Assembly (NCBI RefSeq): GCF_014204895.1
Contig: NZ_JACHMF010000001.1
Span: 7,874,001-7,938,000 of the forward strand
Reading direction: 5' to 3'
DNA length: 64,000 nucleotides
Origin: Paractinoplanes abujensis
Lineage (GTDB): Bacteria > Actinomycetota > Actinomycetes > Mycobacteriales > Micromonosporaceae
The notes under the pieces were generated by a model that had not been told where the DNA came from, searched no databases, and saw only the letters and a list, made by a program, of their open reading frames with translations. Positions 1 through 64,000 of this stretch are shown here, piece by piece. Made by a program: the position numbers and the translations under genes. Position 1 is the first letter of the stretch. Each line of letters opens with the position of its first letter.

Positions 1-658
1 CAACGAGCGCGACCGCGCCGGTGATGGGGAGCAGCACCGAGACCGGGGGCCACTGGGTGACGACCGCGGGCCGGTCGAGCATCGTGGCGGCGACCAGCCC
101 GGTCAGCCCGGCCGCGACGAGCAGGCCGGCCAGCCGGTCGAGCGCGTCACCCCAGCGCCCGCCGGCCTGCGCTGCCGTCGCCACCAGCAACAGCACCAGC
201 CCGATCAGCGCGCCGTCGGCGGCCAGCAAGGCGACCTCGTCGCCGGCTTCGGCCCGGGGCGCGGCGTGCCCGACGACGGCCAGCGCGGCCAGCCCGCCCA
301 GCACGGCGGCGGCGATGCCGGTCAGCCGCAGCGAGGGCAGCAGCAGCCGGCGCCGGCTGACCGGGGCGGTCAGCAGCCAGGAGGCGGCGGCCCGGCTCAA
401 TGCGAGCGGCCCGAACCGGCGCAGCGCGAGGTAGAGCAGGCCGTAGCAGACCGCGACCAGCGACCCGGCGGCCAGTGCCGACGTGTCCGGCGCGGACGGC
501 CAGAAGATCGCCGCGATCTGCCGGTGCAGCATCCCGCCGATGATCGCGACGCTCAGCGCGCCGATGTACAGGCTGTTCAGGGTGGCGCCGCGCTCGCGGT
601 GCGAGGACTGGGTGCGGCTGATCCACCGCCGTACGGGGGAAAGGGGAACAGCGGTCAC
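1..658 (-). CDS. DUF6297-like multi-pass membrane protein (ABC exporter permease-like), C-terminus cut by window edge
   Basis: The frame reads open from a GTG at 658 to the window edge with no stop (219 codons seen). After a basic N-terminus (about 25 residues with VRRWISR) it shows repeated hydrophobic stretches (YIGALSVAIIGGML, LVAVCYGLLYLAL, GLVLLLVATAAQ) typical of a multi-pass membrane protein. The motif WLLTAPVSRRRLLLPSLRL resembles DUF6297 proteins of Micromonosporaceae, which I recognise only from memory. The start overlaps the stop of the ABC ATPase gene (GTGA at 655-658), so the two are translationally coupled and probably form one exporter. Substrate unknown. Confidence 0.72.
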   Translation of the reverse strand, partial: MTAVPLSPVRRWISRTQSSHRERGATLNSLYIGALSVAIIGGMLHRQIAAIFWPSAPDTSALAAGSLVAVCYGLLYLALRRFGPLALSRAAASWLLTAPVSRRRLLLPSLRLTGIAAAVLGGLAALAVVGHAAPRAEAGDEVALLAADGALIGLVLLLVATAAQAGGRWGDALDRLAGLLVAAGLTGLVAATMLDRPAVVTQWPPVSVLLPITGAVALV

Positions 659-1302
659 GGCGTGCCCGCGCTCAGCGACTCCATCGTGGTGACCTCGGCC
701 CCCGACGCGAGCGCGAAGGCGTCGTCGTGGCTGGCCATCAGCAGCGAGCCACCACCGGCGACGTAGTCGGCGAGCAGGCTCGCCACGTCGGCCCGGCCCT
801 CGCGGTCGAGGCGCTGCTCGGGTTCGTCGAGGATCAGCAGTGAACTGGGCCGCAGCAGCGCGATGGCCAGCACGAGCCGCTGCTTCTGACCCGACGAGAG
901 CTGGGGCGGGATCGCGTCGGCGTGCCCCGCCAGGCCGAACCTCTCCAGCGCCTCGTCCACCCCGGCCGACGCGGGGTCCTGTCCGTGCGCGCGGCAGACC
1001 AGTTCGGCGTGCTCGCGCGCGGTGAGCCCGGGATACCAGGTCGGGGGTTCGACGGTGGTCACGACGGCCCGCCAGAACTCGGGGGTCGCGCCGGGGTCGC
1101 CGCCGAATACGTGGATCGTGCCCTCGTCGGGCTGCTGCAGCCCGCTCACGCAGCGCAGCAGGGTCGATTTGCCGATGCCGTTCTCACCGACCACGCAGAC
1201 GCCCGCGCCGGCCGGCACGGTCAGCGTGACCCCGATGAGCACCGGGCTGGAGCCGTATCCGACATGCAGGCCGTCGACCGCGACCGCGGGATGATCCACC
1301 AC
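655..1302 (-). CDS. ABC transporter ATP-binding protein
   Basis: A 215-residue nucleotide-binding subunit. Walker A GENGIGKST is at about 39-47, signature LSSGQ at 135-139, Walker B LLILDEP at 155-161 and the switch histidine at about 192 (ASHDD). It should energise export by the membrane protein encoded immediately downstream (GTGA overlap). The start is the first of two adjacent GTG codons. It begins 13 bases after the stop of the aldehyde dehydrogenase gene, so the three may be co-transcribed. The sequence does not indicate a substrate. Confidence 0.9.
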   Translation of the reverse strand: MVDHPAVAVDGLHVGYGSSPVLIGVTLTVPAGAGVCVVGENGIGKSTLLRCVSGLQQPDEGTIHVFGGDPGATPEFWRAVVTTVEPPTWYPGLTAREHAELVCRAHGQDPASAGVDEALERFGLAGHADAIPPQLSSGQKQRLVLAIALLRPSSLLILDEPEQRLDREGRADVASLLADYVAGGGSLLMASHDDAFALASGAEVTTMESLSAGTP

Positions 1303-1315
1303 TTCACGGACGCTA

Positions 1316-2806
1316 CTACTTCCGCCCGTACAGGATTCTGAGAGCCTTGACGATCGCGCCGACCTGGGCGGGGGTGCGCTCGAAGGTCATCGCCGGGAGG
1401 AGTGACGGCCCCCGCCGTACGGTGATGGATTTGGCCCGGGCGAACTCGCGCAGCCCGTCCTCGCCGTGGATGCGCCCGAAACCGGACTCGCCCACGCCGC
1501 CGAACGGCAGGCTGCCCATGCCCACGAACGAGAGCGTGGAGTTGACCGCCACCATGCCCGAGCGCAGCCGGCGGGCGATACGCAGCGCGTTCTTCTTGCC
1601 GAAAACCGCGCCACCCAGCCCGTACGGGGTGTCGTTGGCCTTCTGCAGGGCCTCGTCGGCGTCGGCCACCTTGGTGATCGTCAGGGTGGGCCCGAAGGTC
1701 TCGTCACTGATCTCGCGCGAGTCGGCCGGCACGTCGACCAGCACGGTGGGAGAGACGTACGGGGGTTGCACCGCCTCGGCCCCGCCCAGCACGGCCCGGC
1801 CGCCCTTGGCCAGCGCGTCGTCGATGTGGTCGCGGATGATGTCGAGCTGGCCGGGCATCGTGATGGGGCCGATCTCCTCGCCCGTGCGCAGCCGGCCCGC
1901 CCTCTCGGTGACGGCCCGGACGAACTCGTCGTAGATCGGGGCGACCGCGTACACCCGCTCGATGCCGATGCAGGTCTGCCCGGCGTTGGTCATCGAGCCC
2001 CAGACCGCCGCTTCGGCCGCGGCCGGGATGTCGGCGTCGGCGTCCACGATCAGCGCGTCCTTGCCGCCGGCCTCGATAACCGCCGGTACGAGGTTTTCCG
2101 CGCACGCCGCGAGCACCTTCTTGGCCGTGGCGGTCGATCCGGTGAACGCCATCTTGCCTGCACCCGAGCGGCACAGCGCGGCGCCCACGTCGCCCAGGCC
2201 GTGCACCGCCTGCAGCACCGGCTGCTCGGGCACCACCTCGGCGAACGTGTCAACCAGCCACTGCCCGACGATCGGGGTGTATTCGCTGGGTTTGAGGACC
2301 ACAGCGTTGCCCGCGGCCAGGGCCCCGCTGATCGGGCCGACCGGCGTGAGGATGGGGTAGTTCCAGGGGCCGATCACGCCGACGACCCCGTACGGCTGGT
2401 ATTCGACGTGACCGGAGTGCTCGGCCACCAGCAGCCGGGTGCGCACCTTGCGTGGCCCGAGCACCCGTTCGGCGTTGCGGGCGGCCCAATCGAGGTGCTC
2501 GACGGCGGCGGTGGCCTCGACGATGGCGTCCGCCTCGGGCTTGCCGGTCTCGAGGGCGGTCAGCGCGGCCAGTTCCTCGATGCGGCGCACGATCAGCGAC
2601 CGCCAGCGCAGCAACCGTTCGCGGCGACCGTCGTAGCCGAGCGCCTGCCACCAGCGTGCGGCCTCGGCGGCGCGGCGCACTGTCGCGTTCACAGCCTCGG
2701 CGTCGGCGACCGGCACCCGGCCGGCCTCCGCCCCGGAAGCGGGGTTGGTGGAGATCAGCACGCCGTCCTCGACGACCGGGGTGCCGGGCACACGGGTAGC
2801 GGTCAT
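1316..2806 (-). CDS. NAD(P)-dependent aldehyde dehydrogenase (succinate-semialdehyde-dehydrogenase-like)
   Basis: A 496-residue, full-length ALDH-superfamily enzyme oxidising an aldehyde to its acid. Visible are the oxyanion Asn in GPWNYP (N149), the cofactor-loop FTGS at 221-224, the general base Glu in EAGGK (E245) and the catalytic Cys in NAGQTC (C279). The usual ELGGK motif reads EAGGK here. The C-terminal part has the PFGGVGESG motif. It is closest in feel to class-3/fatty-aldehyde or succinate-semialdehyde enzymes, but substrate cannot be set from sequence. It lies upstream of, and may be co-transcribed with, the ABC pair. Confidence 0.9.
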   Translation of the reverse strand: MTATRVPGTPVVEDGVLISTNPASGAEAGRVPVADAEAVNATVRRAAEAARWWQALGYDGRRERLLRWRSLIVRRIEELAALTALETGKPEADAIVEATAAVEHLDWAARNAERVLGPRKVRTRLLVAEHSGHVEYQPYGVVGVIGPWNYPILTPVGPISGALAAGNAVVLKPSEYTPIVGQWLVDTFAEVVPEQPVLQAVHGLGDVGAALCRSGAGKMAFTGSTATAKKVLAACAENLVPAVIEAGGKDALIVDADADIPAAAEAAVWGSMTNAGQTCIGIERVYAVAPIYDEFVRAVTERAGRLRTGEEIGPITMPGQLDIIRDHIDDALAKGGRAVLGGAEAVQPPYVSPTVLVDVPADSREISDETFGPTLTITKVADADEALQKANDTPYGLGGAVFGKKNALRIARRLRSGMVAVNSTLSFVGMGSLPFGGVGESGFGRIHGEDGLREFARAKSITVRRGPSLLPAMTFERTPAQVGAIVKALRILYGRK

Positions 2807-2907
2807 GAACGCGAGTCTAATTCGCTTGTTACCGGCGAGTCATTACTTGATTTCGCAACCCCGGCTCCGGCGGGCCGGTGACCGGCCTCACCCGTACGCT
2901 TGTGAAT

Positions 2908-3249
2908 GTGAGCCCTCGCCGTAACCATCCCCGCCGTCGTGAGGCCGGGGTGACGCCGCCGCCGGCGCTGACCGACGAGCGGGTCCGCAAGGGCATCGAG
3001 GGCGTCCAGCAGTGGCAGGACGGCGAGTGGATGGTGCGGTCGATCTTCGGCGGGGCCGCCGTGAAGACGTACAGGTGCCCCGGGTGCATGCAGGAGATCC
3101 GGCCCGGCGTGGCCCACGTGGTGGCGTGGCCGGTCGACGGCAGCGGCGATCTGACCGACCGCCGGCATTGGCACACCGGCTGCTGGAAGGCGCGCGACCG
3201 GCGCGGTCCCGGCATCGAGCGCTCGCGCAACGCACCCCGCTACGGCTAG
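2908..3249 (+). CDS. Small conserved actinobacterial protein with zinc-ribbon-like Cys/His pattern
   Basis: About 113 residues if started at the GTG at 2908 (SPRRNHPRRR...). An in-frame GTG at 2878 would add ten residues. The basic N-terminus is followed by a helical stretch and then RCPGCMQEI (CxxC) and, about 30 residues later, HWHTGCW. This looks like a single treble-clef or zinc-ribbon site. Such proteins are often annotated only as ATP/GTP-binding in actinomycetes, and I see no P-loop here. It is divergent from the aldehyde dehydrogenase. No Shine-Dalgarno is evident, so the mRNA may be leaderless. Function unknown. Confidence 0.7.
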   Translation: MSPRRNHPRRREAGVTPPPALTDERVRKGIEGVQQWQDGEWMVRSIFGGAAVKTYRCPGCMQEIRPGVAHVVAWPVDGSGDLTDRRHWHTGCWKARDRRGPGIERSRNAPRYG

Positions 3250-3304
3250 AGGCTCACCGACCACCCCGTAGCCACCCCTATCCCGACCGAAGGCCCTGTC
3301 TGCC

Positions 3305-4111
3305 ATGAGTGCTCCGATTCGCGCCAACTCGATTCTGCCCGCCCACCGGGAGGACATCGAGCTGGCGACCGCCGACGGTCTCACCCTCGTCGGTGAGCTG
3401 GCCCGCCCGCTCGACCGCGACCCGGTGGCCACGCTGGTCTGCCTGCACCCGCTGCCCACCCACGGCGGGATGATGGACAGCCACGTGTTCCGCAAGGCCG
3501 CCTGGCGGCTGCCCGCCCTGGCCGGGATCGCCGTGCTGCGCTTCAACACCCGCGGCACCTCCAGCGTCCGCGGCACCAGCGAGGGCACGTTCTCGGCCGG
3601 CGCCGACGAGAAGTTCGACGTGGCCGCCGCGATCGAGTACGCCGAGTTCGCCGACCTGCCCGACGTGTGGCTGCTGGGCTGGTCGTTCGGCACCGACCTG
3701 ACGCTCATGCACGGGCTCGACCCGGGGGTGGCGGGCGCGATCCTGCTTTCCCCGCCGCTGCGTTACTCGCAGCCCGAGCACCTCAAGGCGTGGGCCGCCG
3801 AGGGCAAGCCGCTGACCGCGATCGTCCCCGAGTTCGACGACTACCTGCGCCCGGCCGAGGCCACCGAGCGATTCGCGGCCGTGCCGCACGCCGAGGTGCT
3901 GGCGATCCCGGGCGGCAAGCACCTGTGGGTGGGCGACGCCGAGAAGGTGCTCGACGAGGTGGTCAAGCGGGTGGCGCCGGGCGTCGAGACCCCGCTGCCC
4001 CGCACGTGGGACGGTCCGATGGAGACGGGCGACATGAACGCCTACGCCGATCGCACCACCGCCGCGTTCCGCGAGGTGCCGATGCCTACCGCGCCTCCTG
4101 GCTCGGAATGA
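3305..4111 (+). CDS. Alpha/beta-hydrolase family protein
   Basis: A 268-residue single-domain cytosolic alpha/beta hydrolase. The nucleophile elbow GWSFG places the catalytic Ser at residue 127. The early strand-turn LHPLPTHGG is the oxyanion-hole region, and IPGGKHLW near the C-terminus carries the likely catalytic His. It resembles the dienelactone hydrolase/YfhR-like group acting on small esters or amides, but the substrate is not predictable. The last 26 bases overlap the convergent AI-2E-family gene. Confidence 0.85.
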   Translation: MSAPIRANSILPAHREDIELATADGLTLVGELARPLDRDPVATLVCLHPLPTHGGMMDSHVFRKAAWRLPALAGIAVLRFNTRGTSSVRGTSEGTFSAGADEKFDVAAAIEYAEFADLPDVWLLGWSFGTDLTLMHGLDPGVAGAILLSPPLRYSQPEHLKAWAAEGKPLTAIVPEFDDYLRPAEATERFAAVPHAEVLAIPGGKHLWVGDAEKVLDEVVKRVAPGVETPLPRTWDGPMETGDMNAYADRTTAAFREVPMPTAPPGSE

Positions 4112-5207
4112 GCACCTCGCGCATGATCAGCTGAATGGCGGCCACCATCGGGATCGCCACCAGCGCCCCCACCACGCCGAAGAGCGCCACGCCGAGCAGA
4201 GCCGCCACCACCGCGGCGACGTCGCTGACCTTCACCGAGCGGCGCATCACGTTCGGATAGATCAGGTAGTTCTCCACCTGCTGATAGAGCAGGAAGAAGA
4301 CGGCGCAGACGATGCCGTCGGTCAGCGAGGAGGCGAACCCGACCAGGCTCACGACGACCGCGCCCAGCGTGGCGCCGATCTGCGGGATCAGGTCGGTGAT
4401 GGCGACGACCACGGCCAAGGCGAACGGATAGGCCAGCCCCAGGATCACGGCCAGCAGCCAGGTGCTCGCACCGGCCAGCACGGCGATCGAGATCGCGCCG
4501 ACCATGTACGCGCCGACCTTGGTCAGGATCTCGTCGGTCAGCAGCCGGACGCGCACCCGCCGGGACGCCGGCACGAGCGAGTAACCCGTCTCGCGGATGC
4601 GGTCGAACGAGGCCATGAAGTAGATCGTCAGCACCAGCACGGTCAGCAGGTTGAAGACCGTGCCCGCCAGCACGCGGCCCACGCCGACCACGCCACCGAC
4701 CGCGCCGCCGACCGTGCCCGGGTTGAGCGCGCTGCTCACCCGGTTGAGGATGTCGTAGCGCTGGACCAGCTCGTTGATCGTCTCGTTGCGCTGCAGGCTC
4801 TGGATGTATTCGGGGACGTTCTCGATCAGCTGGGTGGTCTGGCTGATCAGCGGCGGGATCAGCGCGACGATGCCGCTCGCGAGCAGCGCCACCACCGCGA
4901 GCGCGACGATCGCCACCGCGAGCCCGCGCGGCACGCCCCAGCTGCGCAGCCGGACGACCGCGGGGTTGAGGCCGATGGCCAGGAAGAGCGCGATGAAGAT
5001 CAGGACGAGCATGCCCGCCGCGTTGCGCAGGCCCAGGAAGAGCCCGTACGCCAGCAGGAGGCCCAGCCCGCCCAGCAGCCCGATCATGAACGGGTTGCGC
5101 TGGTCGAGCGGCGGCCCGGGGCGGCCGAAGCGACCCGCGAGGTGTTCCTCGGCCACCGGTTCCAGCGGCTCGCCGTCGCGCGGGGTCTCGTCGTCTTCGC
5201 CGGCCAC
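4086..5207 (-). CDS. AI-2E family (PerM/TqsA-type) membrane transporter
   Basis: A 373-residue polytopic protein of the AI-2E/PerM family. The acidic N-terminus is followed by paired hydrophobic helices (LLGGLGLLLAYGLFLGL; MLVLIFIALFLAIGLNP), a long periplasmic-type helical segment and a cluster of C-terminal helices with the family GATLGAVVV and DLIPQIG motifs. I start it at the GTG at 5207 because GGAGG lies six bases upstream; the in-frame start at 5258 has no ribosome site. Family members export quorum signals, nucleosides or drive Na/H exchange. The substrate here is unknown. Confidence 0.85.
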   Translation of the reverse strand: MAGEDDETPRDGEPLEPVAEEHLAGRFGRPGPPLDQRNPFMIGLLGGLGLLLAYGLFLGLRNAAGMLVLIFIALFLAIGLNPAVVRLRSWGVPRGLAVAIVALAVVALLASGIVALIPPLISQTTQLIENVPEYIQSLQRNETINELVQRYDILNRVSSALNPGTVGGAVGGVVGVGRVLAGTVFNLLTVLVLTIYFMASFDRIRETGYSLVPASRRVRVRLLTDEILTKVGAYMVGAISIAVLAGASTWLLAVILGLAYPFALAVVVAITDLIPQIGATLGAVVVSLVGFASSLTDGIVCAVFFLLYQQVENYLIYPNVMRRSVKVSDVAAVVAALLGVALFGVVGALVAIPMVAAIQLIMREVLIPSQEAR

Positions 5208-5343
5208 CCGGATCCTCCACACTGGTGGGTGAGCCGGAATCGTTCGCGCCGGCCGCACAGTCTCGGCGGAGACGTTAACCCTGTGCGGTCGGCGCCGCTA
5301 CCCGACCGGCCGCGCGCGTGACGCGGGGCTCGGGCCGCTGACC

Positions 5344-6873
5344 TCAGTCGGCGTCGGCGCCCACGCGCGAGGCGGGTGGCACGGTGACCTTCGCCGATGC
5401 CGTGACCTTGCCGGGCACGGGCTGACCGGCCGGCTGGTCCGCGGCGTGCTGGCCTTTATCGGCGGCGTGCTGACCCTTGTCCGCAGCGTGCTGGCCCTTG
5501 CCCGCGGCGTGCTGGCCCTTGTCGGCGGCGTGCTGGCCCTTGTCCGCGGCGTGCTGGCCCACCGGCTTGTCGGCGGCGTGCGCCCCGACCGGGCCGGTCT
5601 TGTCGTCGTCGGCCGGGTCGTCCGGCTCCTCCGGCGCGTTGGCCGCGGCCAGCACGGCGGCGGCGGCCAGCTCGGCCACCCGCTTGGCTTCCCTCTGCAC
5701 CTGGCGGCGGACGTCGGAAGCGTGCCGCTCGGCCGCCTCGCCGGCCCGCTTGGCCTCGGCCAGCCGGGTCTGCTCGGCCTCGAGCTGCGTGCGGGCCTCG
5801 GCCAGCCGCTTGTGCACCTGCTCGGCCTCGTCGGAGCCGGCCCGCGCCCTTTCCTGGGCCGTGGCCAGCTCGCGCTCGGCGTCGGCGACCTTGGCCCGGG
5901 CGGCCTCGAGCTCGCGCCCGGCCTCGGCAATCTTTTCCTGCTGGGCGGCGATCTCGTTGCGGACCGCGGTGGCCTGTTCGTCCGAGCGGCGCAGGACCTC
6001 CTCGGCGTACTTGTCGGCCTCGCTGCGCAGGTCGGCGCACTGCTTCTCGACACCCGCGCGCAGCTGAGCCAGCTCCTGCGTGAGGATCTGGCGCTTCTGG
6101 GCCGTCTCCTGATCGAGGGCCTTGCGCTGCTCGGCCGCGTCGCGCTCGGCCGCCGTGCGCAGGGCGGTGATCTCCTGCTGGGTCTTTTCCCGCAGGGCCT
6201 TGATCTCCTGCTCGGCCTGCATGCGGGTGGACCGGGCGTAGCCGTCGGCCTCGGCCCGGGTGCGCTGACCGGCCTGCGCGGCCTGGTCGGTGTGCTGCTG
6301 GGCCTCGGCGCGGGCCCGGGTCAGCACGGTCTCGGCCTCGGTGCGCATCTGCTCGGCCGACTGCCGGGCCGCGACCAGTGCTTTCTCGGAGGCGGCCCGC
6401 TTGGCCGCGTCGGCCCGCTCCTCCTCGGCGCGGCGGGCGGCCAGGGCGATCTCGAAGTCGCGGATGCCGTTGTGCGCGTGGGCCTCGGCCTCGGCCCGCA
6501 CCCGCTCGGCCTCGGCCAGGCGGGCCGCGATGTCGTCGGTGGCCGACGCCTTGATCGCCTCGGCCTGCTCCTCGGCGAGCGTGAGGATCTGCTCGACACG
6601 TGGGCCGAGGTGCCGGAAGGAGACCTCGGGGCCGGGACCGACCTGCTTGCGGGCCTGCACGATCTCCTGCTGGAGACGCTCGATCTGCGCGTTCATCGCC
6701 TGCATCTGCGTGTAGGCCTGCTCGCGCTCGGCCGCCAGCGCGGCGATCTCGTTCTCGGCGCGGGCGACGTACCGCTCGACCTGCTTCTTCTCATAGCCCC
6801 GGAGGGCGATGTCGAAGCTGGGTTCGGTGGCCGCGTCCCCGCCGAGACCAAGAATTTCACCGCCGTGCGACAT
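5344..6873 (-). CDS. DivIVA-domain coiled-coil protein (FilP/Scy-like) with C-terminal GQHAADK heptad repeats
   Basis: About 509 residues. The N-terminus has a DivIVA-type motif (FDIALRGYEKKQVERYV), followed by roughly 380 residues of almost uninterrupted Ala/Glu/Arg/Gln-rich coiled coil. The C-terminus is low-complexity, with six tandem GQHAADK-like heptapeptides and then a Val/Pro-rich tail. The gene lies next to a paralogue and to mce-thiolase-meaB, matching the filP-scy neighbourhood of Streptomyces (from memory). There these proteins build intermediate-filament-like scaffolds at the polar growth site. ATG 6873 is chosen (GGGAAG just upstream). Lengths differ from FilP (about 310) and Scy (over 1,200), so strict orthology is uncertain. 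Confidence 0.8.
   Translation of the reverse strand: MSHGGEILGLGGDAATEPSFDIALRGYEKKQVERYVARAENEIAALAAEREQAYTQMQAMNAQIERLQQEIVQARKQVGPGPEVSFRHLGPRVEQILTLAEEQAEAIKASATDDIAARLAEAERVRAEAEAHAHNGIRDFEIALAARRAEEERADAAKRAASEKALVAARQSAEQMRTEAETVLTRARAEAQQHTDQAAQAGQRTRAEADGYARSTRMQAEQEIKALREKTQQEITALRTAAERDAAEQRKALDQETAQKRQILTQELAQLRAGVEKQCADLRSEADKYAEEVLRRSDEQATAVRNEIAAQQEKIAEAGRELEAARAKVADAERELATAQERARAGSDEAEQVHKRLAEARTQLEAEQTRLAEAKRAGEAAERHASDVRRQVQREAKRVAELAAAAVLAAANAPEEPDDPADDDKTGPVGAHAADKPVGQHAADKGQHAADKGQHAAGKGQHAADKGQHAADKGQHAADQPAGQPVPGKVTASAKVTVPPASRVGADAD
5434..5580 (-). repeat. 21-bp tandem repeats encoding GQHAADK heptapeptides
   Basis: Six to seven imperfect 21-base units inside the 3-prime end of the coiled-coil gene, each encoding Gly-Gln-His-Ala-Ala-Asp-Lys or a close variant, flanked by diverged AHAADKPV and AADQPAGQ units. 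One His per heptad gives a regularly spaced His/Asp array. The units are similar enough to expect length variation between strains. Confidence 0.85.
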
Positions 6874-7008
6874 GCTTCCCATCCTCACATACGCAACGTC
6901 CGGCCTCGGGGGGATACACACCGTCCCGGGGGGAGTATGCGCCTAGTTGTGATATGTCTGACCCGGCTTGCGACTTTGGCAGACGCAAGGCTATGCGCCC
7001 CAAACGAT

Positions 7009-7041
7009 CGGGCCGCACCGGAGAAACTCCGATACGGCCCG
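7009..7041 (-). terminator. Hairpin downstream of the 433-residue coiled-coil gene
   Basis: Arms CGGGCCG (7009-7015) and CGGCCCG (7035-7041) enclose a second stem CGGAG/CTCCG around an AAA loop, with a 3x3 internal loop. It lies 90-120 bases past the stop of the gene at 7128 and before the next coiled-coil gene. There is no clear U-tract, which is common for actinomycete terminators. This is an inference from structure only. Confidence 0.45.
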
Positions 7042-7127
7042 CATCGATGTTCGCTCAACGACCGGGCGACCCATACGGTCGCGCACCCGGTGGGTGCCCG
7101 CAACCGCAGAGGGCCCGGCCGCCGGGA

Positions 7128-8429
7128 TCAGGAGTTGGTCTTCGCACCCACCGGCTTGTCGGCCTCGGGGCCCGCCTTGGGCGGCTCGGTGGCGCGCTGA
7201 GCGGGGGCCGCCTCGGCCGCCTTGGCCACCGCCTCGGCCGCCTTGGCCGGGCCGACACCGGGCACCAGACCGGAGAGGCCGGAGAGCATCTGGCCCAGCT
7301 GGTTGGTGACCGCGTCCTTCTGCCGGGTCAGGTCCTCCACCTCGCGCTTGGCCGCCTGCGTGGTCAGCTCGGCCTCGGTGCGGGCCTCGCTGAGCAGACG
7401 CTGCGCCTCGCTTCGGGCCTCGCCGACAGTCTTCTCGGCCAGGGCGCGCGCCTTGTCGGTGGTCTCGGCGGCGGTGCGCTCCGACTCGATGCGGCGCTGC
7501 TCGGCCCGCTGCGAGATCTCCTTGGAGCGGTCCTCGGCGGCGCGGGCCCGCTCCTCGGCCTCGGCCACCATCTTCTGCGTGGCGCTGACCTGAGCGGCGT
7601 GCCGCTGCGACTCCTCGCGCTCGGCCTTCTCACGGCGCTCGGCGATCTCGAGCGCGAGGGCCTGCAGGTCCTTGTCGCGCTTGTCGCGGGCGTCGGTCAG
7701 CAGCTTGGTCGCCTCGGCCCGCTTCTCCTCGGCCTCGCGTGACGACTTGGCCCGCAGCTGGGTGATCTCGCGCTCGGCCGTGGCCCGCAGGGAGGCCACC
7801 TCGCGCTCGACCGTCGACTTGAGCTCGGCCACCTCGTGCGCGGTGACCGTACGCAGCTGCTTGGTCTCGCGGTCGGCGTCGGATCGCAGCGTGTCGGCCT
7901 CGCGGCGGGCCTGCACGCGGGCCTCGGCGGCCTCGCGCTCGGCGTGGGTGCGCACCTGGCCGGCCTCGCGCTCGGCGGTGGCCTTCATCGCGGCCGCCTC
8001 GGCGCGCGCCTTGTCGGTGATCTCGCGGGCCTCGAGGCGCGCCGCGGAGAGGATGCCCTCGGACTCTCGCTTGGCCTCGCTGCGGTGATCGTTAGCCTGT
8101 TCCTCGGCCAGCCGCAGGATCTGCTCGACCCGGGTGCCCAGCCCGGAGAGCGTCGGCCGGTTGTTCTCCTCCAGCAGCTTGTTGCTGTCGGCGAGCTTCT
8201 GCTCGACCGCGTTGAGCCGCTGCTCGGCCTGGCGCAGCCGGCGCTGCGCGTCGTTCATCCGCTGCTCGGCCTCGCCCTGGGCCTGCGACGACTGGTTGAG
8301 CGCGGCGACCAGGCGGCCGAGGTGGGCGTCCACCTGTCCGCGGTCGTATCCACGGAGCACCACGGTGAAGTCGTGCTGAGAATTCGCGGAGTCGAAAAAT
8401 GCCAAATTCTGATCCTGCTGCTGGGGCAT
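7128..8429 (-). CDS. DivIVA-domain coiled-coil protein (Scy/FilP-like)
   Basis: About 433 residues. The DivIVA-type N-terminus (FTVVLRGYDRGQVDAHL at about 20-36) leads into a long Ala/Glu/Arg coiled coil to about residue 385, then a Gly/Pro/Ala-rich tail ending PVGAKTNS. The ATG at 8429 has AGGA eight bases upstream. It is a paralogue of the gene at 5344-6873 and sits between it and mce, in the position scy holds in Streptomyces (from memory). A polar-growth or cytoskeletal scaffold is the likely role. A 63-bp piece of its coiled-coil coding sequence (7292-7354) recurs exactly at 27148-27210. Confidence 0.82.
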   Translation of the reverse strand: MPQQQDQNLAFFDSANSQHDFTVVLRGYDRGQVDAHLGRLVAALNQSSQAQGEAEQRMNDAQRRLRQAEQRLNAVEQKLADSNKLLEENNRPTLSGLGTRVEQILRLAEEQANDHRSEAKRESEGILSAARLEAREITDKARAEAAAMKATAEREAGQVRTHAEREAAEARVQARREADTLRSDADRETKQLRTVTAHEVAELKSTVEREVASLRATAEREITQLRAKSSREAEEKRAEATKLLTDARDKRDKDLQALALEIAERREKAEREESQRHAAQVSATQKMVAEAEERARAAEDRSKEISQRAEQRRIESERTAAETTDKARALAEKTVGEARSEAQRLLSEARTEAELTTQAAKREVEDLTRQKDAVTNQLGQMLSGLSGLVPGVGPAKAAEAVAKAAEAAPAQRATEPPKAGPEADKPVGAKTNS

Positions 8430-8710
8430 TGGGCCATCCTGGCGAAGACGCACGAGCCACGCAAGAGCGGAACGGCTACGGAAAAGACACGTAGATCAGC
8501 TTTGAGCTGGCCCGTAGTGAGCGGCTCCACCGTTCGGCCGGACGAACGTCACCCACCCGGCGACCGGGGTCCGGCCCGGTGTCACCTGCTGTATCCGGGG
8601 TCGCCGGGATGATCGTCGGGTGCGGGCCGCGAGCACCGTCCGCCATGCCCCGAGATCCTGCCAGGCCGGGGCGGTCACGTCAGGATGATTCATCCGTAAG
8701 GCGTACGAAA

Positions 8711-9178
8711 TCAGGCAGGCTCCACCAACTCCACCAGAACGCCCCCGGCATCCTTCGGGTGCACGAAGTTGATCCGCGACCCGGCCGTGCCGCGGCGCGG
8801 GGTGTCGTAGAGCAGACGCAGCCCCCGTGCCCGCAGCGCCGCTGACGTGGCCTCGACATCGGCCACTGTGTAGGCCAGCTGCTGCAGCCCGGGGCCGCTG
8901 CGGTCCAGGAACTTGGCGATTGCCGAGTCGGGCCGGGCCGGGGCCAGCAACTGGAGGCGGGGACCGGCGCCGTCACCGACCGCGAGCATCGCTTCCCGTA
9001 CGCCTTGCTCCTCGTTCGTCTCCTCGTGCACGCACCGCATGCCGAAGGTCTCGGCGTAGAAGCGCACCGCCTCGTCAAGATCGGGAACGGCGATCCCCAC
9101 GTGATCGATCCGCAGAGGCGCGACCTCGCCGAATGTGACATTCTCAGACTCGGCGGCGCTAGGTGAAGGCTGGGTCAT
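8711..9178 (-). CDS. mce: Methylmalonyl-CoA epimerase
   Basis: A 155-residue VOC/glyoxalase-fold protein that interconverts (2R)- and (2S)-methylmalonyl-CoA. Metal-site candidates are His26 (RIDHVGIAV), Gln76 (RLQLLAP) and Glu150 (VELVEP). The position usually occupied by a second His (HHIA) reads QQLA at 99-102. The ATG at 9178 is chosen because the family motif starts just after it; longer in-frame starts would add an unconserved leader. It is divergent from the thiolase, sharing a 92-bp promoter region that holds a near-perfect palindrome, and lies near MeaB and isobutyryl-CoA mutase, all in propionyl/butyryl-CoA metabolism. Confidence 0.88.
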   Translation of the reverse strand: MTQPSPSAAESENVTFGEVAPLRIDHVGIAVPDLDEAVRFYAETFGMRCVHEETNEEQGVREAMLAVGDGAGPRLQLLAPARPDSAIAKFLDRSGPGLQQLAYTVADVEATSAALRARGLRLLYDTPRRGTAGSRINFVHPKDAGGVLVELVEPA

Positions 9179-9189
9179 CCTATTAGTCT

Positions 9190-9211
9190 GGCCTAAACGG
9201 CCGTTAAGGCC
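9190..9211. promoter_or_regulatory. 22-bp near-perfect palindromic operator in the mce/thiolase divergent promoter
   Basis: Arms GGCCTAAACGG (9190-9200) and CCGTTAAGGCC (9201-9211) are reverse complements with a single mismatch. The core fits CCTnAnCGnnCGTTnAGG, which recurs upstream of icmA at 14025-14042. Size and symmetry suit a TetR-family dimer site. The inner TaAA-N6-TTAA resembles, from memory, the GTTAA-N6-TTAAC box of AccR, the short-chain acyl-CoA repressor of Streptomyces avermitilis. It would control both divergent genes. Confidence 0.65.
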
Positions 9212-9269
9212 AACCGGGAGTCCCCCCTCAAGATTCCCCTGAGTCCGCCCGGCAGATCGGAATCCAACC

Positions 9270-10454
9270 GTGACCAGCTCGGTGATCGTGAGCGGCGCCC
9301 GTACCCCGATGGGCCGCCTGCTCGGCAACCTCAAGAACGTGCCGGCCACGACGCTCGGCGGCTATGCCATCGAGGCCGCTCTCGCGCGCGGCGGCGTCCG
9401 CCCCGACCAGGTGCAATACGTCATCATGGGCCAGGTCCTGCAGGCCGGCGCCGGGCAGATCACGGCGCGGCAGGCCGCGGTGGCCGCCGGCATCCCGATG
9501 AGCACCCCGGCCCTGACCGTCAATAAGGTGTGCCTCTCCGGGCTCGACGCGATCGCGCTGGCCGACCAGCTCATCCGCTGCGGCGAGTTCGACGTGGTCG
9601 TGGCGGGCGGCATGGAGTCGATGACCAACGCGCCGCACCTGCTGATGACCCAGCGCCAAGGCGTCAAGTTCGGCGACGTGCTGGTGCGCGACCACACGGC
9701 GTACGACGGGCTGATCGACCCGTGGGACGGCACCTCGATGGGGGAGTCCACCGAGCGCAGCGGCGTGCACCTGGGCATCACCCGGGCCGAGCAGGACGCG
9801 TTCGCGGCCCAGAGCCACCGGCGGGCCGCCGCCGCGCAGCGTGAGGGCCGGTTCGCCGAGGAGATCGTGCCGATCAAGTCGGGCCAGCGCGAGGAGGACC
9901 CGGTCGTCGACGTCGACGAGGGCGTCCGGCCCGACGCCACGGCCGAGTCGCTGTCCAAGCTGCGCCCCGCGTTCACCCCCGGCGGCACGATCACCGCGGG
10001 CAGCTCGTCGCCCATCTCGGACGGTGCGGCCGCGGTCGTGGTGATGAACAAGGCCAAGGCCGAGGCGCTCGGGCTGCGCTGGCTGGCCGAGATCACCGCG
10101 CACGGCAACGTGGCCGGCCCCGACAACTCGCTGCAGTCGCAGCCGGCCAACGCCATCAAACACGCGCTCGACAAGGCCGGGCTGACCGTCGACGACCTCG
10201 ACCTGATCGAGATGAACGAGGCGTTCGCCCAGGTGGTGCTGCAGTCGATGCGCGAGCTCAAGGTCGACGAGGAGATGGTGAACGTCAACGGGGGCGCCAT
10301 CGCGCTGGGCCACCCGATCGGCATGTCGGGCGCCCGGCTGGTGCTGACGCTGGCCCTCGAGCTGCGGCGCCGCGGCGGGCTGTACGGCGCGGCCGGGCTC
10401 TGCGGCGGCGGCGGTCAGGGCGACGCGCTGATCATCAAGAGTGCCGGGGCGTGA
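9270..10454 (+). CDS. Acetyl-CoA C-acyltransferase (thiolase)
   Basis: A 394-residue thiolase of standard length, condensing or cleaving acyl-CoA and acetyl-CoA. The acylated Cys lies in VNKVCLSG (C88), the conserved His in GHPIGMSG (H348) and the second Cys in LCGGGGQG (C378). The start is GTG. Its stop overlaps the meaB start (GTGA), indicating an operon. The context suggests a biosynthetic-type acetoacetyl-CoA thiolase feeding short-chain acyl-CoA pools, though degradative use cannot be excluded. Confidence 0.92.
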
Positions 10455-11404
10455 ACCGGCGGCACGACGTGCCCGCGCTGGTGGCCAAAGCGCGAGACGG
10501 TGACGTGCGGTCGGTGGCCCGGCTGATCAGCCTGGTCGAGAACGGCGACCCCGCGCTGCCCGAGGTGGCTGCGGCCCTCGCCCCGTACGCGGGAAGGGCG
10601 CAAGTGGTCGGCCTGACCGGTTCACCCGGCGTCGGCAAGTCGACGACCACCAACGAGCTCGTGCGATCGCTGCGCGCCCGGGGCCGGCGGGTCGGCGTGC
10701 TCGCGGTCGACCCGTCCAGTCCGTTCAGCGGCGGCGCGATCCTGGGCGACCGGATCCGCATGCAGGACCACACCACCGACCCGGGCGTCTACATCCGGTC
10801 CATGTCGAGCCGCGGGCAGCTGGGCGGGCTCGCGGCGGCCACGCCGCAGGCCGTACGGGTGCTGGAAGGGGCCGGCTGCGACGTGATCCTGGTCGAGACC
10901 GTCGGCGTCGGACAGGCCGAGGTCGAGATCGCCTCGCTCGCCGACACGACGCTGGTGCTGCTCGCGCCGGGCATGGGCGACGCGATCCAGGCGGTCAAGG
11001 CGGGTGTGCTCGAAGTGGCCGACGTCTTCGTGATCAACAAGGCCGACCGTCCCGGCGCCGACGCCACCTACCGCGACATCCAGGGCATGCTCGGGCTGGG
11101 GGAGCGGGCCCCCGGCGACTGGCGGCCGCTGGTCGTGCGGGCCACCGCGGTCAAGGCCGAGGGCATCGACGACATCACGGGCGCGATCGACAAGCACCAC
11201 GACTGGCTCGAACGGACCGGCGCCCTGGTCACCCGCCGCGAGCGCCGGGCCGCGGTCGAGATCGAGGCGATCGCGCTCGGCGTGCTGCGGGCCCGCATCG
11301 GTGACCTGCGGCAGGGGACGGCGCTGGGCGCGCTCGCGGCCGCGGTCGCGTCCGGGGAGGCCGACCCTTATGCGGCCGCCGACGAGCTGATCAAAGGCCT
11401 CTAA
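10451..11404 (+). CDS. meaB: MeaB/ArgK family GTPase chaperone of B12-dependent acyl-CoA mutase
   Basis: A 317-residue G3E-family GTPase that protects and reloads adenosylcobalamin mutases. P-loop GSPGVGKST is at 57-65. Also visible are the Walker-B-like switch residues [10 protein letters not shown] and the NKAD guanine-specificity motif (VINKADR). It starts at a GTG inside the thiolase stop. The likely client is the isobutyryl-CoA mutase encoded at 14064, or a methylmalonyl-CoA mutase outside the window. Its last four bases overlap the convergent PadR gene. Confidence 0.92.
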
Positions 11405-11994
11405 CCGAACTCCTGCAGCGTGTCCTGGATCAGTTGCAGATCCCAGGCCAGCGTGCCGTCACTCAGATCGGCCACGACCCCGCGCAGCCAGGCGATCTCG
11501 GCCGTGAGCAGGGCCGCACGGTATTCGTCCTCGATCAGGAAGAGCCGGGGCAGGCCCGGTGGCGCGGCCGCGCGGATGGCGGCGACCTTCGCCTCCAGCG
11601 TCTCGACGCGCTGCGCGAGCAGATCCCGTACGTGGTGGGGTTCCAGCACGGCGATGAAGGCGAGCGCGGCCGGGAACTCGGGGAACTCGCGGGCCGGGGC
11701 CGGCAGCGCGTCGGCCAGCCAGCGCCGCATCGTGGCCGCGCCCTCGTCGGTGATCTCGTAGACCGTGCGCTCGGGGCGACCGGCCTCGCGCGCGGTGCCG
11801 GCCGGGCGGGCCAGGCCGTCCCTGACGAGCCGGTCCAGCGCCTGGTAGACGCTGTTGCGCTGGGCCACGTTGACCAGCTGGTCCTGGCCTCTCTCTTTGA
11901 TCATCTGCTGCATCCGGTACGGGTGCATGGGCGCCTCGGTGAGCAGCGCCAGCAGCAGCATGCCGAGCGTCGATCGGCGCGGTTCGGTGGCCAC
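11401..11994 (-). CDS. PadR family transcriptional regulator
   Basis: A 197-residue protein with the PadR winged-helix domain at the N-terminus (LLALLTEAPMHPYRM; YQALDRLVRDGLA; VYEITDEGAATM) and a C-terminal Vir/PadR-C helical dimerisation region. It is divergent from a flavin monooxygenase across 53 bp containing a perfect inverted repeat. The simplest reading is that it represses itself and the monooxygenase and is released by the enzyme's substrate or a related phenolic or drug. Confidence 0.88.
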   Translation of the reverse strand: MATEPRRSTLGMLLLALLTEAPMHPYRMQQMIKERGQDQLVNVAQRNSVYQALDRLVRDGLARPAGTAREAGRPERTVYEITDEGAATMRRWLADALPAPAREFPEFPAALAFIAVLEPHHVRDLLAQRVETLEAKVAAIRAAAPPGLPRLFLIEDEYRAALLTAEIAWLRGVVADLSDGTLAWDLQLIQDTLQEFG

Positions 11995-12037
11995 CGATCA
12001 AGCCTAGAGGGTTGACGCGTAGTAGTCATGAGATGGA

Positions 12038-12054
12038 TAGTCATTTTATGACTA
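12038..12054. promoter_or_regulatory. PadR-type operator overlapping the monooxygenase start codon
   Basis: A perfect inverted repeat TAGTCAT-N3-ATGACTA whose right arm begins with the ATG (12048) of the monooxygenase. An extra direct copy of TAGTCAT lies at 12023-12029. Three half-sites between divergent padR-like and monooxygenase genes strongly suggest the PadR binding region, although the classical PadR box (ATGT-N8-ACAT) differs. Confidence 0.65.
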
Positions 12055-13229
12055 ACCCAGTTGCCCTGATCGCCGGCGGGGGCATCGCCGGCACCGTCGC
12101 CGCGCTCGCCCTGCACCGGGCCGGCTGGGCGCCCCGCGTCTTCGAGGCCCGCGCCGCGGACGCCGACGAGCGGGGCGCGTTCCTGACCGTGGCCGTCAAC
12201 GGCCTGACCGCCCTGCGGGCCCTCGACCTCGACCCGTCCGCGGTGCTCGCCGCGGGCTTCCCGACCCCCGCGCTGACCATGACCAACGGCGCCGGCCGCC
12301 ACCTCGGCGTGCTCCCGCTCGGTGGCCCCGCGCCCGACGGCACGACCACCACCACGATCCGGCGGGCCGACCTCTACGCGGCGCTGCGCGCGGCGGCGCA
12401 AGCGCGGGGCATTCCCCTCTCGTACGGCAAAGCTCTGCGCGACTTCACCGAAGGGCCGGGCGGGGTGAGCGTCACGCTGGCCGACGGCTCCACCGCGCAA
12501 GGTTCGCTGCTGGTGGGGGCGGACGGCATTCGATCCCGGACGCGGGAACTGCTCGACCCCGACGGCCCGGCCCCGGACTACCTGGGGCTGCTCAACGCGG
12601 GCGGGTTCACGTCCGGCCCCGTCGACGGGGTCACCCCGGAGCCGGGCATGGTCTACATGGCCTTCGGGCGGCGGGCCTTCTTCGGCTGGACCGCCGCGCC
12701 GGACGGCTCGGTGTGGTGGTTCGCCAACCCGCCCAGCAAGCAGCCGGTGCGGCCCGGGGACTTCACGTCCGCGTCGTGGCGGGACCACCTGCTGGGGCTG
12801 TTCGCCGACGACGCCTTCCCGGCCGCGGCGATCATCCGGGCCACGCCCGACGTGCTGGGGCCGTGGAACACCGACGACCTTCCCCGCGTACGGGTGTGGC
12901 ACTCCCGTCGAGCCGTCCTGATCGGCGACGCGGCGCACGCGGTCGCGCCCTCGTCCGGGCAGGGCGCGTCGATGGCCTTCGAGGACGCGGTCACGCTGGG
13001 GCTGTGCCTGCCGGCCGGCTCGTCAGTCGCCGAGGGGCTGGCCGACTACGAGCAACGCCGCCGGCGCCGGGTCGAGCGCGTGGTGGCCGTCGGGCGGCGC
13101 AACGGCAGCGGTAAGACCGCCGGGCCGGTCGGCGCGGCGATTCGGGACGCCATGTTCCCACTCGTCATGAAGATCCTCTATCGCCGCGGCAACCCGCAGG
13201 CGTGGATCCTCGACCACCGGGTGGCTTGA
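12048..13229 (+). CDS. FAD-dependent aromatic-type monooxygenase
   Basis: A 393-residue single-component flavoprotein monooxygenase. The N-terminal dinucleotide-binding motif GGGIAG (about 9-14) is followed by an acidic strand end (VFEARA), then a substrate region, then the second FAD motif IGDAAHAVAPSSGQG. Family members hydroxylate aromatic substrates or inactivate drugs such as tetracycline or rifampicin using NAD(P)H and O2. The ATG at 12048 is preferred; upstream codons lie in the operator. Divergent PadR control suggests a xenobiotic- or phenolic-inducible enzyme. Confidence 0.88.
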   Translation: MTNPVALIAGGGIAGTVAALALHRAGWAPRVFEARAADADERGAFLTVAVNGLTALRALDLDPSAVLAAGFPTPALTMTNGAGRHLGVLPLGGPAPDGTTTTTIRRADLYAALRAAAQARGIPLSYGKALRDFTEGPGGVSVTLADGSTAQGSLLVGADGIRSRTRELLDPDGPAPDYLGLLNAGGFTSGPVDGVTPEPGMVYMAFGRRAFFGWTAAPDGSVWWFANPPSKQPVRPGDFTSASWRDHLLGLFADDAFPAAAIIRATPDVLGPWNTDDLPRVRVWHSRRAVLIGDAAHAVAPSSGQGASMAFEDAVTLGLCLPAGSSVAEGLADYEQRRRRRVERVVAVGRRNGSGKTAGPVGAAIRDAMFPLVMKILYRRGNPQAWILDHRVA

Positions 13230-13352
13230 GAGTTTTTCGGTCACTTTCCGTGAGCATTCGGGTGACGCGCCTACCCTCGTTGACCCGATCGGCAACCCTC
13301 TCGCAACGCCCTAAGCTGGGACTACGCCATCGTCATGAGAGGAGGGGACGTC

Positions 13353-13826
13353 ATGGTCAACCCGGTTACGTTCCCCCAGGCGGCCGGCACCACGGCCACC
13401 TATCTTCACCCTCTGTTGCAGTCGGCGGCGCTGCAGTCGACAGTCCTCGCGGCCGCGGCCAAGCCTTCCGAGGCCGCCCCGAACGTGACGCAGGTGCGCC
13501 AGCCCGCCGTGCCCGCGGTGACTGCCGTGCAGCCGACCGCCGCCTACGCCGAGAACCTCGCCCGCGATGCGGCCACCGCGGTCCGCACGGCCACCGTCAC
13601 CGCCAAGACCACCCGCCGCCTCGAGCAGACCGCCGAGGACGACGCGTTCGCCGAACTGGCCCGCCAGGCCTCCCTCGACCGCGCCTCGTCGCAGGTGGGC
13701 ATGCTGCTGACCCGGGCCGCGGCCGAGCGGCGGGTCGCCGTCACCTCGGGTCTGCCGGCGGCACGGCTGGCTCAGCTCGACACCACCACGTCGCGGCTCT
13801 ACCACGCGCTGGACGTCCTGGTCTGA
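13353..13826 (+). CDS. Unrecognised Ala/Thr-rich protein, 157 residues
   Basis: I do not recognise the family. The ATG at 13353 has a strong AGGAGGGG site about six bases upstream. Codon usage is like its neighbours. There is no signal peptide, membrane helix or cysteine. The N-terminal half is Pro/Ala/Thr-rich (AVPAVTAVQPTAAYAE); residues from about 70 onward are predicted-looking helices rich in Ala, Arg, Glu and Thr (TAVRTATVTAKTTRRLEQ; LARQASLDRASSQVGMLL), suggestive of a helical bundle. It is monocistronic, followed by a strong terminator. Confidence 0.65.
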   Translation: MVNPVTFPQAAGTTATYLHPLLQSAALQSTVLAAAAKPSEAAPNVTQVRQPAVPAVTAVQPTAAYAENLARDAATAVRTATVTAKTTRRLEQTAEDDAFAELARQASLDRASSQVGMLLTRAAAERRVAVTSGLPAARLAQLDTTTSRLYHALDVLV

Positions 13827-13842
13827 GATCCACCCGAAGCGC

Positions 13843-13882
13843 GCGACGCCCACACCTTGTCCTGTCACGGTGTGGGCGTCGC
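13843..13882 (+). terminator. Strong GC-rich terminator hairpin after the 157-residue gene
   Basis: A perfect 14-bp stem: left arm GCGACGCCCACACC (13843-13856), 12-base loop, right arm GGTGTGGGCGTCGC (13869-13882). It lies 17 bases after the stop and insulates icmA from upstream transcription. A pyrimidine-rich stretch follows but there is no long U-run. Confidence 0.8.
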
Positions 13883-14024
13883 CGTGTCTTCGACACCGGA
13901 ACCACCCACCACGGCCGGAGCCCGCGCAACGGCCCGGACCACCCACTGGCTCGCGAGGCGGGCCCCGGACGGCCCTGGTGCTTCTGTGGGCGGCCAGGAC
14001 GCGTACGGGATCAGTCTCTTTTGA

Positions 14025-14042
14025 CCTTAGCGATCGTTCAGG
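14025..14042. promoter_or_regulatory. Second copy of the acyl-CoA-gene palindrome, upstream of icmA
   Basis: The sequence CCTTAGCGATCGTTCAGG is palindromic with two mismatches. It agrees with the mce/thiolase site CCTAAACGGCCGTTAAGG at every position of CCTnAnCGnnCGTTnAGG. It ends 21 bases before the preferred icmA ATG, as expected for a repressor site overlapping the promoter or transcript start. Shared use at two loci of the same pathway is the main support. Confidence 0.62.
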
Positions 14043-14063
14043 AATAGCCCTAGGATGACATCC

Positions 14064-15737
14064 ATGGATGCTGCCGACATCGCCGCGGGGCGGGAGCGCT
14101 GGCAGCGGCGCTACGACGCCGCGCGCAAGCGGGACGCTGACTTCACGACGCTCTCCGGCGCCACGGTCGAGCCGGTCTACGGGCCACCGCCGGAGGCGGG
14201 CTATCCGGGGTTCGAGCGCATCGGCTGGCCGGGCGAGTTCCCCTACACGCGGGGGCTCTACCCGACGGGCTATCGCGGGCGCACCTGGACGATCCGGCAG
14301 TTCGCCGGGTTCGGTAACGCGCGCCAGACCAACGAGCGCTACAAGATGATCCTGGCCGCCGGCGGCGGTGGGCTCAGCGTCGCGTTCGACATGCCGACGC
14401 TGATGGGCCGCGACTCCGACGATCAGCAGTCGGCGGGCGAGGTCGGCCACTGCGGCGTCGCGATCGACTCCGCGGCCGACATGGACGTGCTCTTCGACGG
14501 CATCGACCTCGAGCAGACCACGACCAGCATGACGATCTCGGGCCCGGCCGTGCCGATCTTCTGCATGTATCTGGTGGCCGCCGAACGGCAAGGCGCCGAC
14601 CTGCACAAGCTCGACGGCACGCTGCAGACCGACATCTTCAAGGAATACATCGCGCAGAAGGAATGGCTCTTCCAGCCCGAGCCGCACCTGCGTTTGATCG
14701 GCGACCTCATGGAGTACTGCGCGGCCGAGATCCCGCGCTACAAGCCGTTGTCGGTCAGCGGCTATCACATCCGCGAGGCCGGCTCGACGGCCGCCCAGGA
14801 ACTGGCGTACACGCTGGCCGACGGCTTCGGCTACGTCGAGCTGGGACTCAGCCGGGGGCTCGACGTCAACCAGTTCGCGCCCGGGCTCAGCTTCTTCTTC
14901 GACGCGCACATCGACTTCTTCGAGGAGATCGCCAAGTTCCGGGCCGCGCGGCGCATCTGGGCCCGCCACCTGCGCGACGACTACGGCGCCACCAGTGAGA
15001 AGGCGTTGTGGCTGAAGTTCCACACGCAGACGGCCGGCGTCTCGCTCACCGCCCAGCAGCCGGTCAACAACGTCGTCCGTACGGCGGTGGAGGCGCTCGC
15101 GGCCGTGCTGGGCGGGACGAACTCGCTGCACACCAACGCGCTCGACGAGACGCTGGCCCTGCCCACCGACGAGTCGGCCGAGATCGCCCTGCGCACCCAG
15201 CAGGTGATCATGGAGGAGACCGGCGTGGTCAACGTGGCCGACCCGCTCGGCGGCTCGTGGTATCTGGAGGAGCTGACCGACCGCATCGAGGCCGAGGCCG
15301 AAGAGATCTTCGCGCGCATCCGCGAACTGGGCGAGGACGGCAGCATCACCGCCGGCATCCTGCGCGGCATCGAGGACGGCTGGTTCACGGCCCACATCGC
15401 CGACTCGGCCTTCGTCTATCAGCAGGCCGTCGAGAAGGGCGACAAGCGGACCGTCGGCGTCAACGTGCACACCGCCACGGTGGCCAAGGAGCTCGAGATC
15501 CTGCGGGTCTCGCACGAGGTCGAGCTCGAGCAGAACCGGGCGCTCGGTTCCCGCCGGTCGGAGCGAGATCCCGTACGGGTCAAGGCCGCGCTCGACCGGA
15601 TGGTGGAGGTGACCCGCACGGGCGACAACATGATCCCGGCCATGCTGGAGGCCGCGCGGGCCGAGGCGACCCTGGGCGAGATCTGCGGGGTGCTCAAGGA
15701 CGAGTGGGGCATCTATCGGGAACCGGCGCGGTTCTAG
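14064..15737 (+). CDS. icmA: Isobutyryl-CoA mutase large subunit (B12-dependent acyl-CoA mutase family)
   Basis: A 557-residue catalytic subunit of the methylmalonyl-CoA mutase superfamily, interconverting isobutyryl-CoA and n-butyryl-CoA with a separate B12-binding small subunit. With the start at ATG 14064 the two substrate-specificity positions are Phe80 (IRQFAGFG) and Gln198 (YIAQKEWL). From memory, these are the IcmA residues and numbering, where methylmalonyl-CoA mutases have Tyr89 and Arg207. There is no B12-binding domain, as expected for the large subunit. The small subunit gene is not in the window. An ATG three codons upstream (14055) is possible. MeaB at 10451 is a likely partner, and a shared palindrome lies upstream. 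Confidence 0.88.
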   Translation: MDAADIAAGRERWQRRYDAARKRDADFTTLSGATVEPVYGPPPEAGYPGFERIGWPGEFPYTRGLYPTGYRGRTWTIRQFAGFGNARQTNERYKMILAAGGGGLSVAFDMPTLMGRDSDDQQSAGEVGHCGVAIDSAADMDVLFDGIDLEQTTTSMTISGPAVPIFCMYLVAAERQGADLHKLDGTLQTDIFKEYIAQKEWLFQPEPHLRLIGDLMEYCAAEIPRYKPLSVSGYHIREAGSTAAQELAYTLADGFGYVELGLSRGLDVNQFAPGLSFFFDAHIDFFEEIAKFRAARRIWARHLRDDYGATSEKALWLKFHTQTAGVSLTAQQPVNNVVRTAVEALAAVLGGTNSLHTNALDETLALPTDESAEIALRTQQVIMEETGVVNVADPLGGSWYLEELTDRIEAEAEEIFARIRELGEDGSITAGILRGIEDGWFTAHIADSAFVYQQAVEKGDKRTVGVNVHTATVAKELEILRVSHEVELEQNRALGSRRSERDPVRVKAALDRMVEVTRTGDNMIPAMLEAARAEATLGEICGVLKDEWGIYREPARF

Positions 15738-15902
15738 GGGCTCCGTTCCCGGCCGACCTCGATCGAATCGGACAAAAGCGTCGCCTGTCGGGCGGATCTT
15801 GCGCAACCGTCCGGCAGGGCCGAGGATCGGCGGAAACACGCCCCTGTGACGTCCGATATCGGCGCGGCGGAGCGCCTCGTCTGCGTGCGAGACTAGGTAA
15901 CC

Positions 15903-16850
15903 ATGAGCGACCCACGGACCACTCCGTCGATCTTCACCCGCGGCGCGGTCGATCTCAGCGCGCTGCGCGCCCCGGCTGCGTCCCCGGCGAAAAATCCCGC
16001 GCCCGGCAGCGCGGCCCCGCACGAGAACCACGACGGCCCGTCCGGCACCATCCCCGGCGGCCTGCCCGGCGGTGCCGGCCCCGAGACGATCATCGACGTC
16101 ACCGAGGCCAACTTCCAGACCACCGTCCTCGAACGGTCCCTGAGCACCCCCGTCATCCTCGACTTCTGGGCCGACTGGTGCGAGCCCTGCAAGCAGCTGT
16201 CGCCGATCCTCGAACGGCTGGCGCAGGCGGGCGGCGGCTCCTGGGTGCTCGGCAAAGTCGATGTGGACGCCAACCCCCGCCTGGCCCAGGCGCTGCGGGT
16301 GCAGGGCATCCCGATGGTGGTCGCGGTCGTCAACGGTCAGCTCGTCGAAGGCTTCACCGGGGTGCTGCCCGAGTCCCAGATCAAGCAGTACGTCGACGCG
16401 GTGCTCAAGGCGGGCGGCATCTCCGTCGAGCCGGACGCCGACCCGCGGCTCGACGCGGCCGACGACGCGCTGATGGGCGGCGACCTCGACGAGGCCGAGG
16501 CGGCCTACCGCAAGATCCTGGCCGAGCACCCGGCCGACGCGGCCGCCGAGTCCGGCCTGGCCCAGGTCGACCTCTACCGCCGCATCTCCGGAGCCGACGC
16601 CGCCGGCGCCATCGCGAAAGCCGACGCCGCGCCCGACGACATCGACGCGCAGCGGCTCGCCGCCGACGTCGAAGTGCTCAGCGGGGAAGCGGACAAGGCC
16701 TACGCTCGCCTCGTCGCCCTCGTCCGGCGCACCTCCGGCGACGAACGCGACGCCGTACGCAAGCACCTGCTGTCGCTGTTCAGCGTGGCCGGCCCCGACG
16801 ATCCCGCGGTGGCCGGAGCCCGACGGGCCTTGGCCAGCGCCCTCTTCTAG
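15903..16850 (+). CDS. Thioredoxin-fold protein with TPR-like C-terminus (YbbN/CnoX family)
   Basis: 315 residues. A Pro/Ala-rich, probably disordered N-terminus (about 60 residues) is followed by a thioredoxin domain with active site WCEPCK (C93, C96) and a C-terminal TPR-like helical region (ADDALMGGDLDEAEAAYRKIL). This is the YbbN/CnoX architecture, a co-chaperone or holdase that hands clients to GroEL and DnaK. The intact CxxC suggests redox activity as well, unlike E. coli CnoX which, from memory, has SxxC. The arginase-fold gene begins 15 bases after its stop, implying an operon. Confidence 0.85.
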   Translation: MSDPRTTPSIFTRGAVDLSALRAPAASPAKNPAPGSAAPHENHDGPSGTIPGGLPGGAGPETIIDVTEANFQTTVLERSLSTPVILDFWADWCEPCKQLSPILERLAQAGGGSWVLGKVDVDANPRLAQALRVQGIPMVVAVVNGQLVEGFTGVLPESQIKQYVDAVLKAGGISVEPDADPRLDAADDALMGGDLDEAEAAYRKILAEHPADAAAESGLAQVDLYRRISGADAAGAIAKADAAPDDIDAQRLAADVEVLSGEADKAYARLVALVRRTSGDERDAVRKHLLSLFSVAGPDDPAVAGARRALASALF

Positions 16851-16865
16851 CCAGGGAGCCGCTCC

Positions 16866-19800
16866 GTGCGCCGCATCGCCGTCCTTGACGCACCGTCCAA
16901 TCTCGGTCTGCGCCCGCCGACCGCGACGTCGGTGCCGGGCTGCGCCAAGGCGCCCGGAGCTCTCCGTGACCACGGGCTGATCAGCAAACTCGACGCCCGC
17001 GACGCCGGCTGCCTGACCCCGCCCCGCTACGACGCGGGCGACTGGCGGCCGGGCGACGGCGTGGCCCACGCGGCCCAGATCGCGGCCTACTCGCGGGCGC
17101 TGGCCGACCGGATCGGCGGCATCCTCGACGCCGGCGAGTTCCCGGTCGTCCTCGGCGGCGACTGCTCGATCCTGCTCGGCTCCGGCCTGGCCATGAACCG
17201 GCTCGGCGACTCCGTCGGCGGGCGCATCGGCCTGGTCTTCGTGGACGGGCACTCCGACTTCCGGCACCCCGGCAACGCCTCCTACGTAGGGGCCGCCGCC
17301 GGCGAGGACCTCGCGCTGGTCACCGGCCGCGGCCAGGCCGACCTGGCCGCGATCGAAGGGCGCCGGCCCTACTTCCGCGACGTCGACGTGGTCGTGATGG
17401 GCATCCGCGCCCAAGACGAATACCGCCTCGACCTGCAGGCGGCCGGCATCGTGACCCGCCCCGTGACCGCCCTGCGGGCCGAAGGCGCCGCCCGCAGCGC
17501 CCAATGGGCCCGCGACCAACTGGTCGACTGCGCGGGCTACTGGGTCCACATGGATGTCGACGTGCTCGACCCCGCCGTGATGCCGGCCGTCGACGCGCCG
17601 TCGCCCGGGGGGATCGCCTTCCCCGAGCTCGAAATCCTGCTGGCCGGGCTGGTGGAGTCGCCGCACTGCCTCGGCGTGGAGATCACGGTCTTCGACCCCG
17701 ACTACGACCCCGACGGCTCGTACGCGGCCGAGATCGTCAGCGCCATCACGGCCGGCCTGGCCAACGCCCACACCGTGACCCCGCGCCCCGACCTGATCGC
17801 GGCCCGGGCCGACCTGAACGAACCCGCCGTCGCCCAGCCCTCGGCGCCGGACACCGAAGGACCGGGCCGGCTGGGGCCGTCGGCGCCGCGCTTCAACCGG
17901 GCCGAGTCGCTGCTCGCCGGCTTGGACCGCGCCGGCAGCGGCCCCGGCGGCCTCAACCGCGGCGACTCCGACGAACCCGATCGCGAGTCTGGCGGGCTGG
18001 GTCGTGAGCCTGGCGGCCTGGGCCGGGAGCCCGGCGGGCTGGGTCGTGAGTCCGGCTCGAACAGTGAGACCAGCGGTCTTGACCGCGGGCCTGACGCGCT
18101 GGGTCGTGAGCCCGGCGAGACCGGCGGCCTCAACCGCGAGCCTGGCTCGTTGGGTCGTGAGTCTGGCGGCCCCAAGCGAGAGCCTGGCTCGTTCGGTCGT
18201 GAGTCCGGCGGCCTCAACCGCGAGCCCGGCGCGTTCGGTCTTGGACCTGGCGGCGGCCTGGGCCGGGAGCCCGGCGGGCTGGGTCGTGAGTCCGGTGGCC
18301 TCAACCGCGACCTCGGCGGGCTGAACCGCAACATCGACCTGGACGGGCTCACCCGCGGCGAAGCGGGTGCGCCCGGCCGACTCAACCGCGAAGGCGGCGT
18401 GGGACTGAACCGCGGTGACGCCGGCGCGGCCGGGCTCATCCGGCCGCGTTCACCCAATCCGCGGGTGGGCCGGGCCGAGTCGCTCATAGCGGGCCTCAAC
18501 CGGGGTGGGTCCCAGCCGGGTGGTCTGCGGCGTCCGGCCGCGTCGGCGGGCGGGTCCGACGAGGAGCACGAGCGGGAGCAGCGCCGGGCCGCGGCCGCGG
18601 GCGACAGCGTCTCGTTGGCCGCCACCGGGATGTCGCAGGGTGTGTCCGACGAGGTCGCCCTGCCCGCGACGACTCTGCTCGGCGTCGAGGAGGCGGACGA
18701 GGTCGCATCCGAGCACGAGGGTTCGCCCAGCTCCGACGAGGATGCACGCCTGCGCGAGGAAGCGGGCGATGACGTCGAGCCTTTCGGCGGGGGAGACGGC
18801 GACACCGCCGACGCGCCTGACGCGACGATCGCCCGTCCAGACGAGGCCGAGTCCGGTCCCCACGACGGCGATGCCGTAGCCGCCAACCTTGACGCCGCGC
18901 CCGCTGGCCCCGACGCCGTGCCCGCTGGCCCCGACGCCGTGCCCGCTGACTCCGATGCGGTGGCTGCCGCACTTGACGCCGTGCCCGCCGGCTCCGATGC
19001 GGTGGCTGCCGCACCCGGTGCCGTGGCTGGCGCACCCGAGGCCGCGGCCAGCGACTCCGAGGCCGCCGGATCTGACGGCGTGGCTGCTGGACCCGACGCT
19101 GAGGGCGCCGGGTTCGCTGATGGTGTGGGCACGTGGTCAGCTGGCGGCGAAACCGGCGATGCCGCTGCCGCGGACGATGTTGAGGCGGCCGGCTCCGCGG
19201 AGGACGGGGCCCCGGCAGGTGCCGACGAGGCGTATCCCGTGGACCCATGGGCCGACGACACGGACCCAACCGGGGTCGAGCACCTCGAAGAGGGAAACCA
19301 GGCGCATCACGGGGCCTACACCGGCGAGCCGCTCAAAGCCGCGGATCCGGCCGCGGTAGAGCCAGCCGACGCCGCAGTGGTCGACGCGGATCCGGCTGAA
19401 GCAGAGCCGATCGCGATGGAGCCGGCCGAAGCCGAACACATCGTCGCTGAGTCGGCTGACGTCGAGCGGGTCGACGTGGAGTCGGCTGACGCCGAACGAA
19501 TCGACGTGGAGTCGGCTGAGGCCGAGCGGGTCGACGTGGAGTCGGCTGACGCCGAGCTGATCGACGTCGAGGCGGCTGAGGCCGAGCTGATCGGCACTGA
19601 GCGGGCTGACGCCGAGCTGATCGATGTGGAGTCGGCTGAGGTTGAGCTGGTCGACGGCGAGCCGGACGGTTCGGGGCTGCGGGACGACGGTCAGCCGGGG
19701 GCCGACGCCGCGTCAGGCGGGGTGGGGGAAGCGCCCGTGCGGCTGGTGCCGCGGCCGCTCGGGTCGGCGCCCTTGCTGGACTCCGAGCCGTTGCCTGCTA

Positions 19801-19910
19801 CCCGGCCCGGCATGTTGCGGCCCCGGGTCAACGACGAGGAGCCGTTCTCGTTGCCGGCCCAGCGCCCCGCCTTCGACCTCGGGTCGGGTGCGCCGGCCGA
19901 CGTGAACTGA
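16866..19910 (+). CDS. Arginase-family (ureohydrolase-fold) protein with ~700-residue repetitive, probably disordered C-terminal extension
   Basis: 1014 residues. Residues 1-300 form a ureohydrolase domain: GGDCS (C100, where arginases have the metal ligand His), DGHSD (D127, H129, D131) and DVDVLDP region (D230, D232). Arginase-family enzymes release urea or amines from guanidino compounds; the true substrate is unknown. From about 340 the chain is low-complexity: GLNRE/GLGRE-type repeats bracketed by two copies of a 23-residue motif, an acidic Ala/Asp/Glu region with DAVPAGP repeats, and ten decapeptides resembling ESADAERIDV. The end has a conserved-looking LVPRPLGSAPLL. GTG start with GGGAG seven bases upstream; follows the thioredoxin gene. 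Family members normally stop near residue 300. Confidence 0.85.
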   Translation: MRRIAVLDAPSNLGLRPPTATSVPGCAKAPGALRDHGLISKLDARDAGCLTPPRYDAGDWRPGDGVAHAAQIAAYSRALADRIGGILDAGEFPVVLGGDCSILLGSGLAMNRLGDSVGGRIGLVFVDGHSDFRHPGNASYVGAAAGEDLALVTGRGQADLAAIEGRRPYFRDVDVVVMGIRAQDEYRLDLQAAGIVTRPVTALRAEGAARSAQWARDQLVDCAGYWVHMDVDVLDPAVMPAVDAPSPGGIAFPELEILLAGLVESPHCLGVEITVFDPDYDPDGSYAAEIVSAITAGLANAHTVTPRPDLIAARADLNEPAVAQPSAPDTEGPGRLGPSAPRFNRAESLLAGLDRAGSGPGGLNRGDSDEPDRESGGLGREPGGLGREPGGLGRESGSNSETSGLDRGPDALGREPGETGGLNREPGSLGRESGGPKREPGSFGRESGGLNREPGAFGLGPGGGLGREPGGLGRESGGLNRDLGGLNRNIDLDGLTRGEAGAPGRLNREGGVGLNRGDAGAAGLIRPRSPNPRVGRAESLIAGLNRGGSQPGGLRRPAASAGGSDEEHEREQRRAAAAGDSVSLAATGMSQGVSDEVALPATTLLGVEEADEVASEHEGSPSSDEDARLREEAGDDVEPFGGGDGDTADAPDATIARPDEAESGPHDGDAVAANLDAAPAGPDAVPAGPDAVPADSDAVAAALDAVPAGSDAVAAAPGAVAGAPEAAASDSEAAGSDGVAAGPDAEGAGFADGVGTWSAGGETGDAAAADDVEAAGSAEDGAPAGADEAYPVDPWADDTDPTGVEHLEEGNQAHHGAYTGEPLKAADPAAVEPADAAVVDADPAEAEPIAMEPAEAEHIVAESADVERVDVESADAERIDVESAEAERVDVESADAELIDVEAAEAELIGTERADAELIDVESAEVELVDGEPDGSGLRDDGQPGADAASGGVGEAPVRLVPRPLGSAPLLDSEPLPATRPGMLRPRVNDEEPFSLPAQRPAFDLGSGAPADVN
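17892..18533 (+). repeat. GLGRE/GLNRE repeat block bracketed by two copies of a 23-residue motif
   Basis: Inside the arginase-fold gene. A 69-bp motif (pattern xxRAESLxAGLxRxGSxPGG) occurs at 17892-17960 and again at 18465-18533. Between them lie many 18-27-bp units encoding variants of GGLGREPG, GGLNREPG and GSLGRESG. The bracketing suggests an original short module that expanded internally. Confidence 0.85.
19359..19658 (+). repeat. Ten tandem 30-bp repeats encoding acidic decapeptides
   Basis: Ten in-frame 30-base units encoding decapeptides such as ESADVERVDV, ESADAERIDV, ESAEAERVDV and ESADAELIDV, diverging at the first three and last copies. The hydrophobic residue spacing and high acidity would allow a helical or disordered polyanionic rod. 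Confidence 0.88.
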
Positions 19911-19990
19911 GCCGGTGTGAACTGAGCCGGCGTGAACTGAGCCGCTGAGAACTGAGCCGCTGAGAATGAGCGGCTGAGAACTGAGCGGCT
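19902..19990. repeat. 15-bp tandem repeats carrying repeated stop codons at the convergent 3-prime ends
   Basis: Six copies of a unit like GTGAACTGAGCCGGC (one is 14 bases) begin at the last two codons and stop of the arginase-fold gene and continue to the stop of the convergent penicillin-binding protein gene. The first four copies repeat the in-frame TGA. Later copies form GCCGCT/AGCGGC inverted repeats (around a GAGAATG loop) that could act as a bidirectional terminator. Confidence 0.8.
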
Positions 19991-21941
19991 ACTTGGCCAG
20001 GTTGGTCAGGAAACGGGAGACGATCGGGACCGCGGCTTCCGAGCCGGCCCCGCCTTTCTGCACCATCACGGCGAAGGCCACGTCGCCCTGGTAGCCGATG
20101 AACCACGAGTGGGTGTCCTCGGTGGCCTCGCTGAACTCGGCCGTGCCGGTCTTGCCGAAGACCGCGCCGCCCGGGACGCCGCGCAGGGCCGTTGCCGTGC
20201 CGCTGGTCACCACTTCGCGCATCATTTTGCGTAGCGCCGTCACCGACGCCTGGTCGAGGGCGGCCCCGTCGGCGGCGGGCGCGGCCGGTGCCGGGTCGAG
20301 CACGAGTTTGGGCTGCTTGAACTGGCCGCGGGCGATCGCCGCGGTGGCGCCCGCCATGGCCAGCGGGCTCACCGCCGTGGCGCCCTGACCGAATGTGGCC
20401 GCGGCCAGTTCGGTGGGGCTGTCGGCGGGGGAGAGTTTGCCGCTGAAGGCCTCGACGCCCAGATCCCATCGGCCGCCCAAGCCCACCGCCTCCGCCGCCG
20501 TGCGCAGGCCGTCCGCGCCCAGCTTCGGGGCCAGCCCGACGAACGCCGTGTTGCACGATTTCGCGAAGTCCACGTGGAACGGCACGTTGCCCAGGGCCAT
20601 GTCGTGGGAGTTCTTGAACTGGCGCCCGCCGACCACGGCGGTTTTGGGGCACGCCACCACCGAGTCGGCCGTCGCGGCCTTCTTCTGCAGGATCCCGTAC
20701 GTGGAAATGGCCTTGAACGTCGAGCCGGGGGCGACTTGGCCGGTGAGGGCGGTGTTGACTCCGCCGCCGTCGGGTCCGTTGGCCACCGCGAGCACCGAGG
20801 AGTCGCTGATTTTGATGGCGACCAGCGAGCTGGGCTGTTTCTCGGCGGCCAGCGCCTGGTCGGCCGCGTTCTGCGTCTGCACGTCGAGCGTGGTCTTGAT
20901 CGGTTTGCCCGCTACCGGGTCGGTCATGAAGAGCGCCTTGGGCACCGATTCCTCCTGCCCGGTGCTGTCGGCCTCGTCGCCGTCGGTGCCGCCGCTGATC
21001 GTGACCGAGACGCCGGGCGTGCCGCGCAGCGCGGTGTCGTATTTCTGCTGGAGGCCGCCGTGCCCCACGGTGTCTCCCTGCACCAGTGTCTGCGGGTTCT
21101 TCTCGAGGTCTTCGGCGGTGGCGGCGTCGACCGTGCCGAGCAGCGCGCGGGCGAAGACCCGGCTCGGCGCGAGCGGCCTGTCCTCCTTGATGAAGGCCGT
21201 GCCGTTGAGCGCCCGCAGCCCGGGCCGGATCTTGTTGTAGTCGGGTTCGCGCAGTGTGATCAGCTCGAGGAAGGACTGCGGCTGGGCGTTCTTGATGCGG
21301 TCGGCCAGGTTGGCCGTGTCGACCGTGACGCCGATCTTCTTGAACTCGGTGGCCAGCCCGGCGCGCAGCTTGGCCAGGTCGGTCACCTTCTGCGGCTCGA
21401 CCCCGATCATGATCACGGGGCGCGGGCTGACGATCGGTTTGCCCGCGCTGTCGAGGATGCTCGCACGGTCGGCCGGCAGGCGGGTCACCTGGAATTTGTC
21501 GCCGTTGGTGAGGTCGTTGTGCAGCACCGACGGTTCCCACACCACGCGCCAGCCGTCGCTGTTCTGCTTGGTCAGGCGAACCGTGCTCTGGTAGGACCAC
21601 GCGACGTCGCCAGGTAGCTTCCAGTCGAGTTTGAGGGCGCTGGTGGCGTCGTCCCCCCGGGTCTGCGGTTCACCCTCCGCGGTGACCGTGAGCGGCTGCC
21701 GAGCCAGGTCGCCGGAGACTGCCTTGATCTGTTCCAGCACGGCCGGCGCAGCGATCTTGCCGCCGTCGGCCCCGACGAAGCCGACCTTGCTCAGGTCGCC
21801 GGCCTTCCAGCCGGCCACGAAGTCCTCCAGGGTGCCCTCGGGGCCGTCCTTGGAGCACCCGGCCAGGCCACCGGCCACCAGGGCCAGCGCGACGGCCGCC
21901 CCCGCGGCGCGGTGCACGGATCGGTACGGACCGCGGTGCAT
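19989..21941 (-). CDS. Lipoprotein penicillin-binding protein (class B-like, MecA_N/NTF2 domain plus transpeptidase)
   Basis: 650 residues. The signal peptide ends in lipobox LAGC (about residues 26-29). Then come an NTF2-like MecA_N domain (LEDFVAGWKAGDLSKV), a PBP-dimerisation-like region and a transpeptidase domain with STFK (S407-K410), SCN and KTGT motifs. It should cross-link peptidoglycan outside the membrane, anchored by lipid rather than a transmembrane helix. ATG 21941 is chosen: AAAGGGG lies five bases upstream and the lipoprotein signal starts there. The architecture resembles beta-lactam-insensitive or housekeeping PbpA/PenA-like actinobacterial proteins; resistance cannot be inferred. 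Confidence 0.9.
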   Translation of the reverse strand: MHRGPYRSVHRAAGAAVALALVAGGLAGCSKDGPEGTLEDFVAGWKAGDLSKVGFVGADGGKIAAPAVLEQIKAVSGDLARQPLTVTAEGEPQTRGDDATSALKLDWKLPGDVAWSYQSTVRLTKQNSDGWRVVWEPSVLHNDLTNGDKFQVTRLPADRASILDSAGKPIVSPRPVIMIGVEPQKVTDLAKLRAGLATEFKKIGVTVDTANLADRIKNAQPQSFLELITLREPDYNKIRPGLRALNGTAFIKEDRPLAPSRVFARALLGTVDAATAEDLEKNPQTLVQGDTVGHGGLQQKYDTALRGTPGVSVTISGGTDGDEADSTGQEESVPKALFMTDPVAGKPIKTTLDVQTQNAADQALAAEKQPSSLVAIKISDSSVLAVANGPDGGGVNTALTGQVAPGSTFKAISTYGILQKKAATADSVVACPKTAVVGGRQFKNSHDMALGNVPFHVDFAKSCNTAFVGLAPKLGADGLRTAAEAVGLGGRWDLGVEAFSGKLSPADSPTELAAATFGQGATAVSPLAMAGATAAIARGQFKQPKLVLDPAPAAPAADGAALDQASVTALRKMMREVVTSGTATALRGVPGGAVFGKTGTAEFSEATEDTHSWFIGYQGDVAFAVMVQKGGAGSEAAVPIVSRFLTNLAK

Positions 21942-22101
21942 GAGAACCCCTTTCGCCGGGTACCGGCCGGAATGTAGGAGACGGTAGTGAACTCGTGCAC
22001 GTTCCGCTGACCCCACTCCGGTGAGATAGGTCAAATCTGCCGCTCATCGGGCCGTTCACACCGCGGCTGTCCTAGTGCCCGGCCCGGGGCTCTAGGCTGT
22101 C

Positions 22102-22116
22102 CTCGAAACGTTCGAG
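22102..22116 (+). promoter_or_regulatory. Palindrome CTCGAA-N3-TTCGAG at the glutamate dehydrogenase promoter
   Basis: A perfect 6-3-6 inverted repeat about 35 bases before the ATG. A TAGGCT at 22093-22098 would serve as the -10 element, putting the transcript start inside the palindrome. It is a candidate repressor site; the regulator is not identified. Confidence 0.4.
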
Positions 22117-22151
22117 CCCACAGTGTCGTGGGTGAGGGGAGCGCCAGAGCC

Positions 22152-25100
22152 ATGGCTGTCGCCGACGAGGCAGCGACCGAAACCGACGCCGACAACGATC
22201 TCATCGCCGGGCCGGGGTTAGCCCTGACCGGCCGCCTCGGCGCCAGTGCCGAGGAAGGCGATCTCGACGAGACGCTGCCCAACGGGGAGCGGCTCATCGC
22301 CCAGGCGGTGGAGGTGGCCGGCGACGACCATGCCACCGCCTCGCTCGTGGGGCGGTATTGGCGGTTCGCGCCGGACGAAGAACTGGTGGGGCTGACCCCG
22401 CAGGAGATGTACGACGCCGCGATCAGCCACCGTGAGCTGGCCGCGACGCGCCTCCCGGGTGAGCTGAAGCTCGCGATCACGCCGCCGAGCGGGTCGCAGT
22501 GCCACACCATCCTGCAGATCGTCACCGACGACATGCCGTTCCTGGTCGACTCGGTGATCGCGCTGCTCTCGGCCCACCAGCAGCAGGTGCATCTGCTGGT
22601 GCACCCGTTGATCGTGGTGCGCCGGGAGCCGCTGGGCGCGCTGGCCGAGCTGGCCGCCGACGTCGAGCCCGACGACGCGATCGAGGGCGACCTGGTCGAG
22701 AGCTGGATCCGCATCGAGCTCGACCCGATCCGCAACACCGAGGCCCGCGACCAGCTGCTCAACGAGGTGCAGCGGGTGCTGACCGACGTCCGCGACGCGG
22801 TCGAGGACTGGCCGCGCATGCGCCAGCGGGCCCTGGTGATCGCCGACGAGCTGGCCGCCGCCCGCGGGTCGGAGCGCAAGCTGCCGGTGCCCGACAAGGA
22901 CGTCACCGACTCGATCGAGCTGCTCAAGTGGCTGGCCCACGACCACTTCACGTTCCTGGGCTACCGGGAGTATCGCCTCGACGGCGACCTGCTGTCCGCC
23001 GTGGCCGGCTCGGGCCTGGGCATCCTGCGCGGCGACAGCAAGCCCCGCAAGCTGTCCACGATGGCCGACGAGGCGTTCCAGCGGGCCCTGGAGAAGCGCC
23101 TGCTCGTGATCACCAAGGCCAACTCGCGGGCCACCGTGCACCGCTCGGCCTACCTCGACTACATCGGCGTCAAGGTCTTCAACGAGGCCGGCGAGGTCGT
23201 CGGCGAGCGCCGTTTCCTCGGCCTGTTCAGCTCGTCGGCCTACCGCACCAGCGTGCGCGAGCTGCCGGTGGTCAAGCGCAAGGTGCGCGAGGTGCTCGAC
23301 CGCTCCGGCCTGTCGCCGCGCGGGCATTCCGGCAAGGACCTGGTGCAGATCCTCGAGACGTACCCGAGGGACGAGCTTTTCCAGATCAAGACCGATGACC
23401 TGTACGAGGCGGTGATCGGTGTCCTGCGCATGGCGGGCCGCCGCCAGCTGCGTCTCTTCCTGCGGCGCGACGGGTACGGCCGGTTCATCTCGTGCCTGAT
23501 CTACCTGCCGCGCGACCGCTTCACCACCGGCAACCGGCTGCGCATGCAGGAGATCCTGCTGCGCGAGCTCAACGGCGTGGGCGTCGACTACACGACCCGG
23601 GTCACCGAACGGATGCTGGCCCGGGTGCACTTCATCGTGCGGACGGATCCGGCCGACCCGCCGGGCCAGATCGACCCCAACACCCTGGCCGAGATGCTGG
23701 CCGACGCCACCCGCATGTGGGACGACGACTTCTCGCTGGTGCTCGAGCGCAAACTGGGCGAGGAGGCCGCCCGCGATCTTTTCGCGCGTTATGCGACGGC
23801 CTACCCCGAGAGCTACAAGGACGGCCACACCCCGTACGAGGGAATGCAGGATCTCGCGAAACTCGAGCTGCTCGAGGAGGAGGGGCAGCTCGAGATGCAC
23901 CTCTATCGCAAGCGGCGGCCCGGGCGGGACGGCGTGCTCGAGGCCGACGACCACGACATCCGGTTCAAGGTCTACCGGTACGGCGAGCCCATGATGCTCT
24001 CCGCGGTGCTGCCCGTGCTGCACTCGCTGGGCGTCCAGGTGATCGACGAGCGGCCGCACGAGATCCGGCGCACCGACGGCACGATCTACCTGTACGACTT
24101 CGGGCTGGAGCCGCCGGCCGCGCACCGTGAGCTGTCCGAGGTACGCCCGCAGGTCGAGAACGCGTTCGCGGCCGCCTGGCGGGGTGAGGCCGAGGTGGAC
24201 GGGTTCAACGAGCTCGTGTTGCGGGCCGGGCTCACCTGGCGGCAGGTGGTGGTGCTGCGGGCGTACGCGAAATATCAGCGCCAGACCGGGTCGGTCTTCT
24301 CGCAGCGGTACCTCGAGTCGACCTTCATCGCCTACCCCGAGATCGCGCGTCTGCTCGTCCGGCTGTTCGAGACCCGCTTCTCGCCGCGGCTGGAGGCGGG
24401 TGAGGCCCAGCGCGGCCGCGTCGCCGACGAGCTCGTCGAGCGTGTCACCACCCTGCTCGACGACGTCGACAGCCTCGACCAGGACAGGATCCTGCGGTCC
24501 TACCTGACCCTGATCCAGGCCACCCTGCGCACCAGCTTCTTCCAGCGCGGAGCCGACGGCCGGCCGAAGTCGTACGTCGCCTTCAAGCTCGATCCGCAGG
24601 CCATCCCCGACCTGCCGCAGCCCCGGCCCAAGTACGAGATTTTCGTGTACTCGCCGCGCTTCGAGGGCGTGCACCTGCGGTTCGGCGCGGTGGCCCGGGG
24701 CGGTCTGCGCTGGTCGGACCGGCGCGAGGACTTCCGTACGGAGGTGCTCGGCCTGGTCAAGGCGCAGATGGTCAAGAACGCGGTGATCGTGCCGGTCGGT
24801 GCCAAGGGCGGCTTCGTGCTCAAGCAGAAGCCGGGCGACCGCGACGAGGCGGTGGAGTGCTACAAGCGCTTCATCACGGCGTTGCTCGACGTCACCGACA
24901 ACATCCTCAGCGGCAAAATCATCCCACCCCGCGACGTGGTGCGCCACGACGGCGACGACCCGTACCTGGTGGTCGCGGCGGACAAGGGCACGGCCACGTT
25001 CAGCGACATCGCCAACGAGATCTCGGTGTCCAAGGAGTTCTGGCTGGGCGACGCGTTCGCCAGCGGCGGCTCGGCCGGCTACGACCACAAGAAGATGGGC

Positions 25101-27083
25101 ATCACCGCCCGCGGCGCGTGGGAGTCGGTCAAGAAGCACTTCCGCGACCTGGGCGTCGACACCCAGCGCGAGGACTTCACCGTGGTCGGCGTGGGCGACA
25201 TGTCAGGTGACGTCTTCGGCAACGGCATGCTGCTCAGCGAGCACATCCGGCTGGTGGCCGCGTTCGACCACCGGCACATCTTCCTCGACCCCAACCCGTC
25301 CGCTCTCGAGTCCTTCAACGAGCGGAAAAGGCTGTTCGACCTGCCGCGTTCTTCGTGGGACGACTACGACCGCTCGCTTCTCTCGGCCGGCGGGGGCATC
25401 TATCCCCGTACGGCGAAATCGATCCCCGTCTCGGCCGAGGTGCGCGCGGCGCTCGACCTCGGTGAGGCGCCCACGATCAGCCCGGTCGAACTGATGCGGG
25501 CCATCCTGCGGGCACCGGTCGACCTGCTGTGGAACGGCGGCATCGGCACCTACGTGAAGTCGGCGGCCGAAACGCACGCCGACGTGGGCGACAAGACCAA
25601 CGACGCGATCCGGATCAACGGCAGCCAGCTGCGGGTGCGGGTGGTCGGCGAAGGCGGCAACCTGGGGCTGACCCAGCGTGGGCGCATCGAGTTCGCGCGG
25701 GCCGGCGGGCGCATCTACACCGACTTCATCGACAACACCGCCGGGGTGGACTGCTCCGACCACGAGGTCAACATCAAGATCCTGCTGGGCGGCGCGGTGA
25801 CCGACGGCGAGATGACCCTGCCCGAACGCGACGAGCTGCTGGCCGCGATGACCGACGAGGTGGCCGCGCTGGTCCTGCGGGACAACTACGAGCAGGCCAA
25901 CGCGCTCGGCAACGCCCGGGCCCAGGCCCATTCGCTGTTGCCCGTGCACCGGCGGCTGCTCAACGACCTCGAGGCGAGCGGGCAGCTCAACCGCGAACTG
26001 GAGGCGCTGCCGACCGACGCCGAACTGGCCACCCGTTACGACGCGGGGGAGGGGCTCACCGCTCCCGAGTTCGCGGTCCTGCTGGCGTACGTCAAAATCA
26101 GCCTGGAACGCGAGGTGCTGGCCGACGAGATCGTCGACGAGGCGTGGACCAACGAGGTGCTCAGCCGCTACTTCCCGACGCCGCTGCGCGAACGCTGCGC
26201 CGGACGGATGACGGGGCACCGGCTGCGCCGCGAGATCATCGCCACCGTCCTGGTCAACGAGGTGGTCAACCGCGGCGGCACGTCGTTCGTCTACCGGGCG
26301 ATGGAGGAGAGCGGGGCCTCGGCGGCCGACGTGATCCGGGCCTACACGGTGGTTCGGGAGGCGTACGGGCTGGCCGGCATCTGGGCCGACGCCGAGGCGC
26401 TCGACAACAAGGTGCCTACCGAGGCGCAGACGCTGGTCTTCCTCGAATCACGGCGGCTGCTCGACCGGGCGGTGCGGTGGCTGGTCAGCACCCGCCGCTC
26501 ACCGATCGACGTGGCCGGCGAGATCGCCAAACTGGGCGCCGGGGTGCAGTCGCTGCTGCCGCAGATGCCGCAGGTGCTGCGGGGCATCGAGCGCCGGTCG
26601 ATGGACGAGCACATCGCCACGCTGGTCAACCAGGGCGTGCCGATGGAGCTGGCCGAACGGGTCACGTGGTGCAACTACGGTTTCGGCCTGCTCGACATCC
26701 TGGAGACCGGCGCCGGCACGGGCAAGCCCGCGGTCGAGGTGGCCGGGGTCTACTTCGCCCTGTCCGAGCGCTTCCACATCGACCAGCTGCTCTCCCACAT
26801 CTCGTACCTGCCGCGTGGTGACCGGTGGCAGACGCTGGCCCGCATGGCGCTGCGCTACGACCTGTACGCGGCCCTGGCCGCCCTGACCGCCGAGGTGCTG
26901 CAGTCCACCCCGTCCGACGCCACGGCCGACGAACGGGTCTCGGAGTGGGAACGCGTCAACGCGGCCTCGATCGCCCGGGCGGCCAACGCCATGGGCAACG
27001 TCGCCGACACCCCGGCCGAGCTGGCCGCCTTGTCGGTGCTGCTCCGGCAGATCCGCACCCTGGTCAAGACGTCCGCCGCCTGA
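22152..27083 (+). CDS. gdh: NAD-dependent glutamate dehydrogenase, large (about 180 kDa) type
   Basis: 1643 residues, the usual size of the GDH180 class, deaminating glutamate to 2-oxoglutarate and ammonium with NAD. The long N-terminal half carries ACT-like regulatory segments (DDMPFLVDSVIALLSAH). The catalytic domain is central, with the lysine motif VGAKGGFVLK near 882, and the NAD-binding region GEGGNLGLTQ lies near 1165. The C-terminal helical domain is typical. ATG 22152 is chosen over an upstream in-frame GTG; GAGGGGAG lies upstream. Monocistronic, ending at a strong terminator. Likely catabolic, for growth on amino acids. Confidence 0.95.
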   Translation: MAVADEAATETDADNDLIAGPGLALTGRLGASAEEGDLDETLPNGERLIAQAVEVAGDDHATASLVGRYWRFAPDEELVGLTPQEMYDAAISHRELAATRLPGELKLAITPPSGSQCHTILQIVTDDMPFLVDSVIALLSAHQQQVHLLVHPLIVVRREPLGALAELAADVEPDDAIEGDLVESWIRIELDPIRNTEARDQLLNEVQRVLTDVRDAVEDWPRMRQRALVIADELAAARGSERKLPVPDKDVTDSIELLKWLAHDHFTFLGYREYRLDGDLLSAVAGSGLGILRGDSKPRKLSTMADEAFQRALEKRLLVITKANSRATVHRSAYLDYIGVKVFNEAGEVVGERRFLGLFSSSAYRTSVRELPVVKRKVREVLDRSGLSPRGHSGKDLVQILETYPRDELFQIKTDDLYEAVIGVLRMAGRRQLRLFLRRDGYGRFISCLIYLPRDRFTTGNRLRMQEILLRELNGVGVDYTTRVTERMLARVHFIVRTDPADPPGQIDPNTLAEMLADATRMWDDDFSLVLERKLGEEAARDLFARYATAYPESYKDGHTPYEGMQDLAKLELLEEEGQLEMHLYRKRRPGRDGVLEADDHDIRFKVYRYGEPMMLSAVLPVLHSLGVQVIDERPHEIRRTDGTIYLYDFGLEPPAAHRELSEVRPQVENAFAAAWRGEAEVDGFNELVLRAGLTWRQVVVLRAYAKYQRQTGSVFSQRYLESTFIAYPEIARLLVRLFETRFSPRLEAGEAQRGRVADELVERVTTLLDDVDSLDQDRILRSYLTLIQATLRTSFFQRGADGRPKSYVAFKLDPQAIPDLPQPRPKYEIFVYSPRFEGVHLRFGAVARGGLRWSDRREDFRTEVLGLVKAQMVKNAVIVPVGAKGGFVLKQKPGDRDEAVECYKRFITALLDVTDNILSGKIIPPRDVVRHDGDDPYLVVAADKGTATFSDIANEISVSKEFWLGDAFASGGSAGYDHKKMGITARGAWESVKKHFRDLGVDTQREDFTVVGVGDMSGDVFGNGMLLSEHIRLVAAFDHRHIFLDPNPSALESFNERKRLFDLPRSSWDDYDRSLLSAGGGIYPRTAKSIPVSAEVRAALDLGEAPTISPVELMRAILRAPVDLLWNGGIGTYVKSAAETHADVGDKTNDAIRINGSQLRVRVVGEGGNLGLTQRGRIEFARAGGRIYTDFIDNTAGVDCSDHEVNIKILLGGAVTDGEMTLPERDELLAAMTDEVAALVLRDNYEQANALGNARAQAHSLLPVHRRLLNDLEASGQLNRELEALPTDAELATRYDAGEGLTAPEFAVLLAYVKISLEREVLADEIVDEAWTNEVLSRYFPTPLRERCAGRMTGHRLRREIIATVLVNEVVNRGGTSFVYRAMEESGASAADVIRAYTVVREAYGLAGIWADAEALDNKVPTEAQTLVFLESRRLLDRAVRWLVSTRRSPIDVAGEIAKLGAGVQSLLPQMPQVLRGIERRSMDEHIATLVNQGVPMELAERVTWCNYGFGLLDILETGAGTGKPAVEVAGVYFALSERFHIDQLLSHISYLPRGDRWQTLARMALRYDLYAALAALTAEVLQSTPSDATADERVSEWERVNAASIARAANAMGNVADTPAELAALSVLLRQIRTLVKTSAA

Positions 27084-27095
27084 GTCACCGCTGGG

Positions 27096-27119
27096 AGGGG
27101 CCGCCTTCGGGCGGCCCCT
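27096..27119 (+). terminator. Rho-independent terminator after glutamate dehydrogenase
   Basis: Arms AGGGGCCGCC (27096-27105) and GGCGGCCCCT (27110-27119) pair perfectly around a stable TTCG loop, followed by a T-rich tail (TTCGCATTTT). It begins 13 bases after the stop. Confidence 0.92.
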
Positions 27120-27147
27120 TCGCATTTTGGGGCCCACCCGCGCCTCC

Positions 27148-27210
27148 CGGCCAAGCGCGAGGTGGAGGACCTGACCCGGCAGAAGGACGCGGTCACCAAC
27201 CAGCTGGGCC
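27148..27210 (+). pseudogene. 63-bp exact fragment of the coiled-coil gene (7292-7354), inverted relative to it
   Basis: This intergenic stretch is identical over 63 bases to the complement of 7292-7354. It would encode KREVEDLTRQKDAVTNQLG of the 433-residue coiled-coil protein. Identity stops abruptly on both sides (27147 and 27211). It has no start, stop or ribosome site of its own, so it is a gene fragment and not a gene. It separates the glutamate dehydrogenase terminator from the copper ATPase promoter. Confidence 0.88.
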
Positions 27211-27240
27211 GTGGTTCCCCGGAGCTGCCTTCGTGTCAGG

Positions 27241-27255
27241 TACCCCCAAGGGGTA
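27241..27255 (+). promoter_or_regulatory. CsoR-like copper operator at the copper ATPase promoter
   Basis: TACCCC-CAA-GGGGTA is a 6-3-6 inverted repeat of the type bound by CsoR repressors (TACC...GGTA with internal C/G runs). It lies 12 bases before the ATG and overlaps TATAGGGT, a possible -10 element. Copper would release CsoR and switch on the ATPase. No csoR gene is in the window. Confidence 0.7.
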
Positions 27256-27267
27256 TAGGGTAGGGGC

Positions 27268-29457
27268 ATGGAGCGGGTGATCGAGCTGGAGATCGGCGGG
27301 ATGACGTGCGCCGCGTGCGCCAACCGCATCGAGAAGAAGCTGAATCGGCTCGACGGCGTGACCGCGACCGTGAACTACGCCACCGAGAAGGCCCGGGCTT
27401 CCGTGCCGTCCGCGCTCACCGCGGCCGACCTGATCGCGGTCGTCGAGAAGACCGGTTACACCGCGGCCGAGCCCCAGCCCCTCGAAGTGGCCAAGACCGA
27501 GGCCGCGAGGGACACGCTCCGCGACCGGCTTTTGATCTCCGCTGCGCTGAGTGTTCCCGTCATCGTCCTCGCGATGGTGCCGGCCTGGCAGTTCGACTAC
27601 TGGCAGTGGTTGTCGCTGACGTTGGCCGCGCCCGTGGTGGCGTACGGGGGGTGGCCTTTTCATCGCTCGGCCTTCGTCAACGTCCGCCACGGCGCCGCCA
27701 CGATGGACACGCTGGTCTCGATCGGCACGCTGGCCGCGTTCGGCTGGTCGGTGTGGGCGCTGTTCCTGGGCGACGCGGGCATGCCGGGAATGTCGCATCC
27801 CTTTTCGCTGACCGCTCGCGAAGGGGACGCGATCTACCTCGAGGCGGCCGCCGGGGTCACGACGTTCCTGCTGGCCGGCCGCTATCTGGAGGCGCGGGCC
27901 AAACGGCATGCGGGCGACGCGCTGCGGGCGCTGCTGTCGCTCGGGGCCAAGACCGTCACCGTTCTCGACGGCGGTCACGAGCGGGTCGTGCCGGCCGCTG
28001 ATCTCGCCGTGGGAACGCTGTTCCTCGTACGTCCGGGGGAGAAGGTCGCCACCGACGGCGTGGTCGAGGAGGGATCGTCGGCCCTGGACGTGAGCCTGCT
28101 GACCGGCGAGTCGGTCCCGGTCGAGGTGCGGCCGGGCGACCCGGTGACCGGCGCGACGATCAACGAGGGCGGCCGGCTGGTGGTCCGGGCGACCCGGGTC
28201 GGCGCCGACACGCAGCTGGCGCAGATGGCCCGCCTGGTCGAGGAGGCGCAGAACGGCAAGGCGGCCGTCCAGCGTCTGGCCGACCGCATCTCGGGCGTCT
28301 TCGTGCCGGTGGTGATCGCGCTGGCGGTGGGGACGCTCGGCTACTGGCTCGGAACGGGCGGCGGCACGACAGCGGCCTTCACCGCGGCCGTCGCCGTCCT
28401 GATCATCGCCTGCCCGTGCGCGCTGGGCCTGGCCACGCCGACGGCCTTGCTGGTGGGGACGGGCCGGGGTGCCCAGATGGGAATTCTGATCCGGGGGGTC
28501 GAGGCCCTGGAGTCGACCCGTCGCGTGGACACGATCGTCCTGGACAAGACCGGCACGGTGACGACAGGCCGCATGTCGGTGGTCGCCGTGGTCCCGAACA
28601 CCCGGCCGGCCGAGTCGACGGACCCGTCCGACGTGGCCGGCTCAGCGGTTCTGGGTCCGGCGGGTGCGGTCGAGGCCGCTTCCGAGCATCCGATCGGACG
28701 GGCCATCGCGGACGCCGCGCGTGAAGTCGGGCCGCTGGCCGCGGTCACGGACTTCCGGGCGACGGCCGGTGTCGGCGTACGGGGAATGGTCGAGGGTCGC
28801 GAGATCGTGGTGGCGGCCGGTGGGCCCGGGTCGTCGGCCGGCGCCGAGGCGGCCACGTGGGTCGAGGTCAGGGCGGACGGGACTGTGCTGGGGTGGATCG
28901 CGCTGGCTGATGCCGTACGGCCGACCAGTGCGGCGGCGGTGGCCGGTCTGCGGCGGCTCGGGCTGACGCCGATGCTGGTCACGGGTGACTCGCCGGCTGT
29001 GGCGTCCGCGGTTGCCGCCGAGGTCGGGATCACCGAGGTCGAGGCCGGGGTGCTGCCCGCGGGCAAGGTCGACGTGGTCAAGCAGTTGCAGGCGCGGGGC
29101 CACTCGGTGGCCATGGTCGGCGACGGGGTCAACGACGCGGCCGCGCTGGCGCAGGCCGATCTGGGGCTGGCCATGGGCGCCGGCACCGACGTGGCCATTC
29201 AGGCCTCGGATCTGACGTTGGTGCGCGGTGACCTGACCGCGGCCGTCGACGCCGTACGTCTGTCGCGGCGCACCCTCGGCATCATTCGCGGCAATCTGTT
29301 CTGGGCGTTCGCCTACAACGTCGCGGGCCTTCCGCTGGCCGCCGCCGGCCTGCTCAATCCCATGATCGCCGGGGCTGCGATGGCTTTCAGCTCGGTTTTC
29401 GTCGTGCTGAACAGTCTGCGCCTGCGTCGCTTCCGCCCGGCGGCACAGACAGCGTGA
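27268..29457 (+). CDS. copA: Copper-translocating P1B-type ATPase
   Basis: 729 residues. A single N-terminal heavy-metal domain carries MTCAAC (C14, C17). Transmembrane helices follow, including the metal-binding CPC (C382-P383-C384). The phosphorylated Asp is D426 in DKTGT, and the hinge motif is GDGVNDAAAL. The CPC motif with a Cu-type MTCAAC domain indicates Cu(I) export across the cytoplasmic membrane. Its ATG follows a CsoR-like operator. Monocistronic, with a hairpin after the stop. Confidence 0.92.
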   Translation: MERVIELEIGGMTCAACANRIEKKLNRLDGVTATVNYATEKARASVPSALTAADLIAVVEKTGYTAAEPQPLEVAKTEAARDTLRDRLLISAALSVPVIVLAMVPAWQFDYWQWLSLTLAAPVVAYGGWPFHRSAFVNVRHGAATMDTLVSIGTLAAFGWSVWALFLGDAGMPGMSHPFSLTAREGDAIYLEAAAGVTTFLLAGRYLEARAKRHAGDALRALLSLGAKTVTVLDGGHERVVPAADLAVGTLFLVRPGEKVATDGVVEEGSSALDVSLLTGESVPVEVRPGDPVTGATINEGGRLVVRATRVGADTQLAQMARLVEEAQNGKAAVQRLADRISGVFVPVVIALAVGTLGYWLGTGGGTTAAFTAAVAVLIIACPCALGLATPTALLVGTGRGAQMGILIRGVEALESTRRVDTIVLDKTGTVTTGRMSVVAVVPNTRPAESTDPSDVAGSAVLGPAGAVEAASEHPIGRAIADAAREVGPLAAVTDFRATAGVGVRGMVEGREIVVAAGGPGSSAGAEAATWVEVRADGTVLGWIALADAVRPTSAAAVAGLRRLGLTPMLVTGDSPAVASAVAAEVGITEVEAGVLPAGKVDVVKQLQARGHSVAMVGDGVNDAAALAQADLGLAMGAGTDVAIQASDLTLVRGDLTAAVDAVRLSRRTLGIIRGNLFWAFAYNVAGLPLAAAGLLNPMIAGAAMAFSSVFVVLNSLRLRRFRPAAQTA

Positions 29458-29507
29458 GCCGGGTCGCGGCGGATTGCTCCCGTAATCCACTGCCGCGCCC
29501 GGCTCAC
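29454..29507 (+). terminator. Long hairpin at the end of copA
   Basis: Outer arms GTGAGCCGGG (29454-29463) and CCCGGCTCAC (29498-29507) pair perfectly, starting within the stop-codon region. GCGGC/GCCGC and GGATT/AATCC extend the stem inward around a short loop. A terminator or mRNA-stabilising structure. Confidence 0.7.
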
Positions 29508-29747
29508 CGTCTGCGTCGCGAGGACTCGACCTGGTCCCGTAGGCCGAGTTGATTCGCGACGTCCCCAGACCCACCTGCGAACATGACGCTACGTGCCGGC
29601 GGGCGCACGCTGGAAGCCCTGTGTGCGCTTTATGGCCGTTCGGTCACTGCGATTCAGGCGACAGATCCGGATAAGGATGGACACTGAGGTACTAAGGCGA
29701 CACCGTAGTTACCCACCGTGATAATGATCGAGCGCTACCGACGGTGA
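29508..29747. other. Intergenic region between copA and the convergent TetR gene
   Basis: 240 bases with no convincing open frame, RNA gene or repeat. The last 80 bases are less GC-rich and contain short TACCG/CGGTG repeats just past the TetR-gene stop, possibly part of its terminator. I cannot assign a function. Confidence 0.4.
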
Positions 29748-30461
29748 TCAGTCGTCCTTACGGACCGTCTCGATCAGGGCCAGCACCTGCCGCAAGGCCG
29801 GCCGCAGCACGCGCAGCCGCGACAGCGACACCATCCGGTCGATCAGCGGCACCGCGCCGTCGATGAGGCGCCGGGTGCGCCGCTGGCCGGGCGACTTGTC
29901 GTACACCCAGAAGAGGATCACGCCCATCCAGCCCAGCCAGAGCAGCTCGGGCAACTCCTTGCGCAACTCGGGGTCGAGCTTCGCCGAAGAGCCGTCGACC
30001 ACCTCGCGGAAGATCGCGATGGCGGCCTCACGGGCCGGCGACGACTCCTTGGAGAACGGGCTCAGCGGCGACGTCGGCTCGGCGGCCGACTTGAAGAACG
30101 TCGCCGCGAACGAGTGGTACGGCTCGTTGACGTCGATGCCCGCGTGCAGCACGCCGCGCAGCCGGGACGCCAGTTCTTTCTCGGTCGTCAGCACCGGCTC
30201 GGCGGCCGCCCGGTGCGCGGTCTGGTTGCGGTCGTAGAACCCCTGGATCAGGTGTTCCTTGGAGTCGAAGTAGTAATAGGCGTTGCCGACCGCGACCCCG
30301 GCCTCCTTGGCGATGGCCCGCATGGTCGTCTCGGTGTAACCCCGCTCGCGGAACAACCGCAGCGCCGTCTCGAGGATCAGCTGACGGGTCTGCTCGCCCC
30401 GCGCCCGACGGGGCTTTTCCGCGGGATCAGGTTCAGAGGCAGCGGTCGTCACACCCGTCAC
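29748..30461 (-). CDS. TetR family transcriptional regulator
   Basis: 237 residues. A disordered basic leader (about 20) is followed by the TetR helix-turn-helix (LILETALRLFRERGYTETTMRAIAKE region; GVAVGNAYYYF) and a large ligand-binding helical domain. The start overlaps the end of the upstream DCC gene by up to 29 bases; a second in-frame GTG (30452) is equally plausible. It is the last gene of a three-gene operon whose promoter carries two copies of a TTGAAC-type palindrome, so autoregulation is likely. Ligand unknown. Confidence 0.88.
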   Translation of the reverse strand: MTGVTTAASEPDPAEKPRRARGEQTRQLILETALRLFRERGYTETTMRAIAKEAGVAVGNAYYYFDSKEHLIQGFYDRNQTAHRAAAEPVLTTEKELASRLRGVLHAGIDVNEPYHSFAATFFKSAAEPTSPLSPFSKESSPAREAAIAIFREVVDGSSAKLDPELRKELPELLWLGWMGVILFWVYDKSPGQRRTRRLIDGAVPLIDRMVSLSRLRVLRPALRQVLALIETVRKDD

Positions 30462-30852
30462 CGTAGTCCAGGTCCCGCGTACGGCCTCTGACCGCCGACG
30501 CCGCGGCGATGAAGGCCCGCGCCGCGCCCGAGCCCATCCGCTCCGACAGCCCTCGATAGTCGGCCAGTGCCCACAGGCAGGCCGCCCACGCTCCCTCGCC
30601 GGTGTAGACCGAGCCTTCGTCCCCGATCACGGTGATGTCCCGCAAGGTCGCCGCGTGATCGAGCCCCGGGAACCGATGGCGGGCCTCGAGCGATCCGGCC
30701 GGCACAAATTCCAGCGGTACGAGCTGGGCCCGCCCCTGAAGCCATTGACGAGCCGTCCGGCAGATCGGGCAGCCGCCGTCGTAGAGCACGGTGAAGGAGG
30801 TGATGGCCCGGCCGCCCCCTCGTCCGGCCGGGCCATCGTCAGTGGTGGTCAT
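30433..30852 (-). CDS. DCC-family thiol-disulfide oxidoreductase-like protein (DUF393)
   Basis: 139 residues. The defining DxxCxxC motif reads DGGCPIC (C28, C31) after a predicted beta strand (FTVLYDG), as in the thioredoxin-like DCC family. No signal peptide. ATGA overlap with the membrane-protein gene upstream and overlap with the TetR gene downstream mark a tight operon. The C-terminus has an extra Cys pair (DGCDDRCL), which could add a second dithiol. Function of the family is poorly known. Confidence 0.85.
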   Translation of the reverse strand: MTTTDDGPAGRGGGRAITSFTVLYDGGCPICRTARQWLQGRAQLVPLEFVPAGSLEARHRFPGLDHAATLRDITVIGDEGSVYTGEGAWAACLWALADYRGLSERMGSGAARAFIAAASAVRGRTRDLDYGDGCDDRCL

Positions 30853-31283
30853 GCCCGCGCCGGCGGCGGGCCCTGCGGCGGCATCGGCGGGTGCATCGGC
30901 AGGCGCCCCGCGGGCGGCAGCGGCGGCACGGTCTGCTGCTGGCGCAGGCGTCCCCGGCGGTAGCGGCCGAGGAAGAACACGTTGAGGAAGTGCAGGACGC
31001 CGAGCACCAGCAGGACCAGACCGACCTTGCTGGACAGGGTCTCCAGGGCCTCGCTGGTGTCGGCGATCGTCTGGCTCGACCGCATGGTGACCGTCACGTA
31101 GCCGAGGTTGAGCAGGTAGAAGCCCATGACGAGCAGTTGGTTGATCGCCCGGGCCAGCTTCTCGTCGGCGAAGACGTCGGTCAGGAAGACCAGGCCGTTG
31201 CGCGAGATGGTGGTGGCCACCCAGACGGTGAGCCCGATGCTCACCGCCAGGTAGACCAGGTACATCCAGACCTTCGGGTCCAT
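30849..31283 (-). CDS. Small three-helix membrane protein
   Basis: 144 residues from the ATG at 31283 (AAAGGCG upstream). Three hydrophobic segments at about 5-25, 48-66 and 86-105 are followed by an arginine-rich boundary and a Pro/Met-rich cytosolic tail (PPLPPAGRLPMHPPMPPQG). First gene of the operon with DCC and TetR (ATGA overlap at 30849-30852). I do not recognise a named family. The TetR-regulated setting suggests a membrane stress or lipid-related role, which is only inference. Confidence 0.75.
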   Translation of the reverse strand: MDPKVWMYLVYLAVSIGLTVWVATTISRNGLVFLTDVFADEKLARAINQLLVMGFYLLNLGYVTVTMRSSQTIADTSEALETLSSKVGLVLLVLGVLHFLNVFFLGRYRRGRLRQQQTVPPLPPAGRLPMHPPMPPQGPPPARA

Positions 31284-31297
31284 CGGAACGCCTTTCT

Positions 31298-31311
31298 CGA
31301 ACGTGTTCAAC
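31298..31311 (-). promoter_or_regulatory. Downstream TetR-type half of a paired operator
   Basis: TCGAACGTGTTCAA is an imperfect copy (12 of 14) of the core of the palindrome at 31336-31353. It lies between the predicted -10 element and the ATG of the membrane-protein gene, where binding would block elongation or initiation. Confidence 0.55.
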
Positions 31312-31335
31312 TTTCGAGGACAGCGTAAGCCGTCT

Positions 31336-31353
31336 ACTTGAACATGTTCAAGT
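31336..31353 (-). promoter_or_regulatory. Perfect 18-bp palindrome overlapping the -35 region (TetR operator)
   Basis: ACTTGAACATGTTCAAGT is fully self-complementary. Read on the minus strand it contains TTGAAC as a -35 element, with TACGCT (complement of 31322-31327) 18 bases further as the -10. A TetR dimer bound here would block the operon that encodes a TetR protein as its third gene. Confidence 0.7.
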
Positions 31354-31358
31354 GATGT

Positions 31359-31400
31359 GACGTGGCAGTCAGGAAAGGCCGAGACGTGGCAGTCGGGAAA
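31359..31400. repeat. Two direct copies of an 18-bp sequence
   Basis: GACGTGGCAGTCAGGAAA (31359-31376) and GACGTGGCAGTCGGGAAA (31383-31400) differ at one base, with a 24-bp period. They lie between the TetR-operon promoter and the nagZ terminator. No function assigned. Confidence 0.7.
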
Positions 31401-31413
31401 CACCGGAAAGAAA

Positions 31414-31440
31414 GGGCGGCCCGTACGAGACGGGCCGCCC
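31414..31440 (-). terminator. Terminator of the NagZ-type gene
   Basis: An 11-bp perfect stem GGGCGGCCCGT/ACGGGCCGCCC with a five-base loop, flanked on the left by AAAGAAA. In the minus-strand transcript this gives a hairpin followed by UUUCUUU, 15 bases past the stop. Confidence 0.88.
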
Positions 31441-31455
31441 GAAGAGAGCGCAGAG

Positions 31456-32892
31456 CTAGTTCGCGGCGAGCCCCAGGGCCTCGGCGGCGGCCCGCCCGTT
31501 GGCCAGGCTGGCGCCGTGGGTCGTGACGAAGGCCCGCGCCCGCGCCGGCCGCCACGCCGACGGCCAGCCCATCTCGACGACGCCCACGGTATGGGCGGCC
31601 GAGAGCTGCTCGATCAGGGCCCGGTTCGACTCCTGCCGGTGGGTGTGCCGCCCCACCACCACGATCGGCCGTGCGCCCGCGTGCGCCGTCAGCTGCGCGG
31701 CCGACGCGGAGGCGGCCACCACCTCGACCTGCTCCACCCCGTCGAGGTGCGGGGCCAGGCCCCACGGCACCACGCCCTCGGCGATCGAGTGGCCCGAGGC
31801 CAGCTGCACGACCAGGGGCGACGAGAGGTCGTGCAGCGAGCCCTCGACCCGCACCGCGCGGCGCGCCGCGGCCAGCCCGAGGTCGCCGTCGACGGCCGGG
31901 GTCGTCCGGGGTGAGGTCGTCCACGCGGCGAGGGCGGTGTTGCGGGCCACGGCTTCCTCCAGCCGGGCCGCCGGCACCCCGGCCACGATCGCCGCGACCA
32001 CGGCCTCCACGAGCTCGTGGGTCACCTCGGCGCCGATACAGAGCAGGTCGGCTCCCGCGGTCAGGGCCCGTACGGCGGCTTGGGGAATGCCCCCGGCCGC
32101 CGCGGCGGCCCCCGCCATCTCGAGGGCGTCGGTCACGATCACGCCGTCGAAGCCCAGCGTCGAGCGCAGCAGGTCCTGCAGCGCGGCCGTGCTGAAGGTG
32201 GCCGGGTCGTCGCCGGTCAGCACCGGCACCCGGATGTGGGCCGACATGACGGCCTTGGCCGCCCCGGCCACCGCGGCGAAGGGCGGCAGGTCGCGCGTCT
32301 CGAGGAGTTCGCGGGTGACGTCGACGGTCGGCAGCGAAAGGTGCGAGTCGGTGACCGTCGCGCCGTGGCCCGGGAAGTGCTTGGCGCAGGCGGCCACCCC
32401 GGCCGACTGCAGCCCGTCGACCGCGGCCCGCGCGTGCCGCGCCACCAGCAACGGGTCGGCGCCGAAGGAGCGGGTGCCGATGATCGGGTTGTCGTCGGCC
32501 GTGTTGACGTCGACGGTGGGGGCCAGGTCGAGGTTCACCCCGGCCGCGACCAGGTCGCCGCCGATTGCCGTGTACACCGCGCGGGTGAGGTCGAGGTCGT
32601 CGACCGCGCCGAGCGCCGCGTTGCCGGGGTAGGGGCTCCCGGTGCGGTGCGCGAGCCGGGTGACGTCGCCGCCCTCCTCGTCGATCGCGATCAGCGCGTC
32701 GGGGCGGCCCTCGCGCAGCCGCGCGGTCAGCGCGGCCACCTGGGCGGGGTCCGTCACGTTGGTGCCGAAGAGGGTGTGGCCTGCCAATCCTTCGCCCAGC
32801 AGGGTTACGGCCCAGCCGGGAGCGTTCCCACCTTTGAAGGCCGCCAGCAGGGTGCCGAGGGCGAGGCGGCGGAGTGCGGGGTCGATCGCCAT
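31456..32892 (-). CDS. nagZ: Glycoside hydrolase family 3 beta-N-acetylglucosaminidase (NagZ-like)
   Basis: 478 residues, cytosolic (no signal). GH3 barrel with IDEEGG at 70-75, the NagZ loop KHFPGHG (K171-G177) with D182 and H184 acting as acid/base dyad, and nucleophile D255 in VIVTDALE. A C-terminal alpha/beta sandwich follows. It removes GlcNAc from muropeptides or chitooligosaccharides. ATG 32892 is chosen: GGAAGG lies five bases upstream. Divergent from a ROK regulator with a shared operator, suggesting amino-sugar-responsive control. Single-domain bacterial NagZ is about 340 residues; the extra domain is common in actinobacteria. Confidence 0.88.
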   Translation of the reverse strand: MAIDPALRRLALGTLLAAFKGGNAPGWAVTLLGEGLAGHTLFGTNVTDPAQVAALTARLREGRPDALIAIDEEGGDVTRLAHRTGSPYPGNAALGAVDDLDLTRAVYTAIGGDLVAAGVNLDLAPTVDVNTADDNPIIGTRSFGADPLLVARHARAAVDGLQSAGVAACAKHFPGHGATVTDSHLSLPTVDVTRELLETRDLPPFAAVAGAAKAVMSAHIRVPVLTGDDPATFSTAALQDLLRSTLGFDGVIVTDALEMAGAAAAAGGIPQAAVRALTAGADLLCIGAEVTHELVEAVVAAIVAGVPAARLEEAVARNTALAAWTTSPRTTPAVDGDLGLAAARRAVRVEGSLHDLSSPLVVQLASGHSIAEGVVPWGLAPHLDGVEQVEVVAASASAAQLTAHAGARPIVVVGRHTHRQESNRALIEQLSAAHTVGVVEMGWPSAWRPARARAFVTTHGASLANGRAAAEALGLAAN

Positions 32893-32987
32893 GATGTCCT
32901 TCCGGTGACGCAAGTCTGGTCTGTGCACCCCGCGAGCTGCCATGATCGCTCGGTGTCGGGCCCGATACAGGGGCGCCGCTAATCTAA

Positions 32988-33002
32988 TAGGAAACTATCC
33001 TA
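32988..33002. promoter_or_regulatory. ROK-family operator between nagZ-like and ROK genes
   Basis: TAGGA-N5-TCCTA (TAGGAAACTATCCTA) lies 20 bases before the ROK gene ATG and 95 bases before the nagZ-like ATG. The TTAGGAAA...TTTCCTAA type is, from memory, a common ROK-regulator site in actinobacteria. Autoregulation and control of the divergent hydrolase are expected. Confidence 0.68.
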
Positions 33003-33021
33003 AAAAGTAGAGGATCCTGCT

Positions 33022-34212
33022 ATGGCCTCCACCCGCCTTCCGGGCACGCCCCGGCTGCTGCGCGCGCTGAACGACCGCGCGGCGCTGGAACTGCTGCTCA
33101 ACCGGGGTCCGCTGACCCGGGCCCAGCTCGGTGAGATGACCGGGCTGAGCAAGGTCACCGCGTCCCAGCTGGTGGAGCGTCTGGAGCAGCGCGGCCTCGT
33201 GCGGCGGGTCGGCGAGCAGGCGGGCGGCCGCGGTCCCAACGCCCAGCTGTACGCGGTGACGCCCGGCAGCGCCCACGTGATCGGCGTCGACGTCGGCCCC
33301 GATCGGGTGGTCGCGGCCTGTGCCGACATCACCGGCTCGATCATCGGCCGGGTCGAGCGGTCCACCAAGGACACCGACGACCCGGTCGGCGTGGTGCACA
33401 ACGCCGTGGTGCAGGCCGCGACCGACGCCGGCGCCGACATGACCTCCGTACGCCGGGTCGTGCTGGGGACCCCCGGCCTGGTCGACCCGGAGAGCGGCGA
33501 GATCTCCTTCGCCTGGGACCTGCCCCGCTGGCACCGCGGACTGCTCGACGACCTGCGCCGCGACCTGAGCACGACGGTGGTCTTCGGCAACGACGTGAAC
33601 ATGGCCGCCGTGGCCGAGTCGACCACCGGGGCGGCCGCGGGCGTCAAGGACTTCGTGCTGATCTGGGCCGGCCGTGGCGTCGGTCTGGCCAGCGTCATCG
33701 ACGGCCGCCTGCATCAGGGCAGCACGGGCGCGGCGGGCGAGATCGGCTTCCTGCCCGTGGCCGGCGCCGAGGTACCCCGGCATCCGGGCCGCAAGGCGAC
33801 CAAGGGCGGGGTGCGGGGCGCGTTCCAGAGCATCGCGGGCGCCGACGCGGTCAAGGCGATCGGCAAGAAGTACGGCTTCCGCGGTGTGGAGGGGGCCGAC
33901 GTGGTGCGCGACGCCGTCGAGGCGGGCCCGGCCGGCGAGCCGGTGCTCGACGAGCTGGCCGCCCGGCTGGCCCTGGGCGTGGCGGCGACCTGCGTGGTCC
34001 TCGACCCGCCGCTGGTCGTGCTGGCCGGTGAGGTGTCGCAGGCCGGTGGGCCGGCACTGGCCGCGCGGGTCGAGAACGAGGTGGCCTCGATCACGCTGGT
34101 CAACCCGAAAGTGGTGATCACCGGGGTGGAGGCCGAGCCCGTCCTGCACGGCGCTCTGCACACTGCGCTGGGTGCCGTACGCGATGAGGTGTTCGGTTCG
34201 ACCACCGCCTGA
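33022..34212 (+). CDS. ROK family transcriptional regulator
   Basis: 396 residues. The N-terminal winged helix (LTRAQLGEMTGLSKVTASQLV) is followed by a ROK ATPase/sugar-kinase fold with the phosphate motif GVDVGPDRV and glycine-rich TGAAGEIGF. The zinc-binding cysteine motif usually found after GEIGH is absent; that stretch reads VPRHPGRKATKGG. It is therefore probably a regulator without kinase activity. Divergent from the nagZ-like gene. Likely effector: an amino sugar or its phosphate. Confidence 0.9.
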   Translation: MASTRLPGTPRLLRALNDRAALELLLNRGPLTRAQLGEMTGLSKVTASQLVERLEQRGLVRRVGEQAGGRGPNAQLYAVTPGSAHVIGVDVGPDRVVAACADITGSIIGRVERSTKDTDDPVGVVHNAVVQAATDAGADMTSVRRVVLGTPGLVDPESGEISFAWDLPRWHRGLLDDLRRDLSTTVVFGNDVNMAAVAESTTGAAAGVKDFVLIWAGRGVGLASVIDGRLHQGSTGAAGEIGFLPVAGAEVPRHPGRKATKGGVRGAFQSIAGADAVKAIGKKYGFRGVEGADVVRDAVEAGPAGEPVLDELAARLALGVAATCVVLDPPLVVLAGEVSQAGGPALAARVENEVASITLVNPKVVITGVEAEPVLHGALHTALGAVRDEVFGSTTA

Positions 34213-34244
34213 GCCGCCGCACCGGTGCGTGGTTGGATGGACGC

Positions 34245-35042
34245 GTGCGAACGCCCGACGAAGACACAGTCATCGCCTTCGACCAGGTCAGCGTGATCCG
34301 TGGCGGAAACCATCTGGTCCGCGGCCTGACCTGGCAGGTCGAGCTGGACGAGCGGTGGGTGATCCTGGGTCCCAACGGCGCCGGCAAGACCACCGCGCTC
34401 AACCTGGCCTCGGGCCGGCTGCACCCGTCGCGCGGCACGGCGTGGGTGCTCGGCGAGCGCCTGGGCCGCACCGACATCAACGAACTGCGCACCCGCATCG
34501 GCCTGGCCACCGGGCAGTTCGCCGAGAGCGTGCCGCCGAACGAGCGGGTCGTCGACGTCGTCGTCACGGCCGCGTGGTCGGTCGTCGGCCGCTGGCGCGA
34601 GCAGTACGACCCGCAGGACGTGGCCCGGGCCCGCCAGCTGCTCGAGCAGCTCGGCATGGGCGCGCTGGCCGAGCGCGAGTTCGGCACGCTCTCCGAGGGT
34701 GAGCGCAAGCGCACCCTGATCGCCCGCTCGCTGATGACCGACCCCGAGCTGATGCTGCTCGACGAGCCGGGCGCCGGGCTCGACCTGGGCGGCCGCGAGG
34801 ATCTGATCGCCCGGCTGACCGAGCTCGCCCTCGATCCCGACTCGCCGGCGATGGTGCTGGTCACGCATCACGTCGAGGAGATCCCGCCCGGCTTCACGCA
34901 CGGCCTGCTGCTGCGTGAGGGCACGGTCGTCGCGGCCGGGCTGCTGGGCGAGGTGATGACGGCCGACAACCTGTCCAAGACCTTCGGGTTGCCGCTGGTC
35001 GTCGACCGGTTCGGCGACCGTTACGCGGCCCGGGCGGCCTGA
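34245..35042 (+). CDS. Stand-alone ABC ATP-binding protein
   Basis: 265 residues. Walker A GPNGAGKTT (about 42-50), Walker B LMLLDEP and a degenerate signature LSEGE in place of LSGGQ, then VTHHVEE for the switch His. No permease or binding-protein gene is adjacent, so it may work with distant membrane partners or in a non-transport role. The GTG at 34245 is preferred; a TTG at 34233 is in frame. Five bases separate its stop from the ribokinase gene. Confidence 0.82.
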   Translation: MRTPDEDTVIAFDQVSVIRGGNHLVRGLTWQVELDERWVILGPNGAGKTTALNLASGRLHPSRGTAWVLGERLGRTDINELRTRIGLATGQFAESVPPNERVVDVVVTAAWSVVGRWREQYDPQDVARARQLLEQLGMGALAEREFGTLSEGERKRTLIARSLMTDPELMLLDEPGAGLDLGGREDLIARLTELALDPDSPAMVLVTHHVEEIPPGFTHGLLLREGTVVAAGLLGEVMTADNLSKTFGLPLVVDRFGDRYAARAA

Positions 35043-35047
35043 CCCCC

Positions 35048-35941
35048 ATGGCCCCGCGGATCGTCGTCGCCGGCAGCGCCAACATGGATCTGGTGGGGCT
35101 GGCCCCGCGCCTGCCCCGGCCGGGCGAGACCGTGCTCGGCGACGACTTCCTGATGATGCCGGGCGGCAAGGGCGCCAACCAGGCGATCGCCGCCACCCGG
35201 GCCGGCGGCCACACGGTGTTCCTGGGCGCGATCGGGTCGGACGCGTTCGGGGTCAACCTGAACGCCCGGCTGCACGGCGCCGGCGTCGACATGCAGCACG
35301 TCCGCACGAGTTACGGCGCGTCCGGCGTCGCGGTCATCATGGTCGACCACCAGGGCGAGAATGCGATCCTCGTCGCGCCCGGGGCCAACAACGCGTTCGT
35401 CGGCCTGACCGCCGCCGAGGAGGCCGCCATCGCCGCCGGCGACGTGCTGCTGTGCCAGCAGGAGATCCCGGTCGAGACGGTGGTCGCGGCGGCGCGGGCG
35501 GCCCGCGCGGGCGGCACCCGCACGATCCTCAACGCCGCGCCCGCCCGCGCCCTGCCCGACGAGCTGCTGGCCTGCATCGACCTGCTGGTCGTGAACGAGA
35601 CCGAGGCGCTGGCCGTGACCGGTGGCACCGAGATCGACGTGCCCGGGCTGCTGGCCCTGGTGCCGCGGGTGGTGCTGACCCTGGGCGGCAGCGGCTCGCG
35701 CTACGCCGACCGGGAGGGCCGCGACGAGACCGTGCCCGCGTTCCGCGTCGAGGTCACCGACACCACCGCGGCCGGCGACGCCTTCACCGGTGCGCTGGCC
35801 GTGGCCTGGGGCGAGGGCCGCGACCTGGTCGAGGCGGTGCACTGGGCCAACGCGGCCGGTGCGGCCTGCGTGCGCCGGATGGGCGCCTCCAACGCGCTGC
35901 CCACCCGCGACGAGATCGACGAGGTCTTCCGGGCAGGCTGA
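35048..35941 (+). CDS. rbsK: Ribokinase (PfkB family)
   Basis: 297 residues. PfkB signature 1 is GGKGANQA and signature 2 is DTTAAGDAFTG, with the catalytic base D244. N-terminal strands VAGSANMDL match ribokinase. It phosphorylates ribose to ribose-5-phosphate, or a related sugar or nucleoside. No Shine-Dalgarno is visible; translation is probably coupled to the ABC gene. No ribose transporter is nearby. The 3-prime end is followed by stop-containing tandem repeats. Confidence 0.88.
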   Translation: MAPRIVVAGSANMDLVGLAPRLPRPGETVLGDDFLMMPGGKGANQAIAATRAGGHTVFLGAIGSDAFGVNLNARLHGAGVDMQHVRTSYGASGVAVIMVDHQGENAILVAPGANNAFVGLTAAEEAAIAAGDVLLCQQEIPVETVVAAARAARAGGTRTILNAAPARALPDELLACIDLLVVNETEALAVTGGTEIDVPGLLALVPRVVLTLGGSGSRYADREGRDETVPAFRVEVTDTTAAGDAFTGALAVAWGEGRDLVEAVHWANAAGAACVRRMGASNALPTRDEIDEVFRAG

Positions 35942-35991
35942 GACGAGGGGCAGGCTGAGGCGCGGGCCGCTCCGGACGGGCTGAGGCGTGG
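35931..35991. repeat. Three degenerate copies of the ribokinase stop-codon segment
   Basis: GGGCAGGCTGAGACGAGG (35931-35948), GGGCAGGCTGAGGCGCGG (35948-35965) and a diverged GACGGGCTGAGGCGTGG (35975-35991). The first copy holds the real TGA. They fill the short space before the convergent chemoreceptor gene. Confidence 0.7.
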
Positions 35992-35997
35992 CCGCGG

Positions 35998-36885
35998 CTA
36001 CGAGGCCCGCGCCGTCGTCACGAACCGGCTCACCTCGGAGCGCAGCACCTCGGCCAGTTGCGAGAGCCCGGCCGTGCCGGGCGCGCCGCCGCCGTCGACC
36101 GCCGTCGCGATGCCGTTCACCAGCCCGCTCATCTCGCGGATGCTGCTGGTCACCGTCTCCAGCACGGCCACCGCGTCCTGCGCGACCTCCTGCACGGTGT
36201 TGACCTGCCCCATGATCTCGTCGCTGGACGAGCTGGTCTCCGCGGCCAGCGTCTTGACCTCGCCCGCGACCACGCTGAAGCCGCGCCCCGCGTCGCCCGC
36301 CCGGGCTGCCTCGATGGTCGCGTTCAGCGCGAGCAGCCGGGTCTGCTTGGCCACCTGGTTGATCAGGTCGACCGCCGTACGGATCTGGTCGGACGCGGTC
36401 CGCAGCGACTCCACGGTGGCCAGGCCGCGCTCGGCCTCGCTGACCGCCTCGCGGGCGAAGTCGGCCAGCCCGTTGGCCGACGCGCCCATCTCGGTCGCCG
36501 CCGTCGCCACCTGCTCCGAGACGGTCAGCACGGCCGACTCCAGCTCGTCGGCCAGCGCGACGCGGGCCGAGGCGGCCTCGGCCACCTGGTCGGCGGTGAC
36601 CTTCATGGCCTCGAACGAGGCGGTCATCTGGTCGGCCGCGTGGCGGAACGCCCCCGGGAGGCCGCGAGTCAGGATGCGGCGGTGGAAGCGGGCCTCGGCG
36701 GCGGCCGCGGACGCCGCGCCGGACTCCCGCAGGAACGCGTCGCTGGTGTCGAGCAGGTTGTTCAGCGCGGCCCGGGCGTCGATCGCCTCGGGTGATTCGC
36801 CCAGCGAGGGCAGGCGCACCTCGAGGTCGCCCGCGGCGGCCTGCCGGCAGACGTCAGCGATCAGTTTCAGGGTTTCGTCGGTCAT
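35998..36885 (-). CDS. Soluble methyl-accepting chemotaxis protein
   Basis: 295 residues, no transmembrane helix. It is mostly coiled-coil, with the MCP hairpin tip ([20 protein letters not shown], then [10 protein letters not shown]) intact, so it can in principle engage CheA/CheW. The N-terminal 100 residues form a helical region without a recognised sensor domain. It overlaps the upstream PAS gene by ATGA (36882-36885), so sensor and signalling parts seem split over two polypeptides. No cheA, cheW or flagellar genes are in the window. Confidence 0.88.
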
Positions 36886-37415
36886 CGCCGGGCCCCGTTG
36901 GTGAGGCCCCAGACGAACTCGTCGTACGTGCGATCGCCCAGCTCGCCCAGCAACGCCTGCCAGCCCGCGTCGACGGCCGAGCGGCCCGATCCCTGCTGCT
37001 CGGCCGAGCGGATCCGCGCGTAGATGCGGCCGATCTCGTGCACCGCCGCGGGCTCCGGCAGCCGCCGGTTGGAGTGGTAACCGGCGAGCCGCCCGTCGGG
37101 GGTGAACGACGGCGTCACGTGGGCCAGCACCCAGTAGTGCGCGCCGTCCGAGGCGAGGTTCACCACGTACGCGAAAATCTCCTCGCGCTCGGCCAAGGTG
37201 TCCCAGAGCAGCTTGAAGATGGCTCGCGGCATGTCCGGATGACGGATCAGGTTGTGCGGCTGCCCGACGGCCTCGTCCTCGGTGAGCGCCGAGGTGCGCA
37301 GGAACACCTCGTTGGCGTACGTGATGATGCCGCGCGGGTCGGTTTTCGTCACGATGATCTCGTCCGCGCCGAATGAGCGTTCCACGCCGGTCGGCCGCAC
37401 CTGGGTTGCTTTCAT
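36882..37415 (-). CDS. Aer-like PAS domain sensor protein
   Basis: 177 residues: one PAS domain with the Aer-type pattern ([32 protein letters not shown]), which in Aer binds FAD and senses redox or oxygen. A short C-terminal helical tail ([10 protein letters not shown]) may contact the downstream chemoreceptor. No membrane segment. ATGA overlap with the MCP gene. Together they look like a two-piece, cytosolic aerotaxis or energy-taxis receptor. Confidence 0.85.
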
Positions 37416-37476
37416 GGTCTTTGCATCGTCACCGACCGGCGATTGTCAGGACGCCGGTTTATGGAAAGTCGGACGA

Positions 37477-37839
37477 TCAGCGGGCCACGCGGCGGGCCCA
37501 GAGCACCAGCGGCACCTGCAGCGGCAGCCGTCCGAAGGCGATCGCGCGCTTCGCCGGGGAGGCGTTGCGCCAGTCCACGGCCATCTTCACGTTGGCCGGG
37601 AAGACGCCGACGAAAAGCGCCGCGGCCGCCGTCGCGCCGAGCTTGCGTGTCCGCGGGTGGGCGATGGCCGCGGCCACGGCGAGCTCGGCCGCGCCGCTCA
37701 CGTACGTCCACGTGCGGCGGCGGCCGGGCAGCGAACGCGGCACGATCGAGTCGAACGGGCGCGGCACGGCGAAGTGCAGCACTCCCGTGGTGGCCAGCAG
37801 CGTGGCCAAGGCGACGGCATCCTTTTTCACGCGTCGCAT
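37477..37839 (-). CDS. DoxX-like small membrane protein
   Basis: 120 residues, with hydrophobic stretches (AVALATLLATTGVLHF; VSGAAELAVAAAIA; AAAALFVGVFPANVKMAV) and the HF...P / ELAVA / PANVKMAVDW pattern of actinobacterial DoxX-like proteins. ATG 37839 begins right at the end of the upstream DUF6232-like gene, so the two are coupled. Role unknown; DoxX proteins are tied to thiol or redox stress at the membrane. Confidence 0.78.
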   Translation of the reverse strand: MRRVKKDAVALATLLATTGVLHFAVPRPFDSIVPRSLPGRRRTWTYVSGAAELAVAAAIAHPRTRKLGATAAAALFVGVFPANVKMAVDWRNASPAKRAIAFGRLPLQVPLVLWARRVAR

Positions 37840-37840
37840 A

Positions 37841-38308
37841 TTACCGGCGAGTAGCAGGTTCCAGCGCGCGTTGCAGGGCTCGGTAGATGCGGCCGAACCG
37901 GGCCGCGTCAGGGGTGCTGAGCAGCAGCACGTCGCCCTCGGCGGTGCGCGCCCAGATCTCCCGGACCCGGCTGCCCCGGTCGTACGACCGGTCGACTCGT
38001 TCCAGCAGCACGTCGGCCAGCGGCGCGGTGGCCAGCCCGACCAGCACGCCACCACCGGCCAGGGCGATCGTGGTGGCGGTGGAGGCGTCGATGACCAGCG
38101 CGACCGCGACGGCCAGCAACCCGACGACGAGCGGAACGAGGATGGCCAGCCCGACCGCGCCCCGGCCCGCGATCGTGCCCCAGGAACGGCGGCCGCGCGT
38201 GTGCCACACCTGGAGCAATTCCTCCAGGCGCATGTCGCGTCCGTACATCCGGACACCGGTGGAGGTGATCCACACGTCCGGATCCCGGTAGTAGGTGGTC
38301 ATCTTCAT
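37841..38308 (-). CDS. DUF6232-like membrane protein
   Basis: 155 residues from ATG 38308 (an ATG two codons later is also possible). The N-terminal TTYYRDPDVWITSTGVRM pattern matches what I recall of DUF6232. Two adjacent hydrophobic helices (VGLAILVPLVVGLLAVAVALVI region and ALAGGGVLVGLATAPLA) sit in mid-protein, followed by a soluble C-terminal part (VREIWARTAEGDVLLLST). Function unknown. Confidence 0.72.
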   Translation of the reverse strand: MKMTTYYRDPDVWITSTGVRMYGRDMRLEELLQVWHTRGRRSWGTIAGRGAVGLAILVPLVVGLLAVAVALVIDASTATTIALAGGGVLVGLATAPLADVLLERVDRSYDRGSRVREIWARTAEGDVLLLSTPDAARFGRIYRALQRALEPATRR

Positions 38309-38359
38309 CTGGGTTACCCGTCGTAGGCTGACCTGAACCAAGAGTCAGGGAGGCGCGGC

Positions 38360-39133
38360 GTGGGTGAGTTCGTGACGGTGGAGACTACCGACGGCATCGG
38401 CACGATCCGGTTGGATCGTCCCCCGATGAACGCGCTCAACACGCAGCTTCAAGAAGAGTTGCGGGCCGCCGCGCATTCCGCCACCACGGACGAGCAGGTC
38501 AAGGCGGTCATCGTCTACGGCGGCGAGAAGGTCTTCGCCGCGGGCGCCGACATCACCGAGTTCACCAAGGTCGGCTACCCCGAGATGGCCGTGCGCGCGG
38601 CCGCGCTCTCCAGTGCTTTCGACGCCGTGGCCCGGATCCCTAAGCCGGTCGTCGCCGCGATCACGGGTTACGCCCTGGGCGGCGGCTGCGAGCTGGCCCT
38701 GGCCTGCGACTGGCGGGTGGTGGCGGACGACGCGAAACTGGGCCAGCCCGAGATCAAGCTGGGCATCATCCCCGGCGCGGGCGGCACCCAGCGGCTCGCC
38801 CGGCTGATCGGCCCGGCCCGCGCCAAGGATCTGATCTTCTCGGGCCGCATGGTCGACGCCGAGGAGGCGCTGCGCATCGGGCTGGCCGACCGGGTCGTCC
38901 CCGCGGCCGAGGTCCACGCCACGGCGCTCGCGCTCGTCCAGCCGTACGTGTCGGGTCCGTCCCTGGCTCTGCGGGCCGCGAAGCTGGCGATCGACGGCGG
39001 CCTCAACACCGACCTCGCCTCCGGGCTGGCCCTGGAGTCGCAGCTGTTCGCCGGCCTGTTCGCCACCGACGACCGGATCGAGGGCACCACGGCGTTCGTC
39101 GAGAAGCGTAAGCCCACATTTACGGGGCGTTAG
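38360..39133 (+). CDS. Enoyl-CoA hydratase/isomerase family protein
   Basis: 257 residues. Crotonase fold with oxyanion-hole motif AAGADI and both catalytic glutamates of true hydratases: E111 (GGGCELALA) and E131 (GQPEIKLG), followed by IPGAGGTQRL. It should hydrate 2-enoyl-CoA in beta-oxidation. GTG start with GGGAGG upstream. It stands alone, divergent from the DUF6232-like gene. Confidence 0.9.
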   Translation: MGEFVTVETTDGIGTIRLDRPPMNALNTQLQEELRAAAHSATTDEQVKAVIVYGGEKVFAAGADITEFTKVGYPEMAVRAAALSSAFDAVARIPKPVVAAITGYALGGGCELALACDWRVVADDAKLGQPEIKLGIIPGAGGTQRLARLIGPARAKDLIFSGRMVDAEEALRIGLADRVVPAAEVHATALALVQPYVSGPSLALRAAKLAIDGGLNTDLASGLALESQLFAGLFATDDRIEGTTAFVEKRKPTFTGR

Positions 39134-39173
39134 GTCTCGACCATATCGATCCCTTGCCATAAAGTCCGACATT

Positions 39174-39764
39174 GTGGAACCGGTTCCGGTCACGCGCAGG
39201 GTGCGCCGCACCGTTCGCATGGCCGTTGCGCTGGTCGTCGGCCAGGCGATGCTGTGCGCGCTGATCGGCTGGCTCACGCTGGGCCGGCACCGGCCCGAGC
39301 CGGCCCGCCCGCCCGGTGCGCCGGTGGTCGACCAGCTCGCGATCCCGCCGCTGACCACCACCGCCGCCTCCGCGCCGCCTCCGTCGCGCAGCGCCATCTC
39401 GGCCACCCGGCAGTCCCGCCAACCGTCAGTGGTCTCCTCCGCGCGGCCGGCTCCGGTCCGCAGCACGTCCGCCGCTCCCGCGCCGCCGGCTGCCAGCCCG
39501 GAGCCGATCCTGGCGCCGCCGGACGACCCGGCGATGGTGCCACCGGTGCCGCCCGTGCCGTCGCCCTCCACTCCGAAGACTCCGCTGTTGCCCAGCTCAC
39601 CGGCTTCGTCGCCGGTGCCCTCGGCGTCACCGGGAGTTGTGCAAGATCCCGTACGGGTGGGGGACGAATGCCACCCCGTGGGCTCTTACGGGCGAACCGC
39701 GGAGGGCGACCTCGTGCGTTGCGTGCGCGACTGGCGGCACGGGCCGCGCTGGAAGATCGTGTAA
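39174..39764 (+). CDS. Membrane-anchored Pro/Ser-rich protein with small C-terminal Cys module
   Basis: 196 residues. A basic N-terminus and one transmembrane helix (MAVALVVGQAMLCALIGWL) are followed by about 115 residues of Pro/Ser/Ala linker, then a short C-terminal module (VGDECHPVGSYG...GDLVRCVRDW...RWKIV) with two cysteines that could form an extracytoplasmic disulfide. The topology suggests a cell-wall-spanning stalk displaying the module. Family unrecognised. It is 26 bases upstream of the Hsp70-like gene and probably co-expressed. Confidence 0.72.
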   Translation: MEPVPVTRRVRRTVRMAVALVVGQAMLCALIGWLTLGRHRPEPARPPGAPVVDQLAIPPLTTTAASAPPPSRSAISATRQSRQPSVVSSARPAPVRSTSAAPAPPAASPEPILAPPDDPAMVPPVPPVPSPSTPKTPLLPSSPASSPVPSASPGVVQDPVRVGDECHPVGSYGRTAEGDLVRCVRDWRHGPRWKIV

Positions 39765-39790
39765 CGGCGGGTACCCCCTAGACTCAGGGC

Positions 39791-41407
39791 ATGGCCATCG
39801 ACCAAGGTGAGCCGAAACGGCATGCTCTCGGCGTGGACTTCGGCACCTCGAACACCGTCGCGGTGGCGCGCTGGCCCGACGGCCGCGCGCGCCCGATCCT
39901 GGTCGACGGCTCGCCGCTGCTGCCCTCGGCCGTCTACGCCGAGACCGGGGGCGCGCTCGTGGTCGGTCGCGACGCCGTGCACAGCGCCCGGCTCGACCCG
40001 GTGCGCTTCGAGCCCAACCCCAAGCGCCGCATCGACGACGGCACGGTGCTGCTGGGCGAGCAGGAGTTCCCGGTCGTCGACCTGATCGCGGCGGTGCTGG
40101 CCCGGGTGGCCGAGGAGTGGCATCGCGCGGTCGGCCCGGTGCTGCCCGACGTCACCCTGACCTGCCCCGCCACCTGGGGCGCGACCCGCCGTTCGCTGCT
40201 GGCCGAGGCCGCCGCCCGGGCCGGGCTGACCAACGCCCGCCTGGTCGCCGAGCCGGTCGCCGCGGCCACCTACTTCGCCGAGGTGCTCGGCCGCGACGTG
40301 CCGATCGGCTCGGTCGTGGTGGTGCACGACTTCGGCGCGGGCACGTTCGACGCGAGCGTGGTCGCCCGTACGGCCTCGGGTTTCGAGGTCATGGCGATCG
40401 ACGGGCGCGACGACATCGGCGGTCTCGACGTCGACGCGGCCATCGTCGAGCACCTGCGCACCGACGACTGGCAGCGGCTGCTGGAGCCGACGACGGCGCA
40501 GGAACGGCGGGCCCAGCGCCAGCTCTGGGAGGAGGTGCGGATCGCCAAGGAGCGCCTCTCCCGGGCCCAGTCGGCCGATTTCGTGGTGCCGCTGCTCGAC
40601 ACCGAGGTGCACCTCACCCGTGACGAGCTCGAGAAGCTGGCCCGCCCGGTGCTCGAGCAGACCGTCCGCGTCACCAAGGGCCTGCTCGACTGGGCCGCGC
40701 TGCCCGAGGGGCGCCTGGCCGGCGTCTTCCTGGTCGGCGGGGCCAGCCGGATCCCCCTGGTGGCCACGCTGCTGCACCGCGAGCTGGGTGAGGCCCCGGT
40801 GGTGATCGAGCAGCCCGAGCTGGTGGTGGCCGAGGGCAGCATCCTGGCCGACGCGGCGATGCTGGCCACCGGGGCAGCCGCCCCCGGCCCGACCTCGGAG
40901 CTGCGGCTGGTCTCCACCGGGCGGGCCGAGACGGCCACCGTACGGGTCGCCACCGCGACCGTGCGCGTGCCCGGCACGACGGGCCTGCAGCCCGCGGTCG
41001 ACCCGTGGCCCGACGCCGACCACGGCTGGGTGCCGGACCCGCACGCGACAGTGCCCACGCCGAAACCGAAATTCGAGCCCTCGATCTCCATGCCCCCGGT
41101 CTCGTCGTCACCGCCGTCGTCCTCGCACGGCATGGCCGCGGTCCGCCCGATCTCGTCGCGGCCGGTCTCGCCGTCCCGCCCGCCGATCTCCCGCCCGCGC
41201 CCTCAGCCGCAGGTCTCGCAGGCTGTGCGGCGCACCAAGAAGCGCGGCGGGTTCCTGCGGACGCTGCAGGTCCTGTTGAGCGTGGCCATCATGATCCTGG
41301 TCCCGCTGGCCGCGCTGGTTATCGCGTACGGCTACGGCAACGGCAAGTCGATCCTGGTCGACGCGGAAAACCTTTACGAAGAGATCCGAAGCCTTCTCGG
41401 TTTCTGA
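39791..41407 (+). CDS. Hsp70-family protein with C-terminal membrane anchor instead of a substrate-binding domain
   Basis: 538 residues. The actin-like ATPase has phosphate-1 GVDFGTSNT, phosphate-2 VHDFGAGTFD and adenosine motif LVGGASRIP. The DnaK peptide-binding domain is missing; instead there is a Pro/Ser-rich linker (about 400-480), a basic patch (RRTKKRGGFLR) and a single transmembrane helix (VAIMILVPLAALVIAYGYG). The nucleotide domain should be cytosolic and tethered to the membrane. It follows a Pro/Ser-rich anchored protein, suggesting a joint envelope role. Not a classical chaperone. Confidence 0.88.
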   Translation: MAIDQGEPKRHALGVDFGTSNTVAVARWPDGRARPILVDGSPLLPSAVYAETGGALVVGRDAVHSARLDPVRFEPNPKRRIDDGTVLLGEQEFPVVDLIAAVLARVAEEWHRAVGPVLPDVTLTCPATWGATRRSLLAEAAARAGLTNARLVAEPVAAATYFAEVLGRDVPIGSVVVVHDFGAGTFDASVVARTASGFEVMAIDGRDDIGGLDVDAAIVEHLRTDDWQRLLEPTTAQERRAQRQLWEEVRIAKERLSRAQSADFVVPLLDTEVHLTRDELEKLARPVLEQTVRVTKGLLDWAALPEGRLAGVFLVGGASRIPLVATLLHRELGEAPVVIEQPELVVAEGSILADAAMLATGAAAPGPTSELRLVSTGRAETATVRVATATVRVPGTTGLQPAVDPWPDADHGWVPDPHATVPTPKPKFEPSISMPPVSSSPPSSSHGMAAVRPISSRPVSPSRPPISRPRPQPQVSQAVRRTKKRGGFLRTLQVLLSVAIMILVPLAALVIAYGYGNGKSILVDAENLYEEIRSLLGF

Positions 41408-41464
41408 GGTGACTCACGGGTAACGTGCGCCTACACCGGCGACGAGGCTGAGGAGCTGCAAGAG

Positions 41465-43087
41465 ATGGCAGAAGTGATCGAGGGGCACGGCGGCGAGCTG
41501 GCGCTGGCCGCGGCGCGCGCGTTCGGGGTGAACGAGATGTTCACGCTCTCCGGCGGGCACGTGTTCCCGCTGTACGACGCGGCGCACAAGACCGACTTCC
41601 CGATCTACGACGTCCGCCACGAGCAGACCGCGGTCTTCGCCGCCGAGGCGGTGGCCAAGCTGCAGCGCCGGCCCAGCCTCGCGGTGCTCACCGCAGGCCC
41701 CGGCGTGACCAACGGCATCTCCGGCCTGACCAGCGCGTTCTTCAACGCCTCGCCGGTGCTCGTGCTGGGTGGCCGGGCGCCCGCCTTCCGCTGGGGCTCG
41801 GGCAGCCTGCAGGAGTTCGACCACGTGCCGCTGGTCGCCCCGATCACCAAGTACGCGGCCACGGTGGGCGACACCGACGCGATCGCCGGTGAGGTGCGCG
41901 CGGCCCTGACCGAGGCGCTGACCGCCCACCGCGGTCCGGCCTTCCTCGACATCCCGCTCGAGGTGGTCTTCTCCAGCGGCGAGGCCGCGACCCCGGGCGA
42001 GCCGGCCGTCCCGGTGCTCGAGGCCGACCCCGACGAGGTCGCGAAGGCCGCCGCGCTGCTGGCCACGGCCCACCGGCCTGTGATCATCGCGGGGTCCGAC
42101 GTGTGGGGCGGCGATGCGATCGCCGAACTGCGGGCGGCCGCCGAGGCGCTCCAGGTGCCGGTGTTCACCAACGGCATGGGCCGGGGCGCGCTGCCGCCGA
42201 CGCATCCGCTGGCCTTCGCCAAGGCGCGCCGGCCCGCGCTCAACGAGGCCGACGTGGTCTGCGTGATCGGCACCCCGCTGGACTTCCGGCTCGGCTTCGG
42301 CGAGTTCGCCGAGGCGCGGGTGGTGCACATCGTCGACGCGCCGAGCCAGCGCGCCACCCACGTCGAGCCGGTCGTCTCACCCGCGGGCGATCTGCGGCGC
42401 ATCCTGGCCGCGATCGCCGACTACACGGGTGACCGGGCCGATCACGCGGAGTGGATCTCGGGCTTGCGCTCGGCCGAGGACGCGGCCAAGGCGCGCGACG
42501 CCGAGGCCATGGCGGCCGAGACCGACCTGATCAAGCCGGCCCGCATCTACGGCGAGCTGCGCAAGGTCCTGGCGTCCGACGCGGTCACCATCGGTGACGG
42601 CGGCGACTTCGTCTCGTACGCGGGAAGGTATTTGGAGCCCGCGCAGCCTGGCACGTGGCTCGACCCCGGCCCGTACGGGTGTCTCGGCACCGGCATGGGC
42701 TACGCGATGGGGGCCCGGGTGACCTATCCCGACCGGCAGATCTGCGTGCTGATGGGCGACGGGGCCGCCGGCTTCTCCCTGATGGACGCCGAGTCCCTGG
42801 TCCGGCAGGGACTTCCGGTCGTCATGGTGGTCGGCAACAACGGCATCTGGGGCCTGGAGAAGCACCCCATGCAGGCCATGTACGGCTACGACGTCGCGGC
42901 CGATCTGCAGCCGGGGCTGCGCTACGACGACGTGGTCAAGGCGCTGGGCGGCGCGGGGGAGACGGTCGAGAAGGCGGCTGAGATCGGCCCGGCCCTGGAG
43001 CGTGCCTTCGCTGCCGGGGTGCCCTACCTGGTCAACGTGCTGACCGACCCCGGCGACGCCTACCCGCGCTCGTCGAACTTGGCGTAG
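41465..43087 (+). CDS. Thiamine-pyrophosphate enzyme, acetolactate-synthase-like
   Basis: 540 residues with three domains. The PYR-domain catalytic Glu is E53 (VRHEQTAVFAAEA), a central Rossmann-like domain follows, and the PP domain has MGDGAAGF...VVGNNGIWG for Mg-TPP binding near residue 429. The overall form matches IlvB-like and oxalyl-CoA-decarboxylase-like enzymes. No regulatory IlvN gene adjoins, so it may not be the biosynthetic acetolactate synthase. GAGGAG upstream of the ATG. Confidence 0.85.
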   Translation: MAEVIEGHGGELALAAARAFGVNEMFTLSGGHVFPLYDAAHKTDFPIYDVRHEQTAVFAAEAVAKLQRRPSLAVLTAGPGVTNGISGLTSAFFNASPVLVLGGRAPAFRWGSGSLQEFDHVPLVAPITKYAATVGDTDAIAGEVRAALTEALTAHRGPAFLDIPLEVVFSSGEAATPGEPAVPVLEADPDEVAKAAALLATAHRPVIIAGSDVWGGDAIAELRAAAEALQVPVFTNGMGRGALPPTHPLAFAKARRPALNEADVVCVIGTPLDFRLGFGEFAEARVVHIVDAPSQRATHVEPVVSPAGDLRRILAAIADYTGDRADHAEWISGLRSAEDAAKARDAEAMAAETDLIKPARIYGELRKVLASDAVTIGDGGDFVSYAGRYLEPAQPGTWLDPGPYGCLGTGMGYAMGARVTYPDRQICVLMGDGAAGFSLMDAESLVRQGLPVVMVVGNNGIWGLEKHPMQAMYGYDVAADLQPGLRYDDVVKALGGAGETVEKAAEIGPALERAFAAGVPYLVNVLTDPGDAYPRSSNLA

Positions 43088-43094
43088 CCGGCCC

Positions 43095-43439
43095 TCAGGG
43101 CTTGTCCTCCTCGCGGTTGTTTAGTTCCTTTTCCCACTGGGCGAGCATTTCGCGATCCCGCTTCGACTGCTCGGTGTCGACCGAGCGGAGGAAGTCGGCG
43201 TCGTCGTCCGGCGAGGCCGGAGCGGGACGCCTGCGCACGATCCCGCCCTCGACAGGCGCCGGGCGCGGGCGTCCCCAGACGAAATACGCGAGCGGGCCCA
43301 GCAGGGGGATGAGAAGAATCACCAGCACCCACACCACGCGGGGGGCGTTGCGGACGCGAGCGGCCGACAAACAGCTGATCAGCGCCAGCACGAAGAGCAC
43401 CAGCTGCACGGCAGCCAAGAAGATGAACAACCGGACCAT
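43095..43439 (-). CDS. Small membrane protein with PLDc_N domain
   Basis: 114 residues. Two transmembrane helices (LFIFLAAVQLVLFVLALISCL; VVWVLVILLIPLLGPLAYFVWG) form the PLDc_N module, with the typical PLLGP and YFVWGR residues. A charged tail follows (QWEKELNNREEDKP). There is no catalytic domain. It ends seven bases from the convergent TPP-enzyme stop. Function unknown; such proteins are frequent near membrane-homeostasis genes. Confidence 0.82.
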   Translation of the reverse strand: MVRLFIFLAAVQLVLFVLALISCLSAARVRNAPRVVWVLVILLIPLLGPLAYFVWGRPRPAPVEGGIVRRRPAPASPDDDADFLRSVDTEQSKRDREMLAQWEKELNNREEDKP

Positions 43440-43477
43440 GAGGCAATGATGACGCGCGCCGGGCGTTCCGGCGACGA

Positions 43478-43789
43478 TCAGAGCGTGACAATGACCCCCG
43501 CGAGCACCGCGAGAGCGACGGTGGTCAGGGCGTACGCGGTGATCGAGCGCCGGCCGGGGAACGGCGGGTGGCGGCGCAGGGCCCGGGCCCGGCGGTAGGC
43601 CAGGGCGACCAGCGCCGACCAGCCGAGACCGGCCAGTGCCGCGGCGATCCACTGCCCGGGCCCGGCGCCGGGGCCGAAGGCGGGGCGGGCGGCCAGCAGC
43701 ACGAGGACGCCCGCCGAAAGGGTCGTGCGTCGCCAGGCGAGCCGGGTGCGCTCGGCTGACGCGCCCAGGTCGGGCGGTGGGTGCGTCAT
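43478..43789 (-). CDS. DUF202 family membrane protein
   Basis: 103 residues. The DUF202 pattern ERTRLAWRRTTLS is followed by three hydrophobic segments (GVLVLLAARPAF; WIAAALAGLGWSALVAL; YALTTVALAVLAGVIVTL). ATGA overlap (43786-43789) with the preceding YidH-like gene. Function unknown; two adjacent DUF202 proteins probably form a heteromer. Confidence 0.85.
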   Translation of the reverse strand: MTHPPPDLGASAERTRLAWRRTTLSAGVLVLLAARPAFGPGAGPGQWIAAALAGLGWSALVALAYRRARALRRHPPFPGRRSITAYALTTVALAVLAGVIVTL

Positions 43790-44172
43790 CGCGGACTTTG
43801 CAGCAGGACCGCCACGATCAGCAGCAGCGCGCCGAGCGCGACGATCACGGCCAGCAGGGCGGGGAACTTCGAGCCGGGCAGTTCCTCACCGAGCCGCATG
43901 GCCCGTTCGGTGCGGGCCCAGTGGTCGACCGCCCGCAGCGCCACGATCCCACCCAGCACGAGCAGCGCGACGGCGATGATCTCGCGGAGATAGGTGATCG
44001 GCAGCGGCGGCAGGAACTGGGCGCAGCCGAGCCCGCCCGCGACCAGCGCCAGGCCCGTACGGATCCAGGCCAGGAACGTGCGCTCGTTGGCGAGGGAGAA
44101 CCGGTAGTCGGGGGCGCGGCCGACCGTGGGCGTCTTCTCCGGGTCGATCCACTGCCGCAGGCCACCGAACAC
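43786..44172 (-). CDS. DUF202/YidH-family membrane protein
   Basis: 128 residues from the GTG at 44172. The DUF202/YidH motif FSLANERTFLAWIRTGLAL is clear, followed by helices IIAVALLVLGGIVAL and FPALLAVIVALGALLLIVAVL. The start is chosen because it lies eight bases after the stop of the small Cys-rich gene and immediately before the conserved region; an ATG at 44232 would overlap that gene by about 50 bases. Operon with the second DUF202 gene. Confidence 0.82.
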   Translation of the reverse strand: MFGGLRQWIDPEKTPTVGRAPDYRFSLANERTFLAWIRTGLALVAGGLGCAQFLPPLPITYLREIIAVALLVLGGIVALRAVDHWARTERAMRLGEELPGSKFPALLAVIVALGALLLIVAVLLQSPR

Positions 44173-44179
44173 AGAGCGA

Positions 44180-44386
44180 TTATTGACCCGTGGGGTGCAG
44201 AAGGTCGGCCCACAGGGTGCGGACTTCGTCACTCACGCAGGCCTCGCGCAGATGACCGCACTTGCACCACGGTGAGTCGGGGTCCACTCGGCCATGGGTC
44301 TCCAGCACCATGCCGGGGCCGCGTGGTAGACGATGTGAGGCGGACGGAAGCAACCCGTCCGCCAGCGGAGTGGTAGGGCCGGACAT
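44180..44386 (-). CDS. Small 68-residue protein with CxC...C motif
   Basis: The ATG at 44386 has GGGAGG eight bases upstream, a strong site. The C-terminal half (SPWCKCGHLREACVSDEVRT) has three closely spaced cysteines plus a His, a plausible metal site. The N-terminal half is low-complexity. It precedes the DUF202 pair by eight bases. I do not recognise a family, and coding status rests on the ribosome site and context. Confidence 0.6.
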   Translation of the reverse strand: MSGPTTPLADGLLPSASHRLPRGPGMVLETHGRVDPDSPWCKCGHLREACVSDEVRTLWADLLHPTGQ

Positions 44387-44545
44387 TTCGTACACCTCCC
44401 TGCACCGACTGTAGCCATTCGACGGTCGATATGGGTGAGGTGAGTCACTCTTCGTGGCCGACGACGCCTAAGCTACCGACGGGTAACCTATCGGGAGGCG
44501 TCCGGTCGCAACGGTGCGTTCACAACAGGAGGTCGTAGGAGCGCG

Positions 44546-45322
44546 ATGAATATCGTCGTACTGGTCAAGCAGGTGCCCGACTCCGGTGCCGAGCGCACGC
44601 TGAGCGCCGACAACACGGTCGAACGCGCATCGGCGAACAATGTCATCAACGAGATGGACGAGTACGCCATCGAGGAAGCCTTGAAGCTCAAAGAGGCGCA
44701 CGGTGGCGAGGTCACCGTCCTGACGATGGGCCCGGCCGGTGCGACCGAGTCCATCCGCAAGGCGCTGAGCATGGGCCCCGACAAGGCCGTGCACGTCTCC
44801 GACGACGCGCTGCACGGCTCGTGCGCCGTCGCCACCTCCAAGGTGCTGGCCGAGGCGCTCAAGACCCTCAACGCCGACCTGATCATCGCCGGGGCCGAGT
44901 CGACCGACGGCCGGGTCCAGGTGCTGCCGCACATGCTGGCCGAGCGGCTGGGCATCGCCGCGCTGACCGGCGCGCGCAAGCTCACCGTGGACGGCTCGCA
45001 GCTGACGATCGAGCGCCAGACCGACGAGGGCTACGAGGTGGTCACCGCGGCCACCCCGGCCGTCGTCAGCGTGTGGGACACCATCAACGAGCCGCGGTAC
45101 CCGTCCTTCAAGGGCATCATGGCCGCGAAGAAGAAGCCGGTGCAGGCGCTCTCGCTGGCCGACCTCGGCATCTCTCCCGACGAGGTCGGGACGGCCGGAG
45201 CAACCAGCGCCGTGCTCGAGTTCGCGCCGCGCCCGCCGCGCTCGGCCGGGCAGAAGGTCACCGACGAGGGCGACGGCGGCACGCAGCTGGTCGCGTACCT
45301 CGCCACCGAGAAGTTCGTCTGA
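44546..45322 (+). CDS. etfB: Electron transfer flavoprotein beta subunit
   Basis: 258 residues. Starts NIVVLVKQVPDSG, the ETF-beta hallmark, with the adenine-nucleotide domain and the recognition-loop region expected for the family. It carries electrons from acyl-CoA dehydrogenases to the quinone pool with EtfA. Strong ribosome site (AGGAGG...AGGAG). The alpha-subunit gene follows after 18 bases. Confidence 0.94.
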   Translation: MNIVVLVKQVPDSGAERTLSADNTVERASANNVINEMDEYAIEEALKLKEAHGGEVTVLTMGPAGATESIRKALSMGPDKAVHVSDDALHGSCAVATSKVLAEALKTLNADLIIAGAESTDGRVQVLPHMLAERLGIAALTGARKLTVDGSQLTIERQTDEGYEVVTAATPAVVSVWDTINEPRYPSFKGIMAAKKKPVQALSLADLGISPDEVGTAGATSAVLEFAPRPPRSAGQKVTDEGDGGTQLVAYLATEKFV

Positions 45323-45340
45323 GCCGGGGGAGAGGAAATC

Positions 45341-46273
45341 ATGGCTGAAGTGCTGGTTGTCGTCGAGAACGGCGTCAAGAAGGTCACGCTGGAGATGCTG
45401 ACCATCGCCCGCGGGCTCGGCTCGGTCTCGGCGGTCGTGTTCGGTGAGGCCGACACGGCCAAGCTCGGCGAGTATGGCGCCGAGAAGGTCTACGTCGCCT
45501 CCGGTGACGACGTCGACGGTTATCTGGTGGCTCCCAAGGCGGCCGTGCTGGCCGGCCTCGTACGGGAGAAGCAGCCCGCGGCGGTGCTGCTGGCCTCCAC
45601 CCAGGAGGGCAAGGAGATCGCCGGGCGGCTGGCCGTCAAGCTCGACAACGGGCTGCTCACCGACGCTGTCGAGGTGGCCGCCGACGGCACCGCCACGCAG
45701 GCCGTCTTCGCCGGCTCCGGGATCGTCAAGTCCAAGGTCACCAAGGGCCTGCCGATCGTGACGATCCGCCCCAACTCGGTCACCCCGTCGGCGTCGCCGG
45801 TCGACGCCGCCGTCTCGTCGATCGAGGTCGACGTGGCTGACACCGACAAGCTGACCAAGGTGGTCGAGCGGGTCGTCGAGCAGAGAGGCTCGCGCCCCGA
45901 GCTGACCGAGGCCGGCATCGTCGTCTCCGGCGGCCGCGGCGTGGGCAACGCCGACAACTTCAAGCTGGTCGAGGAGCTGGCCGACCTGCTCGGCGGTGCC
46001 GTCGGCGCGTCCCGCGCGGCCGTCGACTCCGGCTACTACCCGCACCAGTTCCAGGTCGGCCAGACCGGCAAGACGGTCTCCCCGCAGCTGTACGTGGCGC
46101 TGGGCATCTCCGGCGCGATCCAGCACCGGGCCGGCATGCAGACCAGCAAGACGATCGTCGCGGTCAACAAGGACCCCGAGGCCCCGATCTTCGAGCTGGC
46201 CGACTACGGCGTGGTCGGCGACCTGTTCAAGATCATCCCGCAGGCGGCCGACGAGATCCGTAAGCGTAAGTAG
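45341..46273 (+). CDS. etfA: Electron transfer flavoprotein alpha subunit
   Basis: 310 residues. The C-terminal FAD-binding domain shows the full ETF-alpha pattern: [27 protein letters not shown] and [12 protein letters not shown], ending DLFKIIPQ. Ribosome site GGGGAGAGG upstream. Operon with etfB, ending at a strong terminator. Works with the acyl-CoA enzymes elsewhere in the window in fatty and branched-chain acyl oxidation. Confidence 0.95.
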
Positions 46274-46286
46274 GTTCCGCCTATGT

Positions 46287-46323
46287 GACGAACGGCTCGG
46301 TGCTCAGCGCCGGGCCGTTCGTC
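46287..46323 (+). terminator. Terminator after etfBA
   Basis: Arms GACGAACGGC (46287-46296) and GCCGTTCGTC (46314-46323) pair perfectly, and the stem extends inward through a T-G wobble and CGG/CCG. It lies 14 bases after the etfA stop. Confidence 0.85.
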
Positions 46324-46355
46324 GTGGGCGGACCGAGGCATAAGCTTGGGGACTG

Positions 46356-47531
46356 ATGGCCTACTTGGATCACGCTGCGACCACGCCGATGCTCGACGAG
46401 GCGCTGGCGGCATATGTTGCGGCGGCCCGCGAGGCCGGTAATCCGTCGTCCCTGCACGCGGCCGGGCGACGCGCCCGGCGCCTGGTCGAGGAGTCGCGCG
46501 AACGCATCGCGGCCGCCCTCGGCGCCCGGCCCTCCGAGGTGATCTTCACCAGCGGCGGCACCGAAGCCGACAACCTGGCCGTCAAGGGCATCTTCTGGGC
46601 CCGGCGGGCCGGCTCGCTCAACCGCAGCCGCGTGGTCGCCTCCGCGGTCGAGCACCACGCCGTCATGGACGCCGCCGAGTGGCTCGGCACGCACGAAGGC
46701 GCCCAGCTCAGCTGGCTGCCGGTCGACGGCGCAGGGCGAGTCGACCCGGCCGCGCTGGCCGAGCTGCTGCAGGCGTACGGGGAAGAGATCGCCGTGATCA
46801 GCGTGCAGTGGGCCAACAACGAGGTCGGCACGATCCAGCCCGTGGCCGAGCTCGCGCGCGTGGCCGCCGCGGCCGGAGTGCCGTTCCACACCGACGCCGT
46901 GCAGGCCGTCGGGCAGGTGCCGGTCGACTTCACCGCCAGCGGCGCCGCGGCCATGACGGTCACCGGGCACAAGGTCGGCGGCCCGGTCGGCGTCGGCGCG
47001 CTGCTGCTCGGCCGCGACGTGGCCTGCACCCCGCTGCTGCACGGCGGCGGACAGGAACGCGACGTGCGGTCGGGCACCCTCGACACGGCCGGGGTGGCCG
47101 CCTTCGCCACTGCGGTCGAGATCACAGTCAAGAGCCAGGCCGCGTACGCGGAACGGATCGGCGCCCTGCGCGACGAACTCGTGCGCCGGGTCCGCGCCGC
47201 CGTGCCCGACGCGATCCTCAACGGTGACCCGGCCGACCGGCAGCCCGGCAACGCGCACTTCAGCTTCCCCGGCTGCGAAGGCGACGCGTTGCTGCTGCTC
47301 CTGGACGCGCAGGGGGTCTGCTGCTCGACCGGCTCGGCCTGCTCGGCCGGGGTGGCCCAGCCCAGTCACGTGCTGCTGGCCATGGGTGCCGACGACGACC
47401 GGGCCCGCTCCTCGCTGCGCTTCACGCTCGGGCACACCAGCACGACGCACGACGTGGACGCACTGCTGGCCGCGCTGCCCGGCGCCGTCGAGCGCGCCCG
47501 CCGTGCCACCGCCTGGAAAACACCCCGTTAG
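46356..47531 (+). CDS. Cysteine desulfurase (NifS/IscS family)
   Basis: 391 residues. PLP lysine K206 in GHKVGG, substrate-site GGTEADNLA, and the persulfide loop CCSTGSAC with active Cys329. It supplies sulfane sulfur; the mnmA gene starts 10 bases after its stop, so tRNA 2-thiouridine synthesis is the obvious client, with Fe-S assembly also possible. Confidence 0.92.
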
Positions 47532-47541
47532 GCTGGGAGTC

Positions 47542-48633
47542 ATGCGAGTTCTAGCGGCCATGTCGGGCGGCGTCGATTCCGCCGTCGCCGCCGCGCGCGC
47601 CCACGCCGCCGGCCACGACGTCACCGGCGTGCACCTGGCGCTGGCGCGCAACCCCCAGACCTACCGGACCGGCGCCCGCGGCTGCTGCACGCTGGAAGAC
47701 TCCCGCGACGCGCGCCGCGCCGCCGACGTGATCGGCATCCCCTTCTACGTGTGGGACATGGCCGAACAGTTCCAGGCCAGCGTCGTCGACGACTTCGTGG
47801 CGGAATACTCGGCCGGCCGCACCCCCAACCCGTGCCTGCGCTGCAACGAGAAGATCAAGTTCGAGGCGGTGCTCGACCGGGCCGTCGCGCTCGGCTTCGA
47901 CGCCGTCGTCACCGGCCACCACGCGCGCCTCGGGGCCGACGGGCTGCTGCGCCGCAGCGTCGACGAGGGCAAGGACCAGTCGTACGTGCTGGCCGTGCTC
48001 ACCCGGGCCCAGCTCGACCGCGCGGTCTTCCCGCTCGGCGACTCGACCAAGGCCCAGGTGCGCGAAGAGGCGGCCCGGCGCGGGCTGGCCGTGGCCGACA
48101 AGCCCGACTCGCACGACATCTGCTTCATCGCCGACGGCGACACCCAGGGCTTCCTGCGCGGCAAGTTGGGCGACGCGCCCGGCGACATCGTGGACGGCCG
48201 CACCGGCGAACGCCTCGGCGGGCACAACGGCGCCTACGGGTTCACGGTGGGCCAGCGCAAGGGTCTCGACCTGCGCGTCCCCGCAGCCGACGGCCGCCCC
48301 CGCTACGTGCTGTCGATCACCCCGGTGACCAACACGGTGACCGTCGGCCCCCGCGAAGACCTTGAAGTCAGCGAGGTGACCGCGACCAAGGTCATCTGGC
48401 ACGGCGCTGCGTCACCGCTCGAATGCGAAGTGCAGCTGCGGGCCCACGGCGAGGTCTACCCGGCCACGGTCACCGTCGACGGCGACACGCTGACCGCCCG
48501 GCTGACCACCCCGGCCCGCGGTGTCGCGGCCGGCCAGGCGATCGTGGCCTACCAGCGCTCACCCGAAGGCGACGTGGTGCTGGGCTCGGCGACGATCACG
48601 GCGGCGGCCCCGCTGGCGGCCTCACGTGCCTGA
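47542..48633 (+). CDS. mnmA: tRNA-specific 2-thiouridylase
   Basis: 363 residues. The PP-loop SGGVDS is at 8-13. The catalytic cysteines lie in [12 protein letters not shown] and DSHDICFI, and a C-terminal beta-barrel follows. It thiolates U34 of tRNA Lys, Glu and Gln using sulfur from the upstream desulfurase. ATG 47542 is chosen; sequence before it belongs to the desulfurase gene in another frame. The last four codons and stop are the first copy of a 37-bp tandem repeat. Confidence 0.94.
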
Positions 48634-48751
48634 CTTCCCCGGCTCTTCTTGGACGGCTTCACGTGCCTGACTTCCCCGGCTCTTCTTGGACGGCCTCACG
48701 TGCCTGACTTCCCCGGCTCTTCTCGGACGGCTCCGCGTGCCTGACTTCCCC
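48622..48751 (+). repeat. 37-bp tandem repeats (3.5 copies) joining mnmA stop and methionine synthase start
   Basis: Copies begin at 48622, 48659, 48696 and (partial, diverged start) 48733. Each contains CGTGCCTGACTTCCCC. Copy 1 supplies the mnmA stop TGA; copy 4 supplies the GTG start (48737) of the next gene. In copies 1-3 the same GTG-CCT-GAC start and TGA stop recur. An ancestral stop/start overlap seems to have been tandemly duplicated. Confidence 0.9.
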
Positions 48752-49729
48752 TGGCGGCCCGGGTCGGCTACGGGCATCGGGTCGCTGCCCGGCACCGACA
48801 TCGCCGAAGCCCAGCGCATCGTCCTGGGCGAACTGCCCGACCTGCCCCACCTGGCCGAACTGCCCGGTCGCGGCCCCGGCGCCGACATCATCGGACGCAG
48901 CGCCGGGTTCCTGATCGACCTGTCGGTGCAGCTCTACGCCGGGCGCTGGCAGGTCGCGCCCCGCCCCGGCAAAGACATGCGGGTCACGGCCGACCTGCTC
49001 GAACGCGACCTCGACCAGCTCACCGAACAGGGCGAGAAATACGCGGGGCCGCTCAAAGTGCAGACGGCCGGCCCGTGGACGCTGGCCGCCTCGATCGACC
49101 GGCCCATGGGCGGCCGGCTGCTGCGCGACGCCGGAGCGGTCCGCGACCTTACCGACTCGCTGGCCGAAGGCCTCCGGCGGCACGTGGACGACCTGCGCAA
49201 ACGCCTGCCCCGGGCCGAGCTCCTGCTCCAGCTCGACGAGCCGTCACTGCCCGCCGTGCTGGCCGGGCGGGTGCCCACCGAAAGCGGGCTGGGCGCCTAC
49301 CGGGCCGTGCCCGGCCCCGACGCCGCCTCGGCCCTGCGAACGGTCGTCGAAGCCGTCGGCGTGCCGGTGATCGCACACTGCTGCGCCCCCGACGTGCCGC
49401 TGCAGGTCTTCCTCGACGCCCGGGCGGCGGCCGTGGCACTCGACCTGTCGCTGCTGAAAGATCTCGACCCGCTGGGGGAGATGCTCGAAGCCGGTCTCGG
49501 GTTGTTCGCGGGAGCGGCGCCGACCACCCCGCCGGCGGGCGGGATCGACGGCAAGAAGGTGGCCGACCGGGTCGGCACGCTGTGGAAGCGGCTCGCCTTC
49601 GCGCCGGGGCTGCTGCCGCGCCAAGTGGTGATCACGCCTGCTTGCGGGCTGAGCGGGGCGTCGCCCAGCTATGCGCGGGCGGTGCTGACCGCTTGCCGTG
49701 AAGCGGGGCGGCGGCTCTCCGAGGTCTAG
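48737..49729 (+). CDS. Methionine synthase (vitamin-B12-independent, UROD/MetE-fold) family protein
   Basis: 330 residues, starting at the GTG in the fourth repeat copy (PDFPWRPGSATGIGSLPG). The single UROD/MetE-like barrel contains HCCAPDVPL, offering the His/Cys zinc ligands, and a C-terminal ITPACGLSG with the other Cys. It is only the catalytic half of a full MetE (about 750 residues), like archaeal-type core MetE. Annotated as methionine synthase in the same position in Streptomyces (from memory); the methyl donor is uncertain. Confidence 0.82.
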   Translation: MPDFPWRPGSATGIGSLPGTDIAEAQRIVLGELPDLPHLAELPGRGPGADIIGRSAGFLIDLSVQLYAGRWQVAPRPGKDMRVTADLLERDLDQLTEQGEKYAGPLKVQTAGPWTLAASIDRPMGGRLLRDAGAVRDLTDSLAEGLRRHVDDLRKRLPRAELLLQLDEPSLPAVLAGRVPTESGLGAYRAVPGPDAASALRTVVEAVGVPVIAHCCAPDVPLQVFLDARAAAVALDLSLLKDLDPLGEMLEAGLGLFAGAAPTTPPAGGIDGKKVADRVGTLWKRLAFAPGLLPRQVVITPACGLSGASPSYARAVLTACREAGRRLSEV

Positions 49730-49835
49730 CCGGCAGCCCCTTCCCCATGATCATCACGCCGGTCCAGCCCACCCTCCCCGGGGGCCTCCGCCACCGGCAA
49801 TTTTACTCAAGTTCGCCGATCTTCGCGGACGCCCC

Positions 49836-49861
49836 TGTGGATAACTTCGAACTGTGGACAA
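49836..49861 (+). promoter_or_regulatory. Two DnaA boxes upstream of ligA
   Basis: TGTGGATAA (49836-49844) and TGTGGACAA (49853-49861) are complements of TTATCCACA and TTGTCCACA, the classical and actinomycete-type DnaA boxes, in the same orientation with 17-bp spacing, 83-108 bases before the ligA start. This could couple ligA expression to replication initiation. Confidence 0.6.
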
Positions 49862-49922
49862 CCGCCGCACAGGCGTGCCCAGCACCGAAAATGTCAGGGG
49901 TGGCGACTACCGTTCTCGGTAG

Positions 49923-52370
<2,448 letters not shown>

Positions 52371-52492
52371 GCGGCGGCGATGCCACTGAGGAGTCGGGCG
52401 CGATGCTAACTGAGGAGGCGGGGGCGTGGGCGGCGGTGACGCTACTGGGAGGCGGAGCGGCGGCGCGGCGTGGGCGGCGTGACGCTACTGAG
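52371..52492. repeat. Four degenerate copies around the stop codon of the GGDEF/EAL gene
   Basis: Plus-strand copies at 52371-52391, 52396-52415, 52430-52449 and 52472-52492 resemble GGCGGCGTGACGCTACTGAG. The last holds the TAG stop (minus strand, 52485-52487) of the GGDEF/EAL gene. They fill the space between its stop and the convergent ligA stop. Confidence 0.68.
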
Positions 52493-54620
52493 TGGGCAGG
52501 GCGACGGTCGGGCGTAGCGGGCGGTAGCGGGCCAGCCAGTCGATCAGGTCGGCCGCCGGCATCGGGCGGGCGTGGAACCAGCCCTGGGCCGCGTGGCAGC
52601 CCGCTTCGGCGAGCAGGCGCCAGGTGCGTTCGTCCTCCACGCCCTCGGCCACGGCGCGCAGGCCCAGCGCCTCGGCCAGGTCGATGACGGAGCGCACTAT
52701 CGCGGCGTCGCCGTGGTCGGTGGCCATGCCCAGCACGAACGAGCGGTCGATCTTCACTTCGGCCAGGGGCAGCCGGCGCAGGTGCTGCAGCGACGAATAC
52801 CCGGTGCCGAAGTCGTCGAGCGAGATCGCGATGCCCATCCGGTCCAGCCGGGTGATCGTGCTCAGCACCCGGTGCGGGTCGGCCATCAACGCGCTCTCGG
52901 TGATCTCCAGCTGGAGCAGGTCGGGCGGGATGTCGTACGTGGTCAGCAGGTCGTCGACCCGGTCGGCGATGTCGCCCGCGTGCAGGTCACGCGCGCTGAC
53001 GTTGACCGCTGCCCGCAGCGGCCGGCCCGCGTCGCGCCACTCGGCCAGCTGGGCCACCACGTCGTGCAGCACCCGCTCCGTGAGCAGCCGCATCACCGGG
53101 GTGGGCTCGGCCACCCGGATCAGGTCCTCCGGGCCGACCAGCCCACGTTCCGGGTGCCGCCAGCGCAGCAGCGCCTCCACGCCGACGACCTCGCCGGTCG
53201 CGATGGCGATCTGCGGCTGGTAGAAGAGCACGATCCCGTCGTCGGGCGAGTCGGAGCGCAGCGCGTGCCGCAGGTCGGCCAGCAGGGTGAGCCGGTCGGG
53301 GGTGTGGTGCGCCGAGTCCGGGCCGTAAATCGCGAACTGGTCGCCGCGCTGCTTGGCGTCGTACATGGCCGCCTCGGCTTCGCGCAGCAGCGTCGCGCTG
53401 TCGCTGCCCGGTTCCCGCTGCAGCGCGATCCCGATCGAGGCGGTCACGTCGACGGGCATGCCGTCCAGCGTGAAGGGCCGGTTGAGCGCCTCGGCCAGGT
53501 GCTCGGCGATGCGGCGTGCGGCCGGTGGACCGTCGACCCGGGTGGCCAGCACCGCGAATTCGTCGCCACCGAGCCGCACCACCAGGTCGTGCGCGGGCAC
53601 CACAGCGGACAGCCGGAGCGCCACCTCGGCCAGGAGCCGGTCACCGACGCTGTGGCCGAGGGCGTCGTTGACCGTTCGGAAGCGGTCGAGGTCGAGCAGC
53701 AGCAGCGCCAGCCGCCGCCCCTTGGACTGTGACAGCACCGCGGCGTGCAGCGCCCGCCGGTTGGGCAGGCCGGTCAGCGCGTCGACCCGGGCGGCCCGCT
53801 CGAACTCGCCGGCCGAACGCACCATCCGGTGCACGGCGTGCAGCGCGAGCAGCACCAGCGGCACGAAGGCCAGCCCGACCTGGGCGGTGGCCAGCACCAC
53901 CGGACCGAGCAGCAGCAGCGCGGCTGTGGCCAGCAACTCCACCCCGAACCGCCGCAGGCGCCGCAGCCGTTGGAGCCGTCCGGGGCGGTCGGCCATCGAG
54001 CGGGCGACGAGCGCGGCCAGCCCGTAGCGGGCGACGATCCACGCGCTGGCCGCGGCCACCGTCAGCAGGGCGTCGCCCCAGTCGGGGCCGGGGCCGATGC
54101 GCAGCGAGACGAGCTGCACGACCAGGCCGGCCGCTCCCAGCGCGACCGCGTGCTGCACGGCCAGGTGCAGGATGCGCCGGGCGGTGTGCCGCAGGCGGAT
54201 GCCGGCCACTGTCACCGAGATCAGCTGGACGGCCAGGGCCGGCCCGTAACCCCAGGCCAGGGCGATGGCGAAGGTGAAGCAGATGGACGGCAGGATCACT
54301 TCGCTGGCGCGGCGGTGGGCCACCACGTACGGCCGGGCGTCGACGATCACGGCCAGGAAGCCCATCAGCCAGTACGCGGCGGGCAGGGCTTCGAAGTGCG
54401 GCCGGTCGAGCGCCCACAGCGCGGTGTCGGCGGCCGCCACGAGCAGCCCGGTGACCACCAGCGAACGCCGCCGCCGGGCCCGGTCCACCGGTGCGTTGCC
54501 GGGGGTGATCGGCCGCCGCCGGCGCACGATGATCGTGTCGCGGTCGACGTCGTCACAGCCTGCGTCGTACGCCTCGTCCTCGTGGACGGCCGCGGGGTCG
54601 CGGGGGCGTGCGGCGTCCAT
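52485..54620 (-). CDS. Membrane GGDEF/EAL bifunctional cyclic-di-GMP protein
   Basis: 711 residues. About eight hydrophobic segments in the first 260 residues form a membrane sensor. The GGDEF domain has intact GGDEF (about 350-354), so diguanylate cyclase activity is possible. The EAL domain has EAL (482-484), DDFGTGYSS and KIDRSF, so phosphodiesterase activity is possible. ATG 54620 has GGAGG four bases upstream. In this ligA-gatC position Streptomyces has a GGDEF/EAL gene (from memory). In actinomycetes c-di-GMP acts through BldD to time sporulation. Confidence 0.92.
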   Translation of the reverse strand: MDAARPRDPAAVHEDEAYDAGCDDVDRDTIIVRRRRPITPGNAPVDRARRRRSLVVTGLLVAAADTALWALDRPHFEALPAAYWLMGFLAVIVDARPYVVAHRRASEVILPSICFTFAIALAWGYGPALAVQLISVTVAGIRLRHTARRILHLAVQHAVALGAAGLVVQLVSLRIGPGPDWGDALLTVAAASAWIVARYGLAALVARSMADRPGRLQRLRRLRRFGVELLATAALLLLGPVVLATAQVGLAFVPLVLLALHAVHRMVRSAGEFERAARVDALTGLPNRRALHAAVLSQSKGRRLALLLLDLDRFRTVNDALGHSVGDRLLAEVALRLSAVVPAHDLVVRLGGDEFAVLATRVDGPPAARRIAEHLAEALNRPFTLDGMPVDVTASIGIALQREPGSDSATLLREAEAAMYDAKQRGDQFAIYGPDSAHHTPDRLTLLADLRHALRSDSPDDGIVLFYQPQIAIATGEVVGVEALLRWRHPERGLVGPEDLIRVAEPTPVMRLLTERVLHDVVAQLAEWRDAGRPLRAAVNVSARDLHAGDIADRVDDLLTTYDIPPDLLQLEITESALMADPHRVLSTITRLDRMGIAISLDDFGTGYSSLQHLRRLPLAEVKIDRSFVLGMATDHGDAAIVRSVIDLAEALGLRAVAEGVEDERTWRLLAEAGCHAAQGWFHARPMPAADLIDWLARYRPLRPTVALPTQ

Positions 54621-54889
54621 GCGACCTCCACCATGGCCTCGATCAACCGATCGTTCCCACGATAGATCCACATGGGCGATTAACCGCTAAACGGCTTTCC
54701 CGTTATCAAATCGGCATGAGCCGCCAAACGCTCATTAACCCTAAATTACCCCTTCTGGGGGACGTGCCTGCCGGCTCACTGAAGGCGTGTCATGCGGGTC
54801 GGGTGGTTGGCCCGTCCCGGGCGCCGGGCGGAACCGGGGGCGAAATAGACTCGTACGGTCAGCGACAGCTTTGAGGAAAGTAGGGCAGG
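54621..54889. other. Intergenic promoter region between GGDEF/EAL and gatC
   Basis: 269 bases. A relatively AT-rich patch (about 54670-54760) contains ATTAACC twice and CTAAATTA, likely the divergent promoters. No palindrome, RNA or reading frame that I can support. Confidence 0.45.
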
Positions 54890-55189
54890 ATGGCCGCCAT
54901 CTCCCGCGAAGAGGTTGCGCACCTCGCGCGCCTGTCGCGGCTCGCCGTGACCGAGGAGGAACTGGATCGGTTCGCGGGGCAGCTCGACGTGATCCTGCAG
55001 TCCGTGGCCCGGATCGGTGACGTGGCCGCCGACGACATCCCGCCCACTTCGCACTCGGTGCCGCTGACCAACGTGTATCGCGACGACGTGCCCGTGCCGA
55101 GCCTGACGCAGGAGGAGGCGCTCTCCGGCGCCCCCGACGCTTACGAGGGCCGGTTCCGGGTGCCCCAGATCCTGGCTGAGGAGGACTGA
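54890..55189 (+). CDS. gatC: Glutamyl-tRNA(Gln) amidotransferase subunit C
   Basis: 99 residues. Begins [21 protein letters not shown] and ends [11 protein letters not shown], the full GatC belt that wraps GatA and GatB. GatCAB converts Glu-tRNA(Gln) or Asp-tRNA(Asn) to the amidated form. AGGAAAGTAGGGCAGG precedes the ATG. gatA follows after five bases. Confidence 0.95.
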
Positions 55190-55194
55190 CCGCC

Positions 55195-56670
55195 GTGTCT
55201 GACCTGACCAAGATGTCGGCGGCCCAGCTCGCCAAGGCGATCGCGGCCAAGGAGGCCTCGGCCGTCGAGGTCGCCACCGCCCACCTCGACCGCATCGACG
55301 CCGTCGACGAGCGGGTGCACGCCTTCCTCCACGTCGACCGCGAGGGCGCGCTGGCCGCCGCGGCCGACGTCGACGCCGGCAAGAGGACGGGCCCGCTGGC
55401 CGGTGTGCCGGTGGCCGTCAAGGACGTCATCGCCACCAAGGGCGTGCCCACCACGGCCGCTTCCAAGATCCTTGAGGGCTGGCGCCCGCCGTACGACGCG
55501 ACGATCGTCGAGCGGCTGCGGGCGGCCGGCACGGTGATGCTCGGCAAGACCAACATGGACGAGTTCGCGATGGGCTCCTCCACCGAGTACTCGGCGTACG
55601 GGCCCACCAACAACCCGTGGGACCTGGGCCGCATCCCGGGCGGCTCGGGTGGCGGCAGCGCCGCGGCCGTCGCGGCGTACGAGGCGCCCTTGGCCATCGG
55701 CACCGACACGGGCGGCTCGATCCGGCAGCCCGGCGCGGTCACCGGCACGGTCGGCGCCAAGCCGACGTACGGCGGCACTTCCCGCTACGGGCTCATCGCG
55801 TTCTCGAGCTCGCTCGACACCCCGGGCCCTTGCGCCCGTACGGTTGAGGACGCGGCGCTGCTGCACTCGGTGATCGCCGGCCACGACGTGCGCGACTCCA
55901 CCTCGATCCCGCAGCCCGTGCCCGACGTGGTCGGTGCGGCCCGCCGGGGTGCCGGGGGCGACCTGAGCGGCGTCAAGCTGGGCGTCGTCAAGGAGTTCGC
56001 CGGCGACGGCTCCGAGCCGGGGGTGCTCAGCGCGTTCCACGAGTCGCTGGAGGCGCTGGTCAAGCTGGGCGCCGAGGTCGTCGAGGTCTCCTGCCCCCAC
56101 TTCCAGTACGCGTTGCCGGCCTACTACCTGATCGCCCCCAGTGAGGCCTCGTCCAACCTGGCCCGCTTCGACGGCGTGCGCTACGGCCTGCGTACGGGTG
56201 ATGACGGCAGCCGCTCGCTGGAGGAGGTCATGTCGCTGACCCGGGACGCCGGTTTCGGCCCCGAGGTGAAGCGGCGCATCATCCTGGGGACGTACGCGTT
56301 GTCCAGCGGCTACTACGACGCCTACTACGGCCAGGCGCAGAAGGTCCGCACGCTGATCACGCGGGACTTCGAGGCGGCCTGGAAGAGCGTCGACGTGCTG
56401 GTCTCGCCGACCACCCCGTTCGTGGCGTTCCCGTTCGGCTCGCGCACGAGCGACCCGTACCAGATGTATCTGGCCGACCTTTTCACGATCCCCACCAACC
56501 TGTACGGCGGCCCGGCCATCTCGGTGCCGTGCGGGCTGTCCGAGGGTCTGCCGGTCGGTTTCCAGGTGATGGCCCCGACGATGGCCGACGACCGCATGTA
56601 CCGGGTCGCCGCCGCCCTCGAGTCCGCCGTCGGCACGCTGACCCCACCCACGCTGGAGGCGACCGCATGA
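55195..56670 (+). CDS. gatA: Glutamyl-tRNA(Gln) amidotransferase subunit A
   Basis: 491 residues. Amidase-signature glutaminase with the Ser-cisSer-Lys triad visible as K76 (VAVKDVI), S151 (GGSGGGS) and S175 (DTGGSIRQ). It generates ammonia from glutamine for GatB. GTG start. Stop overlaps gatB start (ATGA). Confidence 0.96.
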
Positions 56671-58166
56671 CCACCACCGCGCTGCCCACCTACGAGGACG
56701 CCGTCTCGCGTTACGAGCCGGTCATCGGGCTCGAGACCCACGTCGAGCTGGGCACGGCCACCAAGATGTTCTGCGGCTGCCGCACTGATTTCGGCGCCGA
56801 GCCGAACACGCAGGTGTGCCCGGTCTGTCTGGGTCTGCCGGGGGCGCTGCCGGTGGCCAACCGCGCGGGCATCGAGGCCACCATCCGCATCGGTCTCGCG
56901 CTCAACTGCGACATCGCCGAGTGGTGCCGCATGGCGCGGAAGAACTACTTCTATCCCGACATGCCGAAGAACTTCCAGACCTCGCAGTACGACGAGCCCC
57001 TGTGCGTCGACGGTTACGTCGACGTCGAGGTCGACGGCAAGCAGTACCGGATCGGCATCGAGCGGGTGCACCTCGAGGAGGACACCGGCAAGTCGCTACA
57101 CGTCGGCGGGGCCACGGGCCGCATCCACGGCGCCACCGAGTCGCTGGTCGACTACAACCGGGCCGGCATCCCGCTGGTCGAGATCGTGACCAAGCCGGTG
57201 CCGGGTCTGGGCGCGCTGGCCCCTGAGGTCGCGAAGGCCTACGTCGCCGAGCTGCGCGACATCATCCGCTCGCTCGGCGTCTCCGACGTGCGCATGGAGC
57301 AGGGCTCGCTGCGGTGCGACGTCAACACCTCGCTCAACAAGCCCGGCGAGGAGTGGGGCACCCGCACGGAGACCAAGAACGTGAACTCGCTGCGGTCGGT
57401 CGAGCGCGCGGTCCGGTCCGAGATCATCCGCCAGTCGGGCCTGCTCGACGAGGGCACCCGGATCTTCCAGGAGACCCGCCACTTCCAGGAGACGACCGGC
57501 GACACCCGGCCCGGCCGCTCCAAGGAGACCGCGACCGACTACCGCTACTTCCCCGAGCCCGACCTGGTGCCGATCGCGCCCGACAAGGCGTGGGTGGCCG
57601 AGCTCAAGGCCGCCCTGCCCGAGCGGCCGAGCAGCAAGCGGGCCCGGCTGCGCGAGGAGTGGGGGATCAGCGCGACCGACATGGAGTCGGTGGCCAACGC
57701 GGGCGCGGTCGAGCTGATCGAGGAGACCATCGCGGCCGGGGCCTCGCCCGCGGGCGCGCGCAAGTGGTGGATGGGCGAGCTGGCCCGCCGGGCCAACGAG
57801 ACCGGCGTCGAGCTGGCCGCGGTCGGTGCCACGCCGGCCCAGGTGGCCGCCCTGCAGAAGCTGGTCGACGAGGGCAAGCTGAACGACAAGCTGGCCCGCC
57901 AGGTGCTCGAGGGCGTCGTGGCCGGCGAGGGTGACCCAGCTGCCGTGATGAACGCCCGGGGCCTCGGGGTTGTCTCCGACACGGGCGCGCTGACCAAGGC
58001 CGTCGACGACGCGATCGCCGCCAACCCCGACATCGCGGCCAAGGTGCGTGACGGCAAGGTGGCGGCGGCGGGCGCGCTGGTCGGCGCGGTCATGAAGACC
58101 ACCCGCGGCCAGGCCGACGCCAAGACCGTGCGCGACCTGATCCTGGAGCGCCTGGGCGCGAGCTAA
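56667..58166 (+). CDS. gatB: Glutamyl-tRNA(Gln) amidotransferase subunit B
   Basis: 499 residues from the ATG inside the gatA stop. N-terminal cradle domain with [13 protein letters not shown] metal-site cysteines ([19 protein letters not shown]), and the C-terminal tail domain (YqeY-like). It phosphorylates and amidates the misacylated tRNA. Its last four bases overlap the convergent phosphoesterase gene. Confidence 0.96.
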
Positions 58167-59752
58167 GGGGTCGGCGACAGCGACGGCGCGGGCGCCTCCT
58201 CGGGGTCCGCGCCGATCACGTTGCGCTGCATCTCCACGTTGGACTGGCCGGTGCCGCCCAGCCTGATGTCGTCGTAGGCCTTGAGCTGCCGGTTCTCGTC
58301 GAAGTAGAGCACCGACAGGCTCAGCGGCGTCGGCTCCTCCTTCTCGAGCCCGCGCAGCCCGGCTCCGCCCGTCGAACCTTCGATCATGAGCCGGGTGGCC
58401 AGTGGGGCCCCGTCGGTCCCGGAGGCCGCGGGGGCGGGCGACGCCGACGGTTCCGGTGCGGGGGCGGGCAGCAGCTCGACCGAACGCTGATGCCGGTGAC
58501 CGGAGAGCACGAGCGGCACCACACCGGAGAGCGGCGGCGCCATCGCCGGGTCGTGCACGAGCGCGATGTCGACCGGCTTGTCCGACGCCCGGATCGTGTC
58601 GGCCAGTTGCGAGCCGGCCCGCAGCAGCGGCGACTGCGCCGGGTCGTCGGCGTCCCCGGCGGGCGGGGTCTCGCTCTTGTCCGGCGTGAACTCGGGGTCC
58701 CCGATGCCGCCGATGGTCAGGCCGGCCACCGTGGTGATCTTGTTGTCGAGCACTGTCGCGTTGCGCTGGCGGGCCACGGCGGCCTGGATCGACGCGGAGT
58801 CGTGGTTGCCGCGGACCCAGATGTACGGCACGCCGACCGAAGGGATCGAGGACGCGTACCCGGTCTCGGCCGTGCTGCCCCAGTCGACCAGGTCGCCGGT
58901 GTCGATCACGGCGTCGATGTCGAAGGTCTGCACCACCGTCCGGATCAGCCCGTACGCCTGGGGGCTGAGGTGCAGGTCGGAGACGTGCAGGAGGCGGGTC
59001 GTGTTTTCCGCGGGCTCGTAGACCGGCAGCGACGACACGGTCGTGTAGAGCCGGCTCACGTTGCTGACGATCTGGTTGAGCTGGTCGGCGTACCTGCCGT
59101 AGTTGTCGGCGATCCGCCGCGCGTCACCGACGACGGCGGGCGCGTTGACCAGCAACCCCTCGTAGCGCGGCTCGGCGATCGAGTCGGGCCGCAGGGTGGT
59201 CGCGGCCAGGCCCAGGCTGCCCCCGGTGACGAGCAGGGCGGTCACTCCCGAGGCGGCGACTCGGCGGACGTTGCGGAAGATCAGTGCGCTCAGCACCAGG
59301 GCGCTGAGCACGGCGATGCCCAGCGTCCGCACGCCCAGGCGGATCACACCGTCGCGCACGTCGGTGACGGCGTTCTCACCGGCCCGGCTGATCGTGGCCG
59401 GGTCGTCGATCAGGGCCTCCGTACGGCTCTGGTCGAGCGCGGCCAGGTTGACCTTGAGGTGGATCGGGCCGTCGTGGCTGTCCAGGTGCAGCGAACCGAG
59501 CGGGGGCAGGTCGACCTCGGTGCCGCCCAGGATCGACGGGTTGATCGACATCTCGGCGCGGAACGGCCCGACGTTGACGTTGGCGTGGGCGAACAGCATC
59601 GTGCCGATGACCGCGCCGCCCACGCTGATCACGGCGATCATGGCCGCCATCCGCACCCGTCTGGTCCACGGGTTGCGCCTGAGCCTTCCCACCACGTACG
59701 GGAATCGGCGGACCGCAGAGAGGAAGCGCCGGGGCCGAGTCTGCTCGATCAT
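58163..59752 (-). CDS. Membrane-anchored metallophosphoesterase
   Basis: 529 residues. N-terminal transmembrane helix ([21 protein letters not shown]), an extracytoplasmic segment, two more hydrophobic stretches ([32 protein letters not shown]), then a calcineurin-like domain with [21 protein letters not shown] and SGHRHQ metal motifs. The long Pro/Ala insertion before the last strands is unconserved-looking. ATG 59752 is chosen (AGGTGAG seven bases upstream); ATG 59812 is possible. Substrate unknown (YkuE-like, possibly a lipid or nucleotide). Confidence 0.85.
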
Positions 59753-59814
59753 CGTCGGCTCACCTGCCCCGCCCTTCCGCCAGTCAAACCGTTGTCCCCA
59801 CCACCGTGGCATGG

Positions 59815-60990
59815 TCAGCTGCGACCGGCGCCGCCGTCCGAGAAGACCAGCCGGATGATCCGGTCGTCGTCGGGGGCCGGGGTGCCCGCCTCCTCCTGGT
59901 TCGACGTGCCGATCCAGAGCGAGCCGTCGGGCGCGGCGATCATGCTGCGCAGCCGGCCGTACTCGCCGACGAGCGCCTCCTGCGGCGTGCCCAGGACGGT
60001 GCCGTTCTGGGTCACGTTGAGCAGGTAGGCGCGCTTGCCGTCCAGGCACGCGGCGGCGACCATCTGCTCCAGCACGGCGACGCCGGAGCAGTTCGAGTCC
60101 TTGACCGGCCAGCTGAACATCGGGTTGGTCAGCTTCGTGTCGCTGCCGGGGCCGTCGGCCTTGGGCCAGCCGTAGTTCTTGCCCTTGACGATCACGTTGA
60201 GCTCGCCCGACTTCTTCTGCCCGCTCTCACTCGCGTACAGGCGCTTGGTCTTGTCCCAGGCCAGACCCTGCACATTGTGATGACCCGAGCTCCAGACCAG
60301 GCTGTCCTTGACCGGGTTGCCCGCGGCGGGCTTGCCGGCAGTGGTCATCCGCAGGATCTTGCCGCCGAGGCTCTTCGGATTCTGCGCCTGGGCGCCGGTC
60401 GGGGTGCCGTCGCCGGTGCCCGCGTAGAGCTGGCCGTCGGGACCGAAGGCGAGCGCGCCGCCGTTGACGGCGTCCGAGCGGGGGATGCCGGTCAGGATGG
60501 GCTGCAGCTTCTGGCCGAGCACCAGCTTGCCGACCCGGTTGTCCTTGGCGGTGGAGTAGTAGACGAACACCGTCTTGTCGGTCTCGTACTTGGGCGAGAC
60601 CGCGATGCCGAGCAGACCGCCGTCGTCGGAGGCGCGCACCTCGGCCAGCCGCTGCGCCTCGGTGACGGCCAGGCCCTCGGCGTCGGACTCGGGGCCGACC
60701 TTGAGGATGCGCGCGGTGTCGCGCTCGGTCACCAGCGCCGACCCGTCGGGCAGGAAGGCCATGCCCCATGGCACGTCGAGACCCTTGGCGAGCACCGTGA
60801 CCGCGACCTCCTGGCTGCCGCCGCTCGGGTCCTGCGCCTCGTCGGAGGCATCGGCCGACGGCTTCGGCAGGTTGGGCGGCGCGCCCTGCTGGTCCGGATC
60901 GGGCGGCCCGAAGCTGCAGGCCGAGGCGAGGCCCAGCACGGCGGCGAGCGTCACCGAGACGGCGCGGGCCCGGCGGGAACGCACGATCAC
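59815..60990 (-). CDS. Lipoprotein PQQ-dependent sugar-dehydrogenase-like beta-propeller
   Basis: 391 residues. Signal peptide with a lipobox-like end (LASAC), an Asp/Pro/Ser linker, then a glucose/sorbosone-dehydrogenase propeller: DVPWGMAFLPDG, GGLLGIAVSP, NGGALAFGPDG, GTGDG and SSGHHNVQGLAWD. The GTG at 60990 has GAGGAGG four bases upstream. Extracytoplasmic. Whether it binds PQQ is not certain; many actinobacterial members are uncharacterised. Confidence 0.88.
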   Translation of the reverse strand: MIVRSRRARAVSVTLAAVLGLASACSFGPPDPDQQGAPPNLPKPSADASDEAQDPSGGSQEVAVTVLAKGLDVPWGMAFLPDGSALVTERDTARILKVGPESDAEGLAVTEAQRLAEVRASDDGGLLGIAVSPKYETDKTVFVYYSTAKDNRVGKLVLGQKLQPILTGIPRSDAVNGGALAFGPDGQLYAGTGDGTPTGAQAQNPKSLGGKILRMTTAGKPAAGNPVKDSLVWSSGHHNVQGLAWDKTKRLYASESGQKKSGELNVIVKGKNYGWPKADGPGSDTKLTNPMFSWPVKDSNCSGVAVLEQMVAAACLDGKRAYLLNVTQNGTVLGTPQEALVGEYGRLRSMIAAPDGSLWIGTSNQEEAGTPAPDDDRIIRLVFSDGGAGRS

Positions 60991-61031
60991 TCGACCTCCT
61001 CGAGGTTGCGACGCACCCCAGGGTAGCGAGG

Positions 61032-61418
61032 TCAACTGGGAGGCTGGTCGGAGTGGCCGATCTGCTGGCCGCCGGCGGCCAGAACGCGGGGCAGGTTGTC
61101 GGAGGTGACGCCGGTCAGCCGGATCACGTTGCCGTTGTCGAGCAGCGCGGAGATCTGCCCGCCGGCGTCGGGGGCGAGCTCACTGACCCGCTGCCACGGC
61201 ACTCGGGTGCTGCCGACCAGGGCGCGCACCCGCAGCTCGTCGGCGTAGACGTCGGTGCCGGCCCGCCAGGCCCACACGAAGACGACGACCGGGATCAGCA
61301 GAACCGGAGTGAGCTGCCACATCGCGCCGGCCAGGGGCACGGCGCAGACGAACGCGATCACCGCGGCGACCATCAGGGCGCCGGTCTTGCGGACGCGCAG
61401 CAGGGGCTTGGACCTCAC
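61032..61418 (-). CDS. PH-domain (bPH6-type) membrane protein
   Basis: 128 residues from a GTG at 61418. Two transmembrane helices (ALMVAAVIAFVCAVPLAGAM; TPVLLIPVVVFVWAW) are followed by a small bacterial PH domain (YADELRVRALVGSTRVPWQRV; LLDNGNVIRLTGV). This architecture is widespread in actinobacteria with unknown function. It is 41 bases upstream of the sugar-dehydrogenase-like gene. Confidence 0.82.
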   Translation of the reverse strand: MRSKPLLRVRKTGALMVAAVIAFVCAVPLAGAMWQLTPVLLIPVVVFVWAWRAGTDVYADELRVRALVGSTRVPWQRVSELAPDAGGQISALLDNGNVIRLTGVTSDNLPRVLAAGGQQIGHSDQPPS

Positions 61419-61482
61419 CGGTTCATCTTCCCACCCACTCTGTGCGGTGCTTCTGCCGGTCCCGGCGCGCATACTCGGCCGC

Positions 61483-62568
61483 ATGACTGTCCTGCTCGCC
61501 ATCGGCACACAGAAAGGCCTGTTCCTGGCCACGAGCGACACCGAACGCCGGACCTGGCAGGTCGGCCCGGCACACTTTCCCGGTACGGCGATCTACACGG
61601 TCGGCGTGGACCTACGCGGCCCGCGGCCCCGCTTGCTGGCGGCCGTGGACAATTCGCATTTCGGGCCGAGCGTGGCCGTCAGCGACGACCTCGGCGCGAC
61701 CTGGCACGAACCCGACGCCGCCCCGATCGCCTTCCCGGCCGAGGCGGGCGTCGCGGTCGAGCGGGTCTGGCAGATCGTGCCCGGGCACCCCGACGAGCCC
61801 GGCGTGGTCTACGCGGGCTCACAGCCTTCCGCGTTGTTCCGCTCGACCGACGGCGGGGAGTCGTTCGAGCTGGTCCGTGGTTTGTGGGACCACCCGCACC
61901 GGCCGCAGTGGGGTGCCGGTTTCGGCGGCCAGGCGATCCATACGATCCTGCCCCACCCCGGCGACCCGGCCCGGCTGCTCGTGGCCATGTCGACCGGCGG
62001 GGTCTACCGCTCCGGCGACGGGGGCGCGAGCTGGGCCCCGGCCAACCGGGGGATCAAGGCGTATTTCTTCCCCGACCCGTGGCCCGAGTTCGGCCAGTGC
62101 GTGCACCGGGTGGCCCGCGACGCCGGCGACCCCGAGTGCCTGTACGCCCAGAACCACCACGGCGTCTACCGCTCGGCCGACGGCGGCGACAGCTGGCAGT
62201 CGATCGCGGACACGCTGCCCTCGGACTTCGGTTTCCCGATGGTCGCCCACCCACGCCGGGCCGGCACGATCTGGAACTTCCCGCTCACCGCGGACGGCGA
62301 ACGTCACCCCACCGAACTGCGCTGCCGGGTCTACCGGTCGACCGACGCGGGCCGGACGTGGGAGCCGCAGCAGCGCGGTCTGCCCACGGGGCCCTACTAC
62401 CCGGTCGTGCTGCGCGACGCCATGTGCACCGACGAGCACGACCCGGTGGGTGTCTACTTCGGCACGAGGTGCGGCGAGGTGTTCGCCACCAACGACGAGG
62501 GCGAGAGCTGGTCGACCGTGGTGTCGCATCTGCCCGACGTGCTCAGCGTGCGGGCGGTGACCGTCTGA
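61483..62568 (+). CDS. Asp-box (BNR/sialidase-like) beta-propeller protein
   Basis: 361 residues with no signal peptide, so cytosolic. At least five Asp-box motifs are visible (RSTDGGESF, RSGDGGASW, RSADGGDSW, RSTDAGRTW, TNDEGESW), the pattern of sialidase or VPS10-type propellers. The sialidase Arg triad is not obvious, so glycosidase activity is doubtful. The stop overlaps the MoaD/ThiS-like gene start (TGATG), linking the two functionally. Confidence 0.82.
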   Translation: MTVLLAIGTQKGLFLATSDTERRTWQVGPAHFPGTAIYTVGVDLRGPRPRLLAAVDNSHFGPSVAVSDDLGATWHEPDAAPIAFPAEAGVAVERVWQIVPGHPDEPGVVYAGSQPSALFRSTDGGESFELVRGLWDHPHRPQWGAGFGGQAIHTILPHPGDPARLLVAMSTGGVYRSGDGGASWAPANRGIKAYFFPDPWPEFGQCVHRVARDAGDPECLYAQNHHGVYRSADGGDSWQSIADTLPSDFGFPMVAHPRRAGTIWNFPLTADGERHPTELRCRVYRSTDAGRTWEPQQRGLPTGPYYPVVLRDAMCTDEHDPVGVYFGTRCGEVFATNDEGESWSTVVSHLPDVLSVRAVTV

Positions 62569-62855
62569 TGCCGGTGCTGCTGGTGCCGGGCGTGCTGCGG
62601 GCCGAGGCGGGCGGTGAGTCGCGGCTCGAGATCGCCGCCGCCGGCACTCTGGGTGCGGTGCTGGCCGAGGTCGGCGAGCGGTGGCCCCGGCTGGCCCGGC
62701 GCATCCGTGACGAGCAGGGTGCCGTACGGCGTTACGTCAACGTCTATGTGGACGGCGAGGACGCGCGGCGCGCGGCCGGTCTGGCCACCCCGGTCGGCCC
62801 GGGCTCGGAGATCCAGGTGTTGCCGTCGGTGGCCGGCGGCTCCGTTTGTCCATAG
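62568..62855 (+). CDS. MoaD/ThiS-like ubiquitin-fold protein with residues after the GG
   Basis: 95 residues. Beta-grasp pattern with VLAEVGERWPRLARRIRDE, YVNVYVDGED and the C-terminal EIQVLPSVAGG. MoaD/ThiS proteins end in GG so the terminus can be adenylated and thiolated; here SVCP follows the GG. A protease would have to trim it, as JAMM-type enzymes do for some sulfur carriers (from memory, QbsE). Start ATG overlaps the previous stop. A sulfur-carrier role is inferred. Confidence 0.78.
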   Translation: MPVLLVPGVLRAEAGGESRLEIAAAGTLGAVLAEVGERWPRLARRIRDEQGAVRRYVNVYVDGEDARRAAGLATPVGPGSEIQVLPSVAGGSVCP

Positions 62856-62976
62856 CCGACGATCTGGAAGTGCGGAGGAGCAACACGCGGCCGTAACCTG
62901 TTCGAGGGACGTTCGTTGTCCGGTGCAGCTCCCTCTGTCCCCCTGTTCGGCCAAGAATTGCAGAGGATCCGTCGAC

Positions 62977-64000
62977 GTGGCAGTGCCGCTCCCCCCGCGC
63001 GCCGCCCGGCCTCAAGGCCGGGCGTGGCTGCTGGGCGTGCCCGTGGCCGCGGCGGTCGTGCTGCTGACCGGGCTGACCGGGGTGGTCGCGCCCGAGGTGG
63101 CTCTGGCCGCCGGGGCCGGTGGCTGCGCCCTGTGGGCCACCGCGGTGCTGGTGCGGGCGGCGCTCTCGATCCACCACGCCGACCGCTCGTTCGTGGCCTG
63201 CCGCGGTGCCGGTTTCGTGGGGCTGGGTGCTCTCGCCACGGCCCTGGCCGCGCTGGTCCCGCTGCTGGCGCCGCCGGGCGCGGCGGTCTGGGTGACGATC
63301 GTCTTCGGCCTGGCCGCCGCCTGTTACGCGGTCGGCACCCTGCTGCTGCCGGGCTCGGGCAAGGGCTGGGTCGTGCACTCCCGGCGGGCCTTCGACGGCC
63401 TCGGGCTGGGCGTGAGCCTGGCCTTCGCGGGTTACCTGCTCACTCCGGAACAGTCGGAGCGCCCGGCCGGTTTGCCGGTGACCCTGATCGGCGCCACCGG
63501 CATCGCGATCGTGCTGGTGGCCATGCTGCGCGGCTGGCCGGCCCGGCGTCCGGCGGTGCGCTGCGGCATCGGGGCGATCCTCGTGCTCAGCGGCCTGGCC
63601 GCGGTCACGACGCTGCTCGCGGCGGACGCCGGTGGCCCGCTGCTGGCCCTGTTCGGGCTGCCGATCGTGGGCGGCCTGGCCCTGACCGCCGAGGGCGGCT
63701 CCCGCCGCGACCTGCCCGCGCCGGCGCTGGAGCCGCGCAACCCGGATCAATATCTGGCCAGCTATCCGCTGCTGGCCGTGCCGGCCGGGGTGGGTGTGGT
63801 GGCCGCCGTCTGGCATCTGATCGTGGCCCGCGAGTTCGACCCGACCAGCATCATTCTCGGCATCGCCATGGTCGCCGTGCTGGCGATGCGCGAACTGCTC
63901 GTCGTGCACGACATCCGGCGCTACGCGGGCCAGTTGCAGACCGCCGAGGCCCACTTCCGTTCGCTGGTCGCCGGGGCCACCGACCTCACCCTGGTGCTCG
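62977..64000 (+). CDS. Polytopic membrane sensor with PAS domain, C-terminus beyond window (probable GGDEF/EAL protein)
   Basis: GTG at 62977 with AGAGGA nine bases upstream; the frame is open for 341 codons to the window edge. About nine hydrophobic helices (first VPVAAAVVLLTGLTGVVAP, last SIILGIAMVAVLAMRELLV) are followed by a linker coiled coil (YAGQLQTAEAHFRSLV) that begins a PAS domain. This membrane-plus-PAS form is typical of actinobacterial diguanylate cyclase/phosphodiesterases or histidine kinases; the output domain is not visible. Confidence 0.78.
   Translation, partial: MAVPLPPRAARPQGRAWLLGVPVAAAVVLLTGLTGVVAPEVALAAGAGGCALWATAVLVRAALSIHHADRSFVACRGAGFVGLGALATALAALVPLLAPPGAAVWVTIVFGLAAACYAVGTLLLPGSGKGWVVHSRRAFDGLGLGVSLAFAGYLLTPEQSERPAGLPVTLIGATGIAIVLVAMLRGWPARRPAVRCGIGAILVLSGLAAVTTLLAADAGGPLLALFGLPIVGGLALTAEGGSRRDLPAPALEPRNPDQYLASYPLLAVPAGVGVVAAVWHLIVAREFDPTSIILGIAMVAVLAMRELLVVHDIRRYAGQLQTAEAHFRSLVAGATDLTLVL

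Follow-up and report, generated by a model that had tools for sequence, protein, structure and literature searches.

We propose, with a probability of about 0.85, that two palindromic sites of the soil bacterium Paractinoplanes abujensis, one before the gene for methylmalonyl-CoA epimerase (mce) and the other before that for an icmA-type acyl-CoA mutase, are operators of one TetR repressor of the BkaR/AccR family that is derepressed by short-chain acyl-CoA. Our computational evidence comprises the sites and how they are conserved, the layout of the promoters, the regulator's family and the motif common to the loci. The DNA analyzed, here called the window, is the whole 64,000-nucleotide stretch at positions 7,874,001-7,938,000 of the forward strand of NZ_JACHMF010000001.1 (assembly GCF_014204895.1), and the genome scanned comprises 9,330,741 bases in one contig. 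The features concerned are:

8711-9178, minus strand: mce, methylmalonyl-CoA epimerase (TIGR03081, 140.6 bits, cut-off 114.95)
9192-9209, no strand assigned: operator 1 (predicted), core of the palindrome at 9190-9211, in the promoter region between the divergent mce and thiolase genes
9270-10454, plus strand: thiolase, acetyl-CoA acyltransferase (TIGR01930, 444.4 bits, cut-off 240.55)
10451-11404, plus strand: meaB, mutase-associated GTPase (TIGR00750, 326.9 bits, cut-off 240.75)
11401-11994, minus strand: PadR-like gene
12012-13229, plus strand: FAD monooxygenase-like gene
14025-14042, plus strand: operator 2 (predicted), in the icmA promoter, an exact match
14051-14056, plus strand: likely -10 element of icmA, TAGGAT, judged by the TANNNT spacing after the site
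14064-15737, plus strand: icmA-type acyl-CoA mutase large subunit (TIGR00641, 656.3 bits, cut-off 303.8)
G000:C1:6775001-6775603, minus strand: tetR, the candidate regulator, 1.1 Mb from the window

Both sites match the 18-mer pattern CCTNANCGNNCGTTNAGG exactly, as a sequence-only reading of this DNA had claimed, although the first lies at 9192-9209 rather than at its 9193-9210. There the match holds on both strands, and at 14025-14042 it is exact on the plus strand with one mismatch on the minus strand. That reading was also right to place the first site inside a 22-bp palindrome (9190-9211, with 10 of 11 pairs complementary by direct reading) and to regard the intervening genes as lacking the site, since no match with up to three mismatches occurs between 9209 and 14025. 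With three mismatches allowed, shuffles predict 22.16 matches in the window and 20 are seen; loose matches are therefore uninformative and only the exact ones stand out. Among the matches listed, the 18-mer occurs without mismatch three times in the genome, at the two window sites and 32 bp upstream of tetR, and a stricter palindrome, CTNAACGNNCGTTNAG, occurs at three places genome-wide as against none for the reversed-pattern control, so that the motif is not scattered at random. Across genomes the site columns carry 1.42-1.77 bits and the flanks 0.23-0.74, in a comparison aligned on each best match that somewhat favors the site. Within the own genome the profile E-values are weak (0.02-1.9, with 150 of 1567 candidates scored), and three unexplained places outrank the site of an acyl-CoA dehydrogenase gene described below. 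Several matches were inspected and kept out of the regulon: L334 (7531289), L335, L336 and L340; L033, which falls within a called ORF; and one-mismatch sites before genes that by reading resemble those for polyphosphate kinase (L036) and malate dehydrogenase (L037).

At the first locus the 16-bp core ends 14 bp upstream of the ATG of mce, and the thiolase GTG lies 60 bp from the site. Of 24 same-genus genomes, 22 retain the site upstream of mce (a count omitting L119 and L122-L126, from other families and without a clear site), with one half-site drifted in most of them (2-3 mismatches in 17 of 22). It is missing in the other two and in 3 of 15 other Micromonosporaceae genomes; the corresponding count of 12 out of 15 omits L326, a second Dactylosporangium copy with five mismatches, and L319-L325 from outside the family (2-5 mismatches, with two in L321 from Fodinicola). 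Operator 1 may also control thl-meaB, for which, unlike for mce, the argument is the common intergenic region, and meaB would be reached by way of the thiolase.

The icmA product, when aligned, carries Phe in place of the Tyr of methylmalonyl-CoA mutase (RQFAGFG) and Gln in place of its Arg (EYIAQKEW), which we take to be the IcmA signature. All 22 same-genus genomes that have icmA retain its site, as do 12 of 12 other Micromonosporaceae, leaving aside L149-L156 from other families with 4-5 mismatches. The motif is thus conserved before orthologous mce and icmA genes alike, and this, together with the exact sites, bears out computationally the earlier idea of a single class of operator serving short-chain acyl-CoA genes. 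Outside the family the motif is absent from four of four icmA loci; icmA in Streptomyces and some other families has a different perfect palindrome (ACTAGGACGTCCTA core), which Micromonosporaceae icmA lacks. The two matches might be due to chance, or to a common promoter element without a regulator, and the window count from loose matching does equal its shuffled expectation; this is rendered extremely improbable, however, by the exact matches of the stricter palindrome against its empty control, by the conservation of the site while its flanks drift and by the lack of the motif at icmA loci from outside the family.

The geometry of the icmA promoter points to an operator that blocks transcription. 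The 16-bp core ends 22 bp before the ATG at 14064 (a further in-frame ATG lies at 14055), and all 34 icmA loci have a TANNNT hexamer 8-10 bp after the site, as against 9 of 4080 background positions. This spacing is held while the distance to the ATG ranges from 20 to 61 bp across loci, a constancy expected of a promoter-blocking operator. A TetR that bound these sites and activated some promoters, such as that of icmA, would have a counterpart in AcrT of Streptomyces coelicolor, a TetR reported as an activator (PMC8546615; here and below, cited sources were used as excerpts). Against this, the icmA site lies over the -35/spacer region, the mce and accB sites adjoin the start, and the reports on BkaR and AccR describe repressors; we therefore regard activation as very unlikely and favor repression.

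The regulator had been expected to be encoded elsewhere, and the TetR encoded 1.1 Mb away, whose gene has the third exact site before it, is the likely regulator of both window sites. It contains the PF00440 and PF17932 domains, and its structure model (pLDDT 90.2) finds its best structural match in BkaR (6yj2, E 2.4e-12, 45% identity). Around tetR lie genes for an acyl-CoA carboxylase, an HMG-CoA lyase and an acyl-CoA dehydrogenase. Compared with their counterparts next to the Streptomyces homologs, the carboxylase and lyase reach only ~40-50% identity, and fadE ~72%. By its HTH and fold, its neighbors and the palindrome in its own promoter the protein belongs to the BkaR/AccR family, but it is not an AccR in the strict sense, as the GTTAA-N6-TTAAC operator fails for it. 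All 24 same-genus genomes have the promoter site, 31-32 bp from tetR. In 9 of 12 Micromonospora, Salinispora and Verrucosispora loci no close match lies within 260 bp upstream of tetR, so that in these genera either autoregulation may not be family-wide or the site may have moved; in L168 and L175 a match is located after tetR (28 of 80 loci read). Taking the TTGACA that is conserved in this promoter as the -35 element of a TAAAGT-like hexamer fits poorly, as ~6 bp separate the two.

The earlier comparison with the AccR box holds for the TTAA-N6-TTAA core but not for the outer base pair, which is flipped (CTTAACGNNCGTTAAG) relative to GTTAA-N6-TTAAC, the predominant box in Streptomyces and other actinobacteria. 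Together with this flip, His replaces Arg at residue 58 in the recognition helix of the TetR: among the best 80 of at least 568 confirmed TetR loci, C-type sites occur at 25 of 29 His58 loci versus 0 of 51 others, and the exact GTTAA-N6-TTAAC box is found at none of the 24 same-genus tetR loci and none of the 29 His58 named loci. The His58 change has a single origin in the tree, and its match with the operator class hence counts as one event. Residues 52 and 55 were discarded as specificity residues, since L207 and L231 carry T52/A55 with Arg58 yet keep the GTTAA box. Tentatively, and at slightly under even odds, we suggest that the change from Arg58 to His58 went with the outer-pair flip across the whole regulon, and that the Micromonosporaceae regulon gained icmA, mce/thl-meaB and ilvE. 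The sites could instead be read by another regulator of acyl-CoA metabolism, with tetR as one target only: a regulator need not be the one that reads a site before its gene, and AcrT, another TetR, binds upstream of SACE_7038-7039 in Saccharopolyspora (PMC8546615), genes that by number would adjoin SACE_7040. We consider this unlikely, given that TTAA-N6-TTAA is the reported box core of AccR and BkaR, the family of the candidate TetR, that the outer operator base tracks the recognition helix of that TetR, and that the AcrT motif, nttGaTc, is unlike this palindrome.

Among characterized systems, AccR of Streptomyces avermitilis, a TetR repressor with the box GTTAA-N6-TTAAC (second-hand, from the review PMC10933834), shares with the system proposed here the TetR family, the core, the carboxylase-hmgL-fadE neighborhood and the control of short-chain acyl-CoA genes; its ligands are given, again second-hand, as methylcrotonyl-, propionyl- and acetyl-CoA (PMC8546615). 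It differs in that the outer pair here is C...G, residue 58 is His (Arg58 in AccR) and the neighbors are on the same strand (divergent in AccR), and the passage of PMC10933834 does not name icmA, mce or ilvE as targets. The mycobacterial BkaR (Rv2506/MSMEG_4718), to which the TetR is closest in structure, represses a branched-chain keto-acid operon as a dimer, regulates its own gene and has a 16-bp palindrome (PMC3920632), but its reported core, GTTA(N)T(N4)A(N)TAAC, has outer G...C and other inner bases, and the description excerpted there gives it fewer targets. The nearest NCBIfam model is that of the SACE_7040 family (NF050111), to which the TetR scores 227.4 bits where the cut-off is 250; SACE_7040 has been described as repressing mycelium formation, the excerpt of PMC3825060 stating no operator for it, and SACE_7038-7039, probably its neighbors by number, encode an acyl-CoA carboxylase. 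PccD and AcrT of Saccharopolyspora erythraea are likewise TetR regulators of acyl-CoA/propionyl-CoA carboxylase genes; by reading, neither window site fits the PccD site T/ATGACGG/CTGT/CTGT/A (PMC10933834).

Matches before tetR, accB-fadE, a second acyl-CoA dehydrogenase gene and ilvE make the predicted regulon wider than the two loci of the window. In a search of 30 genomes, 16 of the 18 same-genus ones have accB (not G007 and G016), and the site is present at all 16 loci (four hits from other families, L253-L256, being left out); it accompanies 20 of 20 His58 named loci versus 0 of 50 Arg-type loci. The ilvE gene, which lay outside the motif training set, has the site in 30 of 30 genomes, and its weakest score was reached in 4 of 2800 shuffles, a null covering 28 of the 30 loci (L350 and L362 dropped). 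The acyl-CoA dehydrogenase site occurs in at least 11 of 24 same-genus genomes, a count made from the motif matches listed; in G018 (L276) and the own genome the longest ORF spans the site, and just the conserved MTVDR start follows it. The regulon is best understood as serving branched-chain amino-acid catabolism and its propionyl/isobutyryl-CoA outlets.

In light of these observations, we posit that without ligand a TetR dimer would occupy CT(T/G)AACGNNCGTT(A/C)AG, covering the -35/spacer region at icmA and sitting just before the start codon at mce, and would block transcription at both. It would also act on its own gene, with the downstream genes for biotin carboxylase and HMG-CoA lyase, and on accB-fadE, the second acyl-CoA dehydrogenase gene and ilvE. 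As branched-chain amino acids are degraded, short-chain acyl-CoA would bind the repressor and free the regulon, whereby isobutyryl-, propionyl- and methylmalonyl-CoA would be cleared. Comparably, valine in Streptomyces albus is reported to induce isobutyryl-CoA mutase and the carboxylase genes numbered beside an AccR homolog (PMC8176718).

Actinoplanes and Micromonospora build natural products from short-chain acyl-CoA units, and one regulator with a defined DNA site over ilvE, acyl-CoA dehydrogenases, carboxylase, epimerase and isobutyryl-CoA mutase would give a handle on precursor supply. It would further suggest that the SACE_7040 family, named for a developmental phenotype, senses acyl-CoA. 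If true, the change at residue 58 would represent a traceable rewiring of a whole regulon in which the candidate specificity residue is at hand; because residue 58 pairs with the outer operator base, a specificity switch can be tested directly (CTTAACGNNCGTTAAG versus GTTAACGNNCGTTAAC).

The 18-mer that the sequence-only reading had claimed for both mce (methylmalonyl-CoA epimerase) and icmA (acyl-CoA mutase large subunit) was recovered exactly by a pattern search of the window at 9192-9209 and 14025-14042, and the sharing of these sites is real. With mismatches allowed the window holds 20 matches against 22.16 expected, and this loose-match count is therefore uninformative. Across the 9.33-Mb genome the exact 18-mer occurs at only three places, the two window sites and 6775635-6775652, and is thus not scattered at random. 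The stricter palindrome CTNAACGNNCGTTNAG also has three exact places genome-wide (none for the reversed control), one of them before accB, the acyl-CoA carboxylase beta gene, where two sites stand side by side, 17 bp from centre to centre: an exact one at 6769639-6769654 and one with a single mismatch at 6769656-6769671. The site at 6775636 stands 32 bp upstream of the start of a candidate regulator gene, in line with the expectation that the repressor is encoded outside the window:

G000:C1 (own genome), 6775001-6775603, minus strand: tetR, candidate regulator gene

On the same strand 3' of tetR follow genes for biotin carboxylase and HMG-CoA lyase, a chaplin-domain ORF, and then accB and fadE (acyl-CoA dehydrogenase). 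The chaplin-type ORF (L025:7865-9208, minus strand), with three PF03777 domains, sits between hmgL and accB inside this acyl-CoA cluster.

The closest named proteins place the organism with Actinoplanes/Paractinoplanes. Upstream DNA of orthologs was read in 40 genomes, 24 of the same genus, and the sites proved to be retained before both mce and icmA. Within the genus, the tetR site is present in 24/24 genomes (22 exact, two with one mismatch) at 31-32 bp from the start, the icmA site in all 22 that have icmA (one, two and three mismatches in 14, 5 and 3 loci), the mce site in 22 of 24 (5 exact, 14 with two mismatches, 3 with three) and the accB site in 16/16 loci with 0-2 mismatches. Other Micromonosporaceae keep the icmA site in 12/12 cases, with one mismatch each, and the mce site in 12/15; the icmA site is missing from 4/4 icmA loci outside the family. 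Information per column is 1.42-1.77 bits in the site versus 0.23-0.74 in the 30-bp flanks.

A TANNNT hexamer lies 8-10 bp after the 16-bp site in 34/34 icmA loci (9 positives among 4080 control positions, 120 further upstream per locus), while the start codon lies at 20-61 bp; this fixed distance despite the varying start codon indicates that the icmA operator keeps its place with respect to the promoter, where it covers the -35/spacer region. In the window this hexamer is:

14051-14056: icmA TANNNT hexamer

A transcript from it could begin at the ATG at 14064. No fixed TANNNT of this kind was found at the mce loci. The tetR promoters L043-L066 conserve TTGACA/TTGACG between the operator and a TAAAGT-like hexamer, with a spacing unlike any usual promoter. 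Six of 370 loci examined, all icmA loci from outside Micromonosporaceae (L149, L150, L152 and L301-L303; three Streptomyces, three other families), carry exactly a different palindrome, ACTAGGACGTCCTA, whose 18-bp form is absent from the window at up to three mismatches; a text search for its core gave, among the matches listed, no title on this subject.

The TetR protein has domains PF00440 and PF17932, and among NCBIfam models it comes closest to that of the SACE_7040 family (227.4 bits, under the cut-off of 250). An AlphaFold2 model built from 29 sequences (mean pLDDT 90.2) has mycobacterial BkaR (6yj2) as its top structural match (E 2.4e-12, 45% identity). BkaR and AccR are known to repress genes for branched-chain or short-chain acyl-CoA metabolism (PMC10933834, PMC3920632). 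In Streptomyces albus, valine induces isobutyryl-CoA mutase together with carboxylase genes whose numbers adjoin that of an AccR homolog (PMC8176718). Among the papers listed in our literature searches, which covered few subscription titles, none dealt with such operators, or with the protein that reads them, in Micromonosporaceae.

We scanned named genomes with the TetR alignment and used the best 80 of 568 confirmed loci. Among these, outside Micromonosporaceae and its close relatives, the majority of loci have a tetR 45-54% identical, divergent from accB-accA-hmgL-fadE or within the set, and most of their tetR promoters carry GTTAA-N6-TTAAC or a one-mismatch form, the AccR box as quoted in the review PMC10933834. 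The likeness to this box suggested earlier holds for the TTAACGNNCGTTAA core, which Micromonosporaceae operators retain, but not for the outer pair, G...C in AccR and C...G here. We accordingly place the regulator in the BkaR/AccR family but do not call it a strict AccR, since a test for the AccR box came out negative here. Residue 58, the end of a predicted helix (53-58), follows this division in the same best 80 of 568: the C-type site (C...G outer pair) accompanies His58 in 25/29 loci (0-1 mismatch) and Arg58 in 0/51, and the exact GTTAA box 0/29 and 34/51, respectively. In the four His58 loci that lack the site (L162, L165, L176, L184) no accB was found either, and two loci with T52/A55 and Arg58 keep the GTTAA box. 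The accB site occurs in 20/20 named His58 loci holding accB versus 0/50 accB loci of the other type. Since the His58 group goes back to a single origin in the tree (support 100/100, with a warning of long branches), its match with the operator class counts as one correlated change.

A profile from 34 sites, four of them from this genome, ranked icmA, accB, tetR and mce first in it, followed by the leuB-ilvE place, outside the training set; below come the second accB site, unplaced matches at 7531289, 260339 and 5916637, and then an acyl-CoA dehydrogenase. With E-values of 0.02 to 1.9, rank rather than significance is the evidence. The identities of ilvE (TIGR01123, 412.5 bits, cut-off 250.05) and leuB (NF002898, 544.8 bits, cut-off 393) are clear of their thresholds; the ilvE site is present in 30/30 genomes, 24 of the same genus and 6 other Micromonosporaceae (one mismatch in 9, two in 21), and its weakest score was equalled or exceeded in 4/2800 shuffled upstream regions. 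The acyl-CoA dehydrogenase site (region L026) is present in at least 11 same-genus genomes with differing neighbourhoods. In G027, a genome of another family, the matches listed include three exact sites, before genes for an acyl-CoA dehydrogenase, for a carboxyltransferase and for a mutase subunit that binds B12 (TIGR00640, 167.5 bits against a cut-off of 57.45).

A C-type site near position 1501 in three same-genus genomes (exact in L287 of G002 and L285 of G013, one mismatch in L269 of G003) is flanked by what reads as an XRE-type regulator gene and a small membrane-protein gene. Also in G003, a one-mismatch site (L271, position 1501) precedes a gene for acetoacetate--CoA ligase (TIGR01217, 625.3 bits against a cut-off of 520.9), possibly a further regulon member. 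The window also encodes a 1014-aa ORF (16866-19910, plus strand) in which the first ~290 residues score against models of arginase and formimidoylglutamase, though under their cut-offs.

The interpretation of the sites as an operator class at short-chain acyl-CoA genes was right in substance, and the predicted regulon reads as branched-chain amino-acid catabolism with propionyl/isobutyryl-CoA outlets.
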